In this document: positions 1-64,000 of the stretch, piece after piece
Numbering within the stretch: the stretch's first letter is position 1
Layout of the letters: each line of letters begins with the position of its first letter
Source of the DNA: Niallia alba
Lineage (GTDB): Bacteria; Bacillota; Bacilli; Bacillales; Cytobacillaceae
DNA length: 64,000 nucleotides
Direction: 5' to 3'
Assembly: GCF_012933555.1 (NCBI RefSeq)
Contig: NZ_JABBPK010000001.1
Location: forward strand, 350,001-414,000
Made by a program: the position numbers and the translations under genes
The notes under the pieces: generated by a model
Told to the model about the DNA's origin: nothing
The model's database searches: none
Seen by the model: the letters and a program-made list of their open reading frames with translations, nothing else

Positions 1-1415
1 GCTCGCTTTATATGAGGATGCGTGTAGTCTAAATGCGCAAAGTTTCCCAAGTATTCTAGCACTCTTCCTGTCAAATCAGCAGTAGAAGGATCAATTGCTG
101 CATCTTTTGCATTTTCAATTGGAACTAATTTAAGTATTTCCCAATCGGTATTTTTTTCAAAGGCTCCCCATCCTCCATCTCTGTTTTGCATGGAAAGTAA
201 ATAGTTTGTTCCTTTTTGCCAAGCCTGATGGACAGTTTGGTCTATTGCTGCTGGAGCTGTTATGGCTCGTAAAACTGCAGAGGTATCATCATTGTCTGGG
301 TTATTTGTATTAATGTCAGAAAAGCCCCATCCACCAGGTTCTGTATGGGGGTTATGAACCTGCCAATCTCCTTTTTTTGTATGCTGTTTTGTCAGTAGAT
401 ATTTCGTTGCTTTTCTTATCGGGGTAGTGTCAGTAGCCATTCCCGCTTGCTGTAACGTATAACTAATTAACCCTGTATCCCAAACGGTGCTGGTAGAATT
501 CTCGAGGTGACTTTGTTCCCCTCTTTTATCAATGAGGGATGAGAGACCAGTAACTGCTTTTTGAATAACAGGAGAGTCCTTTTTATAGCCAAGCGCAAGT
601 AGTGCATAAATCATAAAGAAAGTTGCGCTTGCATAACTGTAAAGCGTTCCATCTTCTTCTAGTCGATCTAACATGTACTTTTCTCCGTATTGAAAGCCTA
701 GGTGATGGAGATAAGACGGGAATTTTCCTATTCGTTTCATCTCTTTCCATAGGAAGGTAATTGGAGAGCGCTCATCTTCTAAGTGAGCATAGGATGGATA
801 AAGGGCTATATCTCTTGCAAATAAGTCATCTAGCTGTGGTTTTGTTTTAGCATCGATAGTGAATTTTTTATTCGCTGCTATTAACATTGGTATGAAATGA
901 ATACGAGCATAGGCACTAAACTGATAGAAATTAATAGGTTGAAAGGTGGGCAAAAGTAGAAATGTCATCGGAATATAGATCATATGGGACCATGGGTAAA
1001 GACCATTGACGGAAAGCATCCATTTTATCATAAAATGAGCTTTCGCTAATCCGCCATTTTTTACTATAAATGCTTTTGCTTTCTTCATTTGATTGTCGTT
1101 CTTCGAATAATGTCCAGAGTATAAAAGAGCAGTATACGCAATAATGGTTGCGGATAAATGCCCGTTAGGCTCATCACTATATGCTTTCCAATAGCCCTCT
1201 CTATGCTGAGTGGCACGCAGTGTCTTCGTTAAAAGGCGAATATTTTCTTCTTCTGTCTGGATGTCTAAAGCTCTTATGGTGATGATATAAAATGCATCTG
1301 TCATTAAGCTTCCCTGAAAACGAAAAGGAAAAGATCCATTTGCTTGCTGATGTTCGACAAGTTCTTTTACACGTCTTTGTTGTTCTGTTTTAACCGATTC
1401 GAGAAATGTATTCAA
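1..1415 (-). CDS. sqhC: Squalene-hopene / sporulenol (tetraprenyl-beta-curcumene) cyclase, 3' end beyond window
   Basis: A class II terpene cyclase that protonates and folds a linear or partly cyclised C30/C35 isoprenoid into a hopanoid or sporulene-type product at the membrane. 471 residues are visible of the roughly 630 usual for the family; the C-terminus lies off the left edge. The catalytic DxDD motif is present as DNDDT near residue 373, and QW-type repeats are seen (GGWGFSD, NRDGGWGAF). The start is inferred as TTG at 1415, with GAGGTGAG ahead of it; no in-frame ATG fits the family N-terminus. Bacillus homologues act on tetraprenyl-beta-curcumene in spore lipid synthesis, so sporulenol synthase is more likely than a true hopene cyclase. 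It is divergent from the T-box-controlled tRNA synthetase gene. Confidence 0.85.
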   Translation of the reverse strand, partial: MNTFLESVKTEQQRRVKELVEHQQANGSFPFRFQGSLMTDAFYIITIRALDIQTEEENIRLLTKTLRATQHREGYWKAYSDEPNGHLSATIIAYTALLYSGHYSKNDNQMKKAKAFIVKNGGLAKAHFMIKWMLSVNGLYPWSHMIYIPMTFLLLPTFQPINFYQFSAYARIHFIPMLIAANKKFTIDAKTKPQLDDLFARDIALYPSYAHLEDERSPITFLWKEMKRIGKFPSYLHHLGFQYGEKYMLDRLEEDGTLYSYASATFFMIYALLALGYKKDSPVIQKAVTGLSSLIDKRGEQSHLENSTSTVWDTGLISYTLQQAGMATDTTPIRKATKYLLTKQHTKKGDWQVHNPHTEPGGWGFSDINTNNPDNDDTSAVLRAITAPAAIDQTVHQAWQKGTNYLLSMQNRDGGWGAFEKNTDWEILKLVPIENAKDAAIDPSTADLTGRVLEYLGNFAHLDYTHPHIKR

Positions 1416-1509
1416 TAAGCTCACCTCAAATTCAACATCGTATTAGTAAACTTTATGCAACTTAGGGAAAGTCATATTCAGAAATATTTATATTTTCTTT
1501 TTTTAGTGG

Positions 1510-1538
1510 TTGAAATTGGAAAGATAGAGGACTATAAT
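1510..1538 (+). promoter_or_regulatory. Sigma-A type promoter for the T-box transcript
   Basis: TTGAAA at 1510-1515 and a perfect TATAAT at 1533-1538 with a 17-nt spacer, ending just before the T-box leader. This places the transcript start near 1545. Confidence 0.7.
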
Positions 1539-1545
1539 AAAACAT

Positions 1546-1793
1546 AATTTCATCGAGCGAACATGTAGATCAGAAGGAGTATCCTAAAAAACTTTTTCAA
1601 AAGAGAGCAGTCGGCAGCTGAAAAGATTGTGTTGAAGTCTTAGGAGAAGACATCTGTGAGTGTTACTTTGAACGTTGTATAACTAACTAGTAGAAGTAAC
1701 CGGCCGTCACCGTTATGATACAAGTGGTTTTTTTAAAAGAACAATTTGGGTGGTACCGCGGATAATCCGTCCCTTTTATAGGGGCGGATTTTT
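1546..1793 (+). promoter_or_regulatory. T-box riboswitch leader
   Basis: A tRNA-sensing leader that reads through an intrinsic terminator when an uncharged tRNA binds. The hallmark T-box TGGGTGGTACCGCG lies at 1747-1760. The terminator pairs 1764-1773 (AATCCGTCCC) with 1781-1790 (GGGGCGGATT) and is followed by a T run. The AGTAGAAGTAACCGG segment near 1690 fits the stem I/stem II region. The best-placed candidate specifier triplet is GAC (Asp) at 1649-1651, just before the CATCTGTGAG segment, but the specifier loop was not folded and an AAC (Asn) reading is not excluded. It controls the downstream aspartyl-tRNA synthetase. Confidence 0.85.
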
Positions 1794-1829
1794 GTTGTTT
1801 TTTTGCATAAATTTAAGGAGGTGAGTACC

Positions 1830-1955
1830 GTGGATGACGATGATGATAACGATATGAATCAAGAGAATTTACTAACTTTAGGAGGAACAACGATATGGAA
1901 TTTTCAAAAAGGGTACTCATTTCTGAGTGTGAGCAACATATTGGTAAAGAAGTAA
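1830..1955 (+). CDS. Asp/Asn-rich leader mini-ORF overlapping the synthetase gene
   Basis: A 41-codon reading frame starting at GTG 1830 behind a near-perfect AAGGAGGTGAG ribosome binding site (8-nt spacing). It opens with codons for V-D-D-D-D-D-N-D-M-N-Q-E-N, so six Asp and one Asn fall within the first eight codons. It runs 61 nt into the synthetase gene in another frame and covers that gene's GGAGG site and start. This layout, after the T-box terminator and before an Asp/Asn-charging enzyme, suggests a leader peptide whose ribosome would slow when Asp- or Asn-tRNA is scarce. The peptide has no recognisable domain. The coding claim rests on the RBS, codon bias and context only; a chance ORF remains possible. 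Confidence 0.5.
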   Translation: MDDDDDNDMNQENLLTLGGTTIWNFQKGYSFLSVSNILVKK

Positions 1956-3190
1956 TATTAAAGGGCTGGGTGAAGAAAATTCGCCAACTAGGAAAGGTTG
2001 GCTTCTTGTTATTGAGAGATCGTACTGGAACAGTACAATGTGTTTTAGAGCAGGAGCAAAATCAGTTGAAAATAGAAACAGAAAGTGTAGTTCGGGTGAC
2101 TGGAGTTCTTGTAAAAACGGATAAAACAGCAAATGGAGTAGAACTGCAAGTAAACGAATTAATCGTACTAGCTGAAGCGGATCCTTTGCCATTTGAAATT
2201 AATAAGAAAAAAGTAAATGCAGGGTTAGACCACTTATTAAATCATCGAGTTTTATCTTTAAGACACGAGCAAATAAATGCTATTTTTACAGTCCAATCCA
2301 TGTTTGTAAAAGGTTTTGCAGAGTTCTTAACAAAGGAAGGGTTCACCCGGATTTTCACTCCTAAAATCGTTTCACAAGGAGCAGAAGGCGGGGCCAATGT
2401 TTTTACCTTTAACTACTTTGATAAAAATGCTTATTTAGCTCAATCTCCGCAATTTTATAAACAAATGATGGTTGGAGCGGGGTTTGAAAGAGTGTTTGAA
2501 ATTGCTCCTGTATATAGAGCAGAAGAACATAATTCCTCTAGACATTTAAATGAATATACCTCGCTAGATGTCGAAATGGGCTTTATTGAAAACGTCGAGG
2601 AAGTAATGGAGATGGAAAAGCAGGTTCTTCAATATACTTTTGATTATGTGAAGGAGCATTGTCAGAAACAGTTAGACATACTAAAGGTTGAAATACCAGT
2701 GATTAACGATATTCCCCAAATGACATTAGCAGAGGCACAGCAACTATTAAAGAAGAAGTATCAAAAGGATTCCCCAGAAGGAGATTTAAATACAGAAGGG
2801 GAAAAGTGCATTGGAAACTATATAAAGGAAAAGTACGGAAGTGATTTTGTTTTTATAACCAACTATCCGAGAACAACTAGACCGATGTATACAATGCCAA
2901 ATAAGGAGAATCCGGTGTTAACTGATTCATTTGACCTTTTATATAAAGGAAGTGAAATTACCTCAGGCGGACAGAGAATTCATCGACAAGCAGAGCTGAT
3001 AGCATCTTTTAAAGAAAAGGGACTAAACCCAGATGAGTTTAAGGCATATATCGATTCTTTTGCATATGCAATTCCACCACATGGAGGGTTTGGAATTGGC
3101 TTAGAACGAATTATCATGAAGTTTCTAAACCTAGGAAATATTCGGGAAGCAAGCGCGTTTCCGAGAGATTGCGACAGGATTATTCCATAA
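1895..3190 (+). CDS. aspS2: Archaeal-type aspartate-tRNA(Asn/Asp) ligase (AspS2)
   Basis: A class II aminoacyl-tRNA synthetase of 431 residues that activates aspartate and loads it onto tRNA. An N-terminal OB-fold (residues 1-100, containing GFLLLRDRTGTVQCV) precedes the catalytic core. Class II motif 2 is the YRAEEHNSSRHLNE segment near residue 210, motif 3 is GFGIGLER near residue 400, and the C-terminus FPRDCDRIIP is the AspRS2 type rather than the AsnRS type. Archaeal-type AspRS enzymes are often non-discriminating and make Asp-tRNA(Asn) for the GatCAB amidotransferase; which applies here cannot be read by eye. The start at 1895 has GGAGG 9 nt upstream. Regulated by the T-box and possibly by the overlapping mini-ORF. 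Confidence 0.88.
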   Translation: MEFSKRVLISECEQHIGKEVILKGWVKKIRQLGKVGFLLLRDRTGTVQCVLEQEQNQLKIETESVVRVTGVLVKTDKTANGVELQVNELIVLAEADPLPFEINKKKVNAGLDHLLNHRVLSLRHEQINAIFTVQSMFVKGFAEFLTKEGFTRIFTPKIVSQGAEGGANVFTFNYFDKNAYLAQSPQFYKQMMVGAGFERVFEIAPVYRAEEHNSSRHLNEYTSLDVEMGFIENVEEVMEMEKQVLQYTFDYVKEHCQKQLDILKVEIPVINDIPQMTLAEAQQLLKKKYQKDSPEGDLNTEGEKCIGNYIKEKYGSDFVFITNYPRTTRPMYTMPNKENPVLTDSFDLLYKGSEITSGGQRIHRQAELIASFKEKGLNPDEFKAYIDSFAYAIPPHGGFGIGLERIIMKFLNLGNIREASAFPRDCDRIIP

Positions 3191-3221
3191 AATGGTTATT
3201 TAAGTCTAGTACTCATAAATA

Positions 3222-3325
3222 AAAACTAGCCCCTTACTCGTAAATTCGTAGGTTAATTTGGAGAAATGTTTTCTAGAAAACATAACCAAAGCAGAGCTAC
3301 ATTACGAAAGGAGCTAGTTTTATTA
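3222..3325 (+). terminator. Likely terminator after aspS2
   Basis: AAAACTAGCCCC at 3222-3233 can pair with GGAGCTAGTTTT at 3310-3321, extended by CTCGTAA/TTACG. A T-rich tail follows. The loop is unusually long (about 75 nt). Confidence 0.5.
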
Positions 3326-3520
3326 TAATATCCCGAATTTGATTGATTAAAACATAAAAACGAGCATATTTTTATAAAATTTTAATAATATGGGTTTCTT
3401 TTCTATCTAGAAAAGGTATAGGACAAGGAGATAGATTATACATAGTGGTAGTGTCAAAAGATTTATGAAAACTACCTAAAGGGTTAGTTTCTCTCCTATT
3501 TACTGGATGGAGATGCGCCG

Positions 3521-3668
3521 CAATCGCTCTTGACAAACACGCCAATGGTTTGAGGATTGTTTAACAAGGGCGAAGGGAACAAAAGAAGGCATACCAAATA
3601 AGCCCTTGGTTGTTTCCATTTTAAACCATTGGCAAGTTCGGTTTGTCAAGAGTTCGCTCCGCCGATTG
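3521..3668. repeat. Large nested palindrome beside the transposase gene
   Basis: The left arm (CAATCG, CTCTTGACAAAC, GCCAATGGTTT, 3521-3551) is complementary to 3622-3668 (AAACCATTGGC, GTTTGTCAAGAG, CGATTG) with small interruptions. ACAAGGGC and GCCCTTGGTT pair inside it. The structure follows the 3' end of the transposase gene and may be a transposon end or a terminator-like barrier. Confidence 0.6.
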
Positions 3669-3702
3669 CTGAATTAGCTTAAGGGCTCAGCTAAACAAAA
3701 AG

Positions 3703-5142
3703 TTAGGCTTGTCTTTGTTCTACTATCCATTGTTGTGCTAATCCAATGAGCTTTGTCCAACGTGCTGGCATTGTTGGAAGCCCCTTGAGTTCTGGATTCA
3801 CTACGGGCACTTTTCCTTCTAAGGCGGCATGCGGACGCAAAAAGTTAAAGTAGGCCGTAAATAAGGTGACGTATGAAATGGAACCATGTTCAGAGCCGAA
3901 TCCATGAGTGGAGCGATAATTGCCCTTAAAGGTGCGGTTAAGTCTCTCAATTATTTGTTTCAGTGGTCTATATTCGGTCGAAACAGGGTCCTCATTGGTT
4001 AATCCAATGACCTGCTTCACATCGAATGAAATCCCATGTTGAGCGAAGAAATGTTGGGCTAAAAGATAGATTGGATTCCCGTCTACCACAAAGGTCAGAT
4101 TTTCTGGAATCTCTTTCATCTTGATTAAGACCTCATCAATTGCTCGAATGGCTGTTGCTGTGTCTCGATTAGGCGACACCGGATACGAAAGAATAATCTT
4201 TTTCACGGCGTCAAAAAAGAAAAATAAATAATGCCATCGACCGTTTACTCTGATATACGTTTCATCACCGCAGAATTGGTCTGAAAGTTCATAGGGATAG
4301 TGATCCACATAAGGTTTAAGTAATAAAGCTACGCTATTTTCGTAGTTCAATACAGTCTGATGTGAAATCATCACTCCGTGTACGTCCTGCATAATCGCAG
4401 CTGTTTTACGGGCCGAAAGGCCATAGTTTACATGATAGGTTAGGATTAATCCTAATGTATGTGGTGATGCATAAATCTTTGATAAGTCAACGGCCGGCAG
4501 TTCTGGTGATTCCTTGGATAACGGCTGGAAATCGATATGAAACTGACGGAAAATGTATCTTAATTTAAATGCTTGAGGGTCCTTTTTGAACCTTTTCTTT
4601 TCTTTTGAAGTCATCCCATTGAGCTTCTTTTGATAATAAGAACAGTCATTGTTCTTGCACTTAAACACGTGAAAATCTTTTCTTTCTTTTATTTTCTCGA
4701 GAGTTTTGGAACAATGAGGACACTTCAGGATGGCTTCCTTAGAATAACGGTTCTTTTCACTGAAGAGCTCTGTACACACCTTGCATTGATACTGGCCTTT
4801 ATCTCCATTGTTGGCATAAAGATAATCTGATGGAGCACCACACTTTGGGCAGTTCATGGATTTAGGTACGGAAACTTTTGCATTCTTACGCCTTTGAACA
4901 GGTTTAAGTGGTTTCCCGTTCTTCTCTAGATATTCACTAAGAAGAACTCGATAATCAAGCTGTTCCAGAACTTCAATGACCGGAAGGTCGTCCACTTGAA
5001 GTTTTCGATATGGTTTATTTACTGGCTGTTCAGTAGGCTTATCAAACATACTCTTACCAATCAATAAAGTAAGCAATGTTCGAATTAGTTGTTCTTGATA
5101 GTTTATAAAAGTTAATAAATAGGTTATAATTTGAGGGTACAA
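3703..5142 (-). CDS. DDE transposase with N-terminal zinc fingers (rve/IS6-like core)
   Basis: Cuts and joins the ends of the surrounding insertion sequence. Paired CxxC motifs (CPKCGAP, CKVC, CPHCSK, CKNNDC) in the first half form zinc-ribbon DNA-binding modules. The catalytic half carries the DDE triad: D in CGDETYI, D in VVDGN, E in IIERLNR, in a context resembling IS6/rve integrases. No ATG lies at the N-terminus. TTG at 5142 has AAAGGAAGTGA upstream and is preferred; an in-frame TTG at 5187 is the alternative. The reading frame is intact, so the element may still be active. It lies between aspS2 and the SMP-30 gene. Confidence 0.8.
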   Translation of the reverse strand: MYPQIITYLLTFINYQEQLIRTLLTLLIGKSMFDKPTEQPVNKPYRKLQVDDLPVIEVLEQLDYRVLLSEYLEKNGKPLKPVQRRKNAKVSVPKSMNCPKCGAPSDYLYANNGDKGQYQCKVCTELFSEKNRYSKEAILKCPHCSKTLEKIKERKDFHVFKCKNNDCSYYQKKLNGMTSKEKKRFKKDPQAFKLRYIFRQFHIDFQPLSKESPELPAVDLSKIYASPHTLGLILTYHVNYGLSARKTAAIMQDVHGVMISHQTVLNYENSVALLLKPYVDHYPYELSDQFCGDETYIRVNGRWHYLFFFFDAVKKIILSYPVSPNRDTATAIRAIDEVLIKMKEIPENLTFVVDGNPIYLLAQHFFAQHGISFDVKQVIGLTNEDPVSTEYRPLKQIIERLNRTFKGNYRSTHGFGSEHGSISYVTLFTAYFNFLRPHAALEGKVPVVNPELKGLPTMPARWTKLIGLAQQWIVEQRQA

Positions 5143-5307
5143 ATTGTCACTTCCTTTTCTAGGTTGTTGAGAGTGTCGTAACCTCAATTATCCTTAGAAT
5201 TCAGGGGGTGGCAATTTTTTTGCTTATAAAGCCCTCTCAGATAGGATTTAATAACCTATTTACTATAAAAGTTTTGACAATACGTACATAGTTGGAGGGG
5301 GAAACAT

Positions 5308-6192
5308 ATGATAGAGGATCTAGAATTAGTACTTGATGCAAAAGCTGTGCTTGGAGAAGGACCATGCTGGGATTTTAGAAACAATATTTTATATTGGGTA
5401 GATATTGAAGGAAAAAAAGTACATATGTATAACCATATTTCTGGTGAGCACAAACAGGTTCAACTAGAACGAGAAGTATCGGCTGTTATCCCTTGTATAA
5501 CAAAAGATACAGAATTTATTGTTACATTAGATAATGGCTTTCATCTTTTAAATATAGAAACAGAGCAACTAAAGTTTATTGGCGATCCAGAGCGAGATTT
5601 AAAACAGAATCGTTTTAATGATGGGAAATGTGATGCTTATGGTCGTTTATGGGCAGGTACAATGTGCAGAGATGGAAAGACGAAAGATGCAGCACTATAC
5701 TGTCTTGATAATGAGGGAAAATGGACGGAAAAAATAAGTCATTTGAGTATTTCGAACGGCATTGCATGGACTAGTGATAATGAATACTTATACCATATTG
5801 ATACACCTGCTCAAACAGTAACACGTTATGAATATGATTTGGAAACAGGAAAATTAGGAAAAGCAAAGCAGATTATTGATTTTTCAGAGGAAGAAGGATT
5901 CCCAGATGGTATGACAATTGATAGCGAAGGAATGCTATGGATTGCTCATTACGGTGGAGGAAGAGTGTCTAGATGGAATCCAGAGAGTGGGGGGAAATTA
6001 AGTGAAATATGCTTGCCAGTGCCGAATGTGACGTCTTGTACATTTGGAGGGAAAAAACTAAATGAGTTATATATAACGACAGCGAGATCTGGTTTGGATG
6101 ATGAAGAATTAAAAAAGTATCCACAATCAGGAGGGTTATATAAAATCAAGCTACATATTCAAGGAGTAAAAACGTATTTATATCAAAACTAA
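5308..6192 (+). CDS. SMP-30/gluconolactonase/LRE family protein
   Basis: A 294-residue six-bladed beta-propeller hydrolase of the SMP-30/regucalcin family, whose members open sugar lactones using a bound divalent metal. The family signature is seen at the N-terminus (LGEGPCWD, with E of GEGP as metal ligand), in NRFNDGKCDAYGRLWAGTM (metal-binding Asn and Asp), in SNGIAWT, and in FPDGMTIDSEGMLWIAHYGGG. Length is normal and there is no signal peptide, so it is cytosolic. The start at 5308 follows GGAGGGGG. The upstream insertion sequence may have separated it from its native promoter; a TTGACA at 5274-5279 lacks a matching -10. The substrate is unknown. Confidence 0.85.
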   Translation: MIEDLELVLDAKAVLGEGPCWDFRNNILYWVDIEGKKVHMYNHISGEHKQVQLEREVSAVIPCITKDTEFIVTLDNGFHLLNIETEQLKFIGDPERDLKQNRFNDGKCDAYGRLWAGTMCRDGKTKDAALYCLDNEGKWTEKISHLSISNGIAWTSDNEYLYHIDTPAQTVTRYEYDLETGKLGKAKQIIDFSEEEGFPDGMTIDSEGMLWIAHYGGGRVSRWNPESGGKLSEICLPVPNVTSCTFGGKKLNELYITTARSGLDDEELKKYPQSGGLYKIKLHIQGVKTYLYQN

Positions 6193-6205
6193 TTCTCTTG
6201 GCTAT

Positions 6206-6254
6206 AAAAAAAGAGCTAATCAAACAGGATAATCATTTAATTAGCTCTTTTTTT
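6206..6254. terminator. Bidirectional terminator
   Basis: AAAAAAAGAGCTAAT (6206-6220) pairs exactly with ATTAGCTCTTTTTTT (6240-6254), giving a T run on both strands between the convergent SMP-30 and uspA genes. Confidence 0.9.
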
Positions 6255-6672
6255 ATTTAACAACTAAAACTGGACATTTTACGCTTTTGATTACTTTATG
6301 ACTAACACTTCCCAATACCAGTTCTTGCAAGGAATTTAATCCGCGGCTGCCAATGACAAGTAAGTCAAAGCTCTTTTGATTTGCATACTCGACAATTGTA
6401 GGACCCGGCTCTCCATGAAGAAATAGTAGTTTATAAGTGATATTATTGGATTGTAAGTATTCTTCCATTGATAAGAATTTTTTCCGCCTAGTAAGTTCTA
6501 AATCAGCCTTCCCTTGAGCGTGCAATACATCGTATTTCGATTGAGTGATATCTAGGACATGAACAACTGTAATTACAGCATTCTCCTGAAGGGAAGCTAA
6601 TTTTACTGCTTCTGTTGTTGCTCTTAACGAGTTTTTTGAACCATCAATTGCTAAAAGAATAGTAGAATACAT
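6253..6672 (-). CDS. Universal stress protein UspA family
   Basis: A 139-residue single Usp domain, a cytosolic Rossmann-like fold. The N-terminal TILLAIDGS and the C-terminal G-x2-G-x9-G-S motif (GSRGLNSLQELVLGS, then VKCPVLVVK) are the ATP-binding type, so it probably binds ATP and dimerises. It lies 22 bp downstream of sulP on the same strand, and Usp-SulP pairing is common, pointing to a role in regulating anion or bicarbonate uptake rather than general stress. It ends at a bidirectional terminator. Confidence 0.9.
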   Translation of the reverse strand: MYSTILLAIDGSKNSLRATTEAVKLASLQENAVITVVHVLDITQSKYDVLHAQGKADLELTRRKKFLSMEEYLQSNNITYKLLFLHGEPGPTIVEYANQKSFDLLVIGSRGLNSLQELVLGSVSHKVIKSVKCPVLVVK

Positions 6673-6694
6673 GATTTACGCCCCTTTTTCTGAT

Positions 6695-8167
6695 TTAGTG
6701 ATCAGATAGTTTCGCATTTTGTTTGGGAAATACAGCAAGTTTATCTACAATCTTTTTACTTGCAGAATCTAAGCCAGTAATGGTAACTGTATTTTGATTT
6801 TCCTTCAGCTTTAACGCAATTTTATCAATGGCACCGACTGCAGAATCATCCCATACATGAGAATTAGTAAAATTAATGGAAATTTGTTTGTTTTTAATCG
6901 TTGTATCAAATGCTTGAACAAAGCTATCAACAGAAGCAAAAAATAGTTGTCCTTCCACTGCATAGTTGTAGCCTTGCGACGTTTCCTGTTTATGCATTTT
7001 CACATGGGAAATCTTCGCAGCAAATAAGACAGCACTTAAAATAACCCCAGCAATTACCCCTATCGATAAATTATCGGTTGCGACAACAATTATCACGGTT
7101 ACGAGCATAACGATTGCATCTCCTTTTGGAGCAGTAACTAAGTACTTGAAGGAAGACCAGTCAAAGGTGCCGATACACACCATAATCATGATGCCAACTA
7201 GGACTGGCATAGGAATCTGTACAACAAGGCTGCCTAATACCATAATTAAAAACATTAGAAAAACGCCTGCAACAAATGTAGAGAGTCTCCCTCTCCCACC
7301 TGATTTCACATTGATAACAGATTGACCAATCATCGCACAGCCAGCCATTCCGCCAAAGAATCCTGTAACAATATTAGCTATTCCCTGTCCCCTTGCTTCT
7401 CTGTTTTTATTACTGTCTGTATCTGTTGCATCATCAATGATAGAAGCAGTTAATAAGGATTCCAATAGACCAACAATCGATAAAGCCAGCGCATATGGGA
7501 AAATTATTGCTAACGTTTCAAAGGAAAACGGTACATTTGGAATAAAGAAAGATGGCAATGATTGCGTAATTTTTCCCAAATCACCAACAGTAGATACATT
7601 TACATTTCCAACAATAGCAACAGCGGTTAAAATAATAATAGCAATTAGCGGTGCTGGAATGACTTTTAAAAATCGCGGCAAGATATACACAATTAATAAC
7701 GTGATGATTACAAATAAATAAGTAATGTTTGTTACGTTAATAAGATGTGGCACTTGAGCCATAAAAATTAAGATCGCTAAAGCATTAACAAATCCAATCA
7801 TCACTGCTCTCGGGATAAACTTCATGAGCTTCGCAATTTTTAATACGCCGAAAAGAATCTGAATTATCCCTGTAAGGATTGTAGCAGCAAATAAATATTC
7901 TAATCCGTAATCTCTAACTAATGGCCCCATTAATAATGCCATTGCTCCTGTTGCTGCCGAAATCATACCAGGTCTTCCACCTGTAAACGAAATAACCACA
8001 GCCATAGTAAAGGAGGCATATAATCCGATCATCGGATCTACCCCGGCAATGATGGAAAATGCAATTGCCTCTGGTATTAATGCAAGAGCAACGACCATTC
8101 CTGATAAAATATCCCCACGGATATTTGAAAACCATTCTTTTTTTATTTTTTCAATCAATTGATTCAC
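6695..8167 (-). CDS. SulP family anion/bicarbonate transporter with STAS domain
   Basis: A 490-residue inner-membrane protein. The transmembrane core spans residues 1-390 with the SulP signature near the N-terminus ([21 protein letters not shown]). A cytosolic STAS domain follows (about 400-490, [14 protein letters not shown] to [12 protein letters not shown]). Members move sulfate, bicarbonate or dicarboxylates, the bacterial BicA type being Na+-dependent; the substrate here is not determinable by eye. It forms an operon with the downstream uspA gene. A divergent gene for a recombinase-like DNA-binding protein lies 135 bp away and may regulate it. Confidence 0.88.
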
Positions 8168-8302
8168 CTCAATATCTTTCTGCTTGATACAAAGAAGTCT
8201 ACCATGTTTTTTCCCAAAAAGGAATATGTTTTGGGAAAGTTTTTACAAGGAGAGAATTTCTATCTATAATAATGAGAAGAGATAATGTTGGAGGCAATTA
8301 AG

Positions 8303-8842
8303 ATGAAATATGGTTATATGCGACCTACCATTGCAGATAATAGCTGCGAGCAACAGTTAAAAATACTGAAGCCTATATGTGAGCAAATGTATCAAGAAGA
8401 ACATGATTCGGCAAAAAATAGATCCAAGCTATCGGAAGTAATAGCCTCTCTATTAAAGGGAGACAAAATTATTGTAGCCCAGTTATTTACAATTGCAGAC
8501 TCGAGTAGGCATTTGATGGAGTTATTAGACATACTTGAAGACAAAGGTGCTTATTTGCAATCAATAAAGGAAGATATTGATACAGAAAGAAAAAAGGAAT
8601 ATTCATTGTCTGAAATGCTGTCTCATTTAATTGAATTCCAGAATGAGATTATTCGGGAAAGAACAAAAAAAGGCATGGAATACGCGAGACAGCATGGGAA
8701 AGCAAGTGGAAGACCGAGAAAAGCTGATGAAAATGTAAAAAAAGCAATGGAGATGTATCAGTCTAAAAAATATACATTAAAAGAAATAAAAGAAGAAACA
8801 GGAATTAGTAAATCTACATTATATAGGTATTTAGAGCATTAA
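8303..8842 (+). CDS. Serine-recombinase-like DNA-binding protein lacking the catalytic residues
   Basis: 179 residues with the resolvase/invertase layout: an N-terminal resolvase-like domain (1-125), the long E-helix region (HLIEFQNEIIRERTKKGME), and a C-terminal helix-turn-helix of the Hin type (YTLKEIKEETGISKSTLYRYL). The catalytic serine context YxRVST reads YMRPTI, so Ser is Thr, and the LDRLGRS arginines are replaced (LFTIADSS). Recombination activity therefore looks lost and a DNA-binding or regulatory role is inferred. ATG 8303 is preferred to ATG 8285 because TTGGAGG sits 8 nt upstream and the product begins MKYGYMR like the family. It is divergent from sulP. Confidence 0.75.
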   Translation: MKYGYMRPTIADNSCEQQLKILKPICEQMYQEEHDSAKNRSKLSEVIASLLKGDKIIVAQLFTIADSSRHLMELLDILEDKGAYLQSIKEDIDTERKKEYSLSEMLSHLIEFQNEIIRERTKKGMEYARQHGKASGRPRKADENVKKAMEMYQSKKYTLKEIKEETGISKSTLYRYLEH

Positions 8843-8912
8843 TGAGGGATTTCATTTTTAAAGAGTGGAAGGAAGAAGCAGAGTTTATCAAAGAAAAGAA
8901 AGCAAGAAATAA

Positions 8913-8937
8913 GTCGTTCATCCGAGGAATGAACGAC
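8913..8937. terminator. Hairpin between convergent genes
   Basis: GTCGTTCAT (8913-8921) pairs with ATGAACGAC (8929-8937). The T tract is weak on both strands, so its terminator role is tentative. Confidence 0.45.
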
Positions 8938-8960
8938 CAAGTCGAAGTGAAACGAGTTTT

Positions 8961-10049
8961 TTATTTTGTCTTAAGTAACTGTTTTACGATTCTACCTAAA
9001 GAATTTTCCTCTATAAAAGGAGCTAGCTTTGCTAGTAATTGTGGGGATAGTTTATCAGCATCCATATTGGATAATAATTGATCAATAGCATCCTCTTCTA
9101 AAAAAGGAGCAAGTTCAATCAGCTGTTCCAATTCTATTTCTCCATTCACTGCTTTATCCACTAGTTCATTAAAGGAAGCTTCTCCTATAAAAGGAGCCAT
9201 TTTTTGTATGAAAGACCATTCCCCCTTACTTGATGCGATTGAAACTAAGTGTTCAATCGTATCTTCTTCTAAAAAGGGAGCCAAACCAATTATATGTTCC
9301 TCATTAAACATGTCATCTATTCCTTGCAAGACAAGATTATTTAAAGCTGTATCACTAATAAAAGGAGCCATATTTGTGATGAACTTCCAAGTTAACTGCC
9401 CATTTTGCATTTTCCATATTAAGTTGTCTATATATTCTTCATCTAAAAAGGGGGCAAGCTGGACTAATTCTATAGGTTCAATCGATTCGCTAATGACTTG
9501 ATTGGCGATTGAGTGTAAGGTGCTAGAAGATAAAAAAGGTGCAATTCGATGAACAATCTTCCAATCTATGGTTTCTTTTGTTACTTGTATGACGATTTCA
9601 TCTAATGCTTCTGTTGACAGAAAAGGAGCTAGATGAACAATTGTGTCTAGATTCCAAGCGGTTGCATTCATTTTTTCAGATACTTTACTTAGTTGACTAG
9701 TTTTAATAAGAGGGGCGATATCAATCAGCTCCTTTACGTCGGTAGCTCCTGAATTAATTAAATCAGCTACTTCCTCGGTTTGGTCGGCCGATAAATGCTC
9801 AACCATTTTCCCAATTTGCTTGGAAGGTTTTGGTTGTTTATTCCCAGCGCTCATTAAGAGATCAATAGAAACCTCCAATTCATTAGCAATAATGGGAATG
9901 GTCATAATATCAGGAAGGGATTCTCCTCTTTCCCATTTGGATACCGCTTGATGACTGATATTTAATTTATCTGCTAATTCAACCTGTGTTAGGTCTTTTT
10001 CTTTTCTCAATTTTGATATATATGCCCCAATTTTTCGTGAATCAACCAT
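8961..10049 (-). CDS. XRE-family regulator with APF repeat solenoid
   Basis: 362 residues. The N-terminal helix-turn-helix (about residues 6-60: IGAYISKLRKEKDLTQVELADKL, HQAVSKWERGES) is a Cro/C1-type DNA-binding domain. A linker leads into about nine repeats of 28-30 residues (about 105-350), each ending in an (L/M/I)APF(L/I) motif and separated by acidic helices. This resembles a helical solenoid that could bind a protein or peptide partner; no function for it is recognised. ATG 10049 (product MVDSRKIG) is chosen over 10082 because GAGGAGATGA precedes it. It is convergent with the recombinase-like gene. Confidence 0.8.
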   Translation of the reverse strand: MVDSRKIGAYISKLRKEKDLTQVELADKLNISHQAVSKWERGESLPDIMTIPIIANELEVSIDLLMSAGNKQPKPSKQIGKMVEHLSADQTEEVADLINSGATDVKELIDIAPLIKTSQLSKVSEKMNATAWNLDTIVHLAPFLSTEALDEIVIQVTKETIDWKIVHRIAPFLSSSTLHSIANQVISESIEPIELVQLAPFLDEEYIDNLIWKMQNGQLTWKFITNMAPFISDTALNNLVLQGIDDMFNEEHIIGLAPFLEEDTIEHLVSIASSKGEWSFIQKMAPFIGEASFNELVDKAVNGEIELEQLIELAPFLEEDAIDQLLSNMDADKLSPQLLAKLAPFIEENSLGRIVKQLLKTK

Positions 10050-10222
10050 ACTTGTCATCTCCTCTACTTTTCCAGTGCGCACTGTCTAATTCGATACTAG
10101 CATACTTGCCAAAACATGCCTATCAACGGTTAGTTGAATAGCTGAAAAATAGTGATTCTACTGGTGGTAGAATTGTTTTTGCATGATGGTTTTTAGTGGA
10201 AAGCAATGCAACATTAGAACAT

Positions 10223-10258
10223 AAAAAATCCACAAAGAGTCTCAACTCCTTGTGGACT
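10223..10258 (-). terminator. Terminator of the glv operon
   Basis: On the minus strand AGTCCACAAGGAGT pairs with ACTCTTTGTGGATT, followed by TTTTTTA. It lies 10 bp after the glvA stop. Confidence 0.85.
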
Positions 10259-10267
10259 ATTATAATC

Positions 10268-11623
10268 TTACACTAGTACGCCTTCTTTATATTCTTTTGT
10301 TAATGTTGGCCAGTATTCCTTATTTGCCTCAATTAAATCATCAAGAACTGCCTTTGCTACTTTTGCTGATGGTAAAGTTTTATTTAAAGTGAATGCTTGT
10401 AACGCTTTTTCATAAGAACCTTCCACAATTGCTTCCACTAAAATTTTCTCAGATGCTAATTGCTGGTCAATCATTGCTTTGTAAAAGTAAGGAATGTCTC
10501 CAACAAACTCAGGTTTAGGACCATCACTTGTAATAAGTGCCGGTACTTCAATCATTGCATCCGCAGGTAAGTTTGGAATTGTTCCGTTGTTTTCTACCAT
10601 AACTAAATATCTTTTTCCTAAATTTTGTGCAAGGGATACTGTTACATCTACAATAAATGTTCCGTGTACGCCTACTGCAAAGGAATCTTCTAAAATGCCA
10701 GTCTCTTCATATTTCTTAACTGTTTCAAATAACGTTTTTTCACGGCCATCCATTACTTCATTTGCACGAGTATAATCTTTGTTTGAAGTTTCCACAATAT
10801 AATCTGGGAACAGATAGTATTGTAAATATGGGTTTGGCAGATATTCTGGAAAATGATCCATAATTAGTTTGATATTCTTAAAGGTTTTAATCCAAGAAGA
10901 ATCTGCATGGCGATAATCAATTTTGGAAATGTCTTCTGTTAGTAATCCATATTTATAGACATGTTCACGAATTTCAGGCAATTTTTCTTGACCCTCTACC
11001 TTAATGCTTGTAAACCAGCCAAAGTGGTTTAGACCGAAGTAGTCAACCTCTAGTTCTTCTCTTTCTACTCCAAGGATAGCTGCAATATTACGCATTGTTG
11101 CTACCGGCATATCACATATATTTAATACTCTTGAGTTTGGACGTAATTTACGAACACCTTCTGCTACAATAGATGCAGGATTTGAGTAGTTTACAATCCA
11201 AGCTGTTTCTTTTGCGTATTTTTCTACATAATCGATTAACTCGATCATTGGAAAAATGGTTCTAAGTCCATAAGCTAATCCACCTGGTCCACATGTTTCT
11301 TGTCCGACTACATGATGGGAAAGGGGAATTTTTTCATCCAGTTCACGCATTGCATATTTGCCAACTCTCATTTGTGCAAACACAAAGTCTACATCATCAA
11401 ATGCTGTTTGTGGATCTGTTGTATCAATGACTTTAATTTTATCTGTATATTCTTCAATAACTGCTTTTGCTGCAACAACTACTTGTGATTGTCTTTCTCC
11501 ATCAATATCATAGAAGCGAATTTCAGATAGAGGCAGGTCCTCTAAACGATCCATTAAGCTTCGAATAATTCCTGGTGTGTATGTGCTTCCTCCGCCTGCA
11601 ACTGCTAATTTATATGTTTTCAT
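10268..11623 (-). CDS. glvA: 6-phospho-alpha-glucosidase, GH4
   Basis: A cytosolic 451-residue GH4 enzyme that hydrolyses maltose-6'-phosphate and related phospho-alpha-glucosides through an NAD- and Mn2+-dependent redox mechanism. The N-terminal Rossmann motif is GGGSTYTPGI. Further GH4/GlvA landmarks are RVGKYAMRELDEKIPL, GQETCGPGG, NYSNPA, the metal-binding NICDMP cysteine and GLNHFGW histidine. These match Bacillus GlvA more closely than the beta-type (LicH/CelF) enzymes. It sits one base after the EIICB gene (stop to start), so it is the last gene of the operon and acts on the phosphorylated sugar that the PTS delivers. Confidence 0.9.
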   Translation of the reverse strand: MKTYKLAVAGGGSTYTPGIIRSLMDRLEDLPLSEIRFYDIDGERQSQVVVAAKAVIEEYTDKIKVIDTTDPQTAFDDVDFVFAQMRVGKYAMRELDEKIPLSHHVVGQETCGPGGLAYGLRTIFPMIELIDYVEKYAKETAWIVNYSNPASIVAEGVRKLRPNSRVLNICDMPVATMRNIAAILGVEREELEVDYFGLNHFGWFTSIKVEGQEKLPEIREHVYKYGLLTEDISKIDYRHADSSWIKTFKNIKLIMDHFPEYLPNPYLQYYLFPDYIVETSNKDYTRANEVMDGREKTLFETVKKYEETGILEDSFAVGVHGTFIVDVTVSLAQNLGKRYLVMVENNGTIPNLPADAMIEVPALITSDGPKPEFVGDIPYFYKAMIDQQLASEKILVEAIVEGSYEKALQAFTLNKTLPSAKVAKAVLDDLIEANKEYWPTLTKEYKEGVLV

Positions 11624-11624
11624 A

Positions 11625-13199
11625 TTAAATACCTCCTAATTGTTGGTCTACTTGGTCTCGAACAGATTTAACATTTAAACCATAGACGACTTGAACATTA
11701 TTTCCTGATTTAATAATTCCTTTTGAACCTGTTTGTTTTAGTGTTTGTTCATCTACCACATTTGGATCTTTTAAAATTAAGCGTAATCTTGTATAACAAT
11801 TATCTACATTTTCAATATTTGCTTTTCCGCCTAAGGCGTTGACAATAGTTGCTCCTAAAGCAGATGGTGAATCGCTTGGTGCGACACCAGAAGCAGCTGC
11901 TTCTGCTTTAGCTATTTTATTTGTTTCTGTTACTGCCGCATCTTCTTCTCTGCCTGGTGTTTTTAAATTCAACTTAAGAATTAAGAAGCGGAAAAGAATG
12001 AAGTAAATAGTTGCCATTAATAATCCTACTAAGATAAACATTGGCCAGTTAGACTTGGTTGTTCCAAGCGGTAAATTGTATAGTAGGAAGTCAATAAATC
12101 CATTTGCACCAATTGCATGTACGTTAAAGATACTTAAGAGCATCATCCCTACGCCTGAAAGAACCGCATGTATTACAAACAAGATTGGAGCTGTGAAAAG
12201 GAAAGCGAATTCTAATGGCTCTGTTACCCCTAGTAAAAAGGAGGTAAAGGCAGCTGGGAGAAGAATTGCTTTTGCGATCGATTTCTTCTTTTTATCTGCA
12301 GTCACGTACATTGCTAGTGCTGCACCCATCAGCCCAAACATTTTGCTTAAGCCACGCGCATCCCAGTTAACCGTACTGCTTAACGTTTTAATACCTGAGT
12401 CTGCCATTTCAGCAAAATAGATATTTCTTGCTCCATAAATAATTTCGTTTCCGATATGTGCAACTCCGCCTAATTCTGTATATAGGAATGGAGTATAGAC
12501 TAAGTGATGAAGACCAGTTGGAATCAGAATTCTTTCTAAGAATCCATAAATAAGTAATCCGACTACCCCTAAATTTTTAATGCCGCTTGCAACTGCTGTA
12601 ATACCATCTTGAACGAATGGCCAAAATTCTGCGGAAAGTGCGCCTAAAATCATTGCGCTAGGAATAGCTAAAATAGCAACGAAGCGATGTCCTGAATATA
12701 TGGCCATAACTCCTTTGAATTCTGTGTCACAGTATTTATTGTGCAAAATACCAACTAGAGCACCTAGAAGAATTCCGGAGAATACTCCCATTTCCAGCAC
12801 TTGGACATTTAATACCATTGCCTGCCCAGACAATTGCATTTGCTCCGGTGCTACTAAACGACCAGTTAGGTTTAGTACTTGATGCATAGCGTTTATAAAG
12901 ATAACGAAGGTTACTAACCCAGTTAAGGCAGCGTATCCTTTATCTTTTTTAGCTAAGCCGATCGGGATACCAACAGCAAAGATTAAAGCTAGATTTTGCA
13001 GAATGGCTACAGCTGAGGAAGAAATAAACTTCCCTGTATTTTGGATAAGAGGATTTTCTAAAAACGGAATATATTGTGCTAAGTTTCCATTTCCGAAAAC
13101 ATTCCCAAATGCGATAAATAAACCGATAATCGGTAGAATGAGAATTGGTGCAAATAAAGATTTTCCAAAGAGCTGGAGACCATTTACAACCTTTTTCAT
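11625..13199 (-). CDS. glvC: Alpha-glucoside/maltose PTS EIICB component
   Basis: A 524-residue membrane permease that imports and phosphorylates a disaccharide. The EIIC domain (residues 1-430) has multiple membrane segments and the GLHHLVYTPF and GVTEPLEFAF signatures of the glucose superfamily. A linker containing TPGRE leads to the IIB domain (about 445-524) with phosphorylated Cys468 in VDNCYTRLRL. No IIA domain is attached, as in GlvC/MalB-type proteins; IIA must come from elsewhere. Its RBS is AAAGGGAGG. A cre box lies just upstream of the RBS and downstream of the inferred -10, consistent with CcpA repression by roadblock. Confidence 0.9.
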   Translation of the reverse strand: MKKVVNGLQLFGKSLFAPILILPIIGLFIAFGNVFGNGNLAQYIPFLENPLIQNTGKFISSSAVAILQNLALIFAVGIPIGLAKKDKGYAALTGLVTFVIFINAMHQVLNLTGRLVAPEQMQLSGQAMVLNVQVLEMGVFSGILLGALVGILHNKYCDTEFKGVMAIYSGHRFVAILAIPSAMILGALSAEFWPFVQDGITAVASGIKNLGVVGLLIYGFLERILIPTGLHHLVYTPFLYTELGGVAHIGNEIIYGARNIYFAEMADSGIKTLSSTVNWDARGLSKMFGLMGAALAMYVTADKKKKSIAKAILLPAAFTSFLLGVTEPLEFAFLFTAPILFVIHAVLSGVGMMLLSIFNVHAIGANGFIDFLLYNLPLGTTKSNWPMFILVGLLMATIYFILFRFLILKLNLKTPGREEDAAVTETNKIAKAEAAASGVAPSDSPSALGATIVNALGGKANIENVDNCYTRLRLILKDPNVVDEQTLKQTGSKGIIKSGNNVQVVYGLNVKSVRDQVDQQLGGI

Positions 13200-13217
13200 C
13201 TATAAAACCTCCCTTTA

Positions 13218-13256
13218 TGGTAAGCGTTGTCAAATGTTTTTAATAACCAAAGTATA
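13218..13256 (-). promoter_or_regulatory. glvC promoter region with cre box
   Basis: TGGTAAGCGTTGTCAA (13218-13233) matches the cre consensus WTGNAANCGNWNNCWW with one mismatch. On the minus strand TATACT (13256-13251) preceded 17 nt earlier by TTTCAA is a plausible promoter, putting cre between the promoter and glvC. Confidence 0.6.
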
Positions 13257-13315
13257 TAATTGAATATATCATTTTGAAAGGGGTTGCAAGCATTGTGTAC
13301 TATGTCTTTCAATCC

Positions 13316-13329
13316 TGTAACATGTTACA
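13316..13329. promoter_or_regulatory. Perfect palindrome, candidate RpiR/GlvR operator
   Basis: TGTAACATGTTACA is a perfect 14-bp palindrome about 115 bp upstream of glvC, between glvR and glvC. A related imperfect palindrome occurs upstream of the GH1 gene (16682-16701). Confidence 0.5.
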
Positions 13330-13381
13330 AACCTTCGGCAAGGCAAAATAGAGGATGTTCTACGAGCATCCCCTTAATAGG

Positions 13382-14182
13382 TCAGTATTCTGTAATAATC
13401 CCTCTTTTAATGGCTACAAGTAACAGTAAATCAATGAGCATAAACATGTTGGATTCATAGGACGTTACTTCAAATTCTTGTTGGGACTCAATAGTCGGAT
13501 CGAGGACAGTAAAAACAATATCAGAAATTTTAGCTGTTGAACTTTTACTATTTCCGGTAAAAAGGATTGTTTTAACGCCCTTGTCTTTTGCGATTTTCAC
13601 TTTCTCTAGAACTTTAGCTGTTTCACCAGAACGTGAAAAGGCAATGAGTAATTTATATTTTTGAATATTATTGAGGAAAATGGCTCGACTATCGCTTGTT
13701 GTTGTATTGGAAACATAATAACCAAATAACTCTAGTTTTTTAGCGAAATAGCTAGAAAATACGGTGGAAAAGCCTGCACCATAAAAGTAAATCATTTTAT
13801 TATCATTAATTTGTGTAAGAAATTGTTCAATGCTTGTCTCATCTAAGGAATCGATGGTGCGTTGATAATTTTGTTTAAAGGAAACCACCGATTCCACTAG
13901 TGGTTGGTGAATGCTGTCTACGTATTCAACTTCTTGATTAAGCATTTTAGTTACTTTCAAATTTAAGTTGTATATGAATTCGCTGTATCCACTAAATCCA
14001 AGCTTTTTACAAAGGCGGATAATGGTTGCAGTGGATACAAATAGATCATTTGCGGCTGCGCGGATGCTTAACGTCTCTCCTGCTAATTTCTTTTGGATGA
14101 GAAAATGGATGATATCTTTCTCCGACTCGGTTAGGTTTTTATCGTTCGCATAATCAAGAAAAAGCATATCTATATTTTTCAA
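13382..14182 (-). CDS. glvR: RpiR/MurR-family regulator of the glv operon
   Basis: A 266-residue sugar-phosphate-sensing transcription regulator. The N-terminal RpiR helix-turn-helix (about 1-75: SIRAAANDLFVSTATIIRLCKKLGFSGYSEF) is followed by a SIS sugar-phosphate-binding domain (about 120-240: IYFYGAGFSTVFS, LIAFSRSGETAKVLEKV, ILFTGNSKSS). It lies directly upstream of glvC on the same strand with a 182-bp gap holding a palindrome and a cre box. In B. subtilis the glv regulator is also of this family and activates the operon, which is the likely role here. Confidence 0.85.
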   Translation of the reverse strand: MKNIDMLFLDYANDKNLTESEKDIIHFLIQKKLAGETLSIRAAANDLFVSTATIIRLCKKLGFSGYSEFIYNLNLKVTKMLNQEVEYVDSIHQPLVESVVSFKQNYQRTIDSLDETSIEQFLTQINDNKMIYFYGAGFSTVFSSYFAKKLELFGYYVSNTTTSDSRAIFLNNIQKYKLLIAFSRSGETAKVLEKVKIAKDKGVKTILFTGNSKSSTAKISDIVFTVLDPTIESQQEFEVTSYESNMFMLIDLLLLVAIKRGIITEY

Positions 14183-14345
14183 GCTATCATCAGTCCTTGT
14201 TATTATTTTCGTCTAGTATGTATGCTCTTATTATAATGAATAAATAAGTACGACATTATGTTTTTCTAATATTCATTAGATAGCATAATATCAAAAAGGA
14301 TGCCCATACTACTAAATACAATGTAAATTTTGGAGGTTTTACTTC

Positions 14346-15329
14346 GTGTCCCAATCAAATATAAAACTGACATCCTCAGAAATTGCTTCCCTGTGGACAT
14401 CGTATTTAAATAATTGCATGTCCAAACAGGTTCTCACACATATGATTCAATATGTAAAGGACAGAGAAATTGCTGATGTTATTCGTTTTGCTTTTCGGTT
14501 TGCCCAAAAGCAAGGAAAGCGTTTTGAAACAGTTTTTCAAAAAGATGAATTTGCTATTCCACTTGGTTTCTCAGAAGCCGATGTTAATACGAAAGCGCCT
14601 GCTTTATTTACTGATTCTTTCTGTTTAGCATATATTAACCATATGGCGAAAGCTGGCCTACTGGCATACGGAGGATTTTTGGCTATGAGTACAAGGGAAG
14701 ATTTGATAGCCTTCTTCCATCATGGATTACATTATACCTCAAAGTTATATCATTTAAGTACTTCCATTCTTGAAAAAAAAGGATTGCTCGTTTGCGCACC
14801 TTATACTTCCATTCCAAAGGAAATGGATTATATTGATAACAAAAAATATTTAAGTGGCTACTCCTTGTTTCATAAAAAAAGACCCTTAAATGCAGTAGAA
14901 GTTTCTCATCTTTATATGAATACACAGACAAATAATATGGGACTAAAGATTACAATGGCTTTTGCTCAAACAACGACGAATAAAAAAGTACAAGCATATA
15001 TGCTAAGAGGAAGAGATATTTCACAAAAATATTTAAAAATATTTACGGATACATTAATGAATGAGGGAATCCAAAATCCCAATTCTTCGGATATAGGTGT
15101 CACTAACTCGACCGTACGAACTTTCTCTGATAAGTTAATGATGTTTCATATTGGTTTATTGAGTGCCGCTGGCGTAGGCAATTATGCAATGGCGGGTGGA
15201 GCTAGCCAAAGAAGCGATCTTCTGCTTAATTATGAAAGGCTATCTATGGAAATTGGTCAATATGCAAAAGACGGGGCCGATTTAATGATTAAAAATAAGT
15301 GGCTAGAACAGCCGCCGCCAACTAAATAA
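14346..15329 (+). CDS. DUF3231 family protein
   Basis: A 327-residue protein with two similar helical halves, each like a ferritin-type four-helix bundle (first half LTSSEIASLWTSYLNNCMS; second half LNAVEVSHLYMNTQTNNMG, followed by TTTNKKVQAYMLRGRDISQKY). This duplicated layout is typical of DUF3231, a Bacillus family of unknown function often present in several copies; homologues have been linked to spore formers. The GTG start has GGAGG about 9 nt upstream. It is divergent from glvR. Confidence 0.8.
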   Translation: MSQSNIKLTSSEIASLWTSYLNNCMSKQVLTHMIQYVKDREIADVIRFAFRFAQKQGKRFETVFQKDEFAIPLGFSEADVNTKAPALFTDSFCLAYINHMAKAGLLAYGGFLAMSTREDLIAFFHHGLHYTSKLYHLSTSILEKKGLLVCAPYTSIPKEMDYIDNKKYLSGYSLFHKKRPLNAVEVSHLYMNTQTNNMGLKITMAFAQTTTNKKVQAYMLRGRDISQKYLKIFTDTLMNEGIQNPNSSDIGVTNSTVRTFSDKLMMFHIGLLSAAGVGNYAMAGGASQRSDLLLNYERLSMEIGQYAKDGADLMIKNKWLEQPPPTK

Positions 15330-15373
15330 CATAAGTAGTTAGTTCACATGATGGCAAAATAGAGTTCACAGCA

Positions 15374-15767
15374 TACAAAGAAGAGGATGGGACATAACTA
15401 AATAGATACTCTGTAAAGACGAACAATTTCTAATCTATCTAGTAAATAGCGGCTGCTTTCGCATACTTTTTACAAGAGGAAATATAATTAGTTGGAAAAA
15501 CAAAGCAGCCGGAATACACGAAGACTCCTATGGGATTAGCGAGACAGTCTGAGACCCTGCAGGCCATAGGCCGAAGCGGCTCAGCGCGAGCCCCATGGAA
15601 AGCGAAGTGTATTCCGGCTGCGGGGGATCGCACCAAACTTCATGGAAACATCCTTTGAAAAACAAATAAAAGCCCGAACAATTATACGGAACATTCATTA
15701 GCATCTTCGTATAATTGTTCGGAATTATCCTTGGCTGGAATACTTATGTCCCAGCCTCTTCTTTGTA
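15374..15767. repeat. 394-bp element with 24-bp terminal inverted repeats
   Basis: The ends 15374-15397 and 15744-15767 are inverted copies with one mismatch in 24 (core GGGACATAA / TTATGTCCC, outer TACAAAGAAGAGG / CCTCTTCTTTGTA). Inside, CCGAACAATTATACG pairs with CGTATAATTGTTCGG (about 15673-15722), and a segment near 15525-15610 carries the CCCATGGAAAGCGA motif shared with other repeats in the window. No ORF in it looks real. Its right end abuts the stop of the RpiR gene at 15770. Confidence 0.75.
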
Positions 15768-15769
15768 TT

Positions 15770-16519
15770 TTAAGCTTCCTGCTCATTATTTATTCTTTTG
15801 CTGTTTTTTTTGACGGTGTGAGCGCTTTCCTCCAAGATGTACATTACTGGTAATTGAGAGGTAATATTTGATTCTCCTATATAGACTTCTGTAACATAAT
15901 ACGCAATATTTATATCGGAAATTTTCGCTAATTGGCAGTCTTTGCTATTGGTGATACTGATGATATTGCAGCCTTCTATTTTTAATTGGTTGGCAAGGTG
16001 CAGTGTGTGATCTGTTTCACCTGAAACGGATAAGATAATGGCCGTGCTGCTTTTCAGCTCTTTACTGTTAATTGGATAAAAGGGATCTTTTATAAAAGTA
16101 GAAAATTTCCCTAAGCTTGAAAAGTATCTGGCTCCATACTCTGCTAAAATACCTGAACTTCCTGTTCCTACAAATATTACTTTATTAGATTGGATTACCA
16201 TTTCAGCTGTTTCTTGTATGTATGTTTCAAAGTTGCCTTTCAGCGTACGTTCTAAAAACTCTGAAAGATAATATTTTGTTGATTTTAAGTTTTCTTGTTC
16301 ATTTCTATCTAAATATAATTTTAATTTTACCTTAAACTCCGAAAAACCATCACAGTTTAGTTTTCTGCAAAATCTTAGAATGCTAGATGTTGAAACATGG
16401 GTTTCATCAGATAATTCTCTGATGCGCATATAAATAACCTTATCGATATTTTTTGTAACATAGTTATAGAGTAGCATTTCTAAATCATTAAAGGATTGAA
16501 TCATTTCATTTGTGAACAA
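15770..16519 (-). CDS. RpiR/MurR-family regulator, probably of the beta-glucoside operon
   Basis: 249 residues: an N-terminal RpiR helix-turn-helix (about 1-75: RIRELSDETHVSTSSILRFCRKLNCDGFSEF) and a C-terminal SIS domain (about 105-225: VIFVGTGSSGILAEYGARYF, AIILSVSGETDHTLHLANQL, IISITNS). It is divergent from the GH1/PTS genes, the normal arrangement for a local regulator that senses the phosphorylated sugar. An imperfect palindrome at 16682-16701 is a candidate operator. The intergenic stretch also holds a copy of the 155-bp repeat family. Confidence 0.85.
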   Translation of the reverse strand: MFTNEMIQSFNDLEMLLYNYVTKNIDKVIYMRIRELSDETHVSTSSILRFCRKLNCDGFSEFKVKLKLYLDRNEQENLKSTKYYLSEFLERTLKGNFETYIQETAEMVIQSNKVIFVGTGSSGILAEYGARYFSSLGKFSTFIKDPFYPINSKELKSSTAIILSVSGETDHTLHLANQLKIEGCNIISITNSKDCQLAKISDINIAYYVTEVYIGESNITSQLPVMYILEESAHTVKKNSKRINNEQEA

Positions 16520-16560
16520 ATTTTCTTCCCCCTACTCTAAATAATATTTTTTCTATATTT

Positions 16561-16670
16561 CCCATTACCTCGTTCTTAACGAACAGTAAGACTCCCGCCT
16601 CAAGCTTATGAGAATAGGAGGAAGGAGGTGGGAAATGAAGAAATCCCAACTGATGGAAGTTTCACTTTAT
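16561..16670 (+). repeat. Diverged single copy of the 155-bp repeat family
   Basis: Shares the CTTAACGAACAGTAAGACTC start, AAGCTTATGAGAATA middle and ACTGATGGAAGTTTCACTTTAT end with the tandem copies at 20316-20778, but lacks the ACTGTCCGT segment. Confidence 0.6.
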
Positions 16671-16681
16671 TATAAAACAGG

Positions 16682-18222
<1,541 letters not shown>

Positions 18223-18255
18223 TATTCTTATTTTTGAATAATTGGAGGAAATTAA

Positions 18256-18558
18256 ATGAAAAAATTACTTTTAGTATGTGCAGCTGGGATGTCTACGAGT
18301 TTATTAGTAAATAAAATGAAGGATGCAGCAAAAGAAAAGGGAATGGAGCTTGAGATTTTCGCATTGCCAGTGTCGGAATGTCAAAAAGTCGCACATGAAG
18401 TGGATGTTGTTTTATTAGGACCACAAGTACGTTATCAAAAACCACAAGTAGAGGAGATTATTGCTGGAAGAGTACCAGTGGAAGTAATTGATATGCGGGC
18501 ATATGGCATGATGAATGGAAAGGCAGTATTGGACAGAGCGTTAGAATTAATGGCATAA
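18256..18558 (+). CDS. PTS lactose/cellobiose-family IIB component
   Basis: A 100-residue cytosolic phosphocarrier. The P-loop-like N-terminus MKKLLLVCAAGMSTSLLV carries the phosphorylated Cys8, typical of CelA/LicB. It passes phosphate from a IIA protein to the sugar during import by the IIC partner encoded 88 bp downstream. GGAGG lies 8 nt before the start. No IIA gene is present in this cluster. Confidence 0.92.
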   Translation: MKKLLLVCAAGMSTSLLVNKMKDAAKEKGMELEIFALPVSECQKVAHEVDVVLLGPQVRYQKPQVEEIIAGRVPVEVIDMRAYGMMNGKAVLDRALELMA

Positions 18559-18645
18559 GTCGATTAGCAACTTGCACCTAGAGAAGCCTACAAAAACAGC
18601 TTTCCACTGTAAAAATAACGATAATTATTTAGGGGGAATTATATA

Positions 18646-19992
18646 ATGGGTTTTATGGCGGCTTTTGAAAAGTTTGCGGAGAAAACGTTAGTGCCAGTTG
18701 CAGCAAAATTAAACTCACAGAGGCATATAGTTGCTATCCGTGATGCATTTATTCTATCTTTTCCTATCACACTTGCAGGTTCATTAATTGTCCTACTAAA
18801 CTTCGCGGTTTTAGCTCCAGACGGCTTCATTGCCAAAATCTTATTCTTGCATAAATTATTTCCGAATTTAGCTGACTTGCAGTCGGTTTTCTCTCCAGTT
18901 TTAAATGGATCTGTTAATATTTTATCCATGTTTATTGTCTTTCTCGTTGCCAGAAATATGGCGATTTCCCTTAAAGCAGATGAATTGTTAAGTGGACTCA
19001 CAGGTCTTTCCGTATTTTTCATCATTTATCCACCTTATACAAATGTAGAAGGAACAAACTTTTTAACGACTCAATGGGTAGGGGCACAAGGATTATTTGT
19101 TGCGTTAATCGTAGGGTTGTTAGTTGGAGAGCTGTTCAGTAGATTATCTAAGTCAAAAAAATTACAAATAAATATGCCGGACTCTGTACCTCCTGCTGTT
19201 TCTCGTTCTTTTAAGGTATTATTTCCAATTATAATTATTACTGTTTTGTTCGCTATTGTAAACGCTTTAATAAATGCGGTTTATCCAGAAGGACTGCACG
19301 GATTTATTTATGCAGTGATTCAAACACCATTAAAGAGCTTGGGAACTAATATTGTATCTTTAGTTATCCTAGCGATTGTTTCCAACTTATTATGGGTATT
19401 TGGTATTCATGGTCCTAATACAATTGCTGCCATTCGTGAAGCAATGTTTGCAGAGGCAAACTTAGAAAATCTGAACTTCGTGGCAGAGCATGGAACAGCT
19501 TGGGGAGCTCCATATCCTGTAACTTGGGCAATAAATGACGCCTTTGCAAACTATGGTGGCTCTGGTATGACACTTGGATTGCTTATTGCCATTTTTATTG
19601 TTGCAAAAAGACAAGATTACCGGGATATTGGAAAGCTATCCCTTGCACCAGGGTTATTCAATATTAATGAACCAATTATCTTTGGTTTACCAGTAGTATT
19701 GAATCCGATTTTAATTGTACCGTTTATTCTAGTTCCAGCTATTAATATTATTATCGGATATGTTGCGATTGTCTCAGGACTAATTCCGCCAATTGCCTAT
19801 TCCGTACCATGGACCACTCCAGGGCCACTAATTGCCTTCCTTGGAACAGGTGGAAACTATATTGCATTATTGCTTGGTTTTGTCTGCTTAGCTGTTTCAA
19901 CGCTTGTATATTTACCATTTGTAATAGCTGCTAATAAGGCTAATGCAGTAAGTTACGGAGGACAAAAAAGTGATTCGGATGTTTCTGCTTAA
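18646..19992 (+). CDS. PTS lactose/cellobiose-family IIC permease
   Basis: A 448-residue integral membrane sugar permease with about ten hydrophobic segments. N-terminal AFEKFAEKTLVPVAAKLNSQRHI and the central GIHGPNT and FNINEPIIFGLPVVLNP motifs are those of CelB/LicC. Works with the upstream IIB to import and phosphorylate beta-glucosides such as cellobiose, which the GH1 enzyme then splits. The 88-nt gap to the IIB gene contains no obvious terminator, so one transcript is expected. Confidence 0.92.
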   Translation: MGFMAAFEKFAEKTLVPVAAKLNSQRHIVAIRDAFILSFPITLAGSLIVLLNFAVLAPDGFIAKILFLHKLFPNLADLQSVFSPVLNGSVNILSMFIVFLVARNMAISLKADELLSGLTGLSVFFIIYPPYTNVEGTNFLTTQWVGAQGLFVALIVGLLVGELFSRLSKSKKLQINMPDSVPPAVSRSFKVLFPIIIITVLFAIVNALINAVYPEGLHGFIYAVIQTPLKSLGTNIVSLVILAIVSNLLWVFGIHGPNTIAAIREAMFAEANLENLNFVAEHGTAWGAPYPVTWAINDAFANYGGSGMTLGLLIAIFIVAKRQDYRDIGKLSLAPGLFNINEPIIFGLPVVLNPILIVPFILVPAINIIIGYVAIVSGLIPPIAYSVPWTTPGPLIAFLGTGGNYIALLLGFVCLAVSTLVYLPFVIAANKANAVSYGGQKSDSDVSA

Positions 19993-20005
19993 AGTGTGAG
20001 ACAAA

Positions 20006-20239
20006 ATGAACCAATATACTATTCAGTTTTTCTGTGGGCAAATAAACTATGTTCGGGCTTTTTTTGAAAATTATCAGGATGATTACATCAGAACCAGTAT
20101 AACGGTTATTAATAAGATTAAAGCCGATCTAGTGGTTGATACAGCCTTGTCCCCTGAACTAGCTATACGCCATGTAGAGAGAACATTCCAGCAATCCAAA
20201 TATGGTTGTGCACTGCATTTTAATGTTTCTATGAAATAA
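20006..20239 (+). CDS. Small hypothetical protein at the end of the PTS operon
   Basis: 77 residues, starting 14 nt after the IIC stop. Not recognised. It has an aromatic N-terminal half (YTIQFFCGQINYVRAFFENY) and a mixed alpha/beta look (ITVINKIKADLVVDTALSPELAIRHVERTFQ), with no membrane segment or signal peptide. The ribosome binding site is weak. Its position suggests a minor accessory of the PTS operon, but it could also be a remnant of a longer gene. Confidence 0.45.
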   Translation: MNQYTIQFFCGQINYVRAFFENYQDDYIRTSITVINKIKADLVVDTALSPELAIRHVERTFQQSKYGCALHFNVSMK

Positions 20240-20253
20240 TATAAAAATGATCA

Positions 20254-20296
20254 AAAAAAGGCTTTCTCCAAGCATGTAACTTTGGGAAAGCCTTTC
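20254..20296 (+). terminator. Terminator of the bgl/PTS operon
   Basis: GGCTTTCTCCAA (20260-20271) pairs with TTTGGGAAAGCC (20281-20292), preceded by an A run and followed by TTT. Confidence 0.8.
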
Positions 20297-20315
20297 AAAT
20301 TAGACAAAATAAATT

Positions 20316-20778
20316 TTATCCCACTCTTAACGGACAGTAAGACTCTGACCTAAAAGTTTATAAGAATACGAGGGAGATAAGTGGGAGATCAACTGTCCGT
20401 AAAGGTCCGATTGGTTCAACTAACCATCAGTGGGGGAGGAAGAAACACCCCCACTGATGGAAGTTTCACTTTATCCCACTCTTAACGGACAGTAAGACTC
20501 TGACCTAAAAGTTTATAAGAATACGAGGGAGATAAGTGGGAGATCAACTGTCCGTAAAGGTCCGATTGGTTCAACTAACCATCAGTGGGGGAGGAAGAAA
20601 CACCCCCACTGATGGAAGTTTCACTTTATCCCACTCTTAACGGACAGTAAGACTCTGACCTAAAAGTTTATAAGAATACGAGGGAGATAAGTGGGAGATC
20701 AACTGTCCGTAAAGGTCCGATTGGTTCAACTAACCATCAGTGGGGAGGAAGGAATCCCCCACTGATGGAAGTTTCACT
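20316..20778 (+). repeat. Three tandem copies of a 155-bp structured repeat
   Basis: Copies at 20316-20470 and 20471-20625 appear identical; the third, 20626-20778, differs only in the final hairpin loop. In copy 1, CCCACT (20320-20325) can pair with AGTGGG (20380-20385), while ACGGACAGT (20330-20338) can pair with ACTGTCCGT (20392-20400); the pairings cross, a pseudoknot topology. A 13-bp hairpin CCATCAGTGGGGG / CCCCCACTGATGG (20424-20460) follows. Diverged copies lie at 16561, 26924 and 59678. No coding potential is seen. Confidence 0.85.
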
Positions 20779-21070
20779 TTATGCAGTTTCATCTTGATCA
20801 ATAATATCAATAATTTGGTTTTTTAATACTTCGGAGGTAGGACCAAGAATGGCCTGAATTCCGTTTCCGACATCGAGGACACCCTTTGCGCCAAGCAGCT
20901 TTAATTGATCATGGTTTACTTGTGACTTATCAATAATGCCAACGCGAAGTCTTGTAATGCAGGCATCTAAATTGTTAATGTTTTCTTTCCCGCCAAGTGC
21001 TTGCAATACTTGTAAGGCTTTTTCTCCTTTAGAAGTGTTTGTTTTTCCTCTTTTTTTATAATCTTCTTTT
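20779..21070 (-). pseudogene. Remnant of a PTS EIICB gene: IIB domain only
   Basis: The C-terminal roughly 90 residues are a complete glucose-superfamily IIB domain, with the phosphorylated Cys in NNLDACITRLRVGI and GAKGVLDVGNGIQAILGP. The expected membrane EIIC domain is absent: upstream of about 21070 the sequence on the other strand becomes an RpiR fragment. It has no credible start or RBS. A deletion removed the 5' part of this gene together with that of its divergent neighbour. Confidence 0.75.
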
Positions 21071-21072
21071 GA

Positions 21073-21411
21073 GGAAAATATGTAACGGCATATAGTAATC
21101 ATGAAAATCAAATCTCGGACGCTCTTTCTCTTAGAAAAGGAGATTTTGCTTTAGTTATTTCTTTTTCAGGTGATACAAGATTTATCGTTCGCTTGGTGAA
21201 AGTATTAAAAGGACAGGGAATCCCTATAGTGGCGATAACTGGGAGAGAAGATTCTTTTTTGGCAAGAAATGCAGAAGAAATCATTCTTGTTAGTGATAAA
21301 AGTGATTCTGATTTTAAATCACCAATAATTGAAGAAATTAGTATGTTAAGTATTATTAACTCTATTTATTTAGTATACTCGTTATTTTTAAATAGCTTAG
21401 AGGGACCATAG
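21073..21411 (+). pseudogene. Remnant of an RpiR-family regulator: SIS-domain half
   Basis: The plus-strand frame from 21073 reads ...AYSNHENQISDALSLRKGD, then FALVISFSGDTRF, VKVLKGQGIPIVAITG and EEIILVSDKSDSD. This is the C-terminal part of an RpiR SIS domain with its sugar-phosphate loop (SFSGDT). The helix-turn-helix half and any start are missing. It is divergent from, and abuts, the truncated EIICB gene, so a former regulator/PTS pair has lost its centre. Confidence 0.7.
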
Positions 21412-21761
21412 ACCATCGAGTCAAGGAATAATAGGAAAATCATTTTGATGTCAGATTTCCTTAGAAGGTAAAATGTGCTTCTTTCTTTTTACATTTTGTT
21501 ATATTATAATTACTATTATAAATCTAAGCAGGAAGGGATTTCGATTTTATGAAGTCTCTTTTTGTTTGTGTACCTACATTTTTATATCATTTGTGTTAAT
21601 TTTATATAGCTGCTAACTTTGTTGCTTTTAAGCCATTTAATCGATAGAATTCTTTGTTGGAATCCTAATGAATAAATAGGAGCAATGAGTTTTTACTGTT
21701 GTCACTTTTATTGTATAGTTAAGTATAGATTGATAAATTGTTTAGAATAGGGTGTTGAAAA

Positions 21762-22730
21762 ATGAGTGAATATAGAGTTTTACTTTATTATAAATATGTA
21801 CCAATTGATAATCCAGAAGAGTTCACAAAAGAGCATTTAGCCCTTTGTAAAGAGTTAGGATTACTAGGTCGTATTCTTATTTCGCATGAAGGGATCAATG
21901 GAACGGTTTCTGGTACGGTAGAGCAAACAGACAAGTATATAGAAGCAATGAGACAGGATCCGCGTTTTAGCGATACTATTTTTAAAATCGATGAAGCGGA
22001 TGGTCATGCTTTTAAGAAAATGCATGTGCGTCATAAAAAAGAATTAGTTAATTTAAGCTTAGAAGATGATGTAGATCCACTTGAGATAACTGGTAAGCAT
22101 TTAAAGCCAACAGAATTTTATAAGGAAATGCAAGATCCTAACGCAATTGTGATTGACGCTCGTAATGACTATGAATTTGATCTTGGTCATTTCAGAGGCG
22201 CTATTAAGCCAGAGATTGAAACATTTAGAGAATTACCGCAATGGATTAAAGAAAATAAAGACATGCTAGAGGGCAAAAAAATTCTTACTTACTGTACTGG
22301 TGGGGTAAGATGTGAAAAATTCTCTGGCTGGTTACTAAAAGAGGGCTTTGAAGATGTAAGTCAATTAGATGGTGGAATTGTAACTTACGGAAAAGATCCA
22401 GAAGTACAAGGCGAACTTTGGGATGGTCAATGCTATGTGTTTGACCAAAGAATCAGTGTGCCAGTCAATCAAAAAGAACATGTGATTGTTGGACGTGACT
22501 TCTTTACAGGAGAGCCATGTGAAAGATATGTAAACTGTGCAAATCCAGAGTGTAACCGTAAAATGTTATGCAGTGAAGAAAATGAAGAAAAGTATATGAG
22601 AAGCTGTAGCCATGAGTGCCGCACACATCCAAGAAACTTCTATGTAAAACACAATGGTCTTACACCAGAGCAAGTAGAAGCAAGAGTGAAAGAAATTGCT
22701 CAATGGGAAGAAGAAAGAAAAGTAATGTAA
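21762..22730 (+). CDS. trhO: tRNA uridine(34) hydroxylase TrhO (rhodanese family)
   Basis: A 322-residue cytosolic enzyme that hydroxylates U34 of tRNA in an O2-dependent step towards 5-methoxyuridine. The N-terminal domain (1-100, [18 protein letters not shown]) is UPF0176-specific. The rhodanese domain (about 120-215) holds the catalytic Cys near 180 in [14 protein letters not shown]. The C-terminal part has a cysteine cluster ([18 protein letters not shown]) typical of longer Bacillus members. It stands alone; the 350 bp upstream hold no gene and only a weak TTGTCA (21699-21704) promoter element. Confidence 0.92.
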
Positions 22731-22789
22731 TGATAAGGGCTGTCCTTCGAGGGCAGTTCTTTTTTGTCTGTGTTGTTGGGAGAAGGCGC

Positions 22790-23062
22790 TTTGGCTGATA
22801 AATTGAAAGTTTGGCTGATATTCAAGCAGAGTTGGCTGATAAATCGAAAGTTTGGCTGATATCTAAGCAGAGTTGGCTGATAAATCGAAAGTTTGGCTGA
22901 TATCTAAGCAGAGTTGGCTGATAAATCGAAAGTTTGGCTGATATCTAAGCAGAGTTGGCTGAAAAATTGAAAGTTTGGCTGATATCTAAGCAGAGTTGGC
23001 TGATAAATTGAAAGTTTGGCTGATATCTAAGCAGAGTTGGCTGATACACAAGCAAGCTTAGC
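22790..23062 (+). repeat. 41-bp tandem repeat array
   Basis: Six to seven near-identical 41-bp units; GTTGGCTGAT recurs at 22831, 22872, 22913, 22954, 22995 and 23036. Each unit is itself two similar halves containing TTGGCTGATA. The period is not a multiple of three, stops occur in all frames, and there are no unique spacers, so it is neither coding nor a CRISPR array. Confidence 0.9.
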
Positions 23063-23143
23063 TCATAAAACAGAAATTAGGCTGGATATGCCAAAAATGT
23101 AGCTCATACCAACCTTCTTTTTTATAGGCTAAGCTAAGAAAAA

Positions 23144-23753
23144 TTAGCTTAATATTTTAATTTTGGATGGAGGAGAATTAGTCGTATTAATAAATGCTAA
23201 TAATTGTTCTGCCATATATTCAGAAGGATAACAAAAGTCCTCCTTGACCCATTCCATGATCAAGCCAACAATTGCATTGGCTTGATAACTGATATGAAGG
23301 TTTCGGTTAATTTTTGGATCTATTAGGGCATACTCAAAATCTTCATTATTTACTTTTTTTAACGTTTGATAGATACGTAATCGATAATCGTACAGGAAAT
23401 CAGAAGAGAAGACTAACTTATAAAACAAGGCATGCCTTTGCACATGTTCAAATATTTTAATTGATTTAGCTGTTAATGTAGGATATATCAAAGGTTTCTA
23501 GATGAACATAGGGAAAGCGATAGGCCCAAATTAGATCTGATAGAACATCATTTGTTAGATCCTCTAGTAAATCTTCTTTGTACTGGTAATGGCGATAAAA
23601 AGTTCCGCGATTAACATCTGCATGCTCGACAATATTTGTTATGGTGATATCTTTAAAATCCTTTTGATCCATTAAAGTGATAAGGGCGTTTTTTAATGCT
23701 TTTTTTGATTTTTTCACTCTTCTATCAGAGTTAGTTTCGTTGGTCTTCATCAC
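23144..23753 (-). pseudogene. TetR-family regulator with a frameshift
   Basis: The N-terminal frame (23753-23466) has a complete TetR helix-turn-helix (KALKNALITLMDQKDFKDITITNIVEHA, NRGTFYRHYQYKEDLL). The C-terminal frame (to 23144) continues the family with KIFEHVQRHALFYK and the TetR_C ligand-domain end AIVGLIMEWVKEDF. The frames differ by one base and meet around 23466-23491, in the segment encoding LETFD / YPTLTAKSIKIF. Either an inactivating indel or a sequencing error. It is divergent from the short-chain dehydrogenase gene, which it would normally control. Confidence 0.8.
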
Positions 23754-23947
23754 ATAAACCTCCCTACTACTTCAAAGAATTTGAGTAATAAAACAAAATC
23801 CTACTCGTTTGTTCAATAAGATACATATCTTCTTTTTTTGCTGATTGAATAAGTTATTTTAATAAAATTATACTATAAGAGTAGTGAATACGTTAAATAA
23901 TTCAATTAGTATTGCTAGCGATTTCAATAGAGGGAGTGGATTTAAAA

Positions 23948-24706
23948 ATGAAATTACAAGACAAGGTTGCAGTAATTACAGGTGCAGCATCTGGGATGGG
24001 GAGAGAGATTGCTCTCATTTATGCAAAAGAAGGAGCGAGTGTTGTTGTTTCTGATTTGAATTTAGAAGGCGCAGAGGCTACAGTTCAAGAAATTAAAAAT
24101 AATGGTGGCAATGCAGTTGCATTAAAAACAAATGTAGCGTTAGAAGACGATATTCAGCAGTTGATTGATAAAACCATTGATACTTTTGGAAAAGTAGATA
24201 TATTAGTGAATAATGCTGGGATTATGGACAATATGGAGCCAGCAGCGGATATTGAGGATAAAATATGGGATAGAATCTTTGCTGTTAATACAACGAGTGT
24301 CATGCGTTCTACTAGAAAAGTATTGCCACTATTTTTAGAGCAACAAGGTGGCATCATAGTAAATATCGCTTCTGCTGGAGGATTATATGGCGCTCGTGCA
24401 GGTGCAGCCTATACGGCTAGTAAGCATGCGGTTGTTGGTTTTACGAAAAATACTGGTTTTATGTATGCAGATAAAGGGATTAGATGTAATGCGATTGCTC
24501 CAGGAGCAGTTATCACAAATATTGGTGCTTCGATGACAAATATCAATCAATATGGCGCGGCAAAACAGCAACTAGGTATGGCTATAAACCCAAGAGCTGG
24601 TAGTGCAGAAGAAATTGCAAAGGTTGCCTTGTTTTTAGCATCGGATGATTCAAGCTTCTTAAATGGAACAGTCATTACGGCAGATGGTGGCTGGACTGCT
24701 TACTAA
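23948..24706 (+). CDS. Short-chain dehydrogenase/reductase (SDR)
   Basis: 252 residues, a classical cytosolic SDR oxidoreductase. The cofactor motif is GAASGMGREIA (TGxxxGxG) near residue 12, and NNAG follows near residue 88. The catalytic Ser is in VNIASAGG and the YxxxK is YTASKHAV near 155. An Asp after strand 2 (VVSDLN) favours NAD over NADP. The substrate is not known. ATG 23948 (product MKLQDKVAVITG) has AGGGAG upstream and fits the family; an upstream 23912 start would add 12 unrelated residues. Expression may be deregulated if the divergent TetR gene is truly broken. Confidence 0.88.
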   Translation: MKLQDKVAVITGAASGMGREIALIYAKEGASVVVSDLNLEGAEATVQEIKNNGGNAVALKTNVALEDDIQQLIDKTIDTFGKVDILVNNAGIMDNMEPAADIEDKIWDRIFAVNTTSVMRSTRKVLPLFLEQQGGIIVNIASAGGLYGARAGAAYTASKHAVVGFTKNTGFMYADKGIRCNAIAPGAVITNIGASMTNINQYGAAKQQLGMAINPRAGSAEEIAKVALFLASDDSSFLNGTVITADGGWTAY

Positions 24707-24769
24707 TATTGAAGATAGCGTATAGGTGTCGACAGACTTAGTATGTGGGAGTTTGTGAAGGATAAGTGG

Positions 24770-24820
24770 AAACTAACCATAAGCGGGGATAAGGACCCTC
24801 CACTGATGGTTAGTTTTTTT
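24770..24820 (+). terminator. Terminator after the SDR gene
   Basis: AAACTAACCAT (24770-24780) pairs with ATGGTTAGTTT (24806-24816), followed by a T run. The loop resembles the CCACTGATGG part of the 155-bp repeat family. Confidence 0.85.
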
Positions 24821-24821
24821 A

Positions 24822-25511
24822 TTATAATTCGAATGTCTCACCCAGTTCTAATACTTTTCCTTTTAAACCGAGCTCTTCTAGTTTATTCACAAACGCCTTA
24901 GCGTCTTGCTCGATAGCAGGGAATGTATTGTAATGGATAGGAATAACTAATTTGGCTTGATACCATTCGGCTGCTTGTAGCGCATCCTCTGGTCCCATTG
25001 TATAATGGTCTCCGATTGGTAGAAACACGACGTCTAAATGATGCCTATCACCAATCATCTTCATATCGCTAAAAAGTCCAGTGTCTCCAGCATGGTGTAA
25101 CACTTTTCCTTCTGCTTCAATGATATATCCAGCTGGCATTCCGCCATACAAGATATTTTTATTTTCTTCGTCAATAATCCCAGAGCTGTGGAATGCATGT
25201 GTCATTTTCGCTTTAGCGAATCCTAAATCGACTGTTCCTCCGATATTCATACCAATTGTTTCGACACCTTTCCAGGCCATATAGGCAGCTAACTCAGGAT
25301 TAGCGACAACTGGGGCATTATTTGCTTTTGCAATTGGTGCGGCATCGAGAATATGATCCATATGTGCATGGGTCAATAGAACAGCGTCTACTTTCACTTC
25401 CTCCACTTTTGTTGTGGCTGAAGGGTTTCCGCTAATAAACGGATCAATAATGAATGATTTTCCTTCTGTACTAATTTCAATCGCGGATTGACCATGATAA
25501 GTAATTTTCAT
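24822..25511 (-). CDS. ytkL: UPF0173 metal-dependent hydrolase (YtkL-like)
   Basis: A 229-residue cytosolic metallo-beta-lactamase-fold hydrolase. The metal-binding motif is THAHMDH at residues 47-53, with further ligands in HHAGDTGLF and at IPIHYNTFP. Length and motifs match the UPF0173 family (B. subtilis YtkL); the substrate is not established. It has GGAG 9 nt before its start, stands alone, and converges with the SDR gene. Confidence 0.92.
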   Translation of the reverse strand: MKITYHGQSAIEISTEGKSFIIDPFISGNPSATTKVEEVKVDAVLLTHAHMDHILDAAPIAKANNAPVVANPELAAYMAWKGVETIGMNIGGTVDLGFAKAKMTHAFHSSGIIDEENKNILYGGMPAGYIIEAEGKVLHHAGDTGLFSDMKMIGDRHHLDVVFLPIGDHYTMGPEDALQAAEWYQAKLVIPIHYNTFPAIEQDAKAFVNKLEELGLKGKVLELGETFEL

Positions 25512-25728
25512 GCAAAATCATCTCCTTAATTCCACAAAAAGGTGGATTATTGTCTATTTTAGATTAAAACAGAGAGAGGGAAAGTGCCAAATGATATGCT
25601 TGTCTGTTGATTGGAAAAAATCGGTTCCTTGTAAAGCATGTTGTTGCAATGCTCCTGATGAACCCAATTAAAAGTTAAGATACTCTATACTACCCAAAAA
25701 ACAGTAAAGTAAAAAAGAGCAGAATAAG

Positions 25729-25924
25729 GAGACCACTGAAAAAGTCTTTTTTTCGAACGAAATTAAGACCAAGCATGTTTGAAAGTAAAAAAAGGTTGGT
25801 TTGGAGAGGCGTCCGCTCGCCCCATGGAAAGCGAGCGGACGCCTCGGAAAACAAATCCATCATCTTATATTTAAAAAGTGGCTATTGCCCATCATCATTA
25901 TCTAGCCAGTTTTTCAGTGTCCTC
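25729..25924. mobile_element. MITE-like element, copy A
   Basis: Begins GAGACCACTGAAAAAG and ends TTTTTCAGTGTCCTC, an inverted pair. It is flanked by AGAATAAG at 25721-25728 and 25925-25932 (9 bp if the adjoining C is counted). It contains the internal inverted pair GGCGTCCGCTCG / CGAGCGGACGCC around CCCATGGAAAG. No coding capacity. Confidence 0.8.
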
Positions 25925-25945
25925 AGAATAAGTCAGCATTTTTTC

Positions 25946-26836
25946 TCATAGTACTTCTCGATTTTGCCAAACAGCCATTACTATTTTCTTTTCTTGTTTA
26001 CTCAAAGGAGATAATGGCTCTCTGCAAATTCCAGCTTCTATATTGTTTTCCGTTAGGACATATTTTATAGCTCGCAATGCTCCAAGTTCTAAGATTGTAT
26101 GTACGGTTGGGCGTAATTTGTTGAATTGTTCTTCTGCGAATACCCATTCTTCCCGTTTTATCAATTCAACAATTTGTTGCATTTCTTTTGGAAAAACATT
26201 TCCTATTATACTAGTAATTCCATCATATCCATTTCGCATATTATCCAAAAGAAGTAAATCAAATCCTGTTAAAACAGAGAAGGAAGAGCCAAGCTCCCTT
26301 TTGACTATCGGAGCATTGCTAGGATTTCCTGCCTCCTTTAAAGCTTTAATCTGAGGATACTTCTCTACTAAATGATATAGGGTATTTAATTCTAGGTTAA
26401 ATCCAGTCCGGGGTGGATTGTTATAGAGCATAATAGGTAAATCAGTAACAGCACAAACTCTTTTCACATAAGCTGCTGCTTCTAGCTGACTCATACGTAA
26501 ATAGGGAGGAAATCCAAGCATAATTCCATCCAATTTTTCTCTTTGAGCAGCTTCCGCTAATCGTATGGCATCTGTTGTTCTTACGGCAGCAACTCCACCA
26601 ATGAGGAGAAGACTATCCTTCCCCGCTGACTTTGCTTCCTGATAGAGAATCTGTCGTTCTTCAATTGTCATTGAATGTTGTTCTCCCGTAGAACCACTAA
26701 TAAGAAGAGCTGGGACATGGTTCTGTTTATAGTAATCTATTAATGAATAGATACCACTAAGCGACAGCCTCTCTTTTTGATCAAAAGGGGTAACCATCGC
26801 AACACTAAATGGAACAAATGGATTTTGTGTAATCAT
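25946..26836 (-). CDS. Dihydrodipicolinate synthase/N-acetylneuraminate lyase family aldolase
   Basis: A 296-residue class I aldolase barrel. The Schiff-base lysine is in ALKEAGN, the catalytic tyrosine in IMLYNNPPRTG, and the pyruvate-binding loop is SGSTGEQHSM. The substrate cannot be assigned: the gene stands away from lysine genes, so a catabolic 2-keto acid aldolase/dehydratase is as likely as DapA. ATG 26836 (product MITQNPF) has AAAGGAG/AGGAG just upstream and is preferred to 26854. Flanked by repeats on both sides. Confidence 0.85.
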   Translation of the reverse strand: MITQNPFVPFSVAMVTPFDQKERLSLSGIYSLIDYYKQNHVPALLISGSTGEQHSMTIEERQILYQEAKSAGKDSLLLIGGVAAVRTTDAIRLAEAAQREKLDGIMLGFPPYLRMSQLEAAAYVKRVCAVTDLPIMLYNNPPRTGFNLELNTLYHLVEKYPQIKALKEAGNPSNAPIVKRELGSSFSVLTGFDLLLLDNMRNGYDGITSIIGNVFPKEMQQIVELIKREEWVFAEEQFNKLRPTVHTILELGALRAIKYVLTENNIEAGICREPLSPLSKQEKKIVMAVWQNREVL

Positions 26837-26923
26837 TCTCCTAACTCCTTTCAAAATAGATTATACTTAAACTATTCAGACAATGGCAAAAGAAAGCTGT
26901 TTACTGGAAGTATTTCTACCGAT

Positions 26924-27218
26924 TTATCCCATTTTCAACGGACAGTAAGAGTCAATCGTAAGCTTTAAGAATTCAATGAAGATAGGTATGAGACCACTGA
27001 AAAGTCTTTTTTTCGTACGAAATTAAGAGCAAGCATATTTGAAAGTGAAAACAAATCCATCATCTTATGTTTAAAAAGTGGCTATTGCGCATCATCATTA
27101 ACTAGCCAGTTTTTCAGTGCCCTCGATAGGTATAGGTGGGAGATTAAAGGCTCGATTGGTTCAACTAACCATCAGTGGGGATAAAGGAAAACCCTCACTG
27201 ATGGAAGTTTCACTTTAT
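26924..27218 (+). repeat. 155-bp family repeat interrupted by a MITE-like element
   Basis: Left part 26924-26989 (TTATCCCATTTTCAACGGACAG) and right part 27125-27218 (GGTGGGAG, GATTGGTTCAACTAACCATC, CACTGATGGAAGTTTCACTTTAT) join into one family copy once the insertion 26990-27124 and one 9-bp duplicate are removed. Confidence 0.8.
26990..27124. mobile_element. MITE-like element, copy B (135 bp, internally deleted)
   Basis: Ends GAGACCACTGAAAAAG and TTTTTCAGTGCCCTC. A perfect 9-bp target duplication, GATAGGTAT, lies at 26981-26989 and 27125-27133. It lacks the central GGCGTCCGCTCG segment of the other copies. Confidence 0.88.
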
Positions 27219-27268
27219 CTTTTTCATGTAATGAAATCAATAGGAAACTCGAAGGGAGTAGGATTTTA

Positions 27269-27706
27269 GTGATTAGAGTAGCACTCAATTTTGCAATTAT
27301 GTTGGAACAAGTGAAAGAAAAAGGATTTATGGAAGAAGAGATTATCCAAGCCCTCGAAACGGATGATTTTGTTTTTTTTGAAAATTGTGGGAATGGGTTG
27401 CCGGATTGGGAAACGCTTTTCTCCTATTATAAAGAAAATAGAGAAGGAGTAAAAGCGATCATTTCAGATGATTATGAAATAACCTTTTTAACTAAAGGAG
27501 CACTAAAGAGGCTTTTATTATTGAAATATCAATTAGCGGAAGGAAGAGATTATGAAGACCGCGGAGAAATACTCGGGACAATAACTTTATCGAAAGAATC
27601 TTTTCAGCAATTTACGAAGATAGTAGCAAAAAACTGGACTTTTGTCGTATTGGAAGAAAATACAGACAATGCTATCTTTGATATAAAGTTGTCTGTAAAC
27701 GATTAA
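27269..27706 (+). CDS. Hypothetical protein
   Basis: 145 residues, not recognised. Acidic, with no signal peptide or membrane segment. It begins with a helical part (FAIMLEQVKEKGFMEEEIIQALETDDF) and then alternates predicted strands and helices (AIISDDYEITFLTKGALKRLLLLKYQL, WTFVVLEENTDNAIFDIKLSV). The GTG start has AAGGGAG upstream. It lies ahead of the SigO-like gene but is separated from it by a terminator, so it is probably its own unit. Confidence 0.6.
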   Translation: MIRVALNFAIMLEQVKEKGFMEEEIIQALETDDFVFFENCGNGLPDWETLFSYYKENREGVKAIISDDYEITFLTKGALKRLLLLKYQLAEGRDYEDRGEILGTITLSKESFQQFTKIVAKNWTFVVLEENTDNAIFDIKLSVND

Positions 27707-27790
27707 ATGAATTTAGGACAAGTGGTTGTTATTTTTGCGTCGAACCTTTCTTTATATAAATAGAAGGAGGTAAAAATAACCTATCTAGTC

Positions 27791-27824
27791 AAAAAGAGGC
27801 TAATATTGATTAGTCCCTTTTTTT
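27791..27824 (+). terminator. Terminator before the SigO-like gene
   Basis: AAAAAGAGGCTAAT pairs with ATTAGTCCCTTTTTTT with one bulge; a T run follows. Confidence 0.75.
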
Positions 27825-27867
27825 ACAACAAAAACAGAACATATGTTCCTTTTGGGAGGTTTAAAAT

Positions 27868-28515
27868 ATGAAGGAATGGCGTTCTTCACAGTCAGAAGCA
27901 TATACCACGTTTTTAGAGGAAAACAAATCATTATTAAGCAATCCAATTGTAAGGAGTTTTTTGCAAAAAAAGGTAAATGTTCATCTGTTAAAAAAAGCGA
28001 TCGAATGTCCGACAAAGGAAAATAAGGAAAAAGTGGATAAAGCCTTTAAAAAACATTTCTTTACTATTCGGTTTATTTCTTATATCACTTCTTCGATGGA
28101 GTATAGCACCATTAATTTTAATAAAAATGTAACGACATATCAGAAAAGGTTTCCTTTAATACTGACTGAAAAGGAAGAAGGAGGAGAGAGGGACATGCCT
28201 CTAAATGATAGGGAGGCAGAAATGGAATGGATAGTGGAGAAAGAAGATTTACGTTCTGGGATGGAGGAATATATTTCAGATGAAACGATATATTCAGCCA
28301 TTCTTGGCCTGACCTTATCACAACGAACGATTCTTACCTATGCTTACCTTTATAAATTATCGGATACAGAAATTGCCCGGATACTTAGTACGTCCCAGCA
28401 ATATGTGTCGAAAACGAGAAAAACAGCTTTAAAGCGTATTCTTACATTTACGAACAAAGGGAGGAAGGAAGATGGAATTAATAGACATGACTCAATGGAT
28501 GACGATGATCAGTAA
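27868..28515 (+). CDS. sigO: SigO/YvrI-like sigma factor subunit
   Basis: 215 residues. The C-terminal sigma-70 region 4 (about 150-200: LTLSQRTILTYAYLYKLSDTEIARILSTSQQYVSKTRKTALKRI) is a -35-binding helix-turn-helix. The N-terminal half is helical but lacks a clear region 2, the -10-recognition module; that module appears to be supplied by the small RsoA-like protein encoded 118 bp downstream, as in the two-part SigO-RsoA sigma factor of B. subtilis. Start ATG has GGGAGG upstream. Its stop lies inside the yvrJ gene (44-bp overlap), indicating translational coupling. Confidence 0.75.
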   Translation: MKEWRSSQSEAYTTFLEENKSLLSNPIVRSFLQKKVNVHLLKKAIECPTKENKEKVDKAFKKHFFTIRFISYITSSMEYSTINFNKNVTTYQKRFPLILTEKEEGGERDMPLNDREAEMEWIVEKEDLRSGMEEYISDETIYSAILGLTLSQRTILTYAYLYKLSDTEIARILSTSQQYVSKTRKTALKRILTFTNKGRKEDGINRHDSMDDDDQ

Positions 28516-28636
28516 TTTTGGTTTTCCGCTAACTTTATCATTATTTGTTCTACTTCGATTAGACAAAAAAATGGATGAACTTCTTAAGGAATGGAAGAAA
28601 ATTGATCAAGATCAACGAAAGGAAAATGCCAAATGA
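28472..28636 (+). CDS. yvrJ: YvrJ family small membrane protein
   Basis: 54 residues, ATG 28472 preceded by GGGAGGAAGGAAG. One hydrophobic segment (MISNFGFPLTLSLFVLLRL) is followed by a charged tail (DKKMDELLKEWKKIDQDQRKEN). This is the YvrJ layout, a single-pass protein of unknown role found beside SigO-type genes in Bacillus. It overlaps the SigO-like gene by 44 bp and the RsoA-like gene by 4 bp (ATGA), so the three form one operon. Confidence 0.75.
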   Translation: MELIDMTQWMTMISNFGFPLTLSLFVLLRLDKKMDELLKEWKKIDQDQRKENAK

Positions 28637-28872
28637 CAGATATGTACACGATGGTGAAAAGGGCCAAGGCAGATCCAGAAGTACTAAATGAATTAATTCA
28701 ACTGTTTGAGCCAAAGGTCAATAAATTAATGAAAAGAACAAATCCTAATGATATGGCAGATCTTTCTCAAGAGCTAAAAATAATGTTAATACAATCTGCC
28801 TACCAATATGACTTAAATAGTGTTCCAGGCTTTTGGGAGTTTAAAGATAAATATAAAAAAGAAGAGAGCTGA
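28633..28872 (+). CDS. rsoA: RsoA-like sigma co-factor (region 2-like)
   Basis: 79 residues, the same length as B. subtilis RsoA. MVKRAKADPEVLNELIQLFEPKVNKLMKR followed by ADLSQELKIMLIQSAYQYD resembles the first helices of sigma region 2 and the conserved core-binding helix. Expected to pair with the SigO-like protein to form a complete sigma factor for a small regulon. It starts in an ATGA overlap with yvrJ. No anti-sigma RsiO or oxalate decarboxylase gene is nearby, unlike B. subtilis. Confidence 0.75.
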   Translation: MTDMYTMVKRAKADPEVLNELIQLFEPKVNKLMKRTNPNDMADLSQELKIMLIQSAYQYDLNSVPGFWEFKDKYKKEES

Positions 28873-28879
28873 TAAGCAA

Positions 28880-28927
28880 AATCCGAACCCATCATGCCGA
28901 TTGGCTTGCAATGGCTGGGTTCGGATT
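28880..28927 (-). terminator. Terminator after the polyprenyl synthase gene
   Basis: AATCCGAACCCA (28880-28891) pairs perfectly with TGGGTTCGGATT (28916-28927). On the minus strand a TTTT run follows, so it serves dmkB and may also stop the convergent rsoA transcript. Confidence 0.75.
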
Positions 28928-28942
28928 ATGGTAAAGAGCACA

Positions 28943-29923
28943 TTAAACCTTCCTTTTTAATAAGCTAGTAGTAATTTCATAAAGATGGTTTTTGTAATCT
29001 CCTTCAGGTAATTTACTTAGTTGTTTGATGGCTTTTTCCGTATACTTTTTCGCAAGGAGTTCTGCTTTTTCAACTCCTTTGTATTTAGTTATAAGCTCAG
29101 AAATTAGCTGCATATCCTCGTCAGTCAAAGCATCTTTTTTATCTAAAAGAGGGATAAGCTCTTTAGGGTTTGCTTGGATTGCATAGATAAGTGGCAAATT
29201 GTAATGACCTTGCTTAATATCTGCCATTACAGGCTTTCCTAATGTTTGAGAATCTCCTTTATAATCTAGAATATCATCCATTATTTGAAAAGCCATGCCA
29301 ATATAATGTCCCATATTCCAAGCGTTCATAGCGAGTGGTCTGCTTGCTTCACTCTCGATTGCGCCGGAATAGCAGCTTACGGCAAAAAGCTGAGCTGTTT
29401 TTCCGGAGATTCTTGTTAAATAATTTTTAACCGTAACAGTAGATTGATAACGAGCATTTAATTGATCTAGCTCTCCGCTTAAGATTTTTTCCATGCTGCG
29501 GGCATTGAATTCTAAATGGGAAAGAGATGTTGCGTGCTTAGATAAAATTGTAAAACAAACACAGAATAGATAGTCACCTGCATAGATGGCAAACTTATTC
29601 CCGTTATGAGCATGGATAGTTGGAATGTTATGTCGTGTTGGTGATTCATCAATGACATCGTCATGGATGAGTGTTGCCATATGCAATGTTTCCAATGCCG
29701 CTGCCACAGCAACCGCACGACCTTTATCTTTTGAAGGACCTATTTGTGAACAAAGCAGGGAGTAGGCAGGTCTAAGTAGCTTGCCGCCGGAATAGATTAA
29801 ATCCTTAATCGTCTTTTCAACTACTTTATCACGAACACGAATATTACTTTTAATTAATTGAAGTACTTTAGACAAGTCATTTTTTAATTCTGGATACGTA
29901 TCCCACATTTGATGTACACGCAT
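28943..29923 (-). CDS. dmkB: Polyprenyl diphosphate synthase (DmkB-like)
   Basis: A 326-residue trans-prenyltransferase. Both Asp-rich motifs are present: LIHDDVIDESP (FARM) and FQIMDDILDYKGD (SARM). It lengthens isoprenyl diphosphates to the C35-type tail of quinones. Its location next to the Gx transporter, NDH-2, UbiA and FMN-transferase genes matches DmkB of the flavin-based EET loci described in Listeria, where it feeds a dedicated demethylmenaquinone pool, rather than the housekeeping HepT. It starts 4 bp after the Gx gene stop, and is co-transcribed with it. Confidence 0.85.
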   Translation of the reverse strand: MRVHQMWDTYPELKNDLSKVLQLIKSNIRVRDKVVEKTIKDLIYSGGKLLRPAYSLLCSQIGPSKDKGRAVAVAAALETLHMATLIHDDVIDESPTRHNIPTIHAHNGNKFAIYAGDYLFCVCFTILSKHATSLSHLEFNARSMEKILSGELDQLNARYQSTVTVKNYLTRISGKTAQLFAVSCYSGAIESEASRPLAMNAWNMGHYIGMAFQIMDDILDYKGDSQTLGKPVMADIKQGHYNLPLIYAIQANPKELIPLLDKKDALTDEDMQLISELITKYKGVEKAELLAKKYTEKAIKQLSKLPEGDYKNHLYEITTSLLKRKV

Positions 29924-29926
29924 AGT

Positions 29927-30478
29927 CTAACCTCTTTCATTACTAGATTCGTTTATTTCCGATAAATCTCGATAATATTGTAGTTTTTCTACATGTGTGA
30001 TTAAATAGTTGGCTAGTATTCCTATGGCTATTCCCGATAAGATCCCGATAAAGGATAGAACAGGTAAATATAAGAATACAGTCCATGTTTGTGCCACAAA
30101 ACCTGCAACGGCTAATTGTCCAATATTATGAAGAATTGCTCCGGTGGTACTTACACCGATTAAGCTAATTCGTTTTGTTCCAAGTTGTTTCGCACCCCAC
30201 ATGCCGATAAAGCTTAAGAGAGCTCCACTAGCACTATACATAAAAGTAGAAAGCGTTCCTCCTAATAATGTTGCCAAGCAAAGTCTAATTGCGACTACTT
30301 TAAAGGCATCTTTTGTAGAAAGTGTATATAACGCCAAGCATGTGATAATATTTGCTAATCCAAGTTTTGCTCCTGGAGCAAATGCAAAGGGAAAAGGGAT
30401 AGCCCGTTCCAATAAGCTTATAATTACTGCTTGAGATGCAAGTAGTGCTATATATACAAGGCGTTGATTTTTCGTCAT
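29927..30478 (-). CDS. eetB: Gx transporter family membrane protein (EetB-like)
   Basis: 183 residues with about five membrane helices (YIALLASQAVIISLLERAIP, FAPGAKLGLANIITCLALY, LLGGTLSTFMYSASGALLSF, VFLYLPVLSFIGILSGIAIG). The APGAKLGLANI signature belongs to the Gx transporter family, sometimes annotated heptaprenyl diphosphate synthase component I. In Listeria-type EET loci a protein of this family helps move electrons from quinol to surface flavins; the transport role is unproven. ATG 30478 (product MTKNQRL) is preferred; 30493 is the alternative. It precedes dmkB by 3 bp. Confidence 0.78.
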   Translation of the reverse strand: MTKNQRLVYIALLASQAVIISLLERAIPFPFAFAPGAKLGLANIITCLALYTLSTKDAFKVVAIRLCLATLLGGTLSTFMYSASGALLSFIGMWGAKQLGTKRISLIGVSTTGAILHNIGQLAVAGFVAQTWTVFLYLPVLSFIGILSGIAIGILANYLITHVEKLQYYRDLSEINESSNERG

Positions 30479-30759
30479 ATTCTCAACTTCCATTCTTGCG
30501 AATATAATTATTCCTATAAATAAGTTGATTGTAGGTTAAACAAATACTGATACCTATTAATCAGTACAGGACAAAAAAGAATAGGTATTTGCAGATTCTT
30601 TATTCTATAACTTACCCTATTGTTAACAGGTTGATTGGAGCTGATATACGAGACTCCCCGCGGAAAGCAACCTATTGGTTTAAAAGCTTAAGGTTTATAA
30701 AACGGTTAAAGAATAAAATCCAATAGATTCTTTTTTCTCCTTTACTGATTCAAAGGATT

Positions 30760-30800
30760 GCTAGAAACATGGAGAACGTTGTATTCCCTATGTTTCTAGC
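30760..30800. other. Hairpin downstream of ndh2
   Basis: GCTAGAAACAT (30760-30770) pairs exactly with ATGTTTCTAGC (30790-30800). No T tract follows on the minus strand, so it may protect or process the ndh2 mRNA rather than terminate it. The rest of 30494-30760 shows no gene; a fragment of a common Bacillus repeat (CCCCGCGGAAAGCAA) occurs near 30656. Confidence 0.45.
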
Positions 30801-30810
30801 ATATTGTCAA

Positions 30811-32682
30811 TTATTTATAGTCTTTATATATCGCTCGTTCTTTTCCGTACCACCAGTCGCCCAATTTTCTTTGAAGGAAAGGAACAACCCAGTAGTCTAA
30901 TCCAAATGTACGACCAGATCCATTCATTAAAGCGATAGATGCTGGTAATGCCCATACTTTATCCCATCCAAGCATTGCACATAAAGTGAACATTACTAAG
31001 AATGCAGCACTTGCAGCATTTGCTAACCATGTGAATAAACCTGCAAGAATTGCTAATCCGATTGCTAACTCAATAAAGATCATCATTTTTTGCATAAATA
31101 GCGCAACTTCTGGTGTTGGAAGCATGATTTTCATAATCCACTCAAACCAGAATGGCATTTTACTTAAAATTGGTGTTGCAAAATCAGTAGAAGTTGCCGC
31201 TTCACTAGCACCACTTGTAGCAGTTTGTAACCATTCAAAAGGCATTTTAACACTTGTAGCAGTTAACCAAGAATCTTCACCAAGACCATTGAATAGGTTT
31301 GGAACCTTTGACCAGCTGGAAATAGAATCTTTCCATGTTGATTCTCCCCATAGCTTCGCACATGCTTCTATTATCCAGAAACCTGCAACAAATACGCGTA
31401 AAGGTAAGCTCCAAAGGACATTGCCATAGCGTGTTAAGAAATCGCGGAAGATATTACGCTTATCTTTTGTATGGAAAAACTCATGCATTACATATTGGTA
31501 CATATAATAGCCACTTCTGATACCAAAGAAATAATATAGATTAACCATATGCTTCATGAAGTTTGCAAACCAACCGCTTAGATGAACACCACTTAAATTA
31601 GCAACACCGTATCTTGCTCCGATGGAAACCATAACACCATGGTACTTTCCTACATATTCTTCCTTTTCACCACCGCTAATTTCTGCAATAATATTTTTAG
31701 CTGCAGTCATAGCAGTTTGTTCAGCAGCCTCAACAATTTGTGGAGTAGGCTTTCCAGGCTCTTCTTCAAAATATGCTAAGTCACCAACTACATAAACATC
31801 TTTATAGTCTTCAGATTCCATATGAGCATTTACTTTTAAGCGACCTGCTCTTCCAGCTGACATGCCGTAATCTTTTGTATCAGAGTTTGCGCGAACACCC
31901 GCTGTCCAAATAAGTGTATAAGTCGGTAGCTCTTCGCCGGATTTTAGTACGATAGCATCTTCTTTGACTTCAACAATTGGAGCGCTTTTTAAGATTTTAA
32001 CTCCTTGCTTCACCATATAGCTTTCTGCTTTATCAGCATCTCTGCGTTCTAGCATATTTAATATAGTAGGAGCAGCTTCTACAACATATAAAGTAATATC
32101 ATCTGCATCTAGTTTATAGTCTTTCGCTAATCGTTCTTTCCATTCAATAAGTTCCCCAACCATTTCGATTCCCGTGAACCCAGAACCACAGACAGTAAAG
32201 GTCAGCATGGCTTTTCTTGTAGCTTCATCGTGAACAGTAGCCGCTTTACGAACGATCTTTTCAATATGTTCTCTTAATCTAACAGCATCTTCCCAAGACC
32301 AAAGGGTAAAGCCATTTTCTTGTACTCCAGGTGTTCCAAAATCATTTGGTTCGCCACCCATTCCTAAGATTAGATAATCAAAAGAAAATTGACCGTGCTC
32401 TGTTGTAACTACTTTGCTTTGATAATCAACATGCTTAACGTTGTCTGTAACTAATTTAACCTTTGTGCGATTAAATAAACGGCGTAAATCAAATTGAATA
32501 GCATCCGGCTCTACTCTATGTGCAGCAACCTCATGTAATTCAGTCATCATTGTATGATAGGAATGTCTATCTATAAGTGTAATGGAAACTGAATCATCTT
32601 TTTTATACTTTTTAGCAAGTTTTTTTGCGGCATGAACGCCTGCATAACCTGCTCCGATTATGACAATATTTTTTTTGTCCAT
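30811..32682 (-). CDS. ndh2: Type II NADH dehydrogenase with C-terminal DoxX-like membrane domain (EET Ndh2)
   Basis: 623 residues, about 200 longer than ordinary NDH-2. FAD-binding GAGYAGVHAAKKL at residue 8 and NADH-binding VCGSGFTGIEMVGEL near 165 define the flavoprotein (1-400). The C-terminal part (about 410-620) has several membrane helices of DoxX type. This fusion is the hallmark of the Ndh2 that passes NADH electrons to demethylmenaquinone in Gram-positive EET. It is divergent from fmnB and upstream of the Gx and dmkB genes. Candidate Rex/Fnr sites lie upstream. Confidence 0.88.
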   Translation of the reverse strand: MDKKNIVIIGAGYAGVHAAKKLAKKYKKDDSVSITLIDRHSYHTMMTELHEVAAHRVEPDAIQFDLRRLFNRTKVKLVTDNVKHVDYQSKVVTTEHGQFSFDYLILGMGGEPNDFGTPGVQENGFTLWSWEDAVRLREHIEKIVRKAATVHDEATRKAMLTFTVCGSGFTGIEMVGELIEWKERLAKDYKLDADDITLYVVEAAPTILNMLERRDADKAESYMVKQGVKILKSAPIVEVKEDAIVLKSGEELPTYTLIWTAGVRANSDTKDYGMSAGRAGRLKVNAHMESEDYKDVYVVGDLAYFEEEPGKPTPQIVEAAEQTAMTAAKNIIAEISGGEKEEYVGKYHGVMVSIGARYGVANLSGVHLSGWFANFMKHMVNLYYFFGIRSGYYMYQYVMHEFFHTKDKRNIFRDFLTRYGNVLWSLPLRVFVAGFWIIEACAKLWGESTWKDSISSWSKVPNLFNGLGEDSWLTATSVKMPFEWLQTATSGASEAATSTDFATPILSKMPFWFEWIMKIMLPTPEVALFMQKMMIFIELAIGLAILAGLFTWLANAASAAFLVMFTLCAMLGWDKVWALPASIALMNGSGRTFGLDYWVVPFLQRKLGDWWYGKERAIYKDYK

Positions 32683-32718
32683 TCTTCCTATTCACTCCCA
32701 TAATAGTTAATTACTTTT

Positions 32719-32736
32719 TTGTGAAGTTTTGAACAA
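32719..32736. promoter_or_regulatory. Rex-like site near the ndh2 start
   Basis: TTGTGAAGTTTTGAACAA is an imperfect 18-bp palindrome resembling the Rex consensus TTGTGAA-N4-TTCACAA, located 37 bp upstream of ndh2. Confidence 0.4.
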
Positions 32737-32993
32737 TACTAATATAACAATGTGGTTTATATCTGTCTATGGACTTCATAGAATGTATACAATTTAAAAT
32801 TTCGATTGTTCACATTTTCGAAACATTTATAAACAGAGTATTTTTGTCATAAATTCTCCATATTTTAAGAAGGTGCTGATAAACACTATTAAGACAATGG
32901 TTAATCCGTAAATCGGCTGTTTTATAGGCTTTTGTCCACTAAAAAGTCGATAGACAGTGGCAGAAAGCAATGATAAAATGACGGTGTTATAAA

Positions 32994-33009
32994 TGTGAAA
33001 AAATTCACA
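32994..33009. promoter_or_regulatory. Fnr/Rex-type palindrome between ndh2 and fmnB
   Basis: TGTGAAAAAATTCACA is a perfect TGTGAA-N4-TTCACA palindrome, matching both the Rex core and the Bacillus Fnr box TGTGA-N6-TCACA. An overlapping half-site TTGTGAAAATAATAACAA follows (33010-33027). It lies 84 bp upstream of fmnB. Confidence 0.55.
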
Positions 33010-33092
33010 TTGTGAAAATAATAACAAATTATATGGATTATAGAAAAAAATAAAACAACCATAATGTGATATTCATAGAAGGGATGATTTGA

Positions 33093-34139
33093 ATGAATAA
33101 ATTTAAAATGGCGGTGATCCTTTTTCTTTCCCTCCTTTTATTAGTAGGCTGTGGCAAGCAAAAGGAATCTGATGCAGGAGTAACTAGTACCCCATATAAA
33201 AGAACGGAATTTTTAATGGGAACAGTAGTTACGATTAAAATCTATGATAAGGACAAGGAAGCCGTATTAGATCAAGTGTTTGATCGAATAGAGTTATTAG
33301 CAAGCCAAATCACGGTGAACGAAGAGGGCTCTATTGTGGATGAAATAAATGAAAATGCTGGTCGTAAGCCACTTCAAGTACCAGATGATATCTACCGTTT
33401 AGTGAAAGCAGGAAAAGAATATAGTGGTTACTCAGGAGGGGACTTTGATATAACAATTGGTCCGTTAACTAATTTGTGGCATATTGGATTTCCAGATGAG
33501 AAAAAGCCAACGCAATCAGAAATTGATGCCGTTCTCCCTTTTATTAACTATTCAAAGATAGAATTAAATGAAGAAAACCAAACAATATATTTGCCGGAAC
33601 AAGGAATGATGTTGGATTTAGGAGGAATAGCAAAAGGGTTTATAACAGACGAAGTTGTTAAAGTATTAAACGATAATGGTGTGAAATCTGCCATTGTTGA
33701 TTTAGGCGGAAACATTTATGTAAAAGGAATGAATCCTTCCGGAAAACCTTGGGAAGTTGGGGTTCAGGATCCTTTTTCCGATAGGGGCGAAATGGTAGGG
33801 AAAATGGAAGAAAGCAATACTTCTATTGTTACATCTGGGATATATGAACGGTATTTAGAGGTAGATGGAGTGAAATACCACCATATTCTTAGTCCCAAAA
33901 CTGGCTACTCTGTCAATAATGATGTTGCTGGTATAACGATTGTTTCCGATAAGTCATTCGATGGAGACGGATACTCTACAACAATATTTATAAAAGGGGT
34001 AGAAGAAGGGTTAAAAGCAGTAGAACAAATGGATGGAATGGAAGCCATTTTTGTAACCAAAGATAAAGAAGTTTACTTAACATCAGGACTAAAAGGTAAA
34101 TTTACATTAACGAATGAGAAATTTAAATTAGCAAATTAA
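33093..34139 (+). CDS. fmnB: FAD:protein FMN transferase lipoprotein (ApbE/FmnB)
   Basis: 348 residues. Signal peptide with lipobox LLLLVGC (Cys near 20) anchors it outside the membrane. The ApbE fold follows: FLMGTVVTIKIYD, the FAD-binding SGGDFDITIGPLTNLW, LDLGGIAKGFITDEV, and the metal-binding HHILSPKTGY, with the GDGYSTTIFIKG region at the end. It attaches FMN from FAD to Thr of target proteins on the cell surface. In EET loci the target is the lipoprotein PplA; no such target is encoded here. First gene of a plus-strand operon, with AGAAGGGATG as RBS. Confidence 0.9.
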   Translation: MNKFKMAVILFLSLLLLVGCGKQKESDAGVTSTPYKRTEFLMGTVVTIKIYDKDKEAVLDQVFDRIELLASQITVNEEGSIVDEINENAGRKPLQVPDDIYRLVKAGKEYSGYSGGDFDITIGPLTNLWHIGFPDEKKPTQSEIDAVLPFINYSKIELNEENQTIYLPEQGMMLDLGGIAKGFITDEVVKVLNDNGVKSAIVDLGGNIYVKGMNPSGKPWEVGVQDPFSDRGEMVGKMEESNTSIVTSGIYERYLEVDGVKYHHILSPKTGYSVNNDVAGITIVSDKSFDGDGYSTTIFIKGVEEGLKAVEQMDGMEAIFVTKDKEVYLTSGLKGKFTLTNEKFKLAN

Positions 34140-34163
34140 TAAGGAAGAAAGGGGTCATTAGGA

Positions 34164-35105
34164 ATGTCGATTCGTTCATTTTTAAAGTTAGTAGAAATAC
34201 AAACAAAAATAGCTAGTATATTCCCATTTTTTATCGGAATATTATTCGTATTATACCGTTATGAAGCACTCCATTGGAAAAACACGCTTATATTTTTTAG
34301 CTCCATGTTAATCTTTGATTTAACAACAACAGCCATTAATAATTATATGGATTATCGAAAAGCAAATAGTGATGAATACAGGAAAGAAAAAAACGTGATT
34401 GGGCAAGAGGGAATAAAAGAAAGTACGGTTATCGCAACGATTTTAACACTCTTTTTAACAGCGACGGGATTAGGCGTTTGGCTCACAGTGGAAACGGGAT
34501 TATTGGTGCTTTTGATTGGTTTTATATGTTTTTGTATTGGCATCTTGTATACCTTTGGACCAATTCCTTTATCAAGAATGCCTTTAGGAGAATTATTTTC
34601 TGGCGTAACAATGGGAGTTGGAATCGTCTTTCTAACAGTGTATGTAAACGCATTTGATTATGGTATTGCATCATTAGTATGGGAACAGGAAATGATTATG
34701 CTGCAAGTGAACATTATAAAAATAATAGAAATTATCATTGTATCCTTACCGTGTATGTTTACGATTGCAAACCTAATGCTGGCAAATAATATTTGTGATG
34801 TGGAAGACGATATAAAGAACCATCGTTTCACTTTACCATTTTATTTAGGAAAGAAATATTCTTTATGGTTATATAATGGCCTTTATGCTGGATCCTTTGT
34901 TGCGATACTGATCTGTGTATTTCTCCATCTACTACCAGCTATTGCATTAATTAGTTTAATAGCGATATTACCAGTATATAAGCATATTCGGATTTTTAAC
35001 CAAATCCAAGTTAAATCAAAAACATTTAGTTTAGCAGTCAAAAATTTAATTATCGTTAATGGATTTCTAGTAGTATCGTTAGCGATGTCTTTCATTATTA
35101 GATAA
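34164..35105 (+). CDS. dmkA: UbiA family prenyltransferase (DmkA-like)
   Basis: 313 residues with eight to nine membrane helices. The first Asp motif is NNYMDYRKANSDEYR and the second is NNICDVEDDIKNHR, both needed for Mg-diphosphate binding. It transfers the polyprenyl tail made by DmkB onto 1,4-dihydroxy-2-naphthoate, giving demethylmenaquinone. Position between fmnB (24 bp) and the ECF genes matches DmkA of Listeria-type EET loci, a paralogue of MenA. Confidence 0.87.
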   Translation: MSIRSFLKLVEIQTKIASIFPFFIGILFVLYRYEALHWKNTLIFFSSMLIFDLTTTAINNYMDYRKANSDEYRKEKNVIGQEGIKESTVIATILTLFLTATGLGVWLTVETGLLVLLIGFICFCIGILYTFGPIPLSRMPLGELFSGVTMGVGIVFLTVYVNAFDYGIASLVWEQEMIMLQVNIIKIIEIIIVSLPCMFTIANLMLANNICDVEDDIKNHRFTLPFYLGKKYSLWLYNGLYAGSFVAILICVFLHLLPAIALISLIAILPVYKHIRIFNQIQVKSKTFSLAVKNLIIVNGFLVVSLAMSFIIR

Positions 35106-35158
35106 AAATATAACGGATAAGCAAAACACTGGTGCTTTTCCCATAAGGGGGGATTGGT

Positions 35159-35962
35159 TTGGGAATTGTTTTAGAAGTGAAAGGATTAAGCTTTCGATAT
35201 GACAAAAGGCAGGATAGAGGCAATGTAATGGACGTTTCCTTTCAGTTAAGAGAGGGAGAATGGACGGCGCTTATTGGCCATAATGGCAGTGGTAAATCAA
35301 CTTTAGCGAATTTGCTTGTTGGATTGCTTCAATTAGATGAAGGAAAAATTAAGTTGAATGGATCGGTTACAAAGAAAGAGCAAAGTTTTGAGCATATTGG
35401 GATTATTTTTCAAAATCCAGAAAATCAATTTATTGGAACAACGGTAGAAGATGATGTTGCTTTCGGACTGGAAAATATAAATATGTCTTATGAAGAAATG
35501 CGAGAAAGAGTGGATAAAGCATTATTAGATGTAGATATGCTCGATTATCGTATGGCCGATCCTTCTCAATTATCAGGCGGCCAAAAACAAAGAGTTGCGA
35601 TTGCAGGAATGCTAGCATTAGAGCCAAAGGTACTCATATTGGATGAAGCCTTTGTTATGTTAGATCCAAGAAGCCGCAAGGAATTAATGGCTACGATACG
35701 TAAATTAACAAACAAGGGAATGACGATTCTATCTATTACTCATGACATGGAGGAAGCAGCACATGCTGACAAAGTGATGGTCATGGAGCGAGGGAGAATT
35801 AAAACAGTAGATAGCCCCTCACAGCTCTTCTTTTCAGATTCAACACTAGAAAAGCCGTTTGCAGAGAAACTGAGAGAAGCATTGAAAAGTAGAAAACGTA
35901 AGGTTCCAGATAAATACATGACAGAAGAAGAAATGGTGCTATGGATATGCAAATCGAATTAA
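35159..35962 (+). CDS. ecfA1: ECF transporter ATPase (EcfA1-type)
   Basis: 267 residues. Walker A GHNGSGKST, Q-loop IIFQNPENQF, signature LSGGQKQRV and Walker B VLILDEAF are intact. One of the paired ATPases that power vitamin uptake through EcfT and an S-component. Start TTG 35159 with AAGGGGGG upstream. It overlaps the next ATPase gene by 22 bp. In EET loci a neighbouring ECF module is used to export FAD/riboflavin precursor through an RibU-like protein; no S-component gene is in this cluster. Confidence 0.9.
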   Translation: MGIVLEVKGLSFRYDKRQDRGNVMDVSFQLREGEWTALIGHNGSGKSTLANLLVGLLQLDEGKIKLNGSVTKKEQSFEHIGIIFQNPENQFIGTTVEDDVAFGLENINMSYEEMRERVDKALLDVDMLDYRMADPSQLSGGQKQRVAIAGMLALEPKVLILDEAFVMLDPRSRKELMATIRKLTNKGMTILSITHDMEEAAHADKVMVMERGRIKTVDSPSQLFFSDSTLEKPFAEKLREALKSRKRKVPDKYMTEEEMVLWICKSN

Positions 35963-36804
35963 AGGATGTATCCGCAAATTATCAAATCGGACCAATCCGC
36001 AAACCAAACGTATTAAATTCCGTAAATCTTACAATTGAATCAGGAACTTTTACAGCGCTCATTGGGAGAACGGGTGCTGGGAAATCCAGTTTACTTAAGA
36101 CATTAAATGGTTTGCTTCTACCATCAACAGGAAGTATTCGTGTAGGGAATACAGTAATCAAGTCTTCTAACCAAAAAGACGCTATCCGAAAGATACGAAA
36201 ACAAGTAGGGATGGTTTTTCAATTTCCAGAGTCCCAATTATTTGCTGAAACAGTCGAAAAGGACATTTGCTTTGGACCGCTTAATTTTGGTGTTCCATTA
36301 GAAGAAGCGAAAGAAAAGGCAAAAAAGGTAATAGACCTAGTTGGTTTAGAGCCGTCTATTTTATCGAAATCACCGTTTTCCTTATCTGGTGGGCAAAAAA
36401 GAAGAGTAGCGATTGCGGGGATTCTAGCAATGGAGCCATCTGTGCTTGTCTTAGACGAACCAGGTGCAGGCTTGGATCCGCAAGGTAAAAAGGAGATAAT
36501 GTCTCTTATTTCTACTTGGCATCAACAAGAAGGTTTAACGACCATTCTAGTGACGCATGATATGGAGGATGTAGCTTTATACGCAGATCGAGTTATTTTA
36601 ATGGATCAAGGAAAAATTTTAAAATATGAAAAAACCAAAAAGATCTTTTCAGATACAGAGTTATTGGAGAGTTGGGGGCTAGAAATACCGCAGGCTCGAC
36701 ATTATCAAAGAAGGATTGAACAGGAAACAGGAATAAAACTACCAAATGTGTGTTTAACGTTGGAAGAACTAGCAGATGCTTTGGTTGCGGTGGGATTAGT
36801 ATGA
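35941..36804 (+). CDS. ecfA2: ECF transporter ATPase (EcfA2-type)
   Basis: 287 residues: Walker A GRTGAGKSS, Q-loop FQFPESQLFAETV, signature LSGGQKRRV, Walker B VLVLDEPGAGLD and H-loop VTHDME. The FPESQLF Q-loop is characteristic of EcfA2. It overlaps ecfA1 by 22 bp and ecfT by 4 bp, so the three subunits are made together. Confidence 0.9.
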   Translation: MDMQIELKDVSANYQIGPIRKPNVLNSVNLTIESGTFTALIGRTGAGKSSLLKTLNGLLLPSTGSIRVGNTVIKSSNQKDAIRKIRKQVGMVFQFPESQLFAETVEKDICFGPLNFGVPLEEAKEKAKKVIDLVGLEPSILSKSPFSLSGGQKRRVAIAGILAMEPSVLVLDEPGAGLDPQGKKEIMSLISTWHQQEGLTTILVTHDMEDVALYADRVILMDQGKILKYEKTKKIFSDTELLESWGLEIPQARHYQRRIEQETGIKLPNVCLTLEELADALVAVGLV

Positions 36805-37595
36805 ATAAATTAATTTTAGGAAGGTATTTCCCAGGGGAATCATGGCTTCATCAACTAGATGCTCGGGCAAAGATGATTTCAGTCGTTTTACTTATAGCTA
36901 TGCTATTTATAGCAAATAATTGGCTAGCCTACTTGTTTTTATGGTTAATTACTCTGTTTATCATGCACTTATCACAAGTTCCTTTTCATACTTATGTGCG
37001 GGGAGTAAAACCAATGATATGGCTCATTCTATTTACAGTAATGTTACAGGTGTTATTTACTTCTGGCAGTAATGTATATGTAGAATGGGGACCAATTACG
37101 ATTTCAGAGTATGGTTTAATAAATGGAGTATTTATTTTCAGTCGTTTTGTCATGATTGTATTTTTATCAACGGTTTTAACATTAACAACCAAACCAATTG
37201 ATTTGACGGATGGGATAAATAAACTATTAACTCCATTGCGTTTAGTAAAGGTTCCTGTAGATGATATTAGCATCATGTTATCCATCTCCTTACGCTTCAT
37301 TCCTAATTTACTAGATGAAACACAAAAGGTGATGGATGCCCAAAGAGCAAGAGGGACAGAGTTTGGAGAGGGATCCTTATTCCAGCAAATGAAAACATTA
37401 GTCCCCATTTTTCTTCCTTTATTTGCGAGCTCTTTGAATAGAGCAGAGGATATGGCTAATATGATGGACGTTAAAGGATACAATTCTGGAATAAAACGAT
37501 CTACATTTAGAAGAGTATATTGGAAGAAACAAGATACATGGTGTTTATGCGGGGTATTTTTCATTGGAGTGGTCACTGTATTATTAAGAGGATAA
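36801..37595 (+). CDS. ecfT: ECF transporter transmembrane component EcfT
   Basis: 264 residues with four to five membrane helices near the N-terminus, then the coupling region with the RAARG-type motif seen as MDAQRARGTEFGEG, which docks to the ATPases. ATG 36801 forms an ATGA overlap with ecfA2 and gives MNKLILGRYFPGESWLHQLDARAK, a normal EcfT start; the longer 36750 frame is not needed. Last gene of the fmnB operon, followed by a hairpin. Confidence 0.88.
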   Translation: MNKLILGRYFPGESWLHQLDARAKMISVVLLIAMLFIANNWLAYLFLWLITLFIMHLSQVPFHTYVRGVKPMIWLILFTVMLQVLFTSGSNVYVEWGPITISEYGLINGVFIFSRFVMIVFLSTVLTLTTKPIDLTDGINKLLTPLRLVKVPVDDISIMLSISLRFIPNLLDETQKVMDAQRARGTEFGEGSLFQQMKTLVPIFLPLFASSLNRAEDMANMMDVKGYNSGIKRSTFRRVYWKKQDTWCLCGVFFIGVVTVLLRG

Positions 37596-37609
37596 CGAAA
37601 TTGAGTAAG

Positions 37610-37655
37610 GATTGTCTATTAACCGATGAAGGGTGGTAGGCAATCTTATTTTCAT
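37610..37655 (+). terminator. Terminator of the fmnB-ecfT operon
   Basis: GATTGTCTA (37610-37618) pairs with TAGGCAATC (37637-37645), followed by TTATTTTCATTT. Confidence 0.65.
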
Positions 37656-37745
37656 TTATAGGTTAAAATCTTTTTTCAATGAGAGGAGGCAGGGATGGGG
37701 AAAGTGAACCCGTCTCAAAGGCCTTATTATCAAGAAGGCTGGGAA

Positions 37746-38020
37746 GGTAATAGAGAGGTATCTTCTGTGCCCAAGAGCAAGAGCAGGAAAAGGTAACAGA
37801 GAAGCGCCTCTGTGACCGAGAGCAAGAGAATTAGGAAAAGGTAATAGAGAAGCTCCCTCAGTGACCGAGAGCAGGAGAATTAGCAGGAAAAGGTAATAGA
37901 GGGGCGCCCTCAGTAACCGTAAGCAAGAGAATTAGCAGGAAAAGGTAACAGAGAGGCTTCCTCTGTGACCGAGAGCAAGAGGAAAAGAGCGAAAGGGTAA
38001 CAGAGAGGCTCGTCTCAAAC
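37746..38020 (+). repeat. Tandem array of 46-52 bp hairpin units
   Basis: GGTAA recurs at 37746, 37792, 37840, 37892, 37944 and 37996. Each unit contains GGTAACAGAG, a short loop and CTCTGTGACC, which can form a stem, then an A/G-rich linker (CGAGAGCAAGAGAATTAG). Six imperfect copies; no convincing coding frame. A MITE-like element lies just beyond. Confidence 0.75.
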
Positions 38021-38031
38021 CCCTTTTACCC

Positions 38032-38258
38032 GAAGCCACTGAAAAAGTCTTTTTTTCGTGCGAAATGAAGAGCAAGCATATTTGAAAGTGAAAATAAGGT
38101 TGGTTTGGAGAGGCGTCCGCTCGACTCCTATGGAGCTGCGAGAAAGTCCGAGACACCGCAGGAATGTAGCGCCAAGCCTCGTAAACAAATCGATCATCTT
38201 ATGTTTAAAAAGTGGCTATTGCCCATCATCATTAACTAGCTAGTTTTTCAGTGCCCTA
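38032..38258. mobile_element. MITE-like element, copy C
   Basis: Starts GAAGCCACTGAAAAAG and ends TTTTTCAGTGCCCTA. A perfect 9-bp duplication, CTTTTACCC, lies at 38023-38031 and 38259-38267. It carries the central GGCGTCCGCTCG and ACTCCTATGG segments. Beyond it, 38268-38530 holds no gene. Confidence 0.85.
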
Positions 38259-38540
38259 CTTTTACCCAAAAAGGAAGCCAAGAAGGTAATCGACGAACCA
38301 TCTACATTTTATAAGATGTCCTTTTTCCACTCACTCCCCCATTTTCACCACCTCAAGCAATGCTTCTGTATTTCGTTAAATCTTCCAATCCAACTAATAA
38401 CACATCAATATATACCAAAATAGACGGGAAATTTACAATCATTTACCATTCCTTAAAATAGATTCAACGATTTATTAACATTGGAACCATATACTAATTT
38501 TGTACATAGCTCAGATAGATAAAACTTTGAGGTGAAAAAA

Positions 38541-39200
38541 ATGCAGGCTAACAGGAGTATCCATATTTTAAAAGAGATATCAATTGTACAAGCAAATAAC
38601 CTTAAGTCTTCTAAAAAAGGTTCCTTTTATCCATTTATTAAAAGAACGATGGATCTCTTTATAGCAAGTATCGGTATTGTCATTACTCTCCCGTTGATTT
38701 TATTGTTTGCTGTTCTTATACGCATAGACTCGCCAGGTTCCCCTTTCTATGTTCAAAGCAGGGTTGGAAAGAATGGCAAATGCTTTAATTTGATTAAAAT
38801 GCGTTCGATGAGAATAGATGCAGAAAAAGATGGTGAAAAATGGGCAGAGGTAAATGATCCACGTATTACGAAAATAGGTGCATTTATTAGAAAAACAAGA
38901 ATTGACGAGTTACCACAATTATTTTCTGTTTTGAAAGGTGATATGTCCATTATAGGACCTAGACCAGAGAGACCATCTTTTACGGCGCAATTCAGCAAAG
39001 AAATAAAAGGGTTCTCTAACAGGCTGCTTGTGAAACCTGGATTAACAGGATTAGCACAGGTAAATGGGGGCTATGATATTACACCAAAGGAAAAGTTAAA
39101 ATACGATCTTCAATATATTAATAACGTAACATTTTTTTTAGAAATGAAAATTTTACTAAAGACAATAAAGGTAGTGTTAACAGGAGAAGGTGCAAGGTAA
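38541..39200 (+). CDS. tuaA: Undecaprenyl-phosphate sugar phosphotransferase (TuaA-like)
   Basis: 219 residues. One membrane segment (about 30-55, FIASIGIVITLPLILLFAVL) is followed by the bacterial sugar transferase domain: KMRSM, TRIDELPQLFSVLKGDMS, IGPRPERP and PGLTGLAQVNG. It moves a sugar-1-phosphate onto undecaprenyl phosphate, the first step of repeat-unit assembly on the inner membrane face. Start ATG 38541 follows GAGGTGA; the 38532 GTG overlaps that RBS. First gene of an eight-gene operon in tua order. Confidence 0.85.
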   Translation: MQANRSIHILKEISIVQANNLKSSKKGSFYPFIKRTMDLFIASIGIVITLPLILLFAVLIRIDSPGSPFYVQSRVGKNGKCFNLIKMRSMRIDAEKDGEKWAEVNDPRITKIGAFIRKTRIDELPQLFSVLKGDMSIIGPRPERPSFTAQFSKEIKGFSNRLLVKPGLTGLAQVNGGYDITPKEKLKYDLQYINNVTFFLEMKILLKTIKVVLTGEGAR

Positions 39201-40643
39201 TTGGACTCCATTAAGAGCCAAATTAACAGTGGAGCAAAGTGGACCAGTATATCAACATTAGTCATTACTTTATTGCAGATTGGACAGTTCATCATACTGG
39301 GAAATTTAATGAGCGCAAAGGAATTTGGCATGATAGGAATGTTAACGACGATTACTATCTTTGCCCAAATTTTTGTAGAGTTAGGATTAGGTGCAGCTGT
39401 TATACAGAAACATCATGCAACAGCTAGGCAATTGTCTACGTTGTTTTGGATAAATATTCTTCTAGGAATTCTTATCTGTCTCTTTATGCAGGCAGCTAGT
39501 CCTATTATTGCAGATTATTTTCAAACGAAAGAGCTAGAGGGGAAAATTCGTCTCTTATCGATCTTATTCTTGATTGCCCCAATCGGTCAGCAATCACAGT
39601 ATTTAATGCAGCGCGACTTATCTTTTCAACTATTAGGAAAAGTAGAAACAATATCAACTATTTTTAGCTTTAGTCTATTAATCGGCTTATTATTTTTGAC
39701 GAAACAAAATCCAGTAAATGTGTATGTATGGTCACAGGTTTCTCTCTATTCTCTGAAAGGAATTCTTTATTATATTTGTTATCTTCCAAAGTGGAAACCA
39801 AGCTTTGTGTTAGATATAAAAGACTGTAAAGAATTTTTTTCTTTTGGTATATATCAGCTTTTATCAAGACTGGTAAATCGTCTAGGCAGTAATATCGATA
39901 TGTTGTTAATTGGGAGATTTATTGGGATGGAGGCATTAGGCCTCTATAATTTAGTCTATCAAATAGTGACCATTCCAGTTCTTAAGTTAAATCCTATTAT
40001 AACGAGAGTGGCGTTTCCAGTGTTTGCGAAAGATAAAAATAATAATCAGGCATTAGAAACAGGTTATTTACACATGACCCAATTATTAGCGATCGTTTCT
40101 TTTCCGTTATTATTAGGTCTGTATTCCGTATCAGATTTGGTTATCCCCTTATTTTTTGGAGAGCAATGGATCGAGGCCATTCCAATTTTACAAATTATGA
40201 TTATCGTTGGAATATTAAGAGTCCTTATGAATCCAAATGGCAGCATTATCTTAGCAAAGGGAAAGGCAAATATTGCATTTTATTGGGATTTAGGAGTACT
40301 GGTTTGCTACGGAGCAGCATTGTTAGCCGCAGTGCGGAGTAATCAGTTAGAAATAGTGGCATGGGCATATGTAGGGGTAAGCATTCTTAATTTTATTGGT
40401 GGAAGAATGCTATTAACTAGAATGATAGGGCTCCAACTGAAAAGTTATGTAAAAGTATTGTTGCTACCATTTATTCTTGCAGGAGTTAGCAGTGGGATTG
40501 CCTTACTATTAAAAGATCAAATGATTTCTATTTATAATAATTTGGTTTGGGCGTTTATATGGCCTGTGTTAGTAAGTGGGATAAGCTATTTATTGTTACT
40601 ACATGTATTGAAAAAGCTTGAGGTTCGAGAAGAGTATCTATAA
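39201..40643 (+). CDS. tuaB: Polysaccharide repeat-unit flippase (TuaB-like, MOP superfamily)
   Basis: 480 residues with about 12-14 membrane helices. N-terminal SGAKWTSISTLVITLLQIGQFIILGNLMSAKEFGMIGM is the polysaccharide-export (Wzx/TuaB) signature. It flips the lipid-linked repeat unit across the membrane. TTG start one base after the tuaA stop with GGAGAAGG upstream, so tightly coupled to tuaA. Confidence 0.87.
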   Translation: MDSIKSQINSGAKWTSISTLVITLLQIGQFIILGNLMSAKEFGMIGMLTTITIFAQIFVELGLGAAVIQKHHATARQLSTLFWINILLGILICLFMQAASPIIADYFQTKELEGKIRLLSILFLIAPIGQQSQYLMQRDLSFQLLGKVETISTIFSFSLLIGLLFLTKQNPVNVYVWSQVSLYSLKGILYYICYLPKWKPSFVLDIKDCKEFFSFGIYQLLSRLVNRLGSNIDMLLIGRFIGMEALGLYNLVYQIVTIPVLKLNPIITRVAFPVFAKDKNNNQALETGYLHMTQLLAIVSFPLLLGLYSVSDLVIPLFFGEQWIEAIPILQIMIIVGILRVLMNPNGSIILAKGKANIAFYWDLGVLVCYGAALLAAVRSNQLEIVAWAYVGVSILNFIGGRMLLTRMIGLQLKSYVKVLLLPFILAGVSSGIALLLKDQMISIYNNLVWAFIWPVLVSGISYLLLLHVLKKLEVREEYL

Positions 40644-40678
40644 TTGGGGATAAGCCTAAAGAAAGAAGGATGTGTATC

Positions 40679-41908
40679 ATGAAAGTATTGTGGATAACCA
40701 GTGTGTACCCTAGTGCAGATAATCCTGGAAATGGGGTGTTTCATGAAACACAGGTAAGAGCACTATCTTCTTTAGGAGTAGAGGTAACAGTCATTAATCC
40801 CATCCCATTAAATGCTTCCATTTTTAGATTATGGAAGAGAAAATATCGAAAAAAAAGAATTCCTTTTATGGAGGAAAGGGATGGAGTAAAAGTTTATAGA
40901 CCAGTGTACAGAGCAACTCCTGGTCAATTACGCTGGTTTCAGCCAGATAAACGAATCGCAGGGAGCATCCTTGAAACCTTGAAGAAAGAAAATATAGACT
41001 GCGATTTAATCCATGCGCATTTTGCGATGCCATCAGGAGGAGCTGCAAGAATTGTTGCTTCCAAATATAAGAAGCCGTGGCTACTCACATTACATGGGAG
41101 TGATGTTCATATTTATCCGTCCTTTAGCTGGAGTGCAGAGCGAATTTTTCAAAAAACAGTCAAATCCGCAGATAATGTCATGGCTGTAGGCGAACACCTT
41201 GCTGAGGCAGCGGAGTTGAAAACGGGGAGAATTTGTACTCCATTACCAATAGGAATTGACCTATCAAAATTTAATCTAGCGCAAGCAAAGATTTTGAAAG
41301 CAAAGCATAAAGAGGAGCTAGCGTTACCTAACAATAAAAAAATCATTCTCTATGTTGGACGTCTTGTCAAAGAAAAAGGAATTTTTGAATTAGCAGAAGC
41401 GTTGCCCTATCTTCCAGAAGAATATGTAGCTGTTTATGTAGGAGATGGACCTGAAAAAGAAAAATTAAAAAAACACAAAATGTATAAGGAACGATTATTC
41501 TTAGTCGGGCAAATTTCTAATGAAAAGGTGCGAGACTATTTATTGGCAAGCGATATTTTTATTTTACCATCCTATTCGGAAGGACTGCCTACTGTAGTTA
41601 TCGAGGCTATGGCTTTAAAAATACCAATTATTAGTACAAATGTAGGTGGGATACCTGATTTATTTGGTGAATATAACCATCTATTAATGGAGCCTCGATC
41701 CGTACAGCAAATTGTGACAAAGGTAAAAGAACTAGCAGCTGACCTACCTTTCTATGAAGAAATAACGGAACAATTATATCAGCGTGTTCAGGAGAATTAC
41801 TCTGCAGTTGATAATGCAAAAAAACTGGTAGAGAAGTATCAGGAAGTAGCCAGTATATTTATCGATTCTACTTATGAAATAAATCACTCTTGGGAGGAAG
41901 CGAAATGA
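40679..41908 (+). CDS. tuaC: Glycosyltransferase family 4 (TuaC-like)
   Basis: 409 residues, GT-B fold. The N-terminal acceptor domain has SVYPSADNPGNGVFHETQ and LIHAHFAMPSGGAA; the C-terminal nucleotide-sugar domain has ILYVGRLVKEKGIFELAEAL and the E-x7-E motif in SYSEGLPTVVIEAMAL. It adds a sugar to the lipid-linked intermediate. ATG 40679 has AGAAAGGA 8 nt upstream and is preferred to 40670. Its stop overlaps the epimerase start (ATGA). Confidence 0.87.
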   Translation: MKVLWITSVYPSADNPGNGVFHETQVRALSSLGVEVTVINPIPLNASIFRLWKRKYRKKRIPFMEERDGVKVYRPVYRATPGQLRWFQPDKRIAGSILETLKKENIDCDLIHAHFAMPSGGAARIVASKYKKPWLLTLHGSDVHIYPSFSWSAERIFQKTVKSADNVMAVGEHLAEAAELKTGRICTPLPIGIDLSKFNLAQAKILKAKHKEELALPNNKKIILYVGRLVKEKGIFELAEALPYLPEEYVAVYVGDGPEKEKLKKHKMYKERLFLVGQISNEKVRDYLLASDIFILPSYSEGLPTVVIEAMALKIPIISTNVGGIPDLFGEYNHLLMEPRSVQQIVTKVKELAADLPFYEEITEQLYQRVQENYSAVDNAKKLVEKYQEVASIFIDSTYEINHSWEEAK

Positions 41909-42834
41909 GCAAGGTTCTAGTTACAGGTGGAGCAGGTTTTATCGGATCACATATTGTAGAGGGTCTGTTGGCAGAGGGATATGAAGTAGTCGTAATAGAT
42001 AATTTTTCATCAGGGAAATTTGAAAATATTAAAGATTTACCTATCAAAATTTGCCCGTTTGATATAACGGATCCAAAAGTAATCGATGTTATTTCTAACT
42101 TAAAACCTTCGTTTATTATTCACCAAGCAGCACAAGTGAGTGTGGCAGATTCGGTTCAGAATATATTGCATGATGAAAATGTAAATGTAAAAGGATCTTT
42201 GCATGTGATCAAAGCAGCTATTTGTGCCTCTGTGGAGAAAATACTATTTGCTTCCTCTGCCGCTGTATATGGCAATCCAGAGCAGCTTCCTGTTAAAATC
42301 GATCATCCAACTTTACCGGAATCACCGTATGGATTAACAAAATTGACAGTTGAAAAATATCTAAAACTGGCCTATAAGTTTTATGGGTTGTCCTATGGGA
42401 TTTTGAGGTATAGCAATGTCTATGGACCAAGACAGGATGGGAAAGGCGAAGGAGGAGTTATCTCTATTTTTGCAGATCGGATTTTGGAAAATAAGACACC
42501 TATCATTTATGGATCTGGTGAACAAACAAGGGACTTCATTTATGTCAAGGATGTAGCGAGTGCAAATGTTCAAGCATTAAAGCAACAAGAAAATCTTTGT
42601 GTAAATATTTCATCTAACGATAAAATTTCAATCAATCAGCTTTGGGAAAAGATGGGTTCCATTGGGAATGTGTCAATTGAGCCAATATATAAGGCTGAAA
42701 GAGAAGGCGATATTCTGCATAGTATTCTTTGTAATGAACAGACAATGTCGCAATTGAATTGGAAGCCCAAAATAGATCTAGAAAATGGATTAAGACAAAC
42801 CCTTTTCTCATCTAAAAAAGTTTTACAAAAGTAA
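41905..42834 (+). CDS. NAD-dependent nucleotide-sugar epimerase at the tuaD position
   Basis: 309 residues, extended SDR fold. NAD-binding GGAGFIGSH at residues 8-16, the Asp binding the adenosine ribose in VVIDNFSSG, catalytic SSAAVYG with YGLTK (YxxxK), and the substrate-binding YSNVYGPRQDGKGEGGVISIF of GalE/WbpP-type enzymes. It probably inverts C4 of a UDP-hexose, hexosamine or hexuronate; which one is not readable. In B. subtilis this slot holds tuaD, UDP-glucose dehydrogenase; no dehydrogenase is found here. Start ATG 41905 follows GGGAGGAAGCGAA. Confidence 0.85.
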   Translation: MSKVLVTGGAGFIGSHIVEGLLAEGYEVVVIDNFSSGKFENIKDLPIKICPFDITDPKVIDVISNLKPSFIIHQAAQVSVADSVQNILHDENVNVKGSLHVIKAAICASVEKILFASSAAVYGNPEQLPVKIDHPTLPESPYGLTKLTVEKYLKLAYKFYGLSYGILRYSNVYGPRQDGKGEGGVISIFADRILENKTPIIYGSGEQTRDFIYVKDVASANVQALKQQENLCVNISSNDKISINQLWEKMGSIGNVSIEPIYKAEREGDILHSILCNEQTMSQLNWKPKIDLENGLRQTLFSSKKVLQK

Positions 42835-42864
42835 TCATAAGATCGGGAGGAAGGATTGTAGAAG

Positions 42865-44304
42865 TTGGGAAATAATCGTACAGTAAGCAAAACAATAGGA
42901 TTCGCTGTTATATTTATCACTTGTCTTACCATTTTATATTTGACAACGATATATAAATTAACTTGGATACTTCCTATCGTGTGTATATGGGTTGTCATTC
43001 AAATAGGTATTTATTTGAAGTCAATCATTACACTTGATCAATTATTTAAAAATGTCATGTATGCCTTGCTGCTTTCTACTTTTCTTAACCAGTCAATCAT
43101 TAGTATTAATATAGGTCCCTTTTCGATTTTTTTGTACAGAATATTGTTAATATTGGCAATTGTGTTGTATATAAGTACTGCTTTGTACAGAAAAAGAGTG
43201 ATAGAGGACTTTTATAACAGTAGGATACCATTTATTTGGCTGTTTTTTGGTGGATGGATTCTTTATGGAGTCATTTCTGTTCTTTGGTCTGTCTCCATTA
43301 TGGCTTCACTTAAATATATGTCCTTATTGGTTATGGGAATAGCGTTCGTCTATTTAGCAAATAGGACATTTAAAACAAGGCGACAGTTACAATATTTCTT
43401 AGCTGGCTGGCTTGGAATGACTGTTTTGTTAGTAGGGATAGGGTTTGTGAATTATTGCTTTTCTATTCAGTTGCCTAGTTCTGGGCTGTATGGGGCTTCA
43501 AGCTATAAATTGTCTTATCCGACAGCTGTTTTTTTTAATCAAAATGATTTTGCTGTATATCTCGGAATCTCTTTTTTCTTCTTTGTGGCCGTTGGCAAAA
43601 ATGCTAAGAGAACCATGCTTAAAGGGTGCATGCTTATTTTTAGTATGCTGGTTGTTCTTCTTATTTATTTAACAGAGTCACGCGCTGCACTACTTGCGTT
43701 AGTAGGAGGAGGACTGGTTTATCTGTTCCTGTTGATTCCAAAGAGATGGAAGAGGTTAACCTTACAAGTTATTTGCGGATTAGTATTACTAGGAGGTCTC
43801 TTCGTTGCTAATAGAGGAATAGTTAAGGTGCAGAATCTTATTGAGTCAGCCGAACAATATGAGCTTAATGAAGTACTACCATCGAATTTAGCGAGAATCA
43901 ATCTGTTAAGAAACACATTCTCTTATTTACTAGACTCTTATGGATTTGGGATAGGAGCGGGCAATATCCCTTATTATTTAGAGCATAAAAGCTATTTTTC
44001 AACAGGAAATGTCTATCAAGTGCATAATTGGTTTGCAGAAATTGCCGGCAACTTTGGTTTAGTGACTTTACTTGGCTACGTCATTATGCTGATTTATGCA
44101 TGGTTCGCCTTCTATCGAATATACGAAAAAGTAAGCAGTCGGACAGATAAAATGCTGTTAGAAGCATGTATGGTCGGAATGGTGTCTTTCCTTATTTCTA
44201 GTATTAGTCCAAGTTCAGTGATGAATTTATATTTTCATTGGGTTTTTCTAGGGTTTATTTTATCTACACTGTCTGTTTATAAAAATAGAAAGCTAGAATT
44301 TTAA
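42865..44304 (+). CDS. tuaE: O-antigen ligase/polymerase family membrane protein (TuaE-like)
   Basis: 479 residues with about 11-12 membrane helices and the large periplasmic-side loop of Wzy/WaaL proteins (YLTESRAALLALVGGGLVYL, then SYGFGIGAGNIPYYLEHKS with HNWFAEIAGNFGLVTLLGYV). It polymerises the repeat units outside the membrane. The TTG start at 42865 has GGAGGAAGG about 12 nt upstream. Location after the epimerase and before tuaF matches the tua operon. Confidence 0.82.
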   Translation: MGNNRTVSKTIGFAVIFITCLTILYLTTIYKLTWILPIVCIWVVIQIGIYLKSIITLDQLFKNVMYALLLSTFLNQSIISINIGPFSIFLYRILLILAIVLYISTALYRKRVIEDFYNSRIPFIWLFFGGWILYGVISVLWSVSIMASLKYMSLLVMGIAFVYLANRTFKTRRQLQYFLAGWLGMTVLLVGIGFVNYCFSIQLPSSGLYGASSYKLSYPTAVFFNQNDFAVYLGISFFFFVAVGKNAKRTMLKGCMLIFSMLVVLLIYLTESRAALLALVGGGLVYLFLLIPKRWKRLTLQVICGLVLLGGLFVANRGIVKVQNLIESAEQYELNEVLPSNLARINLLRNTFSYLLDSYGFGIGAGNIPYYLEHKSYFSTGNVYQVHNWFAEIAGNFGLVTLLGYVIMLIYAWFAFYRIYEKVSSRTDKMLLEACMVGMVSFLISSISPSSVMNLYFHWVFLGFILSTLSVYKNRKLEF

Positions 44305-44333
44305 CTTTCATAGGAGAAAGGGAGAGTTTGTTT

Positions 44334-44999
44334 GTGAAGTCTGTTTTATCAGTTATAGCAGCAAGATCGAAAAAATATTTTATCCCTTTATTGTTACTGA
44401 GTATCCTGTTAGGTGTAATAGGATGGTTTGCTCCTGCTGGTAAAGAAAGTCCAACTGTAAAAGCAGAAGCAACTATTTTACTTGGAAATTATGAAAATGA
44501 ATACATAAACAATAGTGAGGTAATCGCATCTTTATTAAGGAATGAAACGACCTTTTATAGCTATTTGCCAGATGTGGACATAGACTTGGAGCAACTTCTT
44601 ATTTCTGCTGAGCCACCAAAAAAGTTAAACCTTGTTTTGACTGCATCAAGTGAACAGGAAGCAGTGGCTTCCTTATCTGAATTAGTAACGGCCTTTTTAG
44701 AAATGGATCAATATCACTACCAAGAAAAAGATGAAATTATTTCAGACAGCATTAATCAGCTCCAAGGAAACCCTGTTCCAGCAGAATTAGTTGTGGAGCA
44801 GCAACGATTTTTATATGAATTAAAAACGAAACAATTGAATCAGCAGCCTGCCGTGTTAGTAAAGGATGTCACCGCAGAAAAAGGAGACGGTCGAGTAGTG
44901 TCTCAACAAGATCGGGCACTAATGGGGATTATGATTGGAATCATGCTCAGTTGTTTATGGATACTTTATCCACTGTTTTTGAAATCCGAATCTGATTAA
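44334..44999 (+). CDS. tuaF: Teichuronic acid export/chain-length-type protein TuaF-like
   Basis: 221 residues with a membrane segment near each end (YFIPLLLLSILLGVIGWFAP and MGIMIGIMLSCLWILYPLFL) and an extracellular domain between them. This is a short Wzz/TuaF-like layout without a kinase domain. Probably tunes chain length or export in the tua complex. GTG 44334 with AGGAGAAAGGGAG upstream is preferred; TTG 44328 is two codons longer. Confidence 0.75.
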   Translation: MKSVLSVIAARSKKYFIPLLLLSILLGVIGWFAPAGKESPTVKAEATILLGNYENEYINNSEVIASLLRNETTFYSYLPDVDIDLEQLLISAEPPKKLNLVLTASSEQEAVASLSELVTAFLEMDQYHYQEKDEIISDSINQLQGNPVPAELVVEQQRFLYELKTKQLNQQPAVLVKDVTAEKGDGRVVSQQDRALMGIMIGIMLSCLWILYPLFLKSESD

Positions 45000-45014
45000 A
45001 GAGGTGAGTGTAGA

Positions 45015-45764
45015 ATGGCTCCATCTATATCTATTATTATGCCTTCATACAATTGTAAAGAGTATATATCTTTTAGCATCGAGTCTGTCAGAGCGCAAAC
45101 ATACACAAATTGGGAGCTATTAATTGTTGATGACCATTCAACCGACGGCACCGTTGAATTATTAAAAGAGTGGGAGAAGGTTGATAAGCGAATTCGTGTT
45201 TTTTATCGAACGGTTAATGGAGGAGCTGCTATTGCTCGGAACATAGCACTTGAACATGCCTGTGGAAAATACATCGCTTTTTTAGACAGTGACGACAGAT
45301 GGAAGAAGGAAAAACTTGAAGTTCAACTAGCATATATGAAGGCAAATAACTATGCCTTCACCTTTACTGCTTATGAGTGCATTGACCAAGCGGGATCACG
45401 ATTAAAAAAGTACATTCGTGTTCCTAAGGAAGTTGATTATCAAACGATGTTAAAAAATACGATTGTTGGCTGTTTAACGGTTTTAATTGATCGAGATCAA
45501 GTTGGGGATTTTCAAATGCCTAATATCCGTACTCGTCAAGACTTGGCAACATGGCTAATGATTTTAAAGCGTGGATTCCGTGCGTTTGGCTTAGATGAAA
45601 TATTAGCAGAATATAGGGTAGGGAATGAATCTATTTCCAAAAATAAGTGGAAGGCTGCGAAAAACAATTGGCATGTGTATCGTCATATAGAACAGTTGAA
45701 TTTCTTGCAGTCATCCTGGTATTTTTCTCATTATGCCTATAATGCTATTCGGAAAAGACTGTAG
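45015..45764 (+). CDS. tuaG: Glycosyltransferase family 2 (TuaG-like)
   Basis: 249 residues, GT-A fold: ISIIMPSYNCKEYISFSIESVRAQTYTNWELLIVDDHSTDGT, then AFLDSDDRWKKEKLE with the metal-binding DSDD. It transfers a sugar from a UDP/GDP donor to the growing lipid-linked unit in the cytoplasm. GAGGTGAG precedes the ATG by 6 nt. Confidence 0.88.
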   Translation: MAPSISIIMPSYNCKEYISFSIESVRAQTYTNWELLIVDDHSTDGTVELLKEWEKVDKRIRVFYRTVNGGAAIARNIALEHACGKYIAFLDSDDRWKKEKLEVQLAYMKANNYAFTFTAYECIDQAGSRLKKYIRVPKEVDYQTMLKNTIVGCLTVLIDRDQVGDFQMPNIRTRQDLATWLMILKRGFRAFGLDEILAEYRVGNESISKNKWKAAKNNWHVYRHIEQLNFLQSSWYFSHYAYNAIRKRL

Positions 45765-45786
45765 AAAAGGTAGAGGAGCTTACAAG

Positions 45787-46953
45787 ATGAGAACAATCCA
45801 TGTTATTGTTGCGACTGGTGTTTGGGATTTAGACAATTTAACTTATCGTAGACATCGTTTTGCTGAGTTTCTGCAAAAGCAGCAGGAAACAGAGGAAGTA
45901 ATCTGGCTTTGCCCAGGGAAAAAACAGACTCCAGAAGTAACAAAGTTAGAAAATGGTATTTATCAATGGGTAATCAGTGACTTGGGCAATCATAAAGCAC
46001 AGCGATTCGCTCGATTTATTCCCCTTTTCTACCAGAAAAAGCTCCGAGGTTTAAGTAATTATTTAGCAGAAAAGAAAGGGAGCTGTTCTGTGAAACTATG
46101 GTATACCTATCCTGCTTTTCCATCTTTACATAAGATATTTACTTGGGATCAAATCGTCTATGATTGCAGTGATTTATGGGCAGAACAGCTAAGTGGAAAA
46201 TTTTCTATCCTTTCCTATTTTAAGCAAAAAGTAATTGATCAAAGTGAACAAAAAATTGTCGGGAAAGCAAGTTATATTATTTGTACTTCTAGCTTTTTAA
46301 AAGAGGAATTAATAAGCAGAACGCCGGCATATCGAAATAAGATTTATACGTATGAAAATGGCGTGGAATATAGGCTTTTTCAAAAGCAGGAGAATAGTGA
46401 ACCTCTTATAGAGAAGGATGGCTTAACGATTGGATATATAGGTGGAATTAAGCCTAAGCTTGATTTTGCTCTTATACAGGAGATCGCACAGAAAAGGAAG
46501 GAATGGAGCATTTTATTAGTGGGACCAGATGGGACAAATAGCAGCCAAGCGTTTATGGAACTGTTGAAAGCACCAAATATTCGTTGGACTGGCAGTGTAC
46601 CAAGGAATCAAGTTGCTGATTATATGCAAATGCTTGATATTGGAATCATGCCATATAAGGATACTTCATACAATAAAGCTATATTTCCATTAAAACTTTT
46701 TGAATTTCTTGCTGCTGGCAAACCAGTGATAGGAATGAACTTGCCTTCTACAAGAGAATATGCAGAAGAGGGAGTTTACGAACTTTTGCAGGGGAAGGTG
46801 GAAGCTGATCCATTTATTCAAGCCTGCGAAAAGATGGCAAACAGTGCTGATAATCAAAAGTGGAAGGAAAGAAGAAAGCAACTTGCAAAGGAAAAAGATT
46901 GGGAGATTATTTTCCAAGAAATCATCCATATAAACAAAGAAACTAGCATGTGA
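45787..46953 (+). CDS. tuaH: Glycosyltransferase (TuaH-like)
   Basis: 388 residues, GT-B type. RTIHVIVATGVWDLDNLTYRRHRFAEFL at the start and YDCSDLW, IGYIGGIKPKLDFALI, WTGSVPRNQVADYMQMLDIGIMPYK, PLKLFEFLAAGKPVIG are the TuaH/GT4-like landmarks. ATG 45787 is chosen (GAGGAGC upstream); the 45733 frame overlaps tuaG unnecessarily. Last gene of the operon; the terminator stem overlaps its last codons. Confidence 0.85.
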   Translation: MRTIHVIVATGVWDLDNLTYRRHRFAEFLQKQQETEEVIWLCPGKKQTPEVTKLENGIYQWVISDLGNHKAQRFARFIPLFYQKKLRGLSNYLAEKKGSCSVKLWYTYPAFPSLHKIFTWDQIVYDCSDLWAEQLSGKFSILSYFKQKVIDQSEQKIVGKASYIICTSSFLKEELISRTPAYRNKIYTYENGVEYRLFQKQENSEPLIEKDGLTIGYIGGIKPKLDFALIQEIAQKRKEWSILLVGPDGTNSSQAFMELLKAPNIRWTGSVPRNQVADYMQMLDIGIMPYKDTSYNKAIFPLKLFEFLAAGKPVIGMNLPSTREYAEEGVYELLQGKVEADPFIQACEKMANSADNQKWKERRKQLAKEKDWEIIFQEIIHINKETSM

Positions 46954-46978
46954 GGAAAAAATAGCTGCTAGTTTCTTT
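46936..46978 (+). terminator. Terminator of the tua-like operon
   Basis: AAAGAAACTAGCA (46936-46948) pairs perfectly with TGCTAGTTTCTTT (46966-46978); the 5' arm is within the tuaH coding end. Confidence 0.8.
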
Positions 46979-47073
46979 GTTGTTCGTCTGTAATTAACGG
47001 CCAGCTCAAGCTAAGAATGTTCCTAGGAATCTCCCGCTTCAATCAGACCACAAGGTCGATAAGTGGGGGTAGT

Positions 47074-47496
47074 TCAAATTTTACTGTAGATGTCCATTTC
47101 ATCCATTATATCTTGTAAGGTAATTTGTGCTAATTCCTTTTCCATTGATTGTTGGATAGTTGAAAAAGCGTTATTTAATGTAGGGTGGATTTTACTACCT
47201 ATAGGACAATGGTGATTTGGATGATCATGTATAGCAAACCATTCGCTTTTTGATTGAACGGCTAAGTAAATATTTAAAAGAGTAATATCTGCAGGAGATT
47301 TTAATAAGGTTGCCCCAGAAATGCCTGCCCTGCTCGTTAGGATTCCGCCTTTTTTCAAAAGTCCACACATTCTTCTTATCACTACAGGGTTTGTATTAAC
47401 GCTTTCTGCAATAGAATCAGAGGTTATTTGTTCATATGGTTTCGAGGCAATTAAAGATAGGATATGAATAGCAACAGATAGTCGGCTGTTAGCCAT
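47074..47496 (-). CDS. ywnA: Rrf2-family transcription regulator (YwnA-like)
   Basis: 140 residues: an Rrf2 winged helix at the N-terminus (ANSRLSVAIHILSLI, SIAESVNTNPVVIRRMCGLLKKGGILTSRAGISGATL). The cysteines needed for an Fe-S cluster are not in the usual triplet, as in YwnA-type members. YwnA homologues repress neighbouring redox genes. ATG 47496 (product MANSRLSV) matches the family; the 47535 start adds 13 unrelated residues. It is divergent from the HemY-type oxidase gene. Confidence 0.85.
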   Translation of the reverse strand: MANSRLSVAIHILSLIASKPYEQITSDSIAESVNTNPVVIRRMCGLLKKGGILTSRAGISGATLLKSPADITLLNIYLAVQSKSEWFAIHDHPNHHCPIGSKIHPTLNNAFSTIQQSMEKELAQITLQDIMDEMDIYSKI

Positions 47497-47796
47497 AATA
47501 AATAGACACCACCAATCAAATTTTTTGTCATTCATTCGGAATACGATATAATTGTTGCGTTGATAAAAATGAAACGCTATTCAAAAGCGCTTTCATTTTG
47601 TGTCTAATCCTATTATACAATGGATTTTGCTATCAAAAGCCGCTAATTTATCATTAAATTGTGAACAAATAGACACAAAAAAAACGTTGGTCACTTGAAA
47701 GAAAATGGTTATTCATGCTTTATAATAAAAACAGCAATTGATCGAGGAAAAAAGGTTATAAATAGATGGGATCTTTAGTAGATGAGGTGGAAGAAT

Positions 47797-49185
47797 GTGA
47801 AAACAGTTTTAGTTGTAGGTGGGGGAATAACTGGTTTATCTACCATGTATTATTTGCAGAAGGAAAATAGGGAAAGAAATTTAGGGCTTCGTTTAGTATT
47901 AGTAGAGGCAAATGACTATCTAGGTGGAAAAATTCATACGGTTATGAAAGATGATTTGATTATGGAAACAGGAGCAGATTCTATTGTTGCTCGGAATAAA
48001 AATGTTCTTCCCTTTGTAAAAGAATTAAATTTAGAAAAGGAACTTGTTTATAATGCAACAGGAATATCTTATATTCATACACAAAATAAATTATTAGAAA
48101 TACCGAAGGATTCTATATTTGGGATCCCAATGACGTTAGAAGCTCTTTTTACTAGTGAGCTGATTTCAACTCGGGGAAAATTAGAAGCTTTAAAGGACTT
48201 ATTTCGAACAAATACACACTTTACGAAAGAATCATCAATCGGCGAGTTTTTAGCGTACTATCTTGGTAGAGAAATTGTAGAAAAACAAATTGCGCCTGTT
48301 CTTGCAGGTGTATATTCCGGGAATATTTATTCGTTAACAATGGGATCGACATTGCCTTATTTACTGGATTACAAAGAGCAGTATGGGAGTGTTATTCGCG
48401 GTCTAGGAAAGAATAAAGAAGCATTTCAATCTGCTGCTAATAAGAAATTTATCTCTTTTAAAAAAGGTTTATCTACCATTATCGATCGCCTAGAAGAAGT
48501 ATTAACAGATGTAACGATTCTAAAGGGGATTGCTGTTACGAATATGGAAAAAGAAGAAAATCACTATAAAATTCAGTTATCAAATGGAGTGCAACAAATA
48601 GTAGACACTGTTGTATTATCCACACCTCATGATGTTTCCAATAGCATTCTAAACATGGAAGAATTAACTCCTTCGTTTAGTAAATTAAAGAATTCATCAA
48701 ATATTACTTTGTATTTATCCTATGATATTCCCGATGAAGAATTACCTAAAGATGGAACAGGCTTTATTGTAGCAGGAGATAGTGATATTGTTTGTAATGC
48801 ATGTACGTGGACAAGTAGAAAGTGGCAGCATACATCTAAACATAATCAACTATTATTACGTTTATTTTATAAAAAAATGAATCCAGCCTATGAACAATTA
48901 AATAGTCTTTCAGAAGAAGAACTGATAAAAGAGGCAAAGAAGGATATTGAGAAAAGTTTAGGAATTACTTCGAATCCAAAAAGCTATGAAGTGACAAAAT
49001 GGGAGAACGCGATGCCAGTTTACTCTTTAGAACATAAGCAAGCTGTAGAAGCACTTACCCGAAACTTAGCTGACTTATATCCTAATGTGTATTTAGCTGG
49101 TTGTTCTTACTATGGAGTAGGAATTGCGGCATGTATAGCAAATGGGGAAGAAACAGCCGAGAAAGTTTTACATTCAATGGAATAG
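47797..49185 (+). CDS. hemY: HemY/CgoX-type (copro)porphyrinogen oxidase
   Basis: 462 residues, FAD flavoprotein. N-terminal Rossmann VVGGGITGLSTMYYL and the FAD-binding LVEANDYLGGKIHT and METGADSIVA are those of HemY; the C-terminus VYLAGCSYYGVGIAACIANGEE is the second FAD motif. In Firmicutes it oxidises coproporphyrinogen III in the coproporphyrin-dependent heme route. GTG 47797 follows GAGGTGGAAG and yields the family N-terminus. It stands alone, away from hemE/hemH, so a paralogue of the main hem operon copy is possible. Confidence 0.87.
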   Translation: MKTVLVVGGGITGLSTMYYLQKENRERNLGLRLVLVEANDYLGGKIHTVMKDDLIMETGADSIVARNKNVLPFVKELNLEKELVYNATGISYIHTQNKLLEIPKDSIFGIPMTLEALFTSELISTRGKLEALKDLFRTNTHFTKESSIGEFLAYYLGREIVEKQIAPVLAGVYSGNIYSLTMGSTLPYLLDYKEQYGSVIRGLGKNKEAFQSAANKKFISFKKGLSTIIDRLEEVLTDVTILKGIAVTNMEKEENHYKIQLSNGVQQIVDTVVLSTPHDVSNSILNMEELTPSFSKLKNSSNITLYLSYDIPDEELPKDGTGFIVAGDSDIVCNACTWTSRKWQHTSKHNQLLLRLFYKKMNPAYEQLNSLSEEELIKEAKKDIEKSLGITSNPKSYEVTKWENAMPVYSLEHKQAVEALTRNLADLYPNVYLAGCSYYGVGIAACIANGEETAEKVLHSME

Positions 49186-49187
49186 TC

Positions 49188-49224
49188 AAAAAAGCAGGGC
49201 CGAATAATAGGGCTCTGCTTTTTT
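49188..49224. terminator. Terminator after hemY
   Basis: AAAAAAGCAGGGCC pairs with GGGCTCTGCTTTTTT around an 8-nt loop. Confidence 0.9.
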
Positions 49225-49407
49225 CGATCAACCATGTAAAATATCTAGATGATGGTTTTGTATAGTTATTAATAAAATGGAGAATTTTTTACAACTTAAC
49301 TAGTAACAATTTTTCACAAGATTTATAATAAATGAAAGAACATTAAGAAATGAGGAACCAACTAAAATGAAAATGAGACAGATGATCACGGTACAGGAGT
49401 AAATTTA

Positions 49408-49701
49408 ATGGATCATACAGTAATGGTATATATTGTTTTAATAACGATGTCCGGTGCATTGCATATAATATTAGCGATTATTGCCTATATGAATAGGCAA
49501 GCTTTTGAAGGAATGAGAACGTTATTATGGCTTTCGTGTTTTGTAGCGATTTATGCATTTGGGTATGCATTAAGTCTTGCTAGTACAACGATAGAGGAAA
49601 TGAAGTTTTGGACAGCACTTCAATATTTAGGTATGCCATTTTCAGCACCTGCTACATTGATCCTTGTTTTACAATATATTGGATATGACAAGCCACTAGT
49701 G
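49408..49701 (+). pseudogene. 5' part of an IS-disrupted 7TM-PAS-GGDEF diguanylate cyclase
   Basis: The first roughly 98 residues: three hydrophobic helices (VYIVLITMSGALHIILAIIAY, LLWLSCFVAIYAFGYALSLA, PFSAPATLILVLQYIGYD) of a 7TM-type sensor. It is cut by an insertion sequence after GYDKPLV; the frame then stops in the element. The ATG has AGGAG upstream. The rest of the gene resumes at 51097. Confidence 0.8.
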
Positions 49702-51088
49702 TTGCATAAATGTTGTTAGAATATTCAGTTTAAATATGTCCCCTGTTAAGAGCCAAAAAAGTAAATACCCAACTAAAGGTGGATCCATCCATTTGGAAAT
49801 TTTTTTACAATTAGACTTAAGAGACGACGACAATTTGTTTATTAAGGAATGGTTTTTCCTTCAATCTTTCGAAGCCAAATATGTGCTGGTTTCCACAAAG
49901 CTGCCCGTAAATATCGGCTAATTTGTAGGGTTTTTCGTTTACTTTTTGTCTCGATTTGTGCGAGAACATGCAGGCAAAAAACAATAAGTGCGATAAACAC
50001 TTGATTCTGAATTGCCCATTCGCTTTGGCCGTAAAACTTTTTGATATGGAGATGTTGTTTAATCCATTTGAAAAATAACTCAATCGCCCAGCGTGATTTA
50101 TACATCTTTGAGATTTCTTCAGCACTTAAATCAAAACGATTTGTGATTAAATGAAGCTCATTTCCTTTTGAATCAATCACTTTTAGAAGACGAAAGTAAT
50201 TTTCGGCACGGTTTTGCGTCGTACCAATCAACACCATTTGATCCGACAAAACAGATGTATTCTCGGGTAGTTTAAAATCGTAAACCTCCCGTATGACTGC
50301 GTTTTTTCGCAGCCTAGAAAGGAAAAAGTAGCCGTCATCTGTCATCCGATCAAAGCGTTCGTAGTCTAAGTAACCACGGTCAAACACATACATACATTCC
50401 TTGTCATCAACCATTACTTCAAGCTGACCGCGGTCATGTTCTTTGGCCGTTGTCATAATGGCCTTTTCGGGATAGGATATACCTTTTTCCATAAACACAA
50501 GGCGTAAGTGCAATTTAACACCCGCTTTTGTTTTGCGGAATTTTGCCCATTTATGATTAGTCAAATTGAGAGGCAATGTGCTTGAATCAATGATTTTTAA
50601 TGGCATCACAAGTTTCGTGTTGTGCGTTTTGGCATGAATTTGTGAAACTAAATCAAGGAAAAGCTTTTGGAATAAGTCTGGATTCATGCCATTTAAACGG
50701 CGTGAGAGTTGGGAAATACTGATAGAATCAAGATCAATGCCCTTTTGCAGTTGATCATCGAAAAGACAATCGCTCAGCGCATGCAGACTTTCGACTTCTT
50801 CTAGCTGCGCAAAAAGTAATAATTTTAGAAATGACTCTGTCGTTAGTTTTTTCGTATAGAAATCTAATTTCAACGTTTTCACGTTTTCTTCAAATAATTG
50901 AAGATTTATTGGTGAAAACCATTGTCCAAATGAAGTTTTTCGTGTAATCTTGTCCATGCGATAGTCCTTTTTAGTGGATTTGGACGGGTTACCACCTAAC
51001 TTATCCATTATAAAGGACTTTTTCTTTGCATAAAATGATAAAATTGAACATTTCAAGTATTTTTAATAGTTAAATTAAATTAACGCAA
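49702..51088 (-). mobile_element. IS4-family insertion sequence
   Basis: About 1387 bp. CACTAGTG flanks it at 49694-49701 and 51089-51096. The ends TTGCATAAAT and (reversed) TTGCGTTAAT form short inverted repeats. Because CACTAGTG is itself palindromic, a 4-bp CTAG duplication with longer ends (TGTTGC) is equally possible. Contains one intact transposase gene and splits a GGDEF gene. Confidence 0.85.
49842..50957 (-). CDS. IS4-family transposase
   Basis: 371 residues from ATG 50957 (AAAAGGA upstream); ATG 51008 or 51056 would lengthen it. The DDE triad is intact: D in KIIDSSTLPL, D in VFDRGYLDYERFD, and E in the Y-x2-R-x3-E-x6-K signature YKSRWAIELFFKWIK that marks IS4. Full length, so probably functional. 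Confidence 0.88.
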   Translation of the reverse strand: MDKITRKTSFGQWFSPINLQLFEENVKTLKLDFYTKKLTTESFLKLLLFAQLEEVESLHALSDCLFDDQLQKGIDLDSISISQLSRRLNGMNPDLFQKLFLDLVSQIHAKTHNTKLVMPLKIIDSSTLPLNLTNHKWAKFRKTKAGVKLHLRLVFMEKGISYPEKAIMTTAKEHDRGQLEVMVDDKECMYVFDRGYLDYERFDRMTDDGYFFLSRLRKNAVIREVYDFKLPENTSVLSDQMVLIGTTQNRAENYFRLLKVIDSKGNELHLITNRFDLSAEEISKMYKSRWAIELFFKWIKQHLHIKKFYGQSEWAIQNQVFIALIVFCLHVLAQIETKSKRKTLQISRYLRAALWKPAHIWLRKIEGKTIP

Positions 51089-51096
51089 CACTAGTG

Positions 51097-52400
51097 ATGA
51101 CAAGCATATAAATAAAAAAACATACTTTCTCTATTATTTAATCCCAATGATCTCTTTTTTACTTATTGCAACGAATGAATTTCATCATTTATTTTATCAA
51201 TCAACCTATTTAGAATATCGTAACACGACTCCTATTATGCAAATAACAGTGGGACAATGGTATTTAATACATGGTGCCTATACATTTGGGACACTTGCTA
51301 TAGCTTTTGTGTTACTTTCCATCTATTGGTTTAAAGAAAAAACAAGACAGACAAAGCAAGTGATTATTTTGTTAACGGGGATTCTTCTCCCGATTAGTAC
51401 CTCATTAGCTTATCTAGTTGGACTTACTCCAAGCGGTTTGGATCCGGTACCGATAGCAATGCTATTTACGAGTTCTTTATATTTATATGCCATCATATCG
51501 ACAAAGTTTTTATTGGTTCCGCCAATAGAAAAGGATTATATATTTGAAAGTATGGGAGATGCTGTTCTTGTATTAGATCAAACTTATCATCTAAAAGATT
51601 TTAATAAAGCAGCCTTTACTTTATTTTCAGATGTGAGAATAGGGGAGCATATAGCAGCTGTATTAGGATTGGATAATCAGATTCTTCCATTATTGAAAAA
51701 TATCGATGCGAATTCTATCATAACAGAAGTAGAAATGAGTAATAAATCAGCACTAGATTATTATCAAGTAAAGGTCTCGCCGATAAAAAAAGGAGAGTCG
51801 ACCATTGTTGGTACTACGATAATTTTCACTAATATTACGGAACAAAAAAAAGAACAAATGAACTTAACAAAAATCGCCTACACGGATGTGCTAACGCAAA
51901 TTTATAATCGGGCTTATGTGCTATCTGTTGCTGAAAAGATGCTTGCCTCTCATAATAAAATGGCTGTTATTTTGTTTGATATTGATCATTTTAAGAAAAT
52001 AAATGATACATATGGACATTTGGGTGGAGACGAAGCGCTAAAGCATGTGGCCGCTCTCTGTAAAAGTGTGGTTCCAGAGAATGGAGTCTTTGGTAGATAT
52101 GGTGGTGAGGAATTTATCATCTTTTTATTCGAAAACGAAGCAGATGAAGCCGTTTCTATTTCTGAAAGTTTAAGAAGAGTAATAGAAGAATCACCTTTAC
52201 CTTATAATGAAATAGTGATTAACATTACTGCCAGCTTTGGCGTTGTAGTAAAGGAAAACGGTTTAGCTCTTACCCCATTGATCAATGAGGCGGATGAAGC
52301 ACTATATGCTTCCAAAAGAGAGGGGCGAAATACGGTTTGTGTGGCAGTAGATGGAGAATATACCAAATTATCTTCTAAAATAACCGCGGGAAAATACTGA
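51097..52400 (+). pseudogene. 3' part of the disrupted 7TM-PAS-GGDEF diguanylate cyclase
   Basis: Continues the sensor from about 51100 (DKHINKKTYFLYYLIPMISFLLIATNEFHH), with the remaining membrane helices, a PAS domain (YIFESMGDAVLVLDQTYHLKDFN) and a GGDEF domain with an intact active site RYGGEEF and the FDIDHFKKINDTYGH metal/GTP motif. It could be translated from ATG 51147, giving a 417-residue protein lacking four helices, but no RBS is evident. Simple excision of the IS leaves a frame mismatch at the junction, so a further small indel is likely. Confidence 0.75.
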
Positions 52401-52495
52401 TAATAGAAGGCCATAGCGCTTGTCTCCTTCTTACAGTATGAGATTGTTAGAGGTAAATAGATACGTATGTCATCTTTTCTTACGTTATTTGTTAA

Positions 52496-52510
52496 AATAT
52501 TTAGAAAATA
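52496..52510. promoter_or_regulatory. CodY-box-like sequence
   Basis: AATATTTAGAAAATA differs from the CodY box AATTTTCWGAAAATT at three positions. It lies 246 bp upstream of the DUF3870 gene. The 52401-52756 gap holds no gene; a TATAAT at 52558-52563 lacks a good -35. Confidence 0.25.
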
Positions 52511-52756
52511 CGCAAAAATGTATTGCGCAAAAAAGAGCGGTGTATTACAATTTTTTATATAATCTAAACTTATCTTATATAGTTAGAAAAATATTCTAAC
52601 TCCAGCGCAAAGTGATATGGAGAAAAGTCAGTTAATCGTTTTTTCTCGTATTTAAGCAACCGCGCTTTTCTTAAGACATATGCATTGCTTTGAATGTTTA
52701 TGATTATCTCATAAATATCTCATGCAATATCCAGATGTTTGTAGGGGGAGTATCAC

Positions 52757-53080
52757 ATGTATCATGCTAACACTATATATATTATTGGAGAAAGCAAAAC
52801 TTCCTCTAATAATGCAATTATGCAGCAATACAATGGTTTCTTTATCGCATTAGTTGTAGATAGAGTTTCTCATACGATTGTTGATGCGGAATGTTCTTCA
52901 ACTATTAATATCACCTCTTCCTTTATTCGGTCTATTGTTGTTGGGAAGTCGATGTTAGATACAGACACAGTTTTAAAGGAAGTAGAAAATCGTTATTTTG
53001 GATCTTCTCAAAAGGCAGTGATGGTTGCTTTTAAGAATGCCCATATTAAATATAAACAAATAGTAAAAGAATTAGTATAA
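52757..53080 (+). CDS. DUF3870 domain protein
   Basis: 107 residues, a compact alpha/beta protein matching DUF3870: YIIGESKTSSNNAIMQQYNGFFIALVVD, then DAECSSTINITSSFIRSIVVGK with a conserved Cys, and FGSSQKAVMVAFKNAHIKYKQ. No membrane segment. Function unknown. GGGGGAG lies 10 nt before the ATG. A strong terminator separates it from dppA. Confidence 0.8.
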   Translation: MYHANTIYIIGESKTSSNNAIMQQYNGFFIALVVDRVSHTIVDAECSSTINITSSFIRSIVVGKSMLDTDTVLKEVENRYFGSSQKAVMVAFKNAHIKYKQIVKELV

Positions 53081-53106
53081 ACTGCTTTTTCTGTTATACG
53101 CAGAGG

Positions 53107-53156
53107 AAATCCAGTTGATAGAGACTTTGTTCTCTATTGGCTGGATTTTTTATTTT
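53107..53156 (+). terminator. Strong hairpin terminator between DUF3870 and dppA
   Basis: AAATCCAG plus GATAGAGA pairs with TCTCTAT plus CTGGATTT, followed by TTTTATTTT. It ends only 45 nt before the dppA start, leaving little room for a separate dpp promoter. Confidence 0.85.
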
Positions 53157-53201
53157 GCACGAATAAAGATGGCTAAGAAGAAAAATATGGGAGGTTTTTT
53201 T

Positions 53202-54029
53202 ATGGGGAAAATTTATATGTCGGTTGATATGGAAGGGATAACAGGGTTAATTGATCACACACAGGTTGATTCCAATAAGTTAAATTATGAAAGAAGTCGC
53301 ATCCTTATGACAGATGAAGCAAACTACGTCGTAACAAGTTTGTTTGACTATGGTGTAGAAGAAGTAGTCGTGAATGATAGTCATAGTAAAATGAATAATT
53401 TGTTAGTAGAGAGATTTCATCCGAAAACAAAGCTAATAACAGGGGATGTAAAACCGTATTCGATGGTACAGGGCCTTGATGCTACATATGATGGGGCAAT
53501 TTTTGTTGGTTATCATGCACGAGCTTCTGTTCCTGGTGTTATGACACATAGCATGATTTTTGGGGTTCGTAATATGTACATAGATGATGTGGTAGTTGGC
53601 GAATTAGGGTTTAATGCATATGTCGCGGGATATTATGGCGTTCCTATTCTTCTTGTAGCAGGAGATGATCAAGCTGCAAAAGAAGCAGAGAAACTTATTC
53701 CGAATGTAACAACAGCAGTTGTGAAAAATAGTATATCAAGATCGGCAGCTTTGAGTTTGACACCTGTTCAGGCCGGAGAAATATTGAAAGAAAAGACAAA
53801 AGAAGCATTAGAAAGGAAAAATCTAGTAAAGCCCTTGGTGCCACCAGCAAGCCCTTTGCTCCGAATAGAGTTTGCAAACTATGGACAAGCAGAATGGGCT
53901 CATTTGATGCCAGGAACGGAGATAGAGCAAGGTACCACGATTGTTCGGTTTCAAGCAAAAAGCATTTTAGAGGCCTATCAAGCTATGCTAGTTATGACTG
54001 AACTTGCGATGAGAACAACATTTTGTTAG
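53202..54029 (+). CDS. dppA: D-aminopeptidase DppA (M55 family)
   Basis: 275 residues. A cytosolic zinc peptidase that releases D-amino acids such as D-Ala from peptides. The metal ligands are visible: Asp and Glu in SVDMEGITG, His in VNDSHSK, His in GYHARAS and Glu in VGELGFNA, matching the B. subtilis enzyme, which forms a decamer. ATG 53202 (product MGKIYMS) has GGGAGG 7 nt upstream and is preferred to 53115. First gene of the dpp-ykf operon; dppB starts 14 bp after its stop. Confidence 0.92.
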   Translation: MGKIYMSVDMEGITGLIDHTQVDSNKLNYERSRILMTDEANYVVTSLFDYGVEEVVVNDSHSKMNNLLVERFHPKTKLITGDVKPYSMVQGLDATYDGAIFVGYHARASVPGVMTHSMIFGVRNMYIDDVVVGELGFNAYVAGYYGVPILLVAGDDQAAKEAEKLIPNVTTAVVKNSISRSAALSLTPVQAGEILKEKTKEALERKNLVKPLVPPASPLLRIEFANYGQAEWAHLMPGTEIEQGTTIVRFQAKSILEAYQAMLVMTELAMRTTFC

Positions 54030-54042
54030 GCGGTGAAGAGCA

Positions 54043-54972
54043 ATGAAATCTTATTATGTAAAGCGCTTTTTCTCGATGCTTGTGACGTTATGGGTCATTA
54101 TTACGATTACATTCTTTTTAATGCATTTTACACCAGGCTCTCCATTTAATGATGAAAGAACGACAAATGAGGCAATTCAGAAGAACTTAGAGGAGCAATA
54201 CCATTTAGATAAGCCGTTAATTGTGCAATATGGAATGTATTTAAAACAAATAGCTACCTTTGATTTTGGTATTTCGATAAAAAAGTCTTCTCAAACAGTT
54301 AATGAGATGATTGGCAGAGGGTTTCCTGTTTCCTTTGAGCTTGGCATGGTTGCATTAATTGTCGCCGTAATCTCAGGAATTACCCTTGGAGTTGTCGCTT
54401 CCCTTAAACACAATGGAGTCATCGACTATTTAGCGATGACAATAGCAGTAATTGGTATTTCCATTCCTAACTTTGTTTTAGCAACAATGCTTATTCAGCA
54501 GTTTGCTGTTCATTGGAAAATACTACCTACAGCAACATGGTCAAGCTGGAAGCATATGATTTTACCGACTATAGCACTTGCAACTAGTCCTACTGCTATC
54601 ATTGCCCGTTTAACAAGAACGAGTATGTTAGAGGTATTAACACAGGATTATATAAAAACGGCAAAGGCGAAGGGGCTTTCTCCATTCAAAATAATCGTAA
54701 AACATGCATTACGCAATGCTCTTTTGCCAGTTGTAACATTATTAGGTGCTTTGGCAGCTAGCATTTTAACAGGAACATTCGTCATCGAAAAAATATTTGC
54801 TATTCCAGGTATGGGAAAATACTTTGTAGATAGTATTAATAACCGTGATTATCCAGTTATTATGGGGACAACTATTTTTTACAGTACTATTTTAATTATC
54901 ATGCTATTCCTCGTTGATTTAGCATATGGCATATTGGATCCTAGAATAAAACTTCAGAAGAAGGAGGGATAG
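54043..54972 (+). CDS. dppB: Dipeptide ABC transporter permease DppB
   Basis: 309 residues with six membrane helices; N-terminal YYVKRFFSMLVTLWVIITITFFLMHFTPGSPF and the coupling EAA-loop TRTSMLEVLTQDYIKTAKAKGLSPFKI are typical of OppB/DppB. It forms the membrane channel with DppC and is powered by DppD and YkfD. It starts 14 bp after dppA. Confidence 0.92.
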   Translation: MKSYYVKRFFSMLVTLWVIITITFFLMHFTPGSPFNDERTTNEAIQKNLEEQYHLDKPLIVQYGMYLKQIATFDFGISIKKSSQTVNEMIGRGFPVSFELGMVALIVAVISGITLGVVASLKHNGVIDYLAMTIAVIGISIPNFVLATMLIQQFAVHWKILPTATWSSWKHMILPTIALATSPTAIIARLTRTSMLEVLTQDYIKTAKAKGLSPFKIIVKHALRNALLPVVTLLGALAASILTGTFVIEKIFAIPGMGKYFVDSINNRDYPVIMGTTIFYSTILIIMLFLVDLAYGILDPRIKLQKKEG

Positions 54973-54974
54973 CG

Positions 54975-55937
54975 ATGGGCTTGCGTCAGGAAACTTTTTA
55001 TGAAAAGAAGGAAGAGATTGCTCTTGATGAATGGTTTGTGCCAATACAGAAAAAGCAAGGGGAAGCTGAAGCTGTTGTTCGCCCAAGCCTATCCTATTGG
55101 CAGGAAGCGTGGAGGAATTTATGGAAGAATAAATTAGCGATGGTAGCATTATTCTTCTTAACTTTATTAATCATTATGTCTATTATTGGACCGATTATTT
55201 CTCCCCATTCGATTTCAGAGCAAAAACTAATTAATCAAAATCAGCCACCTTCTTCAGAATATTGGTTTGGGACAGATAGTTTAGGCAGAGACGTGTTTGC
55301 GAGAACTTGGTATGGAGCAAGAATATCATTATTTGTTGGGGTTACTGCAGCTGTTATTGATTTTCTGATAGGGGTAGCCTATGGTGGACTATCGGGATAT
55401 AAGGGCGGAAAAGTAGATCATATTATGATGAGAATAGTAGAAGTACTATATGGGCTCCCTTATTTATTAATTGTTATTTTAATGTCTGTTGTGATGGGAC
55501 CAGGGTTAGCGTCTATTATTATCGCCCTATCCATTACAGGATGGGTTGGAATGGCACGTATAGTAAGAGGACAAGTTCTTCAAATAAAAAACTATGAATT
55601 TATCTTAGCATCGAAAACCTTTGGAGCTAAAAGTTACAGAATAATTAGAAAAAACCTCCTTCCCAATACAATGGGTCCAATTATCGTTCAGATGACTTTA
55701 ACAGTTCCATCAGCGATATTTGCTGAAGCATTCTTAAGTTTTTTAGGATTAGGCATCCAAGCACCTTTAACAAGCTGGGGGGTAATGGCGGATGAAGGAT
55801 TATCTGCCATTTTAACTGGGCATTGGTGGAGATTGTTTTTCCCGACCTTATTTATCTCGCTTACGATGTTTGCTTTCAATGTATTGGGTGATGGACTACA
55901 GGATGCGCTGGATCCAAAGCTAAGGGGTGGAAAATAA
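54975..55937 (+). CDS. dppC: Dipeptide ABC transporter permease DppC
   Basis: 320 residues. A long cytosolic N-terminus (about 45 residues) is followed by six membrane helices. GTDSLGRDVFARTWYGARISL and the EAA loop MARIVRGQVLQIKNYEFILASKTFGA are OppC/DppC signatures. AGAAGGAGGG lies just before the ATG, 3 bp after the dppB stop; its own stop overlaps the dppD start. Confidence 0.92.
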   Translation: MGLRQETFYEKKEEIALDEWFVPIQKKQGEAEAVVRPSLSYWQEAWRNLWKNKLAMVALFFLTLLIIMSIIGPIISPHSISEQKLINQNQPPSSEYWFGTDSLGRDVFARTWYGARISLFVGVTAAVIDFLIGVAYGGLSGYKGGKVDHIMMRIVEVLYGLPYLLIVILMSVVMGPGLASIIIALSITGWVGMARIVRGQVLQIKNYEFILASKTFGAKSYRIIRKNLLPNTMGPIIVQMTLTVPSAIFAEAFLSFLGLGIQAPLTSWGVMADEGLSAILTGHWWRLFFPTLFISLTMFAFNVLGDGLQDALDPKLRGGK

Positions 55938-56929
55938 TGACGAACATACTAGAAGTTACTAATCTACAAGTATCTTTCTCTTCTTATGGAGGAGAGGTAC
56001 AAGCAGTCAGAGGAGTAAATTTTTCATTAAAAAAGGGGGAAACATTAGCCATTGTCGGAGAATCTGGCTGTGGCAAAAGTGTTACATCTCAAACGATTAT
56101 GCAATTGATTCCAAGTCCACCAGGAAGAATCAAAGACGGATCTATTTTATATAAAGGGATGGATCTGACAAGGCTAAAAGATGAAGACATGAGAAAAATT
56201 CGCGGAGCAGATATCTCGATGATTTTCCAAGATCCAATGACAGCTTTAAATCCTACGTTAACTATTGGCGATCAGATAATGGAAGGGATTAAGCAGCATA
56301 AGCGAATTTCAAAAGTCGAAGCAAGGAGTAAGGCTATCGAAATGCTTCAATTAGTTGGAATCCCTAATCCAGAAATGAGATTGAAACAATATCCTCACCA
56401 ATTTAGTGGGGGGATGAGACAAAGAATTGTGATAGCAATGGCATTGATTTGTGAGCCGGAGATTTTGATTGCAGATGAACCTACAACTGCTCTCGATGTA
56501 ACAATCCAAGCACAGATTCTGGACTTATTCCGAGAAATTCAACAACAGAGAGATGTCTCCATTATATTAATTACACATGATTTAGGAGTAGTTGCACAAG
56601 TAGCAGATCGTGTCGCTGTTATGTATGCTGGAAAAATAGTTGAGATGGGCAATAGAAGAGATATTTTCTACTCTCCCCAGCATCCATATACAAAGGGATT
56701 ATTAAATTCTGTACCCAGATTGGACCAAGAAGGAGAGCTAGTCCCAATAGATGGAACACCACCAGATTTATTTTCACCACCAGAAGGATGTTCTTTTGCT
56801 GCTAGATGCCCCTATGCAATGGAAGTCTGCAAGAGAGTGTATCCGTTAGAAAGCAATTTAAATGCACATCATCTAGTTAATTGTTGGCTTCAGGATGAGC
56901 GAGCAAAGCGAGTACTGCACACAATCTAA
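55937..56929 (+). CDS. dppD: Dipeptide ABC transporter ATPase DppD
   Basis: 330 residues. Walker A GESGCGKS, Q-loop MIFQDPMTALNP, signature FSGGMRQRI, Walker B ILIADEPTTALD. The C-terminal oligopeptide-transporter extension has the cysteines CSFAARCPYAMEVC that can hold an Fe-S cluster in this subfamily. It pairs with the second ATPase YkfD encoded 5.3 kb downstream. Confidence 0.92.
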   Translation: MTNILEVTNLQVSFSSYGGEVQAVRGVNFSLKKGETLAIVGESGCGKSVTSQTIMQLIPSPPGRIKDGSILYKGMDLTRLKDEDMRKIRGADISMIFQDPMTALNPTLTIGDQIMEGIKQHKRISKVEARSKAIEMLQLVGIPNPEMRLKQYPHQFSGGMRQRIVIAMALICEPEILIADEPTTALDVTIQAQILDLFREIQQQRDVSIILITHDLGVVAQVADRVAVMYAGKIVEMGNRRDIFYSPQHPYTKGLLNSVPRLDQEGELVPIDGTPPDLFSPPEGCSFAARCPYAMEVCKRVYPLESNLNAHHLVNCWLQDERAKRVLHTI

Positions 56930-57033
56930 TGATGTGAAAAGAAACTATAGGAAGTTTTATTTTGCTATTTTTTGGCTTTAAAAGAAAAGCCATTTTATAG
57001 ATTGCTAGATGAAAACGATGTAGGGGGAATACG

Positions 57034-58647
57034 ATGAAAAAGATAGGGATAAGTTTTTTGACAATGATAGTAATTTTTACTCTTGCTGCATGTACAGCCA
57101 ATAGTGATGCAGGGAAGGAAGAGACAAATGGGGAGAAGGAAGAAAAGATATTATATTTAAACAATGGACAAGAGCCTAGTTCTTTTGATCCGCCGATTGG
57201 TTTTGATAGTGTTTCTTGGACTGCCTTAAACAATTTAATGGAAGGTTTAACCCGATTGGATAATAATCATGAGCCACAAGCAGCCATTGCAGAAAATTGG
57301 GATGTATCAGAGGACGGAAAAGTATATACATTCCATTTAAGAGACAATGCAAATTGGTCTAATGGAGATCCAGTTACTGCCGGAGATTTTGCTTTTGCAT
57401 GGAAGCGATTATTAAATCCAGAAACGAAATCGCCAGCTGCTTTCCTCGGATATTTCATTGAAGGGGGAGAAGCATACGCAAACGGAGAAGGTTCGGCAGA
57501 TGATGTAAAAGTTAAAGTAGTTGATGAAAAGACATTTGAAGTTACATTAACAAGCCCACAGGCTTATTTCCTAAATGTTATTACTAATCCTGCATTTTTC
57601 CCGATTAATGAAAAGGTAGCAACGGAAAATCCGGAATGGTTTTCAGAGGCAGATTCATTTGTAGGAAATGGTCCATTTCAATTAACCAAATGGGAGCATG
57701 ACAGCTATTTTGAGATGGAGAAAAATGAAACGTATTGGGATGCTGATACGGTTAAATTAAATAAAATACATTGGGCAATGGTAGACGATTCCAATACAGA
57801 ATATCAAATGTTCCAAAATGGAGAATTAGATACTTCGGATGTTCCAGCAGAATTAAGCGAGCAGTTATTTAGTGAAGGAAAAGTAAAAGTAGAAGACCAG
57901 GCAGGAACATACTTTTATCGATTTAATGTGACAAAAGAGCCCTTCATAAATAAAAATATTCGTAAAGCTTTTGCTTTAGCTGTTGATCAGCAGCAAATTG
58001 TCGATTATGTAACAAAAAATCAGGAGAAGCCTGCGTATGGTTTTGTTTCTTATGGATACTTGGACAATAAAGGGAATGATTTTCGTGAAACGAGTGGAGA
58101 GTTAGTAAAAACAAATGTGGAAGAAGCAAAGAAACTACTGGAACAAGGAATGAAGGAAGAAGGATATACAACATTGCCAGAAGTGACGCTCACTTATAGT
58201 ACTAATGATACACATAAGGCTATAGCAGAAGCTCTACAAGCAATGTTTAAGGATAATCTTGGAGTAGATGTAAAGCTTGCCAATATGGAATCAAGTGTTT
58301 TTACACAGGAACAAACAGCATTGAAGCTGCAATTATCCAGAAGCTCTTTCCTTGCAGATTACGGCGATCCAATTAACTTCCTTGAAAACTTTCAGACAGG
58401 TTTAGCAATGAATAGAACGGGTTGGTCAAATGCTGAATATGATCAATTAATTAAAGATGCCAAGAATGAATCTGATGAAGCAAAACGGTTTGAATTAATG
58501 TATAAAGCAGAAAAGCTATTACTGGATGAGGCACCAATTTTCCCCATCCATTTCTATAATTATGTGTATTTGCAAAATGATAGTGTAACGGGGATTGTTC
58601 GTCACCCAGTTGGCTACCTTGAATTAAAATGGGCAGATAAAAAATAA
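57034..58647 (+). CDS. dppE: Peptide-binding lipoprotein DppE
   Basis: 537 residues. Signal peptide with lipobox FTLAACT (Cys near 20) tethers it outside the membrane. The solute-binding family 5 body follows: EPSSFDPPIGFDS, WDVSEDGKVYTFHLRDNANWSNGDPVTAGDFAFAWKRLL and FVGNGPFQLTKWEHD are OppA/DppE landmarks. It captures short peptides, likely murein-derived, for DppBCD. Lies 104 bp after dppD without an evident terminator. Confidence 0.92.
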   Translation: MKKIGISFLTMIVIFTLAACTANSDAGKEETNGEKEEKILYLNNGQEPSSFDPPIGFDSVSWTALNNLMEGLTRLDNNHEPQAAIAENWDVSEDGKVYTFHLRDNANWSNGDPVTAGDFAFAWKRLLNPETKSPAAFLGYFIEGGEAYANGEGSADDVKVKVVDEKTFEVTLTSPQAYFLNVITNPAFFPINEKVATENPEWFSEADSFVGNGPFQLTKWEHDSYFEMEKNETYWDADTVKLNKIHWAMVDDSNTEYQMFQNGELDTSDVPAELSEQLFSEGKVKVEDQAGTYFYRFNVTKEPFINKNIRKAFALAVDQQQIVDYVTKNQEKPAYGFVSYGYLDNKGNDFRETSGELVKTNVEEAKKLLEQGMKEEGYTTLPEVTLTYSTNDTHKAIAEALQAMFKDNLGVDVKLANMESSVFTQEQTALKLQLSRSSFLADYGDPINFLENFQTGLAMNRTGWSNAEYDQLIKDAKNESDEAKRFELMYKAEKLLLDEAPIFPIHFYNYVYLQNDSVTGIVRHPVGYLELKWADKK

Positions 58648-58743
58648 GTAGAGTGAAGAAGGGATGAACGAATAGCATCCCTTCTTTCCTTAAATCATTA
58701 GATTATCGCTTTCAGAAAACTAAAAGGGAAAGGGATTAAAAGA

Positions 58744-59664
58744 GTGATAAAGCCAGAACGTTTAAAAAAAGGAGATACCGTTACCGTTATTGCCCCAGCT
58801 AGTCCGCCATCACTAGACTCTTTACAAAAAGGTATAAGCTATTTGGAAGAAGAATTAGGGCTAAAGGTAAAAGTGGGAGACCATGTTTATGATCAATATG
58901 GTTATTTAGCTGGGGAAGATGAAGCTAGATTAACAGATTTAGAGAATGCTTTTCTAGATAAAGAAGTAAAAGGTATTATTTGTGCATGTGGAGGATATGG
59001 AACAGCAAGACTGGCGAGTCAGATTAACTATTTAATCATTGCCCAAAATCCAAAAATATTTTGGGGTTATAGTGATATAACTTTTCTGCATACAGCTATC
59101 TTTAATAACACTGGATTAGTTACTTTCCATGGCCCAATGCTTTCATCTGATATTGGCAAAGACGACTGTCATCCTTTGTCGAGAAATCTGTTCCAACAAT
59201 TATTTGAACCGCAAGAAATGATTTATACAGAAGAATACTCGACACTTGAGGTTTTAGTAGAAGGAAAAGCTTCTGGAAAGATTACAGGAGGAAATCTTTC
59301 CCTTATCACAAGTTCAATCGGTACACCTTTTGAAATAGATACAAAGTCGAAAATCTTGTTGATGGAAGATATAAATGAAGAACCACGATCTGTGGATCGT
59401 ATGCTTAATCAATTAATGCAGGCAGGGAAGCTAACCGATGCAAAAGGAATCGTTATCGGCGACTTTCATCAATGTCATTCTAGAAGAGACAAATCGCTTG
59501 CGTTAGAAGAGGTGATAAACCACTACATTCAACAAGCCGGGAAACCGACTATGAAGGGATTTCAAATAGGCCATTGTTCTCCTCATATATCAATCCCGCT
59601 TGGTGTTAATGCGGAAATAAATACGAAGGAGAAAGTATTAATGATTGATAGTGGGGTGGAATAA
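58744..59664 (+). CDS. ykfA: LD-carboxypeptidase YkfA (S66 family)
   Basis: 306 residues, cytosolic serine peptidase that removes the terminal D-Ala from murein tetrapeptides. Family landmarks: VTVIAPASPP at the N-terminus, CACGGYGTARL, the nucleophile Ser in GYSDITFLH, then FHGPMLSSD. The catalytic Glu/His come later, in LLMEDINEEP and IGHCSPHISIPLG. GTG start with AAAGGGAAAGGG upstream. Follows dppE as in the B. subtilis dpp-ykf region. Confidence 0.88.
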   Translation: MIKPERLKKGDTVTVIAPASPPSLDSLQKGISYLEEELGLKVKVGDHVYDQYGYLAGEDEARLTDLENAFLDKEVKGIICACGGYGTARLASQINYLIIAQNPKIFWGYSDITFLHTAIFNNTGLVTFHGPMLSSDIGKDDCHPLSRNLFQQLFEPQEMIYTEEYSTLEVLVEGKASGKITGGNLSLITSSIGTPFEIDTKSKILLMEDINEEPRSVDRMLNQLMQAGKLTDAKGIVIGDFHQCHSRRDKSLALEEVINHYIQQAGKPTMKGFQIGHCSPHISIPLGVNAEINTKEKVLMIDSGVE

Positions 59665-59677
59665 ATTAGAAGAGGTT

Positions 59678-60070
59678 ATCCCGCTCTCAACGGAGATCAC
59701 TGAAAAAGTCTTTTTTTCGTGCGAAATGAAGAGCAAGCATATTGGAAAGTGAAAATAAGGTTGGTTTGGAGAGGCGTCCGCTCGACTCCTATGGGAGCTG
59801 CGAGAAAATCCGAGACCCCGCAGGAACTTAAGAAGCGAGGAGGCTTGGCGCTCGCCCCATGGAAAGCGAGCGGACGCTTCGGAAAATAAATCGATCATCT
59901 TATGTTTAAAAAGTGGCTATCGTCCATCATCATTAACTGGCCAGTTTTTCAGTGCCCTCCTCTCAACGGACAGTGAGACTCCCCCTCAAGCTTATGAGTA
60001 TAGGAGGAAGATAGGTGGGAGATCAACTGTCCGTAAAGGTTCGATTGGTTCAACTAACCATCAGTGGGGA
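59678..60070 (+). repeat. 155-bp family repeat interrupted by MITE copy D
   Basis: TTATCCCGCTCTCAACG (59676-59692) and GACAGTGAGACTC...CAACTGTCCGTAAAGG...CTAACCATCAGTGGGGAT (59969-60070) are the two halves. The 3' hairpin half is missing, and the copy runs into a fragment of the 394-bp element. It lies in the 580-bp gap between ykfA and ykfB. Confidence 0.75.
59693..59959. mobile_element. MITE-like element, copy D (267 bp, longest)
   Basis: Ends GAGATCACTGAAAAAG and TTTTTCAGTGCCCTC. A perfect 9-bp duplication, CTCTCAACG, lies at 59684-59692 and 59960-59968. The centre holds GGCGTCCGCTCGACTCC and GCCCCATGGAAAGCGAGCGG. Confidence 0.88.
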
Positions 60071-60135
60071 TCGCGCTGAGCCTCTGGTGTCTCAGACTCT
60101 ACGTGAATTTCGGCTGCTCTGTTTTTCCAACTAAT
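60070..60135 (-). repeat. Inverted fragment related to the 394-bp element
   Basis: Read on the minus strand, ATTAGTTGGAAAAACAGAGC...GCCGAAATTCACGTAGA and GGCTCAGCGCGA match 15487-15590 with gaps. Truncated relic between the repeat and ykfB. Confidence 0.55.
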
Positions 60136-60243
60136 CCATTTCTTCTATTGAAAAAACAGCCATTACTTTTGAATAGGAGCAAGTTAATCGAAATATTGAA
60201 CAGCACAATAAAAATAGACTTTATAAAATAAGGATGATACATA

Positions 60244-61344
60244 GTGAAAATAACCAGAATAGAGACATTCTGTGTCGCAGTGCCATTAATCAAGCCTTTT
60301 AAAACAGCATTACGAACCGTAACCATTGCAGACTCTGTATATGTAAAAATTACATGCGAAAACGGAATTGTTGGTTGGGGAGAAGCCCCGCCAACTTTAG
60401 TGATAACAGGAGATAGCCTAAAAAGTATTGAAGCATCTATACATGAAGTGTTTAAACCCTTTTTATTGAGTAAAAGCATTTTACAGCTCGAATTACTGCT
60501 TCAAGGAATCCAGCAAATTTTAGTAGGAAATGTGAGTGCAAAAGCAGCGATTGATATGGCACTTTATGATTGCTTTTCCCAATACTGTAAACTTCCGCTT
60601 TATCAATTATTGGGCGGATATAATAATACATTGGAAACGGATTATACGGTTAGTGTCAATGATCCGATAGAAATGGGAGAAGACGCGGTCTCCTATGTTA
60701 ACCAAGGGTTTAATGTTTTAAAGATTAAAGTTGGAAAAGATGAACTGCAAACAGATATTAATAGAATAATAGAAATCAGAAGAAGAGTAGGCAATGAAAT
60801 TAAATTAAGACTAGACGCTAACCAAGGCTGGAACCCAAAAGAAGCTATTACAGCTATACGAAAAATGGAAGATTTAGGACTTAATATCGAATTAGTTGAG
60901 CAGCCGGTTAAAGCAGAGGATATACAAGGGCTTAAGAAGGTAACAGATTCAGTAAATACATTAATCATGGCTGATGAAGCTGTATTTACTCCGAAGCAAG
61001 CTTTTGAGGTGTTAAAAACACGAAGCGCTGATTTAATTAATATTAAATTAATGAAATCAGGGGGAATCTATCGAGCACAGATTATTAACCATTTAGCTGA
61101 AGTTTCTGGAATGGAATGTATGGTCGGAAGTATGATTGAAACTAAATTGGGTATTACTGCGGCAGCGCATTTTGCAGCAAGTAAAAAGAATATCACTCGT
61201 TATGATTTTGACGCACCATTGATGCTGGCTGAAGACATAGTGGATGGTGGTGTTCAATATAACGGAAGAAACATAACTTTATCTGATCAACCTGGATTAG
61301 GAATAAATCATATTCTTTTACATAAAAAGGAGAATGTGGGATGA
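60244..61344 (+). CDS. ykfB: L-Ala-D/L-Glu epimerase YkfB
   Basis: 366 residues, enolase superfamily (muconate-lactonising subgroup). It epimerises L-Ala-D-Glu from murein to L-Ala-L-Glu so ordinary peptidases can finish the job. The KxK base LKIKVG near 160, metal ligands in LRLDANQGW, VEQPV and MADE, and the second lysine in INIKLMKSGG near 268 are present. The GTG start lacks a strong SD. It overlaps ykfC by 4 bp. Confidence 0.9.
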   Translation: MKITRIETFCVAVPLIKPFKTALRTVTIADSVYVKITCENGIVGWGEAPPTLVITGDSLKSIEASIHEVFKPFLLSKSILQLELLLQGIQQILVGNVSAKAAIDMALYDCFSQYCKLPLYQLLGGYNNTLETDYTVSVNDPIEMGEDAVSYVNQGFNVLKIKVGKDELQTDINRIIEIRRRVGNEIKLRLDANQGWNPKEAITAIRKMEDLGLNIELVEQPVKAEDIQGLKKVTDSVNTLIMADEAVFTPKQAFEVLKTRSADLINIKLMKSGGIYRAQIINHLAEVSGMECMVGSMIETKLGITAAAHFAASKKNITRYDFDAPLMLAEDIVDGGVQYNGRNITLSDQPGLGINHILLHKKENVG

Positions 61345-62258
61345 AAAAATACGATGTGAAAATAGTGGATGTTCCCGTTGCAACCTTATGGACAAATGAA
61401 TATTCAGCAAGAGAAATAGATAGTCTGGCAATTGATAATCCTTGTGATATAAAAGCATGGTTAGATAGTCTTGATTATGAAAAGGGACTGGGGCTTTATA
61501 CAGGTAACTTAGTGCAATCACAAGTATTATACGGGCAAGAGGTATATATCTTGGAAGAAAAAGAGGAATGGGCATTTGTTGCATTGCCCAATCAGGCGTC
61601 ACAAAAAAATGAACTTGGTTATCCAGGATGGATACCAAAAAAACAATTGATAAAAAAGCAAACGTATTCCTTAGAAAATGGGCCAATTGCAGTTGTTGAA
61701 GCATCGATAACAGCTCTCTGTGACGACCATAAAGATGTGATACTGCCATTATGTTTTCAAACACGGTTGCCAGTAAGACGGCAAGAGGGTGAATGGATAG
61801 TAGTGATGACACCTACCGGGGAAGGGTGGATAAAAGCAACGGATGTATCCATTTATTCCTCCTCACAAGACGTCCGTAAAGGCACAGGGAAGGATATAGT
61901 AAAGCAGGGAGAACGATTTTTGCATCTTGACTATTTATGGGGTGGCATGAGTTCCTACGGTTATGACTGTTCGGGTTTTAGTTACACCATGTGTTTAGCA
62001 AATGGTTACTTAATACCAAGAGATGCGAGTGAGCAGGCAGAGACGGGGAGAAATGTTCCTTTAGATGAAATAGAGCCAGGAGATTTATTATTTTTTGCTT
62101 ATGAGGAAGGGAAAGGAAAGATTCACCATGTAGGTATCTATTATGGAGAAAATAAGTTACTTCATTCCCCCAACACCGGAAAATCAATCGAAATTATTCC
62201 TTTAGAAAATACAATCTATGAAAAAGAATTATGTGTAGCAAGAAGATATTGGGAATAA
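61341..62258 (+). CDS. ykfC: Gamma-D-glutamyl-L-diamino acid endopeptidase YkfC (NlpC/P60)
   Basis: 305 residues: two SH3-like domains (about 1-170) followed by an NlpC/P60 cysteine peptidase. The nucleophile is Cys210 in YDCSGF, the His is in IHHVGIYYG (262-263) and the third residue His is in LLHSPNTG. There is no signal peptide, so it acts in the cytosol on imported murein peptides, cutting D-Glu-diaminopimelate bonds. Starts in an ATGA overlap with ykfB. Confidence 0.9.
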   Translation: MKKYDVKIVDVPVATLWTNEYSAREIDSLAIDNPCDIKAWLDSLDYEKGLGLYTGNLVQSQVLYGQEVYILEEKEEWAFVALPNQASQKNELGYPGWIPKKQLIKKQTYSLENGPIAVVEASITALCDDHKDVILPLCFQTRLPVRRQEGEWIVVMTPTGEGWIKATDVSIYSSSQDVRKGTGKDIVKQGERFLHLDYLWGGMSSYGYDCSGFSYTMCLANGYLIPRDASEQAETGRNVPLDEIEPGDLLFFAYEEGKGKIHHVGIYYGENKLLHSPNTGKSIEIIPLENTIYEKELCVARRYWE

Positions 62259-62271
62259 GGAGAGAGAAGGA

Positions 62272-63231
62272 ATGACACAGCAGGTTCTATTAAAAGTGGA
62301 TAATGTATCGAAGCATTTTGAATTAGAAAAGAATATGACATTACAAGCTGTATCAAATGTATCCTTTCATATCAAGAGAGGGGAAACGTTTGGCATTGTT
62401 GGTGAATCAGGCTGTGGTAAATCTACATTGGGTAGAACAATTATTGGATTATATAAAACATCAAATGGGCAGATTTTATACAATGATACCAACCTAGAAA
62501 GTGTTTCTACAAAGGATACATTTGCATTTCGCAGAAAGATGCAAATGATCTTTCAAGACCCTTACGCCTCTTTAAACCCTCGTTCTACTGTACGTGAGAT
62601 TTTGGCAGAGCCTTTGGAAGTCCATGGAGTGTATCAAACAAAGGAAGAAAAAAATGCCCGTATAGATGAACTGTTGGAAAGAGTAGGACTAAATAGAGAA
62701 CATGCTAATCGATTTCCACATGAATTTAGTGGGGGCCAAAGGCAAAGAATTGGGATAGCAAGAGCGTTAGCGTTAGAGCCAGAATTTATTATTGCTGACG
62801 AACCAATTTCCGCATTAGATGTTTCAGTTCAAGCACAAGTAGTAAATCTGCTAAAAAGATTACAACGAGAAAAACAATTAACCTATCTATTTATAGCCCA
62901 TGACTTATCAATGGTAAAGCAAATTAGTGATCGAATTGGTGTAATGTATTTAGGGAATTTAGTGGAACTGACAGATAGTAAAGAGTTATATTCCAATCCA
63001 CTACACCCTTATACACAGGCACTCCTTTCTGCTATTCCGATTCCAGATCCAGATATAGAGGACAAAAGAGAACGAATTATATTAAAAGGGGAATTACCAA
63101 GTCCAGTGGATCCGCCAAGCGGCTGTGTTTTTCGAACGCGTTGCCCGCATGCAATGGATATTTGTACTAATGATAAGCCAGTTTGGCAAGAACGAGAAGA
63201 TGGCCATTTTGTTGCATGTCATCTTTATTAG
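62272..63231 (+). CDS. ykfD: Oligopeptide ABC transporter ATPase YkfD (DppF-like)
   Basis: 319 residues: Walker A GESGCGKST, Q-loop MIFQDPYASLNPR, signature FSGGQRQRI, Walker B FIIADEPISALD, and the C-terminal CVFRTRCPHAMDIC cysteine region. It is the missing second ATPase of the DppBCD transporter. GGAGAGAAGG precedes the ATG; it follows ykfC by 13 bp. Confidence 0.92.
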   Translation: MTQQVLLKVDNVSKHFELEKNMTLQAVSNVSFHIKRGETFGIVGESGCGKSTLGRTIIGLYKTSNGQILYNDTNLESVSTKDTFAFRRKMQMIFQDPYASLNPRSTVREILAEPLEVHGVYQTKEEKNARIDELLERVGLNREHANRFPHEFSGGQRQRIGIARALALEPEFIIADEPISALDVSVQAQVVNLLKRLQREKQLTYLFIAHDLSMVKQISDRIGVMYLGNLVELTDSKELYSNPLHPYTQALLSAIPIPDPDIEDKRERIILKGELPSPVDPPSGCVFRTRCPHAMDICTNDKPVWQEREDGHFVACHLY

Positions 63232-63246
63232 GGAATAACGATTAGG

Positions 63247-64000
63247 ATGAATATGGAGATATTAAGCAAACGAATAAACGAAATTGTACAGGAGTATAAG
63301 GCTCATGGTCACTTTGGGATAGCTATTGAGTGGAAGGGAAAATGTTTTTACTTTAACGCGAAGGATGTCTTTCCAAGTGCTAGTCTAATTAAATTGCCAA
63401 TTCTGTTAGAAGGCTTTATGCAGAGCTCAAGTGGAACCTTAGTGTTGGATGATTTAGAAAGGGTTAAAGATATCCAGAAAGTAGGAGGGGCGGGTATTGT
63501 TCAATATATGTCCCCACAAAGCCGTTTATCTGTTCATGATCTACTCACTTTAATGATTATTGTTTCAGATAATATGGCAGCCAATTATTTGATTGAACGA
63601 CTTGGCATAGACAGCGTTAATAGAAGATGTCAGCAGCTTCGGATGTCCTCAACGATTCTCCAGCGCAAAATGATGGACCAAGAAGCAAGAGAAAGAAAAC
63701 TGGAAAACTATACTTCGCCTTTAGATATTATTCGTTGTTTAAAGGCAATTCAGAACAATAAGAATCAGAGCTGTAAAAAAATCTTATCCCATCAGCAACT
63801 TCTTGATAAACTACCGTATTACTTTGAGGAGAATAGTTGTATAAGGATTGCGAATAAAACTGGAGAGTTAGATAAGGTAGAGCATGATTGTGCTATTATA
63901 GAGCACGAGGATGAAATGATCTATGTTGCTGTTTTAACAGACCAATTAACAACAAATTTTAAAGGGAAACAAGTTATCCAGTTAATTGGAGCAAGTATTC
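63247..64000 (+). CDS. Class A beta-lactamase-related serine hydrolase, 3' end beyond window
   Basis: 251 residues visible. Serine D,D-peptidase/class A beta-lactamase motifs are all present: SxxK at Ser46-Lys49 (SASLIKLP), SDN at 107-109 (VSDNMAAN) and KTG at 204-206 (NKTGEL). No signal peptide is seen, unlike true beta-lactamases, so it is probably cytosolic and may act on imported murein or peptide substrates. It follows ykfD by 15 bp and appears to be part of the operon. ATG 63247 is the inferred start. Confidence 0.82.
   Translation, partial: MNMEILSKRINEIVQEYKAHGHFGIAIEWKGKCFYFNAKDVFPSASLIKLPILLEGFMQSSSGTLVLDDLERVKDIQKVGGAGIVQYMSPQSRLSVHDLLTLMIIVSDNMAANYLIERLGIDSVNRRCQQLRMSSTILQRKMMDQEARERKLENYTSPLDIIRCLKAIQNNKNQSCKKILSHQQLLDKLPYYFEENSCIRIANKTGELDKVEHDCAIIEHEDEMIYVAVLTDQLTTNFKGKQVIQLIGASI

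Follow-up and report, generated by a model that had tools for sequence, protein, structure and literature searches.

In Niallia alba, the gene for an accessory aspartyl-tRNA synthetase (aspS2) lies behind a T-box with an Asp specifier and a short leader open reading frame (ORF) whose first codons are mainly Asp and Asn and which continues through the ribosome-binding site and start codon of aspS2. The Shine-Dalgarno sequence (SD) of this leader is predicted to pair with early codons of aspS2 in a long-range helix, here called helix H. We propose that the arrangement is a two-stage switch of a spare non-discriminating aspartyl-tRNA synthetase (AspRS), in which the T-box is followed by a leader that senses Asp- and Asn-tRNA together with helix H, and we give this reading a probability of about 0.75. 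Described here are the anatomy, conservation, specificity, coding signature and covarying helix of the element, in the window (the whole stretch of 64 kb that was analysed) and at related loci. The coordinates are collected in Table 1.

Table 1. Features of the aspS2 locus of Niallia alba, in positions of the window.
Feature	Position	Strand	Basis
Probable sigma-A promoter (TTGAAA 1510-1515, 17 nt, TATAAT 1533-1538)	1510..1538	+	Read from sequence, against the sigma-A promoter consensus
T-box leader, specifier GAC (Asp)	1557..1777	+	RF00230, 134.8 bits, E 8.2e-30
T-box terminator hairpin and U-run	to ~1804	+	Read from sequence
Leader Shine-Dalgarno AAGGAGGTGAG, near-full complement of the 16S 3' end	1815..1825	+	Read from sequence
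Helix H 5' arm, leader SD up to start codon	1817..1829	+	Folding, comparison
Leader ORF, GTG start, 41 codons, VDDDDDNDMNQENLLTLGGTTIWNFQKGYSFLSVSNILVKK	1830..1955	+	Read from sequence; 28/28 Bacilli counterparts
Asp/Asn codon run DDDDDNDMN, codons 2-10, proposed stall region	1833..1859	+	Sequence
aspS2 Shine-Dalgarno AGGAGG, within the helix H loop	1880..1885	+	Read from sequence
aspS2, accessory, predicted non-discriminating aspartyl-tRNA synthetase, 431 aa, ATG 1895-1897	1895..3190	+	NF003483, TIGR00458
Helix H 3' arm, inside aspS2 codons 6-10	1912..1924	+	Folding, comparison

The initial annotation of the window had described a T-box, an excellent SD and a GTG-started ORF of 41 codons, with six Asp codons and one Asn codon among the first eight, that overlaps the SD and start of an Asp-charging enzyme, and each of these elements was found again. 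The T-box lies above the RF00230 cut-off (134.8 vs 93 bits), and its specifier, as determined from the model alignment and by comparison with the relatives, is cognate to the downstream aspS2. The leader peptide opens VDDDDDNDMN; the count of six Asp and one Asn includes the GTG among the eight codons, and Asn comes again at codon 10. Calculated duplex energies in the window are -18.0 kcal/mol for the leader SD vs -10.2 kcal/mol for the aspS2 SD, and the two ORFs overlap by 61 nt in different frames. Over both strands of the window, a single site has an SD and start followed by at least five D/N codons in nine, and this is the leader; at the level of seven in nine, five mononucleotide-shuffled windows contained no site. 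An Rfam scan of positions 1775-2000 at E-values up to 1 returned no known element. Downstream of aspS2, on the minus strand, lies a transposase-like ORF (3703-5187) with similarity to IS6, IS66 and IS3, all below cut-off, and to a zinc-ribbon model.

AspS2 passes the curated cut-offs of both aspartate--tRNA(Asn) ligase models, NF003483 (603.6 bits, cut-off 353) and TIGR00458 (451.4 bits, cut-off 368.4), and stays below those of the AsnRS and bacterial AspRS models. By model match it is a predicted non-discriminating AspRS. The AsnRS of the same genome also passes NF003483 (374.3 vs 353) and fails TIGR00458 (330.9 vs 368.4). Since the genome encodes this AsnRS and a bacterial-type AspRS besides, AspS2 is an accessory enzyme.

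Related loci were collected by protein search, which gave 28 non-redundant aspS2 loci from Bacilli (Bacillaceae-type and Paenibacillus; AspS2 52-100% identical), with uneven phylogenetic sampling. Five loci (L013, L014, L029, L126, L129) were dropped as duplicates, two that the automatic filter had missed (L016, L127) were added by inspection as their leaders are plain in the DNA, and L130 was kept despite its degenerate run NSESDDYDDD. A class-wide protein search for AspS2 brought no additions (one of 398 genomes, the own one). All 28 loci have a D/N-rich leader ORF behind an SD, partly recognized by inspection. As the initial annotation would lead one to expect, the start, the SD and the Asp/Asn run are kept in all of these leaders and third positions drift. 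Codons 2-13 comprise 178 Asp, 68 Asn and 5 Glu in a total of 336, and codon 2 is Asp or Asn at 27 of the 28 loci and Glu at the remaining one (L127). At the third position, codons 2-9 have T 140 times, C 71 times, A 6 times and G 7 times (n=224; T or C in 211), and GAT and GAC swap freely. Pairwise differences average 0.49 at the third position vs 0.26 at the first and 0.17 at the second. Among the five closest loci, all 10 pairwise codon differences were synonymous; the Lederbergia-type group had 6 synonymous and 6 nonsynonymous ones, and eight Paenibacillus-type loci had 71 and 38, respectively. The leader starts are GTG, ATG and one TTG. Even close relatives have strongly divergent DNA, in length as well as in sequence, from the terminator to the SD. 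Since the Asp and Asn residues are kept while third positions and upstream DNA drift, the pattern argues for selection on the encoded residues of the leader start. Past the run, the sequence of the peptide, its length and its stop are common only to close groups. In L088 the interval between the T-box end (1206) and the leader SD (near 1420) contains an insert that resembles a repeat and includes TGTCTAGC and GGGCACCCAGGGGCTGAT, and the same interval is enlarged in L089, where it is shorter than in L088; T-box and leader are intact in both.

The leader occurs together with a T-box throughout these Bacilli. A T-box was recognized by sequence motif at 28 of 28 loci, with the leader start 68-259 nt downstream of the motif, and by the RF00230 model in 19 of 20 further loci scanned (all except L074). 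A specifier was readable at 24 of the 28 loci, 19 by pattern and 5 by model alignment, and was GAC every time. Beyond this set, the leader is absent from 63 of 64 other aspS2 loci, which are mostly clostridial and often have a T-box; the 64 include L074, which has neither leader nor T-box and comes from a Lactobacillales metagenome-assembled genome (MAG). The T-box motif was present in 44 of them; the specifier pattern was AAC at 23 loci and GAC at 11, two loci showed two patterns, and at 8 none was read. Five loci (L041, L060, L076, L077, L084) have two T-box antiterminator motifs in tandem upstream of aspS2. Adjacent T-box pairs are also found in the N. alba genome outside the window (G000:C1:2825341-2825866 and 1270240-1270739), upstream of genes that we guess from their translations to be trpE and thrS, and a Guanidine-I riboswitch lies near a Paenibacillus aspS2 locus (L018, 5676-5780, minus strand). 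The sole leader among the 64 is that of L055, a Symbiobacterium MAG: it is D/N-rich, lies at 448-510 in frame with aspS2 behind a GAC T-box, has no convincing helix H, and is possibly an older or a transferred form.

A leader sequence model of 46 positions, built from 27 loci, was searched over 193 genomes of the family. It gave 42-52 bits just upstream of 12 aspS2 genes and no match above 29.6 bits elsewhere in these genomes; the 12 positives are themselves in the model, and the informative part of the search is the absence elsewhere. Some match at E-values up to 0.1 was seen in 182 of the 193 genomes, and those below 30 bits among the matches listed, with stricter filters in force, were mostly partial and mainly a GAT run without an SD. 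The N. alba genome has at least 27 T-box matches, 24 of them above the cut-off (150 of 311 candidates scored). At the other 26 T-boxes among the matches listed no cognate leader was found when SD-led ORFs were inspected as far as the first large ORF, and the asnS and aspS loci of this genome had no D/N-rich SD-led starts.

In none of the 28 Bacilli loci does the leader stop before the aspS2 start. The two ORFs overlap out of frame at 24 loci, where the leader stop lies at +17 to +194 relative to the aspS2 start, and are in frame at four (L009, L089, L093, L094); all three frame relations are present. Even L089 and L088, whose AspS2 proteins are 89% and 90% identical to that of the window, differ in leader frame. 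Shuffled segments lack an in-frame stop before aspS2 in only 21-70% of cases per locus; multiplied over the 28 rows, which are related to one another, the chance of no stop is 4.5e-13, and with eleven representatives it is roughly 2e-5. An aspS2 SD of its own is recognizable at every Bacilli locus except L021, where it is weak. The leader SD binds better than this SD in 26 of 28 loci (means -18.1 vs -10.3 kcal/mol), and the two are about equal in L097 and L098. Given the strong leader SD and the lack of a stop before aspS2, ribosomes translating the leader have to pass over the ribosome-binding site of aspS2. The last counted Asp/Asn codon is 21-65 nt upstream of the aspS2 start.

Neither the in-frame leaders nor helix H had been part of the initial annotation. 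Folding of positions 1800-1960 (z of the whole fold -2.39) predicts a long-range helix between the leader SD and start and aspS2 codons 6-10, with the SD and start codon of aspS2 in its loop. The arms were compared in 29 rows, i.e., the 28 Bacilli loci and L055. Native arms pair with a mean of -20.0 kcal/mol, and arms swapped between rows with -14.8 kcal/mol; as the arms of relatives are alike, only 10 of the 29 rows have their own 3' arm as the best partner. When the start of aspS2 was recoded at random with synonymous codons, pairing as good as the native one was reached in at most 5% of trials at 27 of 29 loci (exceptions L021 and L055), and the codon choice of aspS2 thus appears to be tuned to helix H. 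In a scan over 620 nt, the segment that pairs best with the leader SD starts at 0 to +40 of aspS2 in 25 of 29 rows, the exceptions being L010 and L021 (both just before +1), L016 and L055. The 3' arm lies between +6 and +52 of aspS2 over the 28 Bacilli rows, at about +25 to +52 in most Paenibacillus-type rows and L095-L098 and at +6 to +34 in the others, and its distance to the start is therefore not fixed.

For covariation, 16 Bacillaceae-type rows were aligned on anchors that are independent of the pairing, namely GGTGA in the SD and the Leu codon of an R-x-L motif. Ten consecutive pairs of helix H are formed in 15-16 of the 16 rows, and two-sided changes occur at six pairs, four in this core and two flanking it. 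Sliding the register lowers the pairing from 0.82 to 0.31-0.45. When the 3' arms were dealt among the rows the pairing was still 0.73 (maximum of 1000 shuffles 0.79, native 0.82), because the arms resemble each other. In a count restricted to eight pairs, 100% of 128 cells are paired vs at most 55% in slid registers, and the covariation score of 0.372, vs at most 0.167 in slid registers, is reached by 0 of 500 shuffles. Two-sided changes are seen at only two of these eight pairs, a number that 151 of 500 shuffles also reach, and the number of pair types is not above that of the shuffles (224 of 500 reach it). Taken over the alignment, helix H appears to be conserved and covarying.

The effect of a stalled ribosome was calculated by constrained folding of the 29 rows with an assumed footprint of 31 nt and no shuffled control. 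The mean cost of opening the aspS2 site is 12.0 kcal/mol for the free RNA and 8.5, 8.3, 8.0 and 9.3 kcal/mol with a ribosome at codons 2, 4, 6 and 8, respectively, so that the model on average yields the sign expected for release of aspS2 by a stalled leader ribosome. A ribosome at codon 2 lowers the cost by more than 1 kcal/mol in 22 rows. The other seven (L008, L019, L022, L055, L092, L095, L097) show no gain above 1 kcal/mol, and the calculated cost in L092 rises by 5.3 kcal/mol. In the window itself the gain is almost gone with the ribosome at codon 8 (11.8 vs 12.9 kcal/mol free). In the opposite direction, opening the leader site is calculated to cost 17.1 kcal/mol on average, and 10.7 kcal/mol once a ribosome occupies +10 to +45 of aspS2.

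The proposed switch would work as follows. In a first stage, the GAC T-box would let RNA polymerase pass beyond the terminator only with uncharged tRNA-Asp. In a second stage, the read-through mRNA would load ribosomes first at the very strong leader site. With Asp-tRNA (and Asn-tRNA) plentiful, these ribosomes would traverse the aspS2 site, so that aspS2 is poorly translated, and helix H would close between leader ribosomes or whenever the region is free, which would also keep aspS2 low. With uncharged Asp and Asn tRNAs, a ribosome would wait on leader codons 2-10, over or adjoining the 5' arm of helix H. It would thereby stop new initiation on the leader and hold the helix open, so that the SD and start of aspS2 become accessible and AspS2 is made. 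A translation-level sensor layered on the T-box had already been suggested in the initial annotation. Conservation and the confinement of strong matches to aspS2 speak for it, and the geometry, the RNA structure and the identity of the gene agree on a sensor of Asp/Asn-tRNA that acts on translation; its function, including the stalling, the dependence of stalling on charging and the direction in which aspS2 responds, is what we infer. The main difficulty is posed by the loci with in-frame leaders (4 of 28, and L055), at which run-through would give an N-extended AspRS rather than a simple block.

These in-frame loci are also what speaks for taking the stretch as an ancient acidic extension of the AspS2 N-terminus, or as one joined to it by frameshifting. 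We consider this very improbable, given that the other 24 Bacilli leaders are out of frame, that all three frames occur and differ between such close relatives as L088 and L089, and that aspS2 has its own recognizable SD nearly everywhere. Still more improbable is a leader peptide that acts as a functional small protein; its conserved acidic N-terminus speaks for this, but beyond the run neither sequence nor length nor stop position (+17 to +194) extends past close groups. The chief rival, though an unlikely one, is ribosome destabilization by the acidic run (IRD, MgtL-like), where a poly-Asp nascent chain would cause pausing or drop-off and the leader would sense Mg2+, an ABC-F factor or the general state of elongation, not tRNA charging. 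IRD is relieved by EttA-type ABC-F factors. The early acidic run in the window and the other Bacilli leaders, with Asp, Asn or in one case Glu at codon 2, fits it. According to the available text of PMC11282234, ribosomes of E. coli do pause or drop off at acidic repeats among the first residues, an effect that MgtL exploits, but in the same account the EttA effect is reduced when one acidic residue is changed to Asn or Gln and abolished when both are. The leaders are poor in Glu (5 of 336 codons vs 178 Asp) and rich in neutral Asn (68 of 336), which speaks against IRD, and Asp/Asn charging is what the identity of the target and the GAC specifier of the T-box indicate.

It is also conceivable that no charging signal is read at all behind the T-box, and that the leader and helix H merely set a low, buffered output of aspS2 by occlusion or mutual exclusion: translation of aspS2 would open the leader SD, leader traffic would lower aspS2, and all sensing would fall to the T-box. 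The strong leader SD, the obligatory overlap and the calculated fall in leader-site opening cost with a ribosome on aspS2 are all consistent with this. However, it leaves unexplained why the Asp/Asn identity is kept amid free synonymous change, and we regard it as quite unlikely. The two-stage switch with an Asp/Asn-tRNA sensor is the reading we prefer.

More tentatively, and at somewhat less than even odds, the element may be a toggle of two overlapping ORFs that reads two tRNAs. The aspS2 coding sequence would serve as the anti-Shine-Dalgarno of its own leader, ribosomes that run short of Asp or Asn at the first leader codons would flip the toggle, and together with the GAC T-box this would make an AND-type lock. 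If so, uncharged tRNA-Asp would be needed for the transcript and Asp/Asn starvation for the protein, and the lock would guard a potentially mischarging synthetase. A plausible reason for placing aspS2 under a T-box and a leader is that its enzyme, if non-discriminating, would charge tRNA-Asn with Asp; a cell with a housekeeping AspRS and an AsnRS would then gain by silencing the spare enzyme unless Asp/Asn charging fails. The pairing of T-box and leader is conserved in front of this synthetase across Bacillaceae-type and Paenibacillus genomes, and surveys of T-boxes can miss a second sensor that lies between terminator and gene.

The initial annotation had stated that no example of a T-box paired with such a leader was established. 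This does not stand, as the anti-TRAP operon of B. subtilis, on which Chen and Yanofsky reportedly worked in papers of 2003 and 2004, is one. It is to our knowledge the only T-box/leader peptide pairing known, and it controls a regulator. The leader peptide RtpLP ends just before the rtpA SD, and the terminating ribosome covers this SD. As far as the available text of the sources goes, transcription of rtpA (yczA) is under a Trp T-box and its translation under RtpLP with three Trp codons (PMC2311275), and complete translation of RtpLP prevents synthesis of RtpA (PMC2311275; also PMC11255114, PMC4027176). The aspS2 element likewise has a T-box and then a leader ORF with codons of the T-box amino acid (in the window six Asp in codons 2-8), and differs in that Asn codons are used besides Asp, that the target is a synthetase and not a TRAP inhibitor, that the codon run begins at codon 2 and that it is spread over several genera. 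With the end of RtpLP placed as above, a further difference is that the aspS2 leader runs through the SD and start of its target in 28 of 28 loci. The covarying helix of leader SD with target codons may be another difference.

Other leaders share single features with the aspS2 element, as judged from the available parts of their descriptions. The actinobacterial LEU element of leuA also combines a run of regulatory codons in a leader with RNA pairing near a Shine-Dalgarno sequence (PMC1262725), but there the leucine codons pair with the target SD, whereas in aspS2 the SD of the leader itself pairs with the target coding sequence, behind a T-box. Leaders with cognate codons before a synthetase or synthetase-like gene are known from cysS (uORFC-8-2; PMC8632094) and from the His leaders of hisS*/hisZ (PMC2965389), which are described as acting via a transcription terminator. 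In the same survey, leader peptides at hisS paralogues of bacilli replace T-boxes (PMC2965389), unlike at aspS2, where T-box and leader coexist. Acidic residues early in the peptide are shared with MgtL-type IRD leaders; MgtL has EPDP and Rho-dependent termination (PMC11282234), in contrast to the aspS2 leader with its Asp and Asn, hardly any Glu and its overlap with the target. Among the open-licence papers searched we found no account of this aspS2 leader. The aspS2 element is a variant of control by T-box plus leader peptide, with Asp and Asn codons, an overlap with the target and helix H. Its RNA layout, in which the leader SD would be paired with codons of the target, can be tested with a few reporter mutants.
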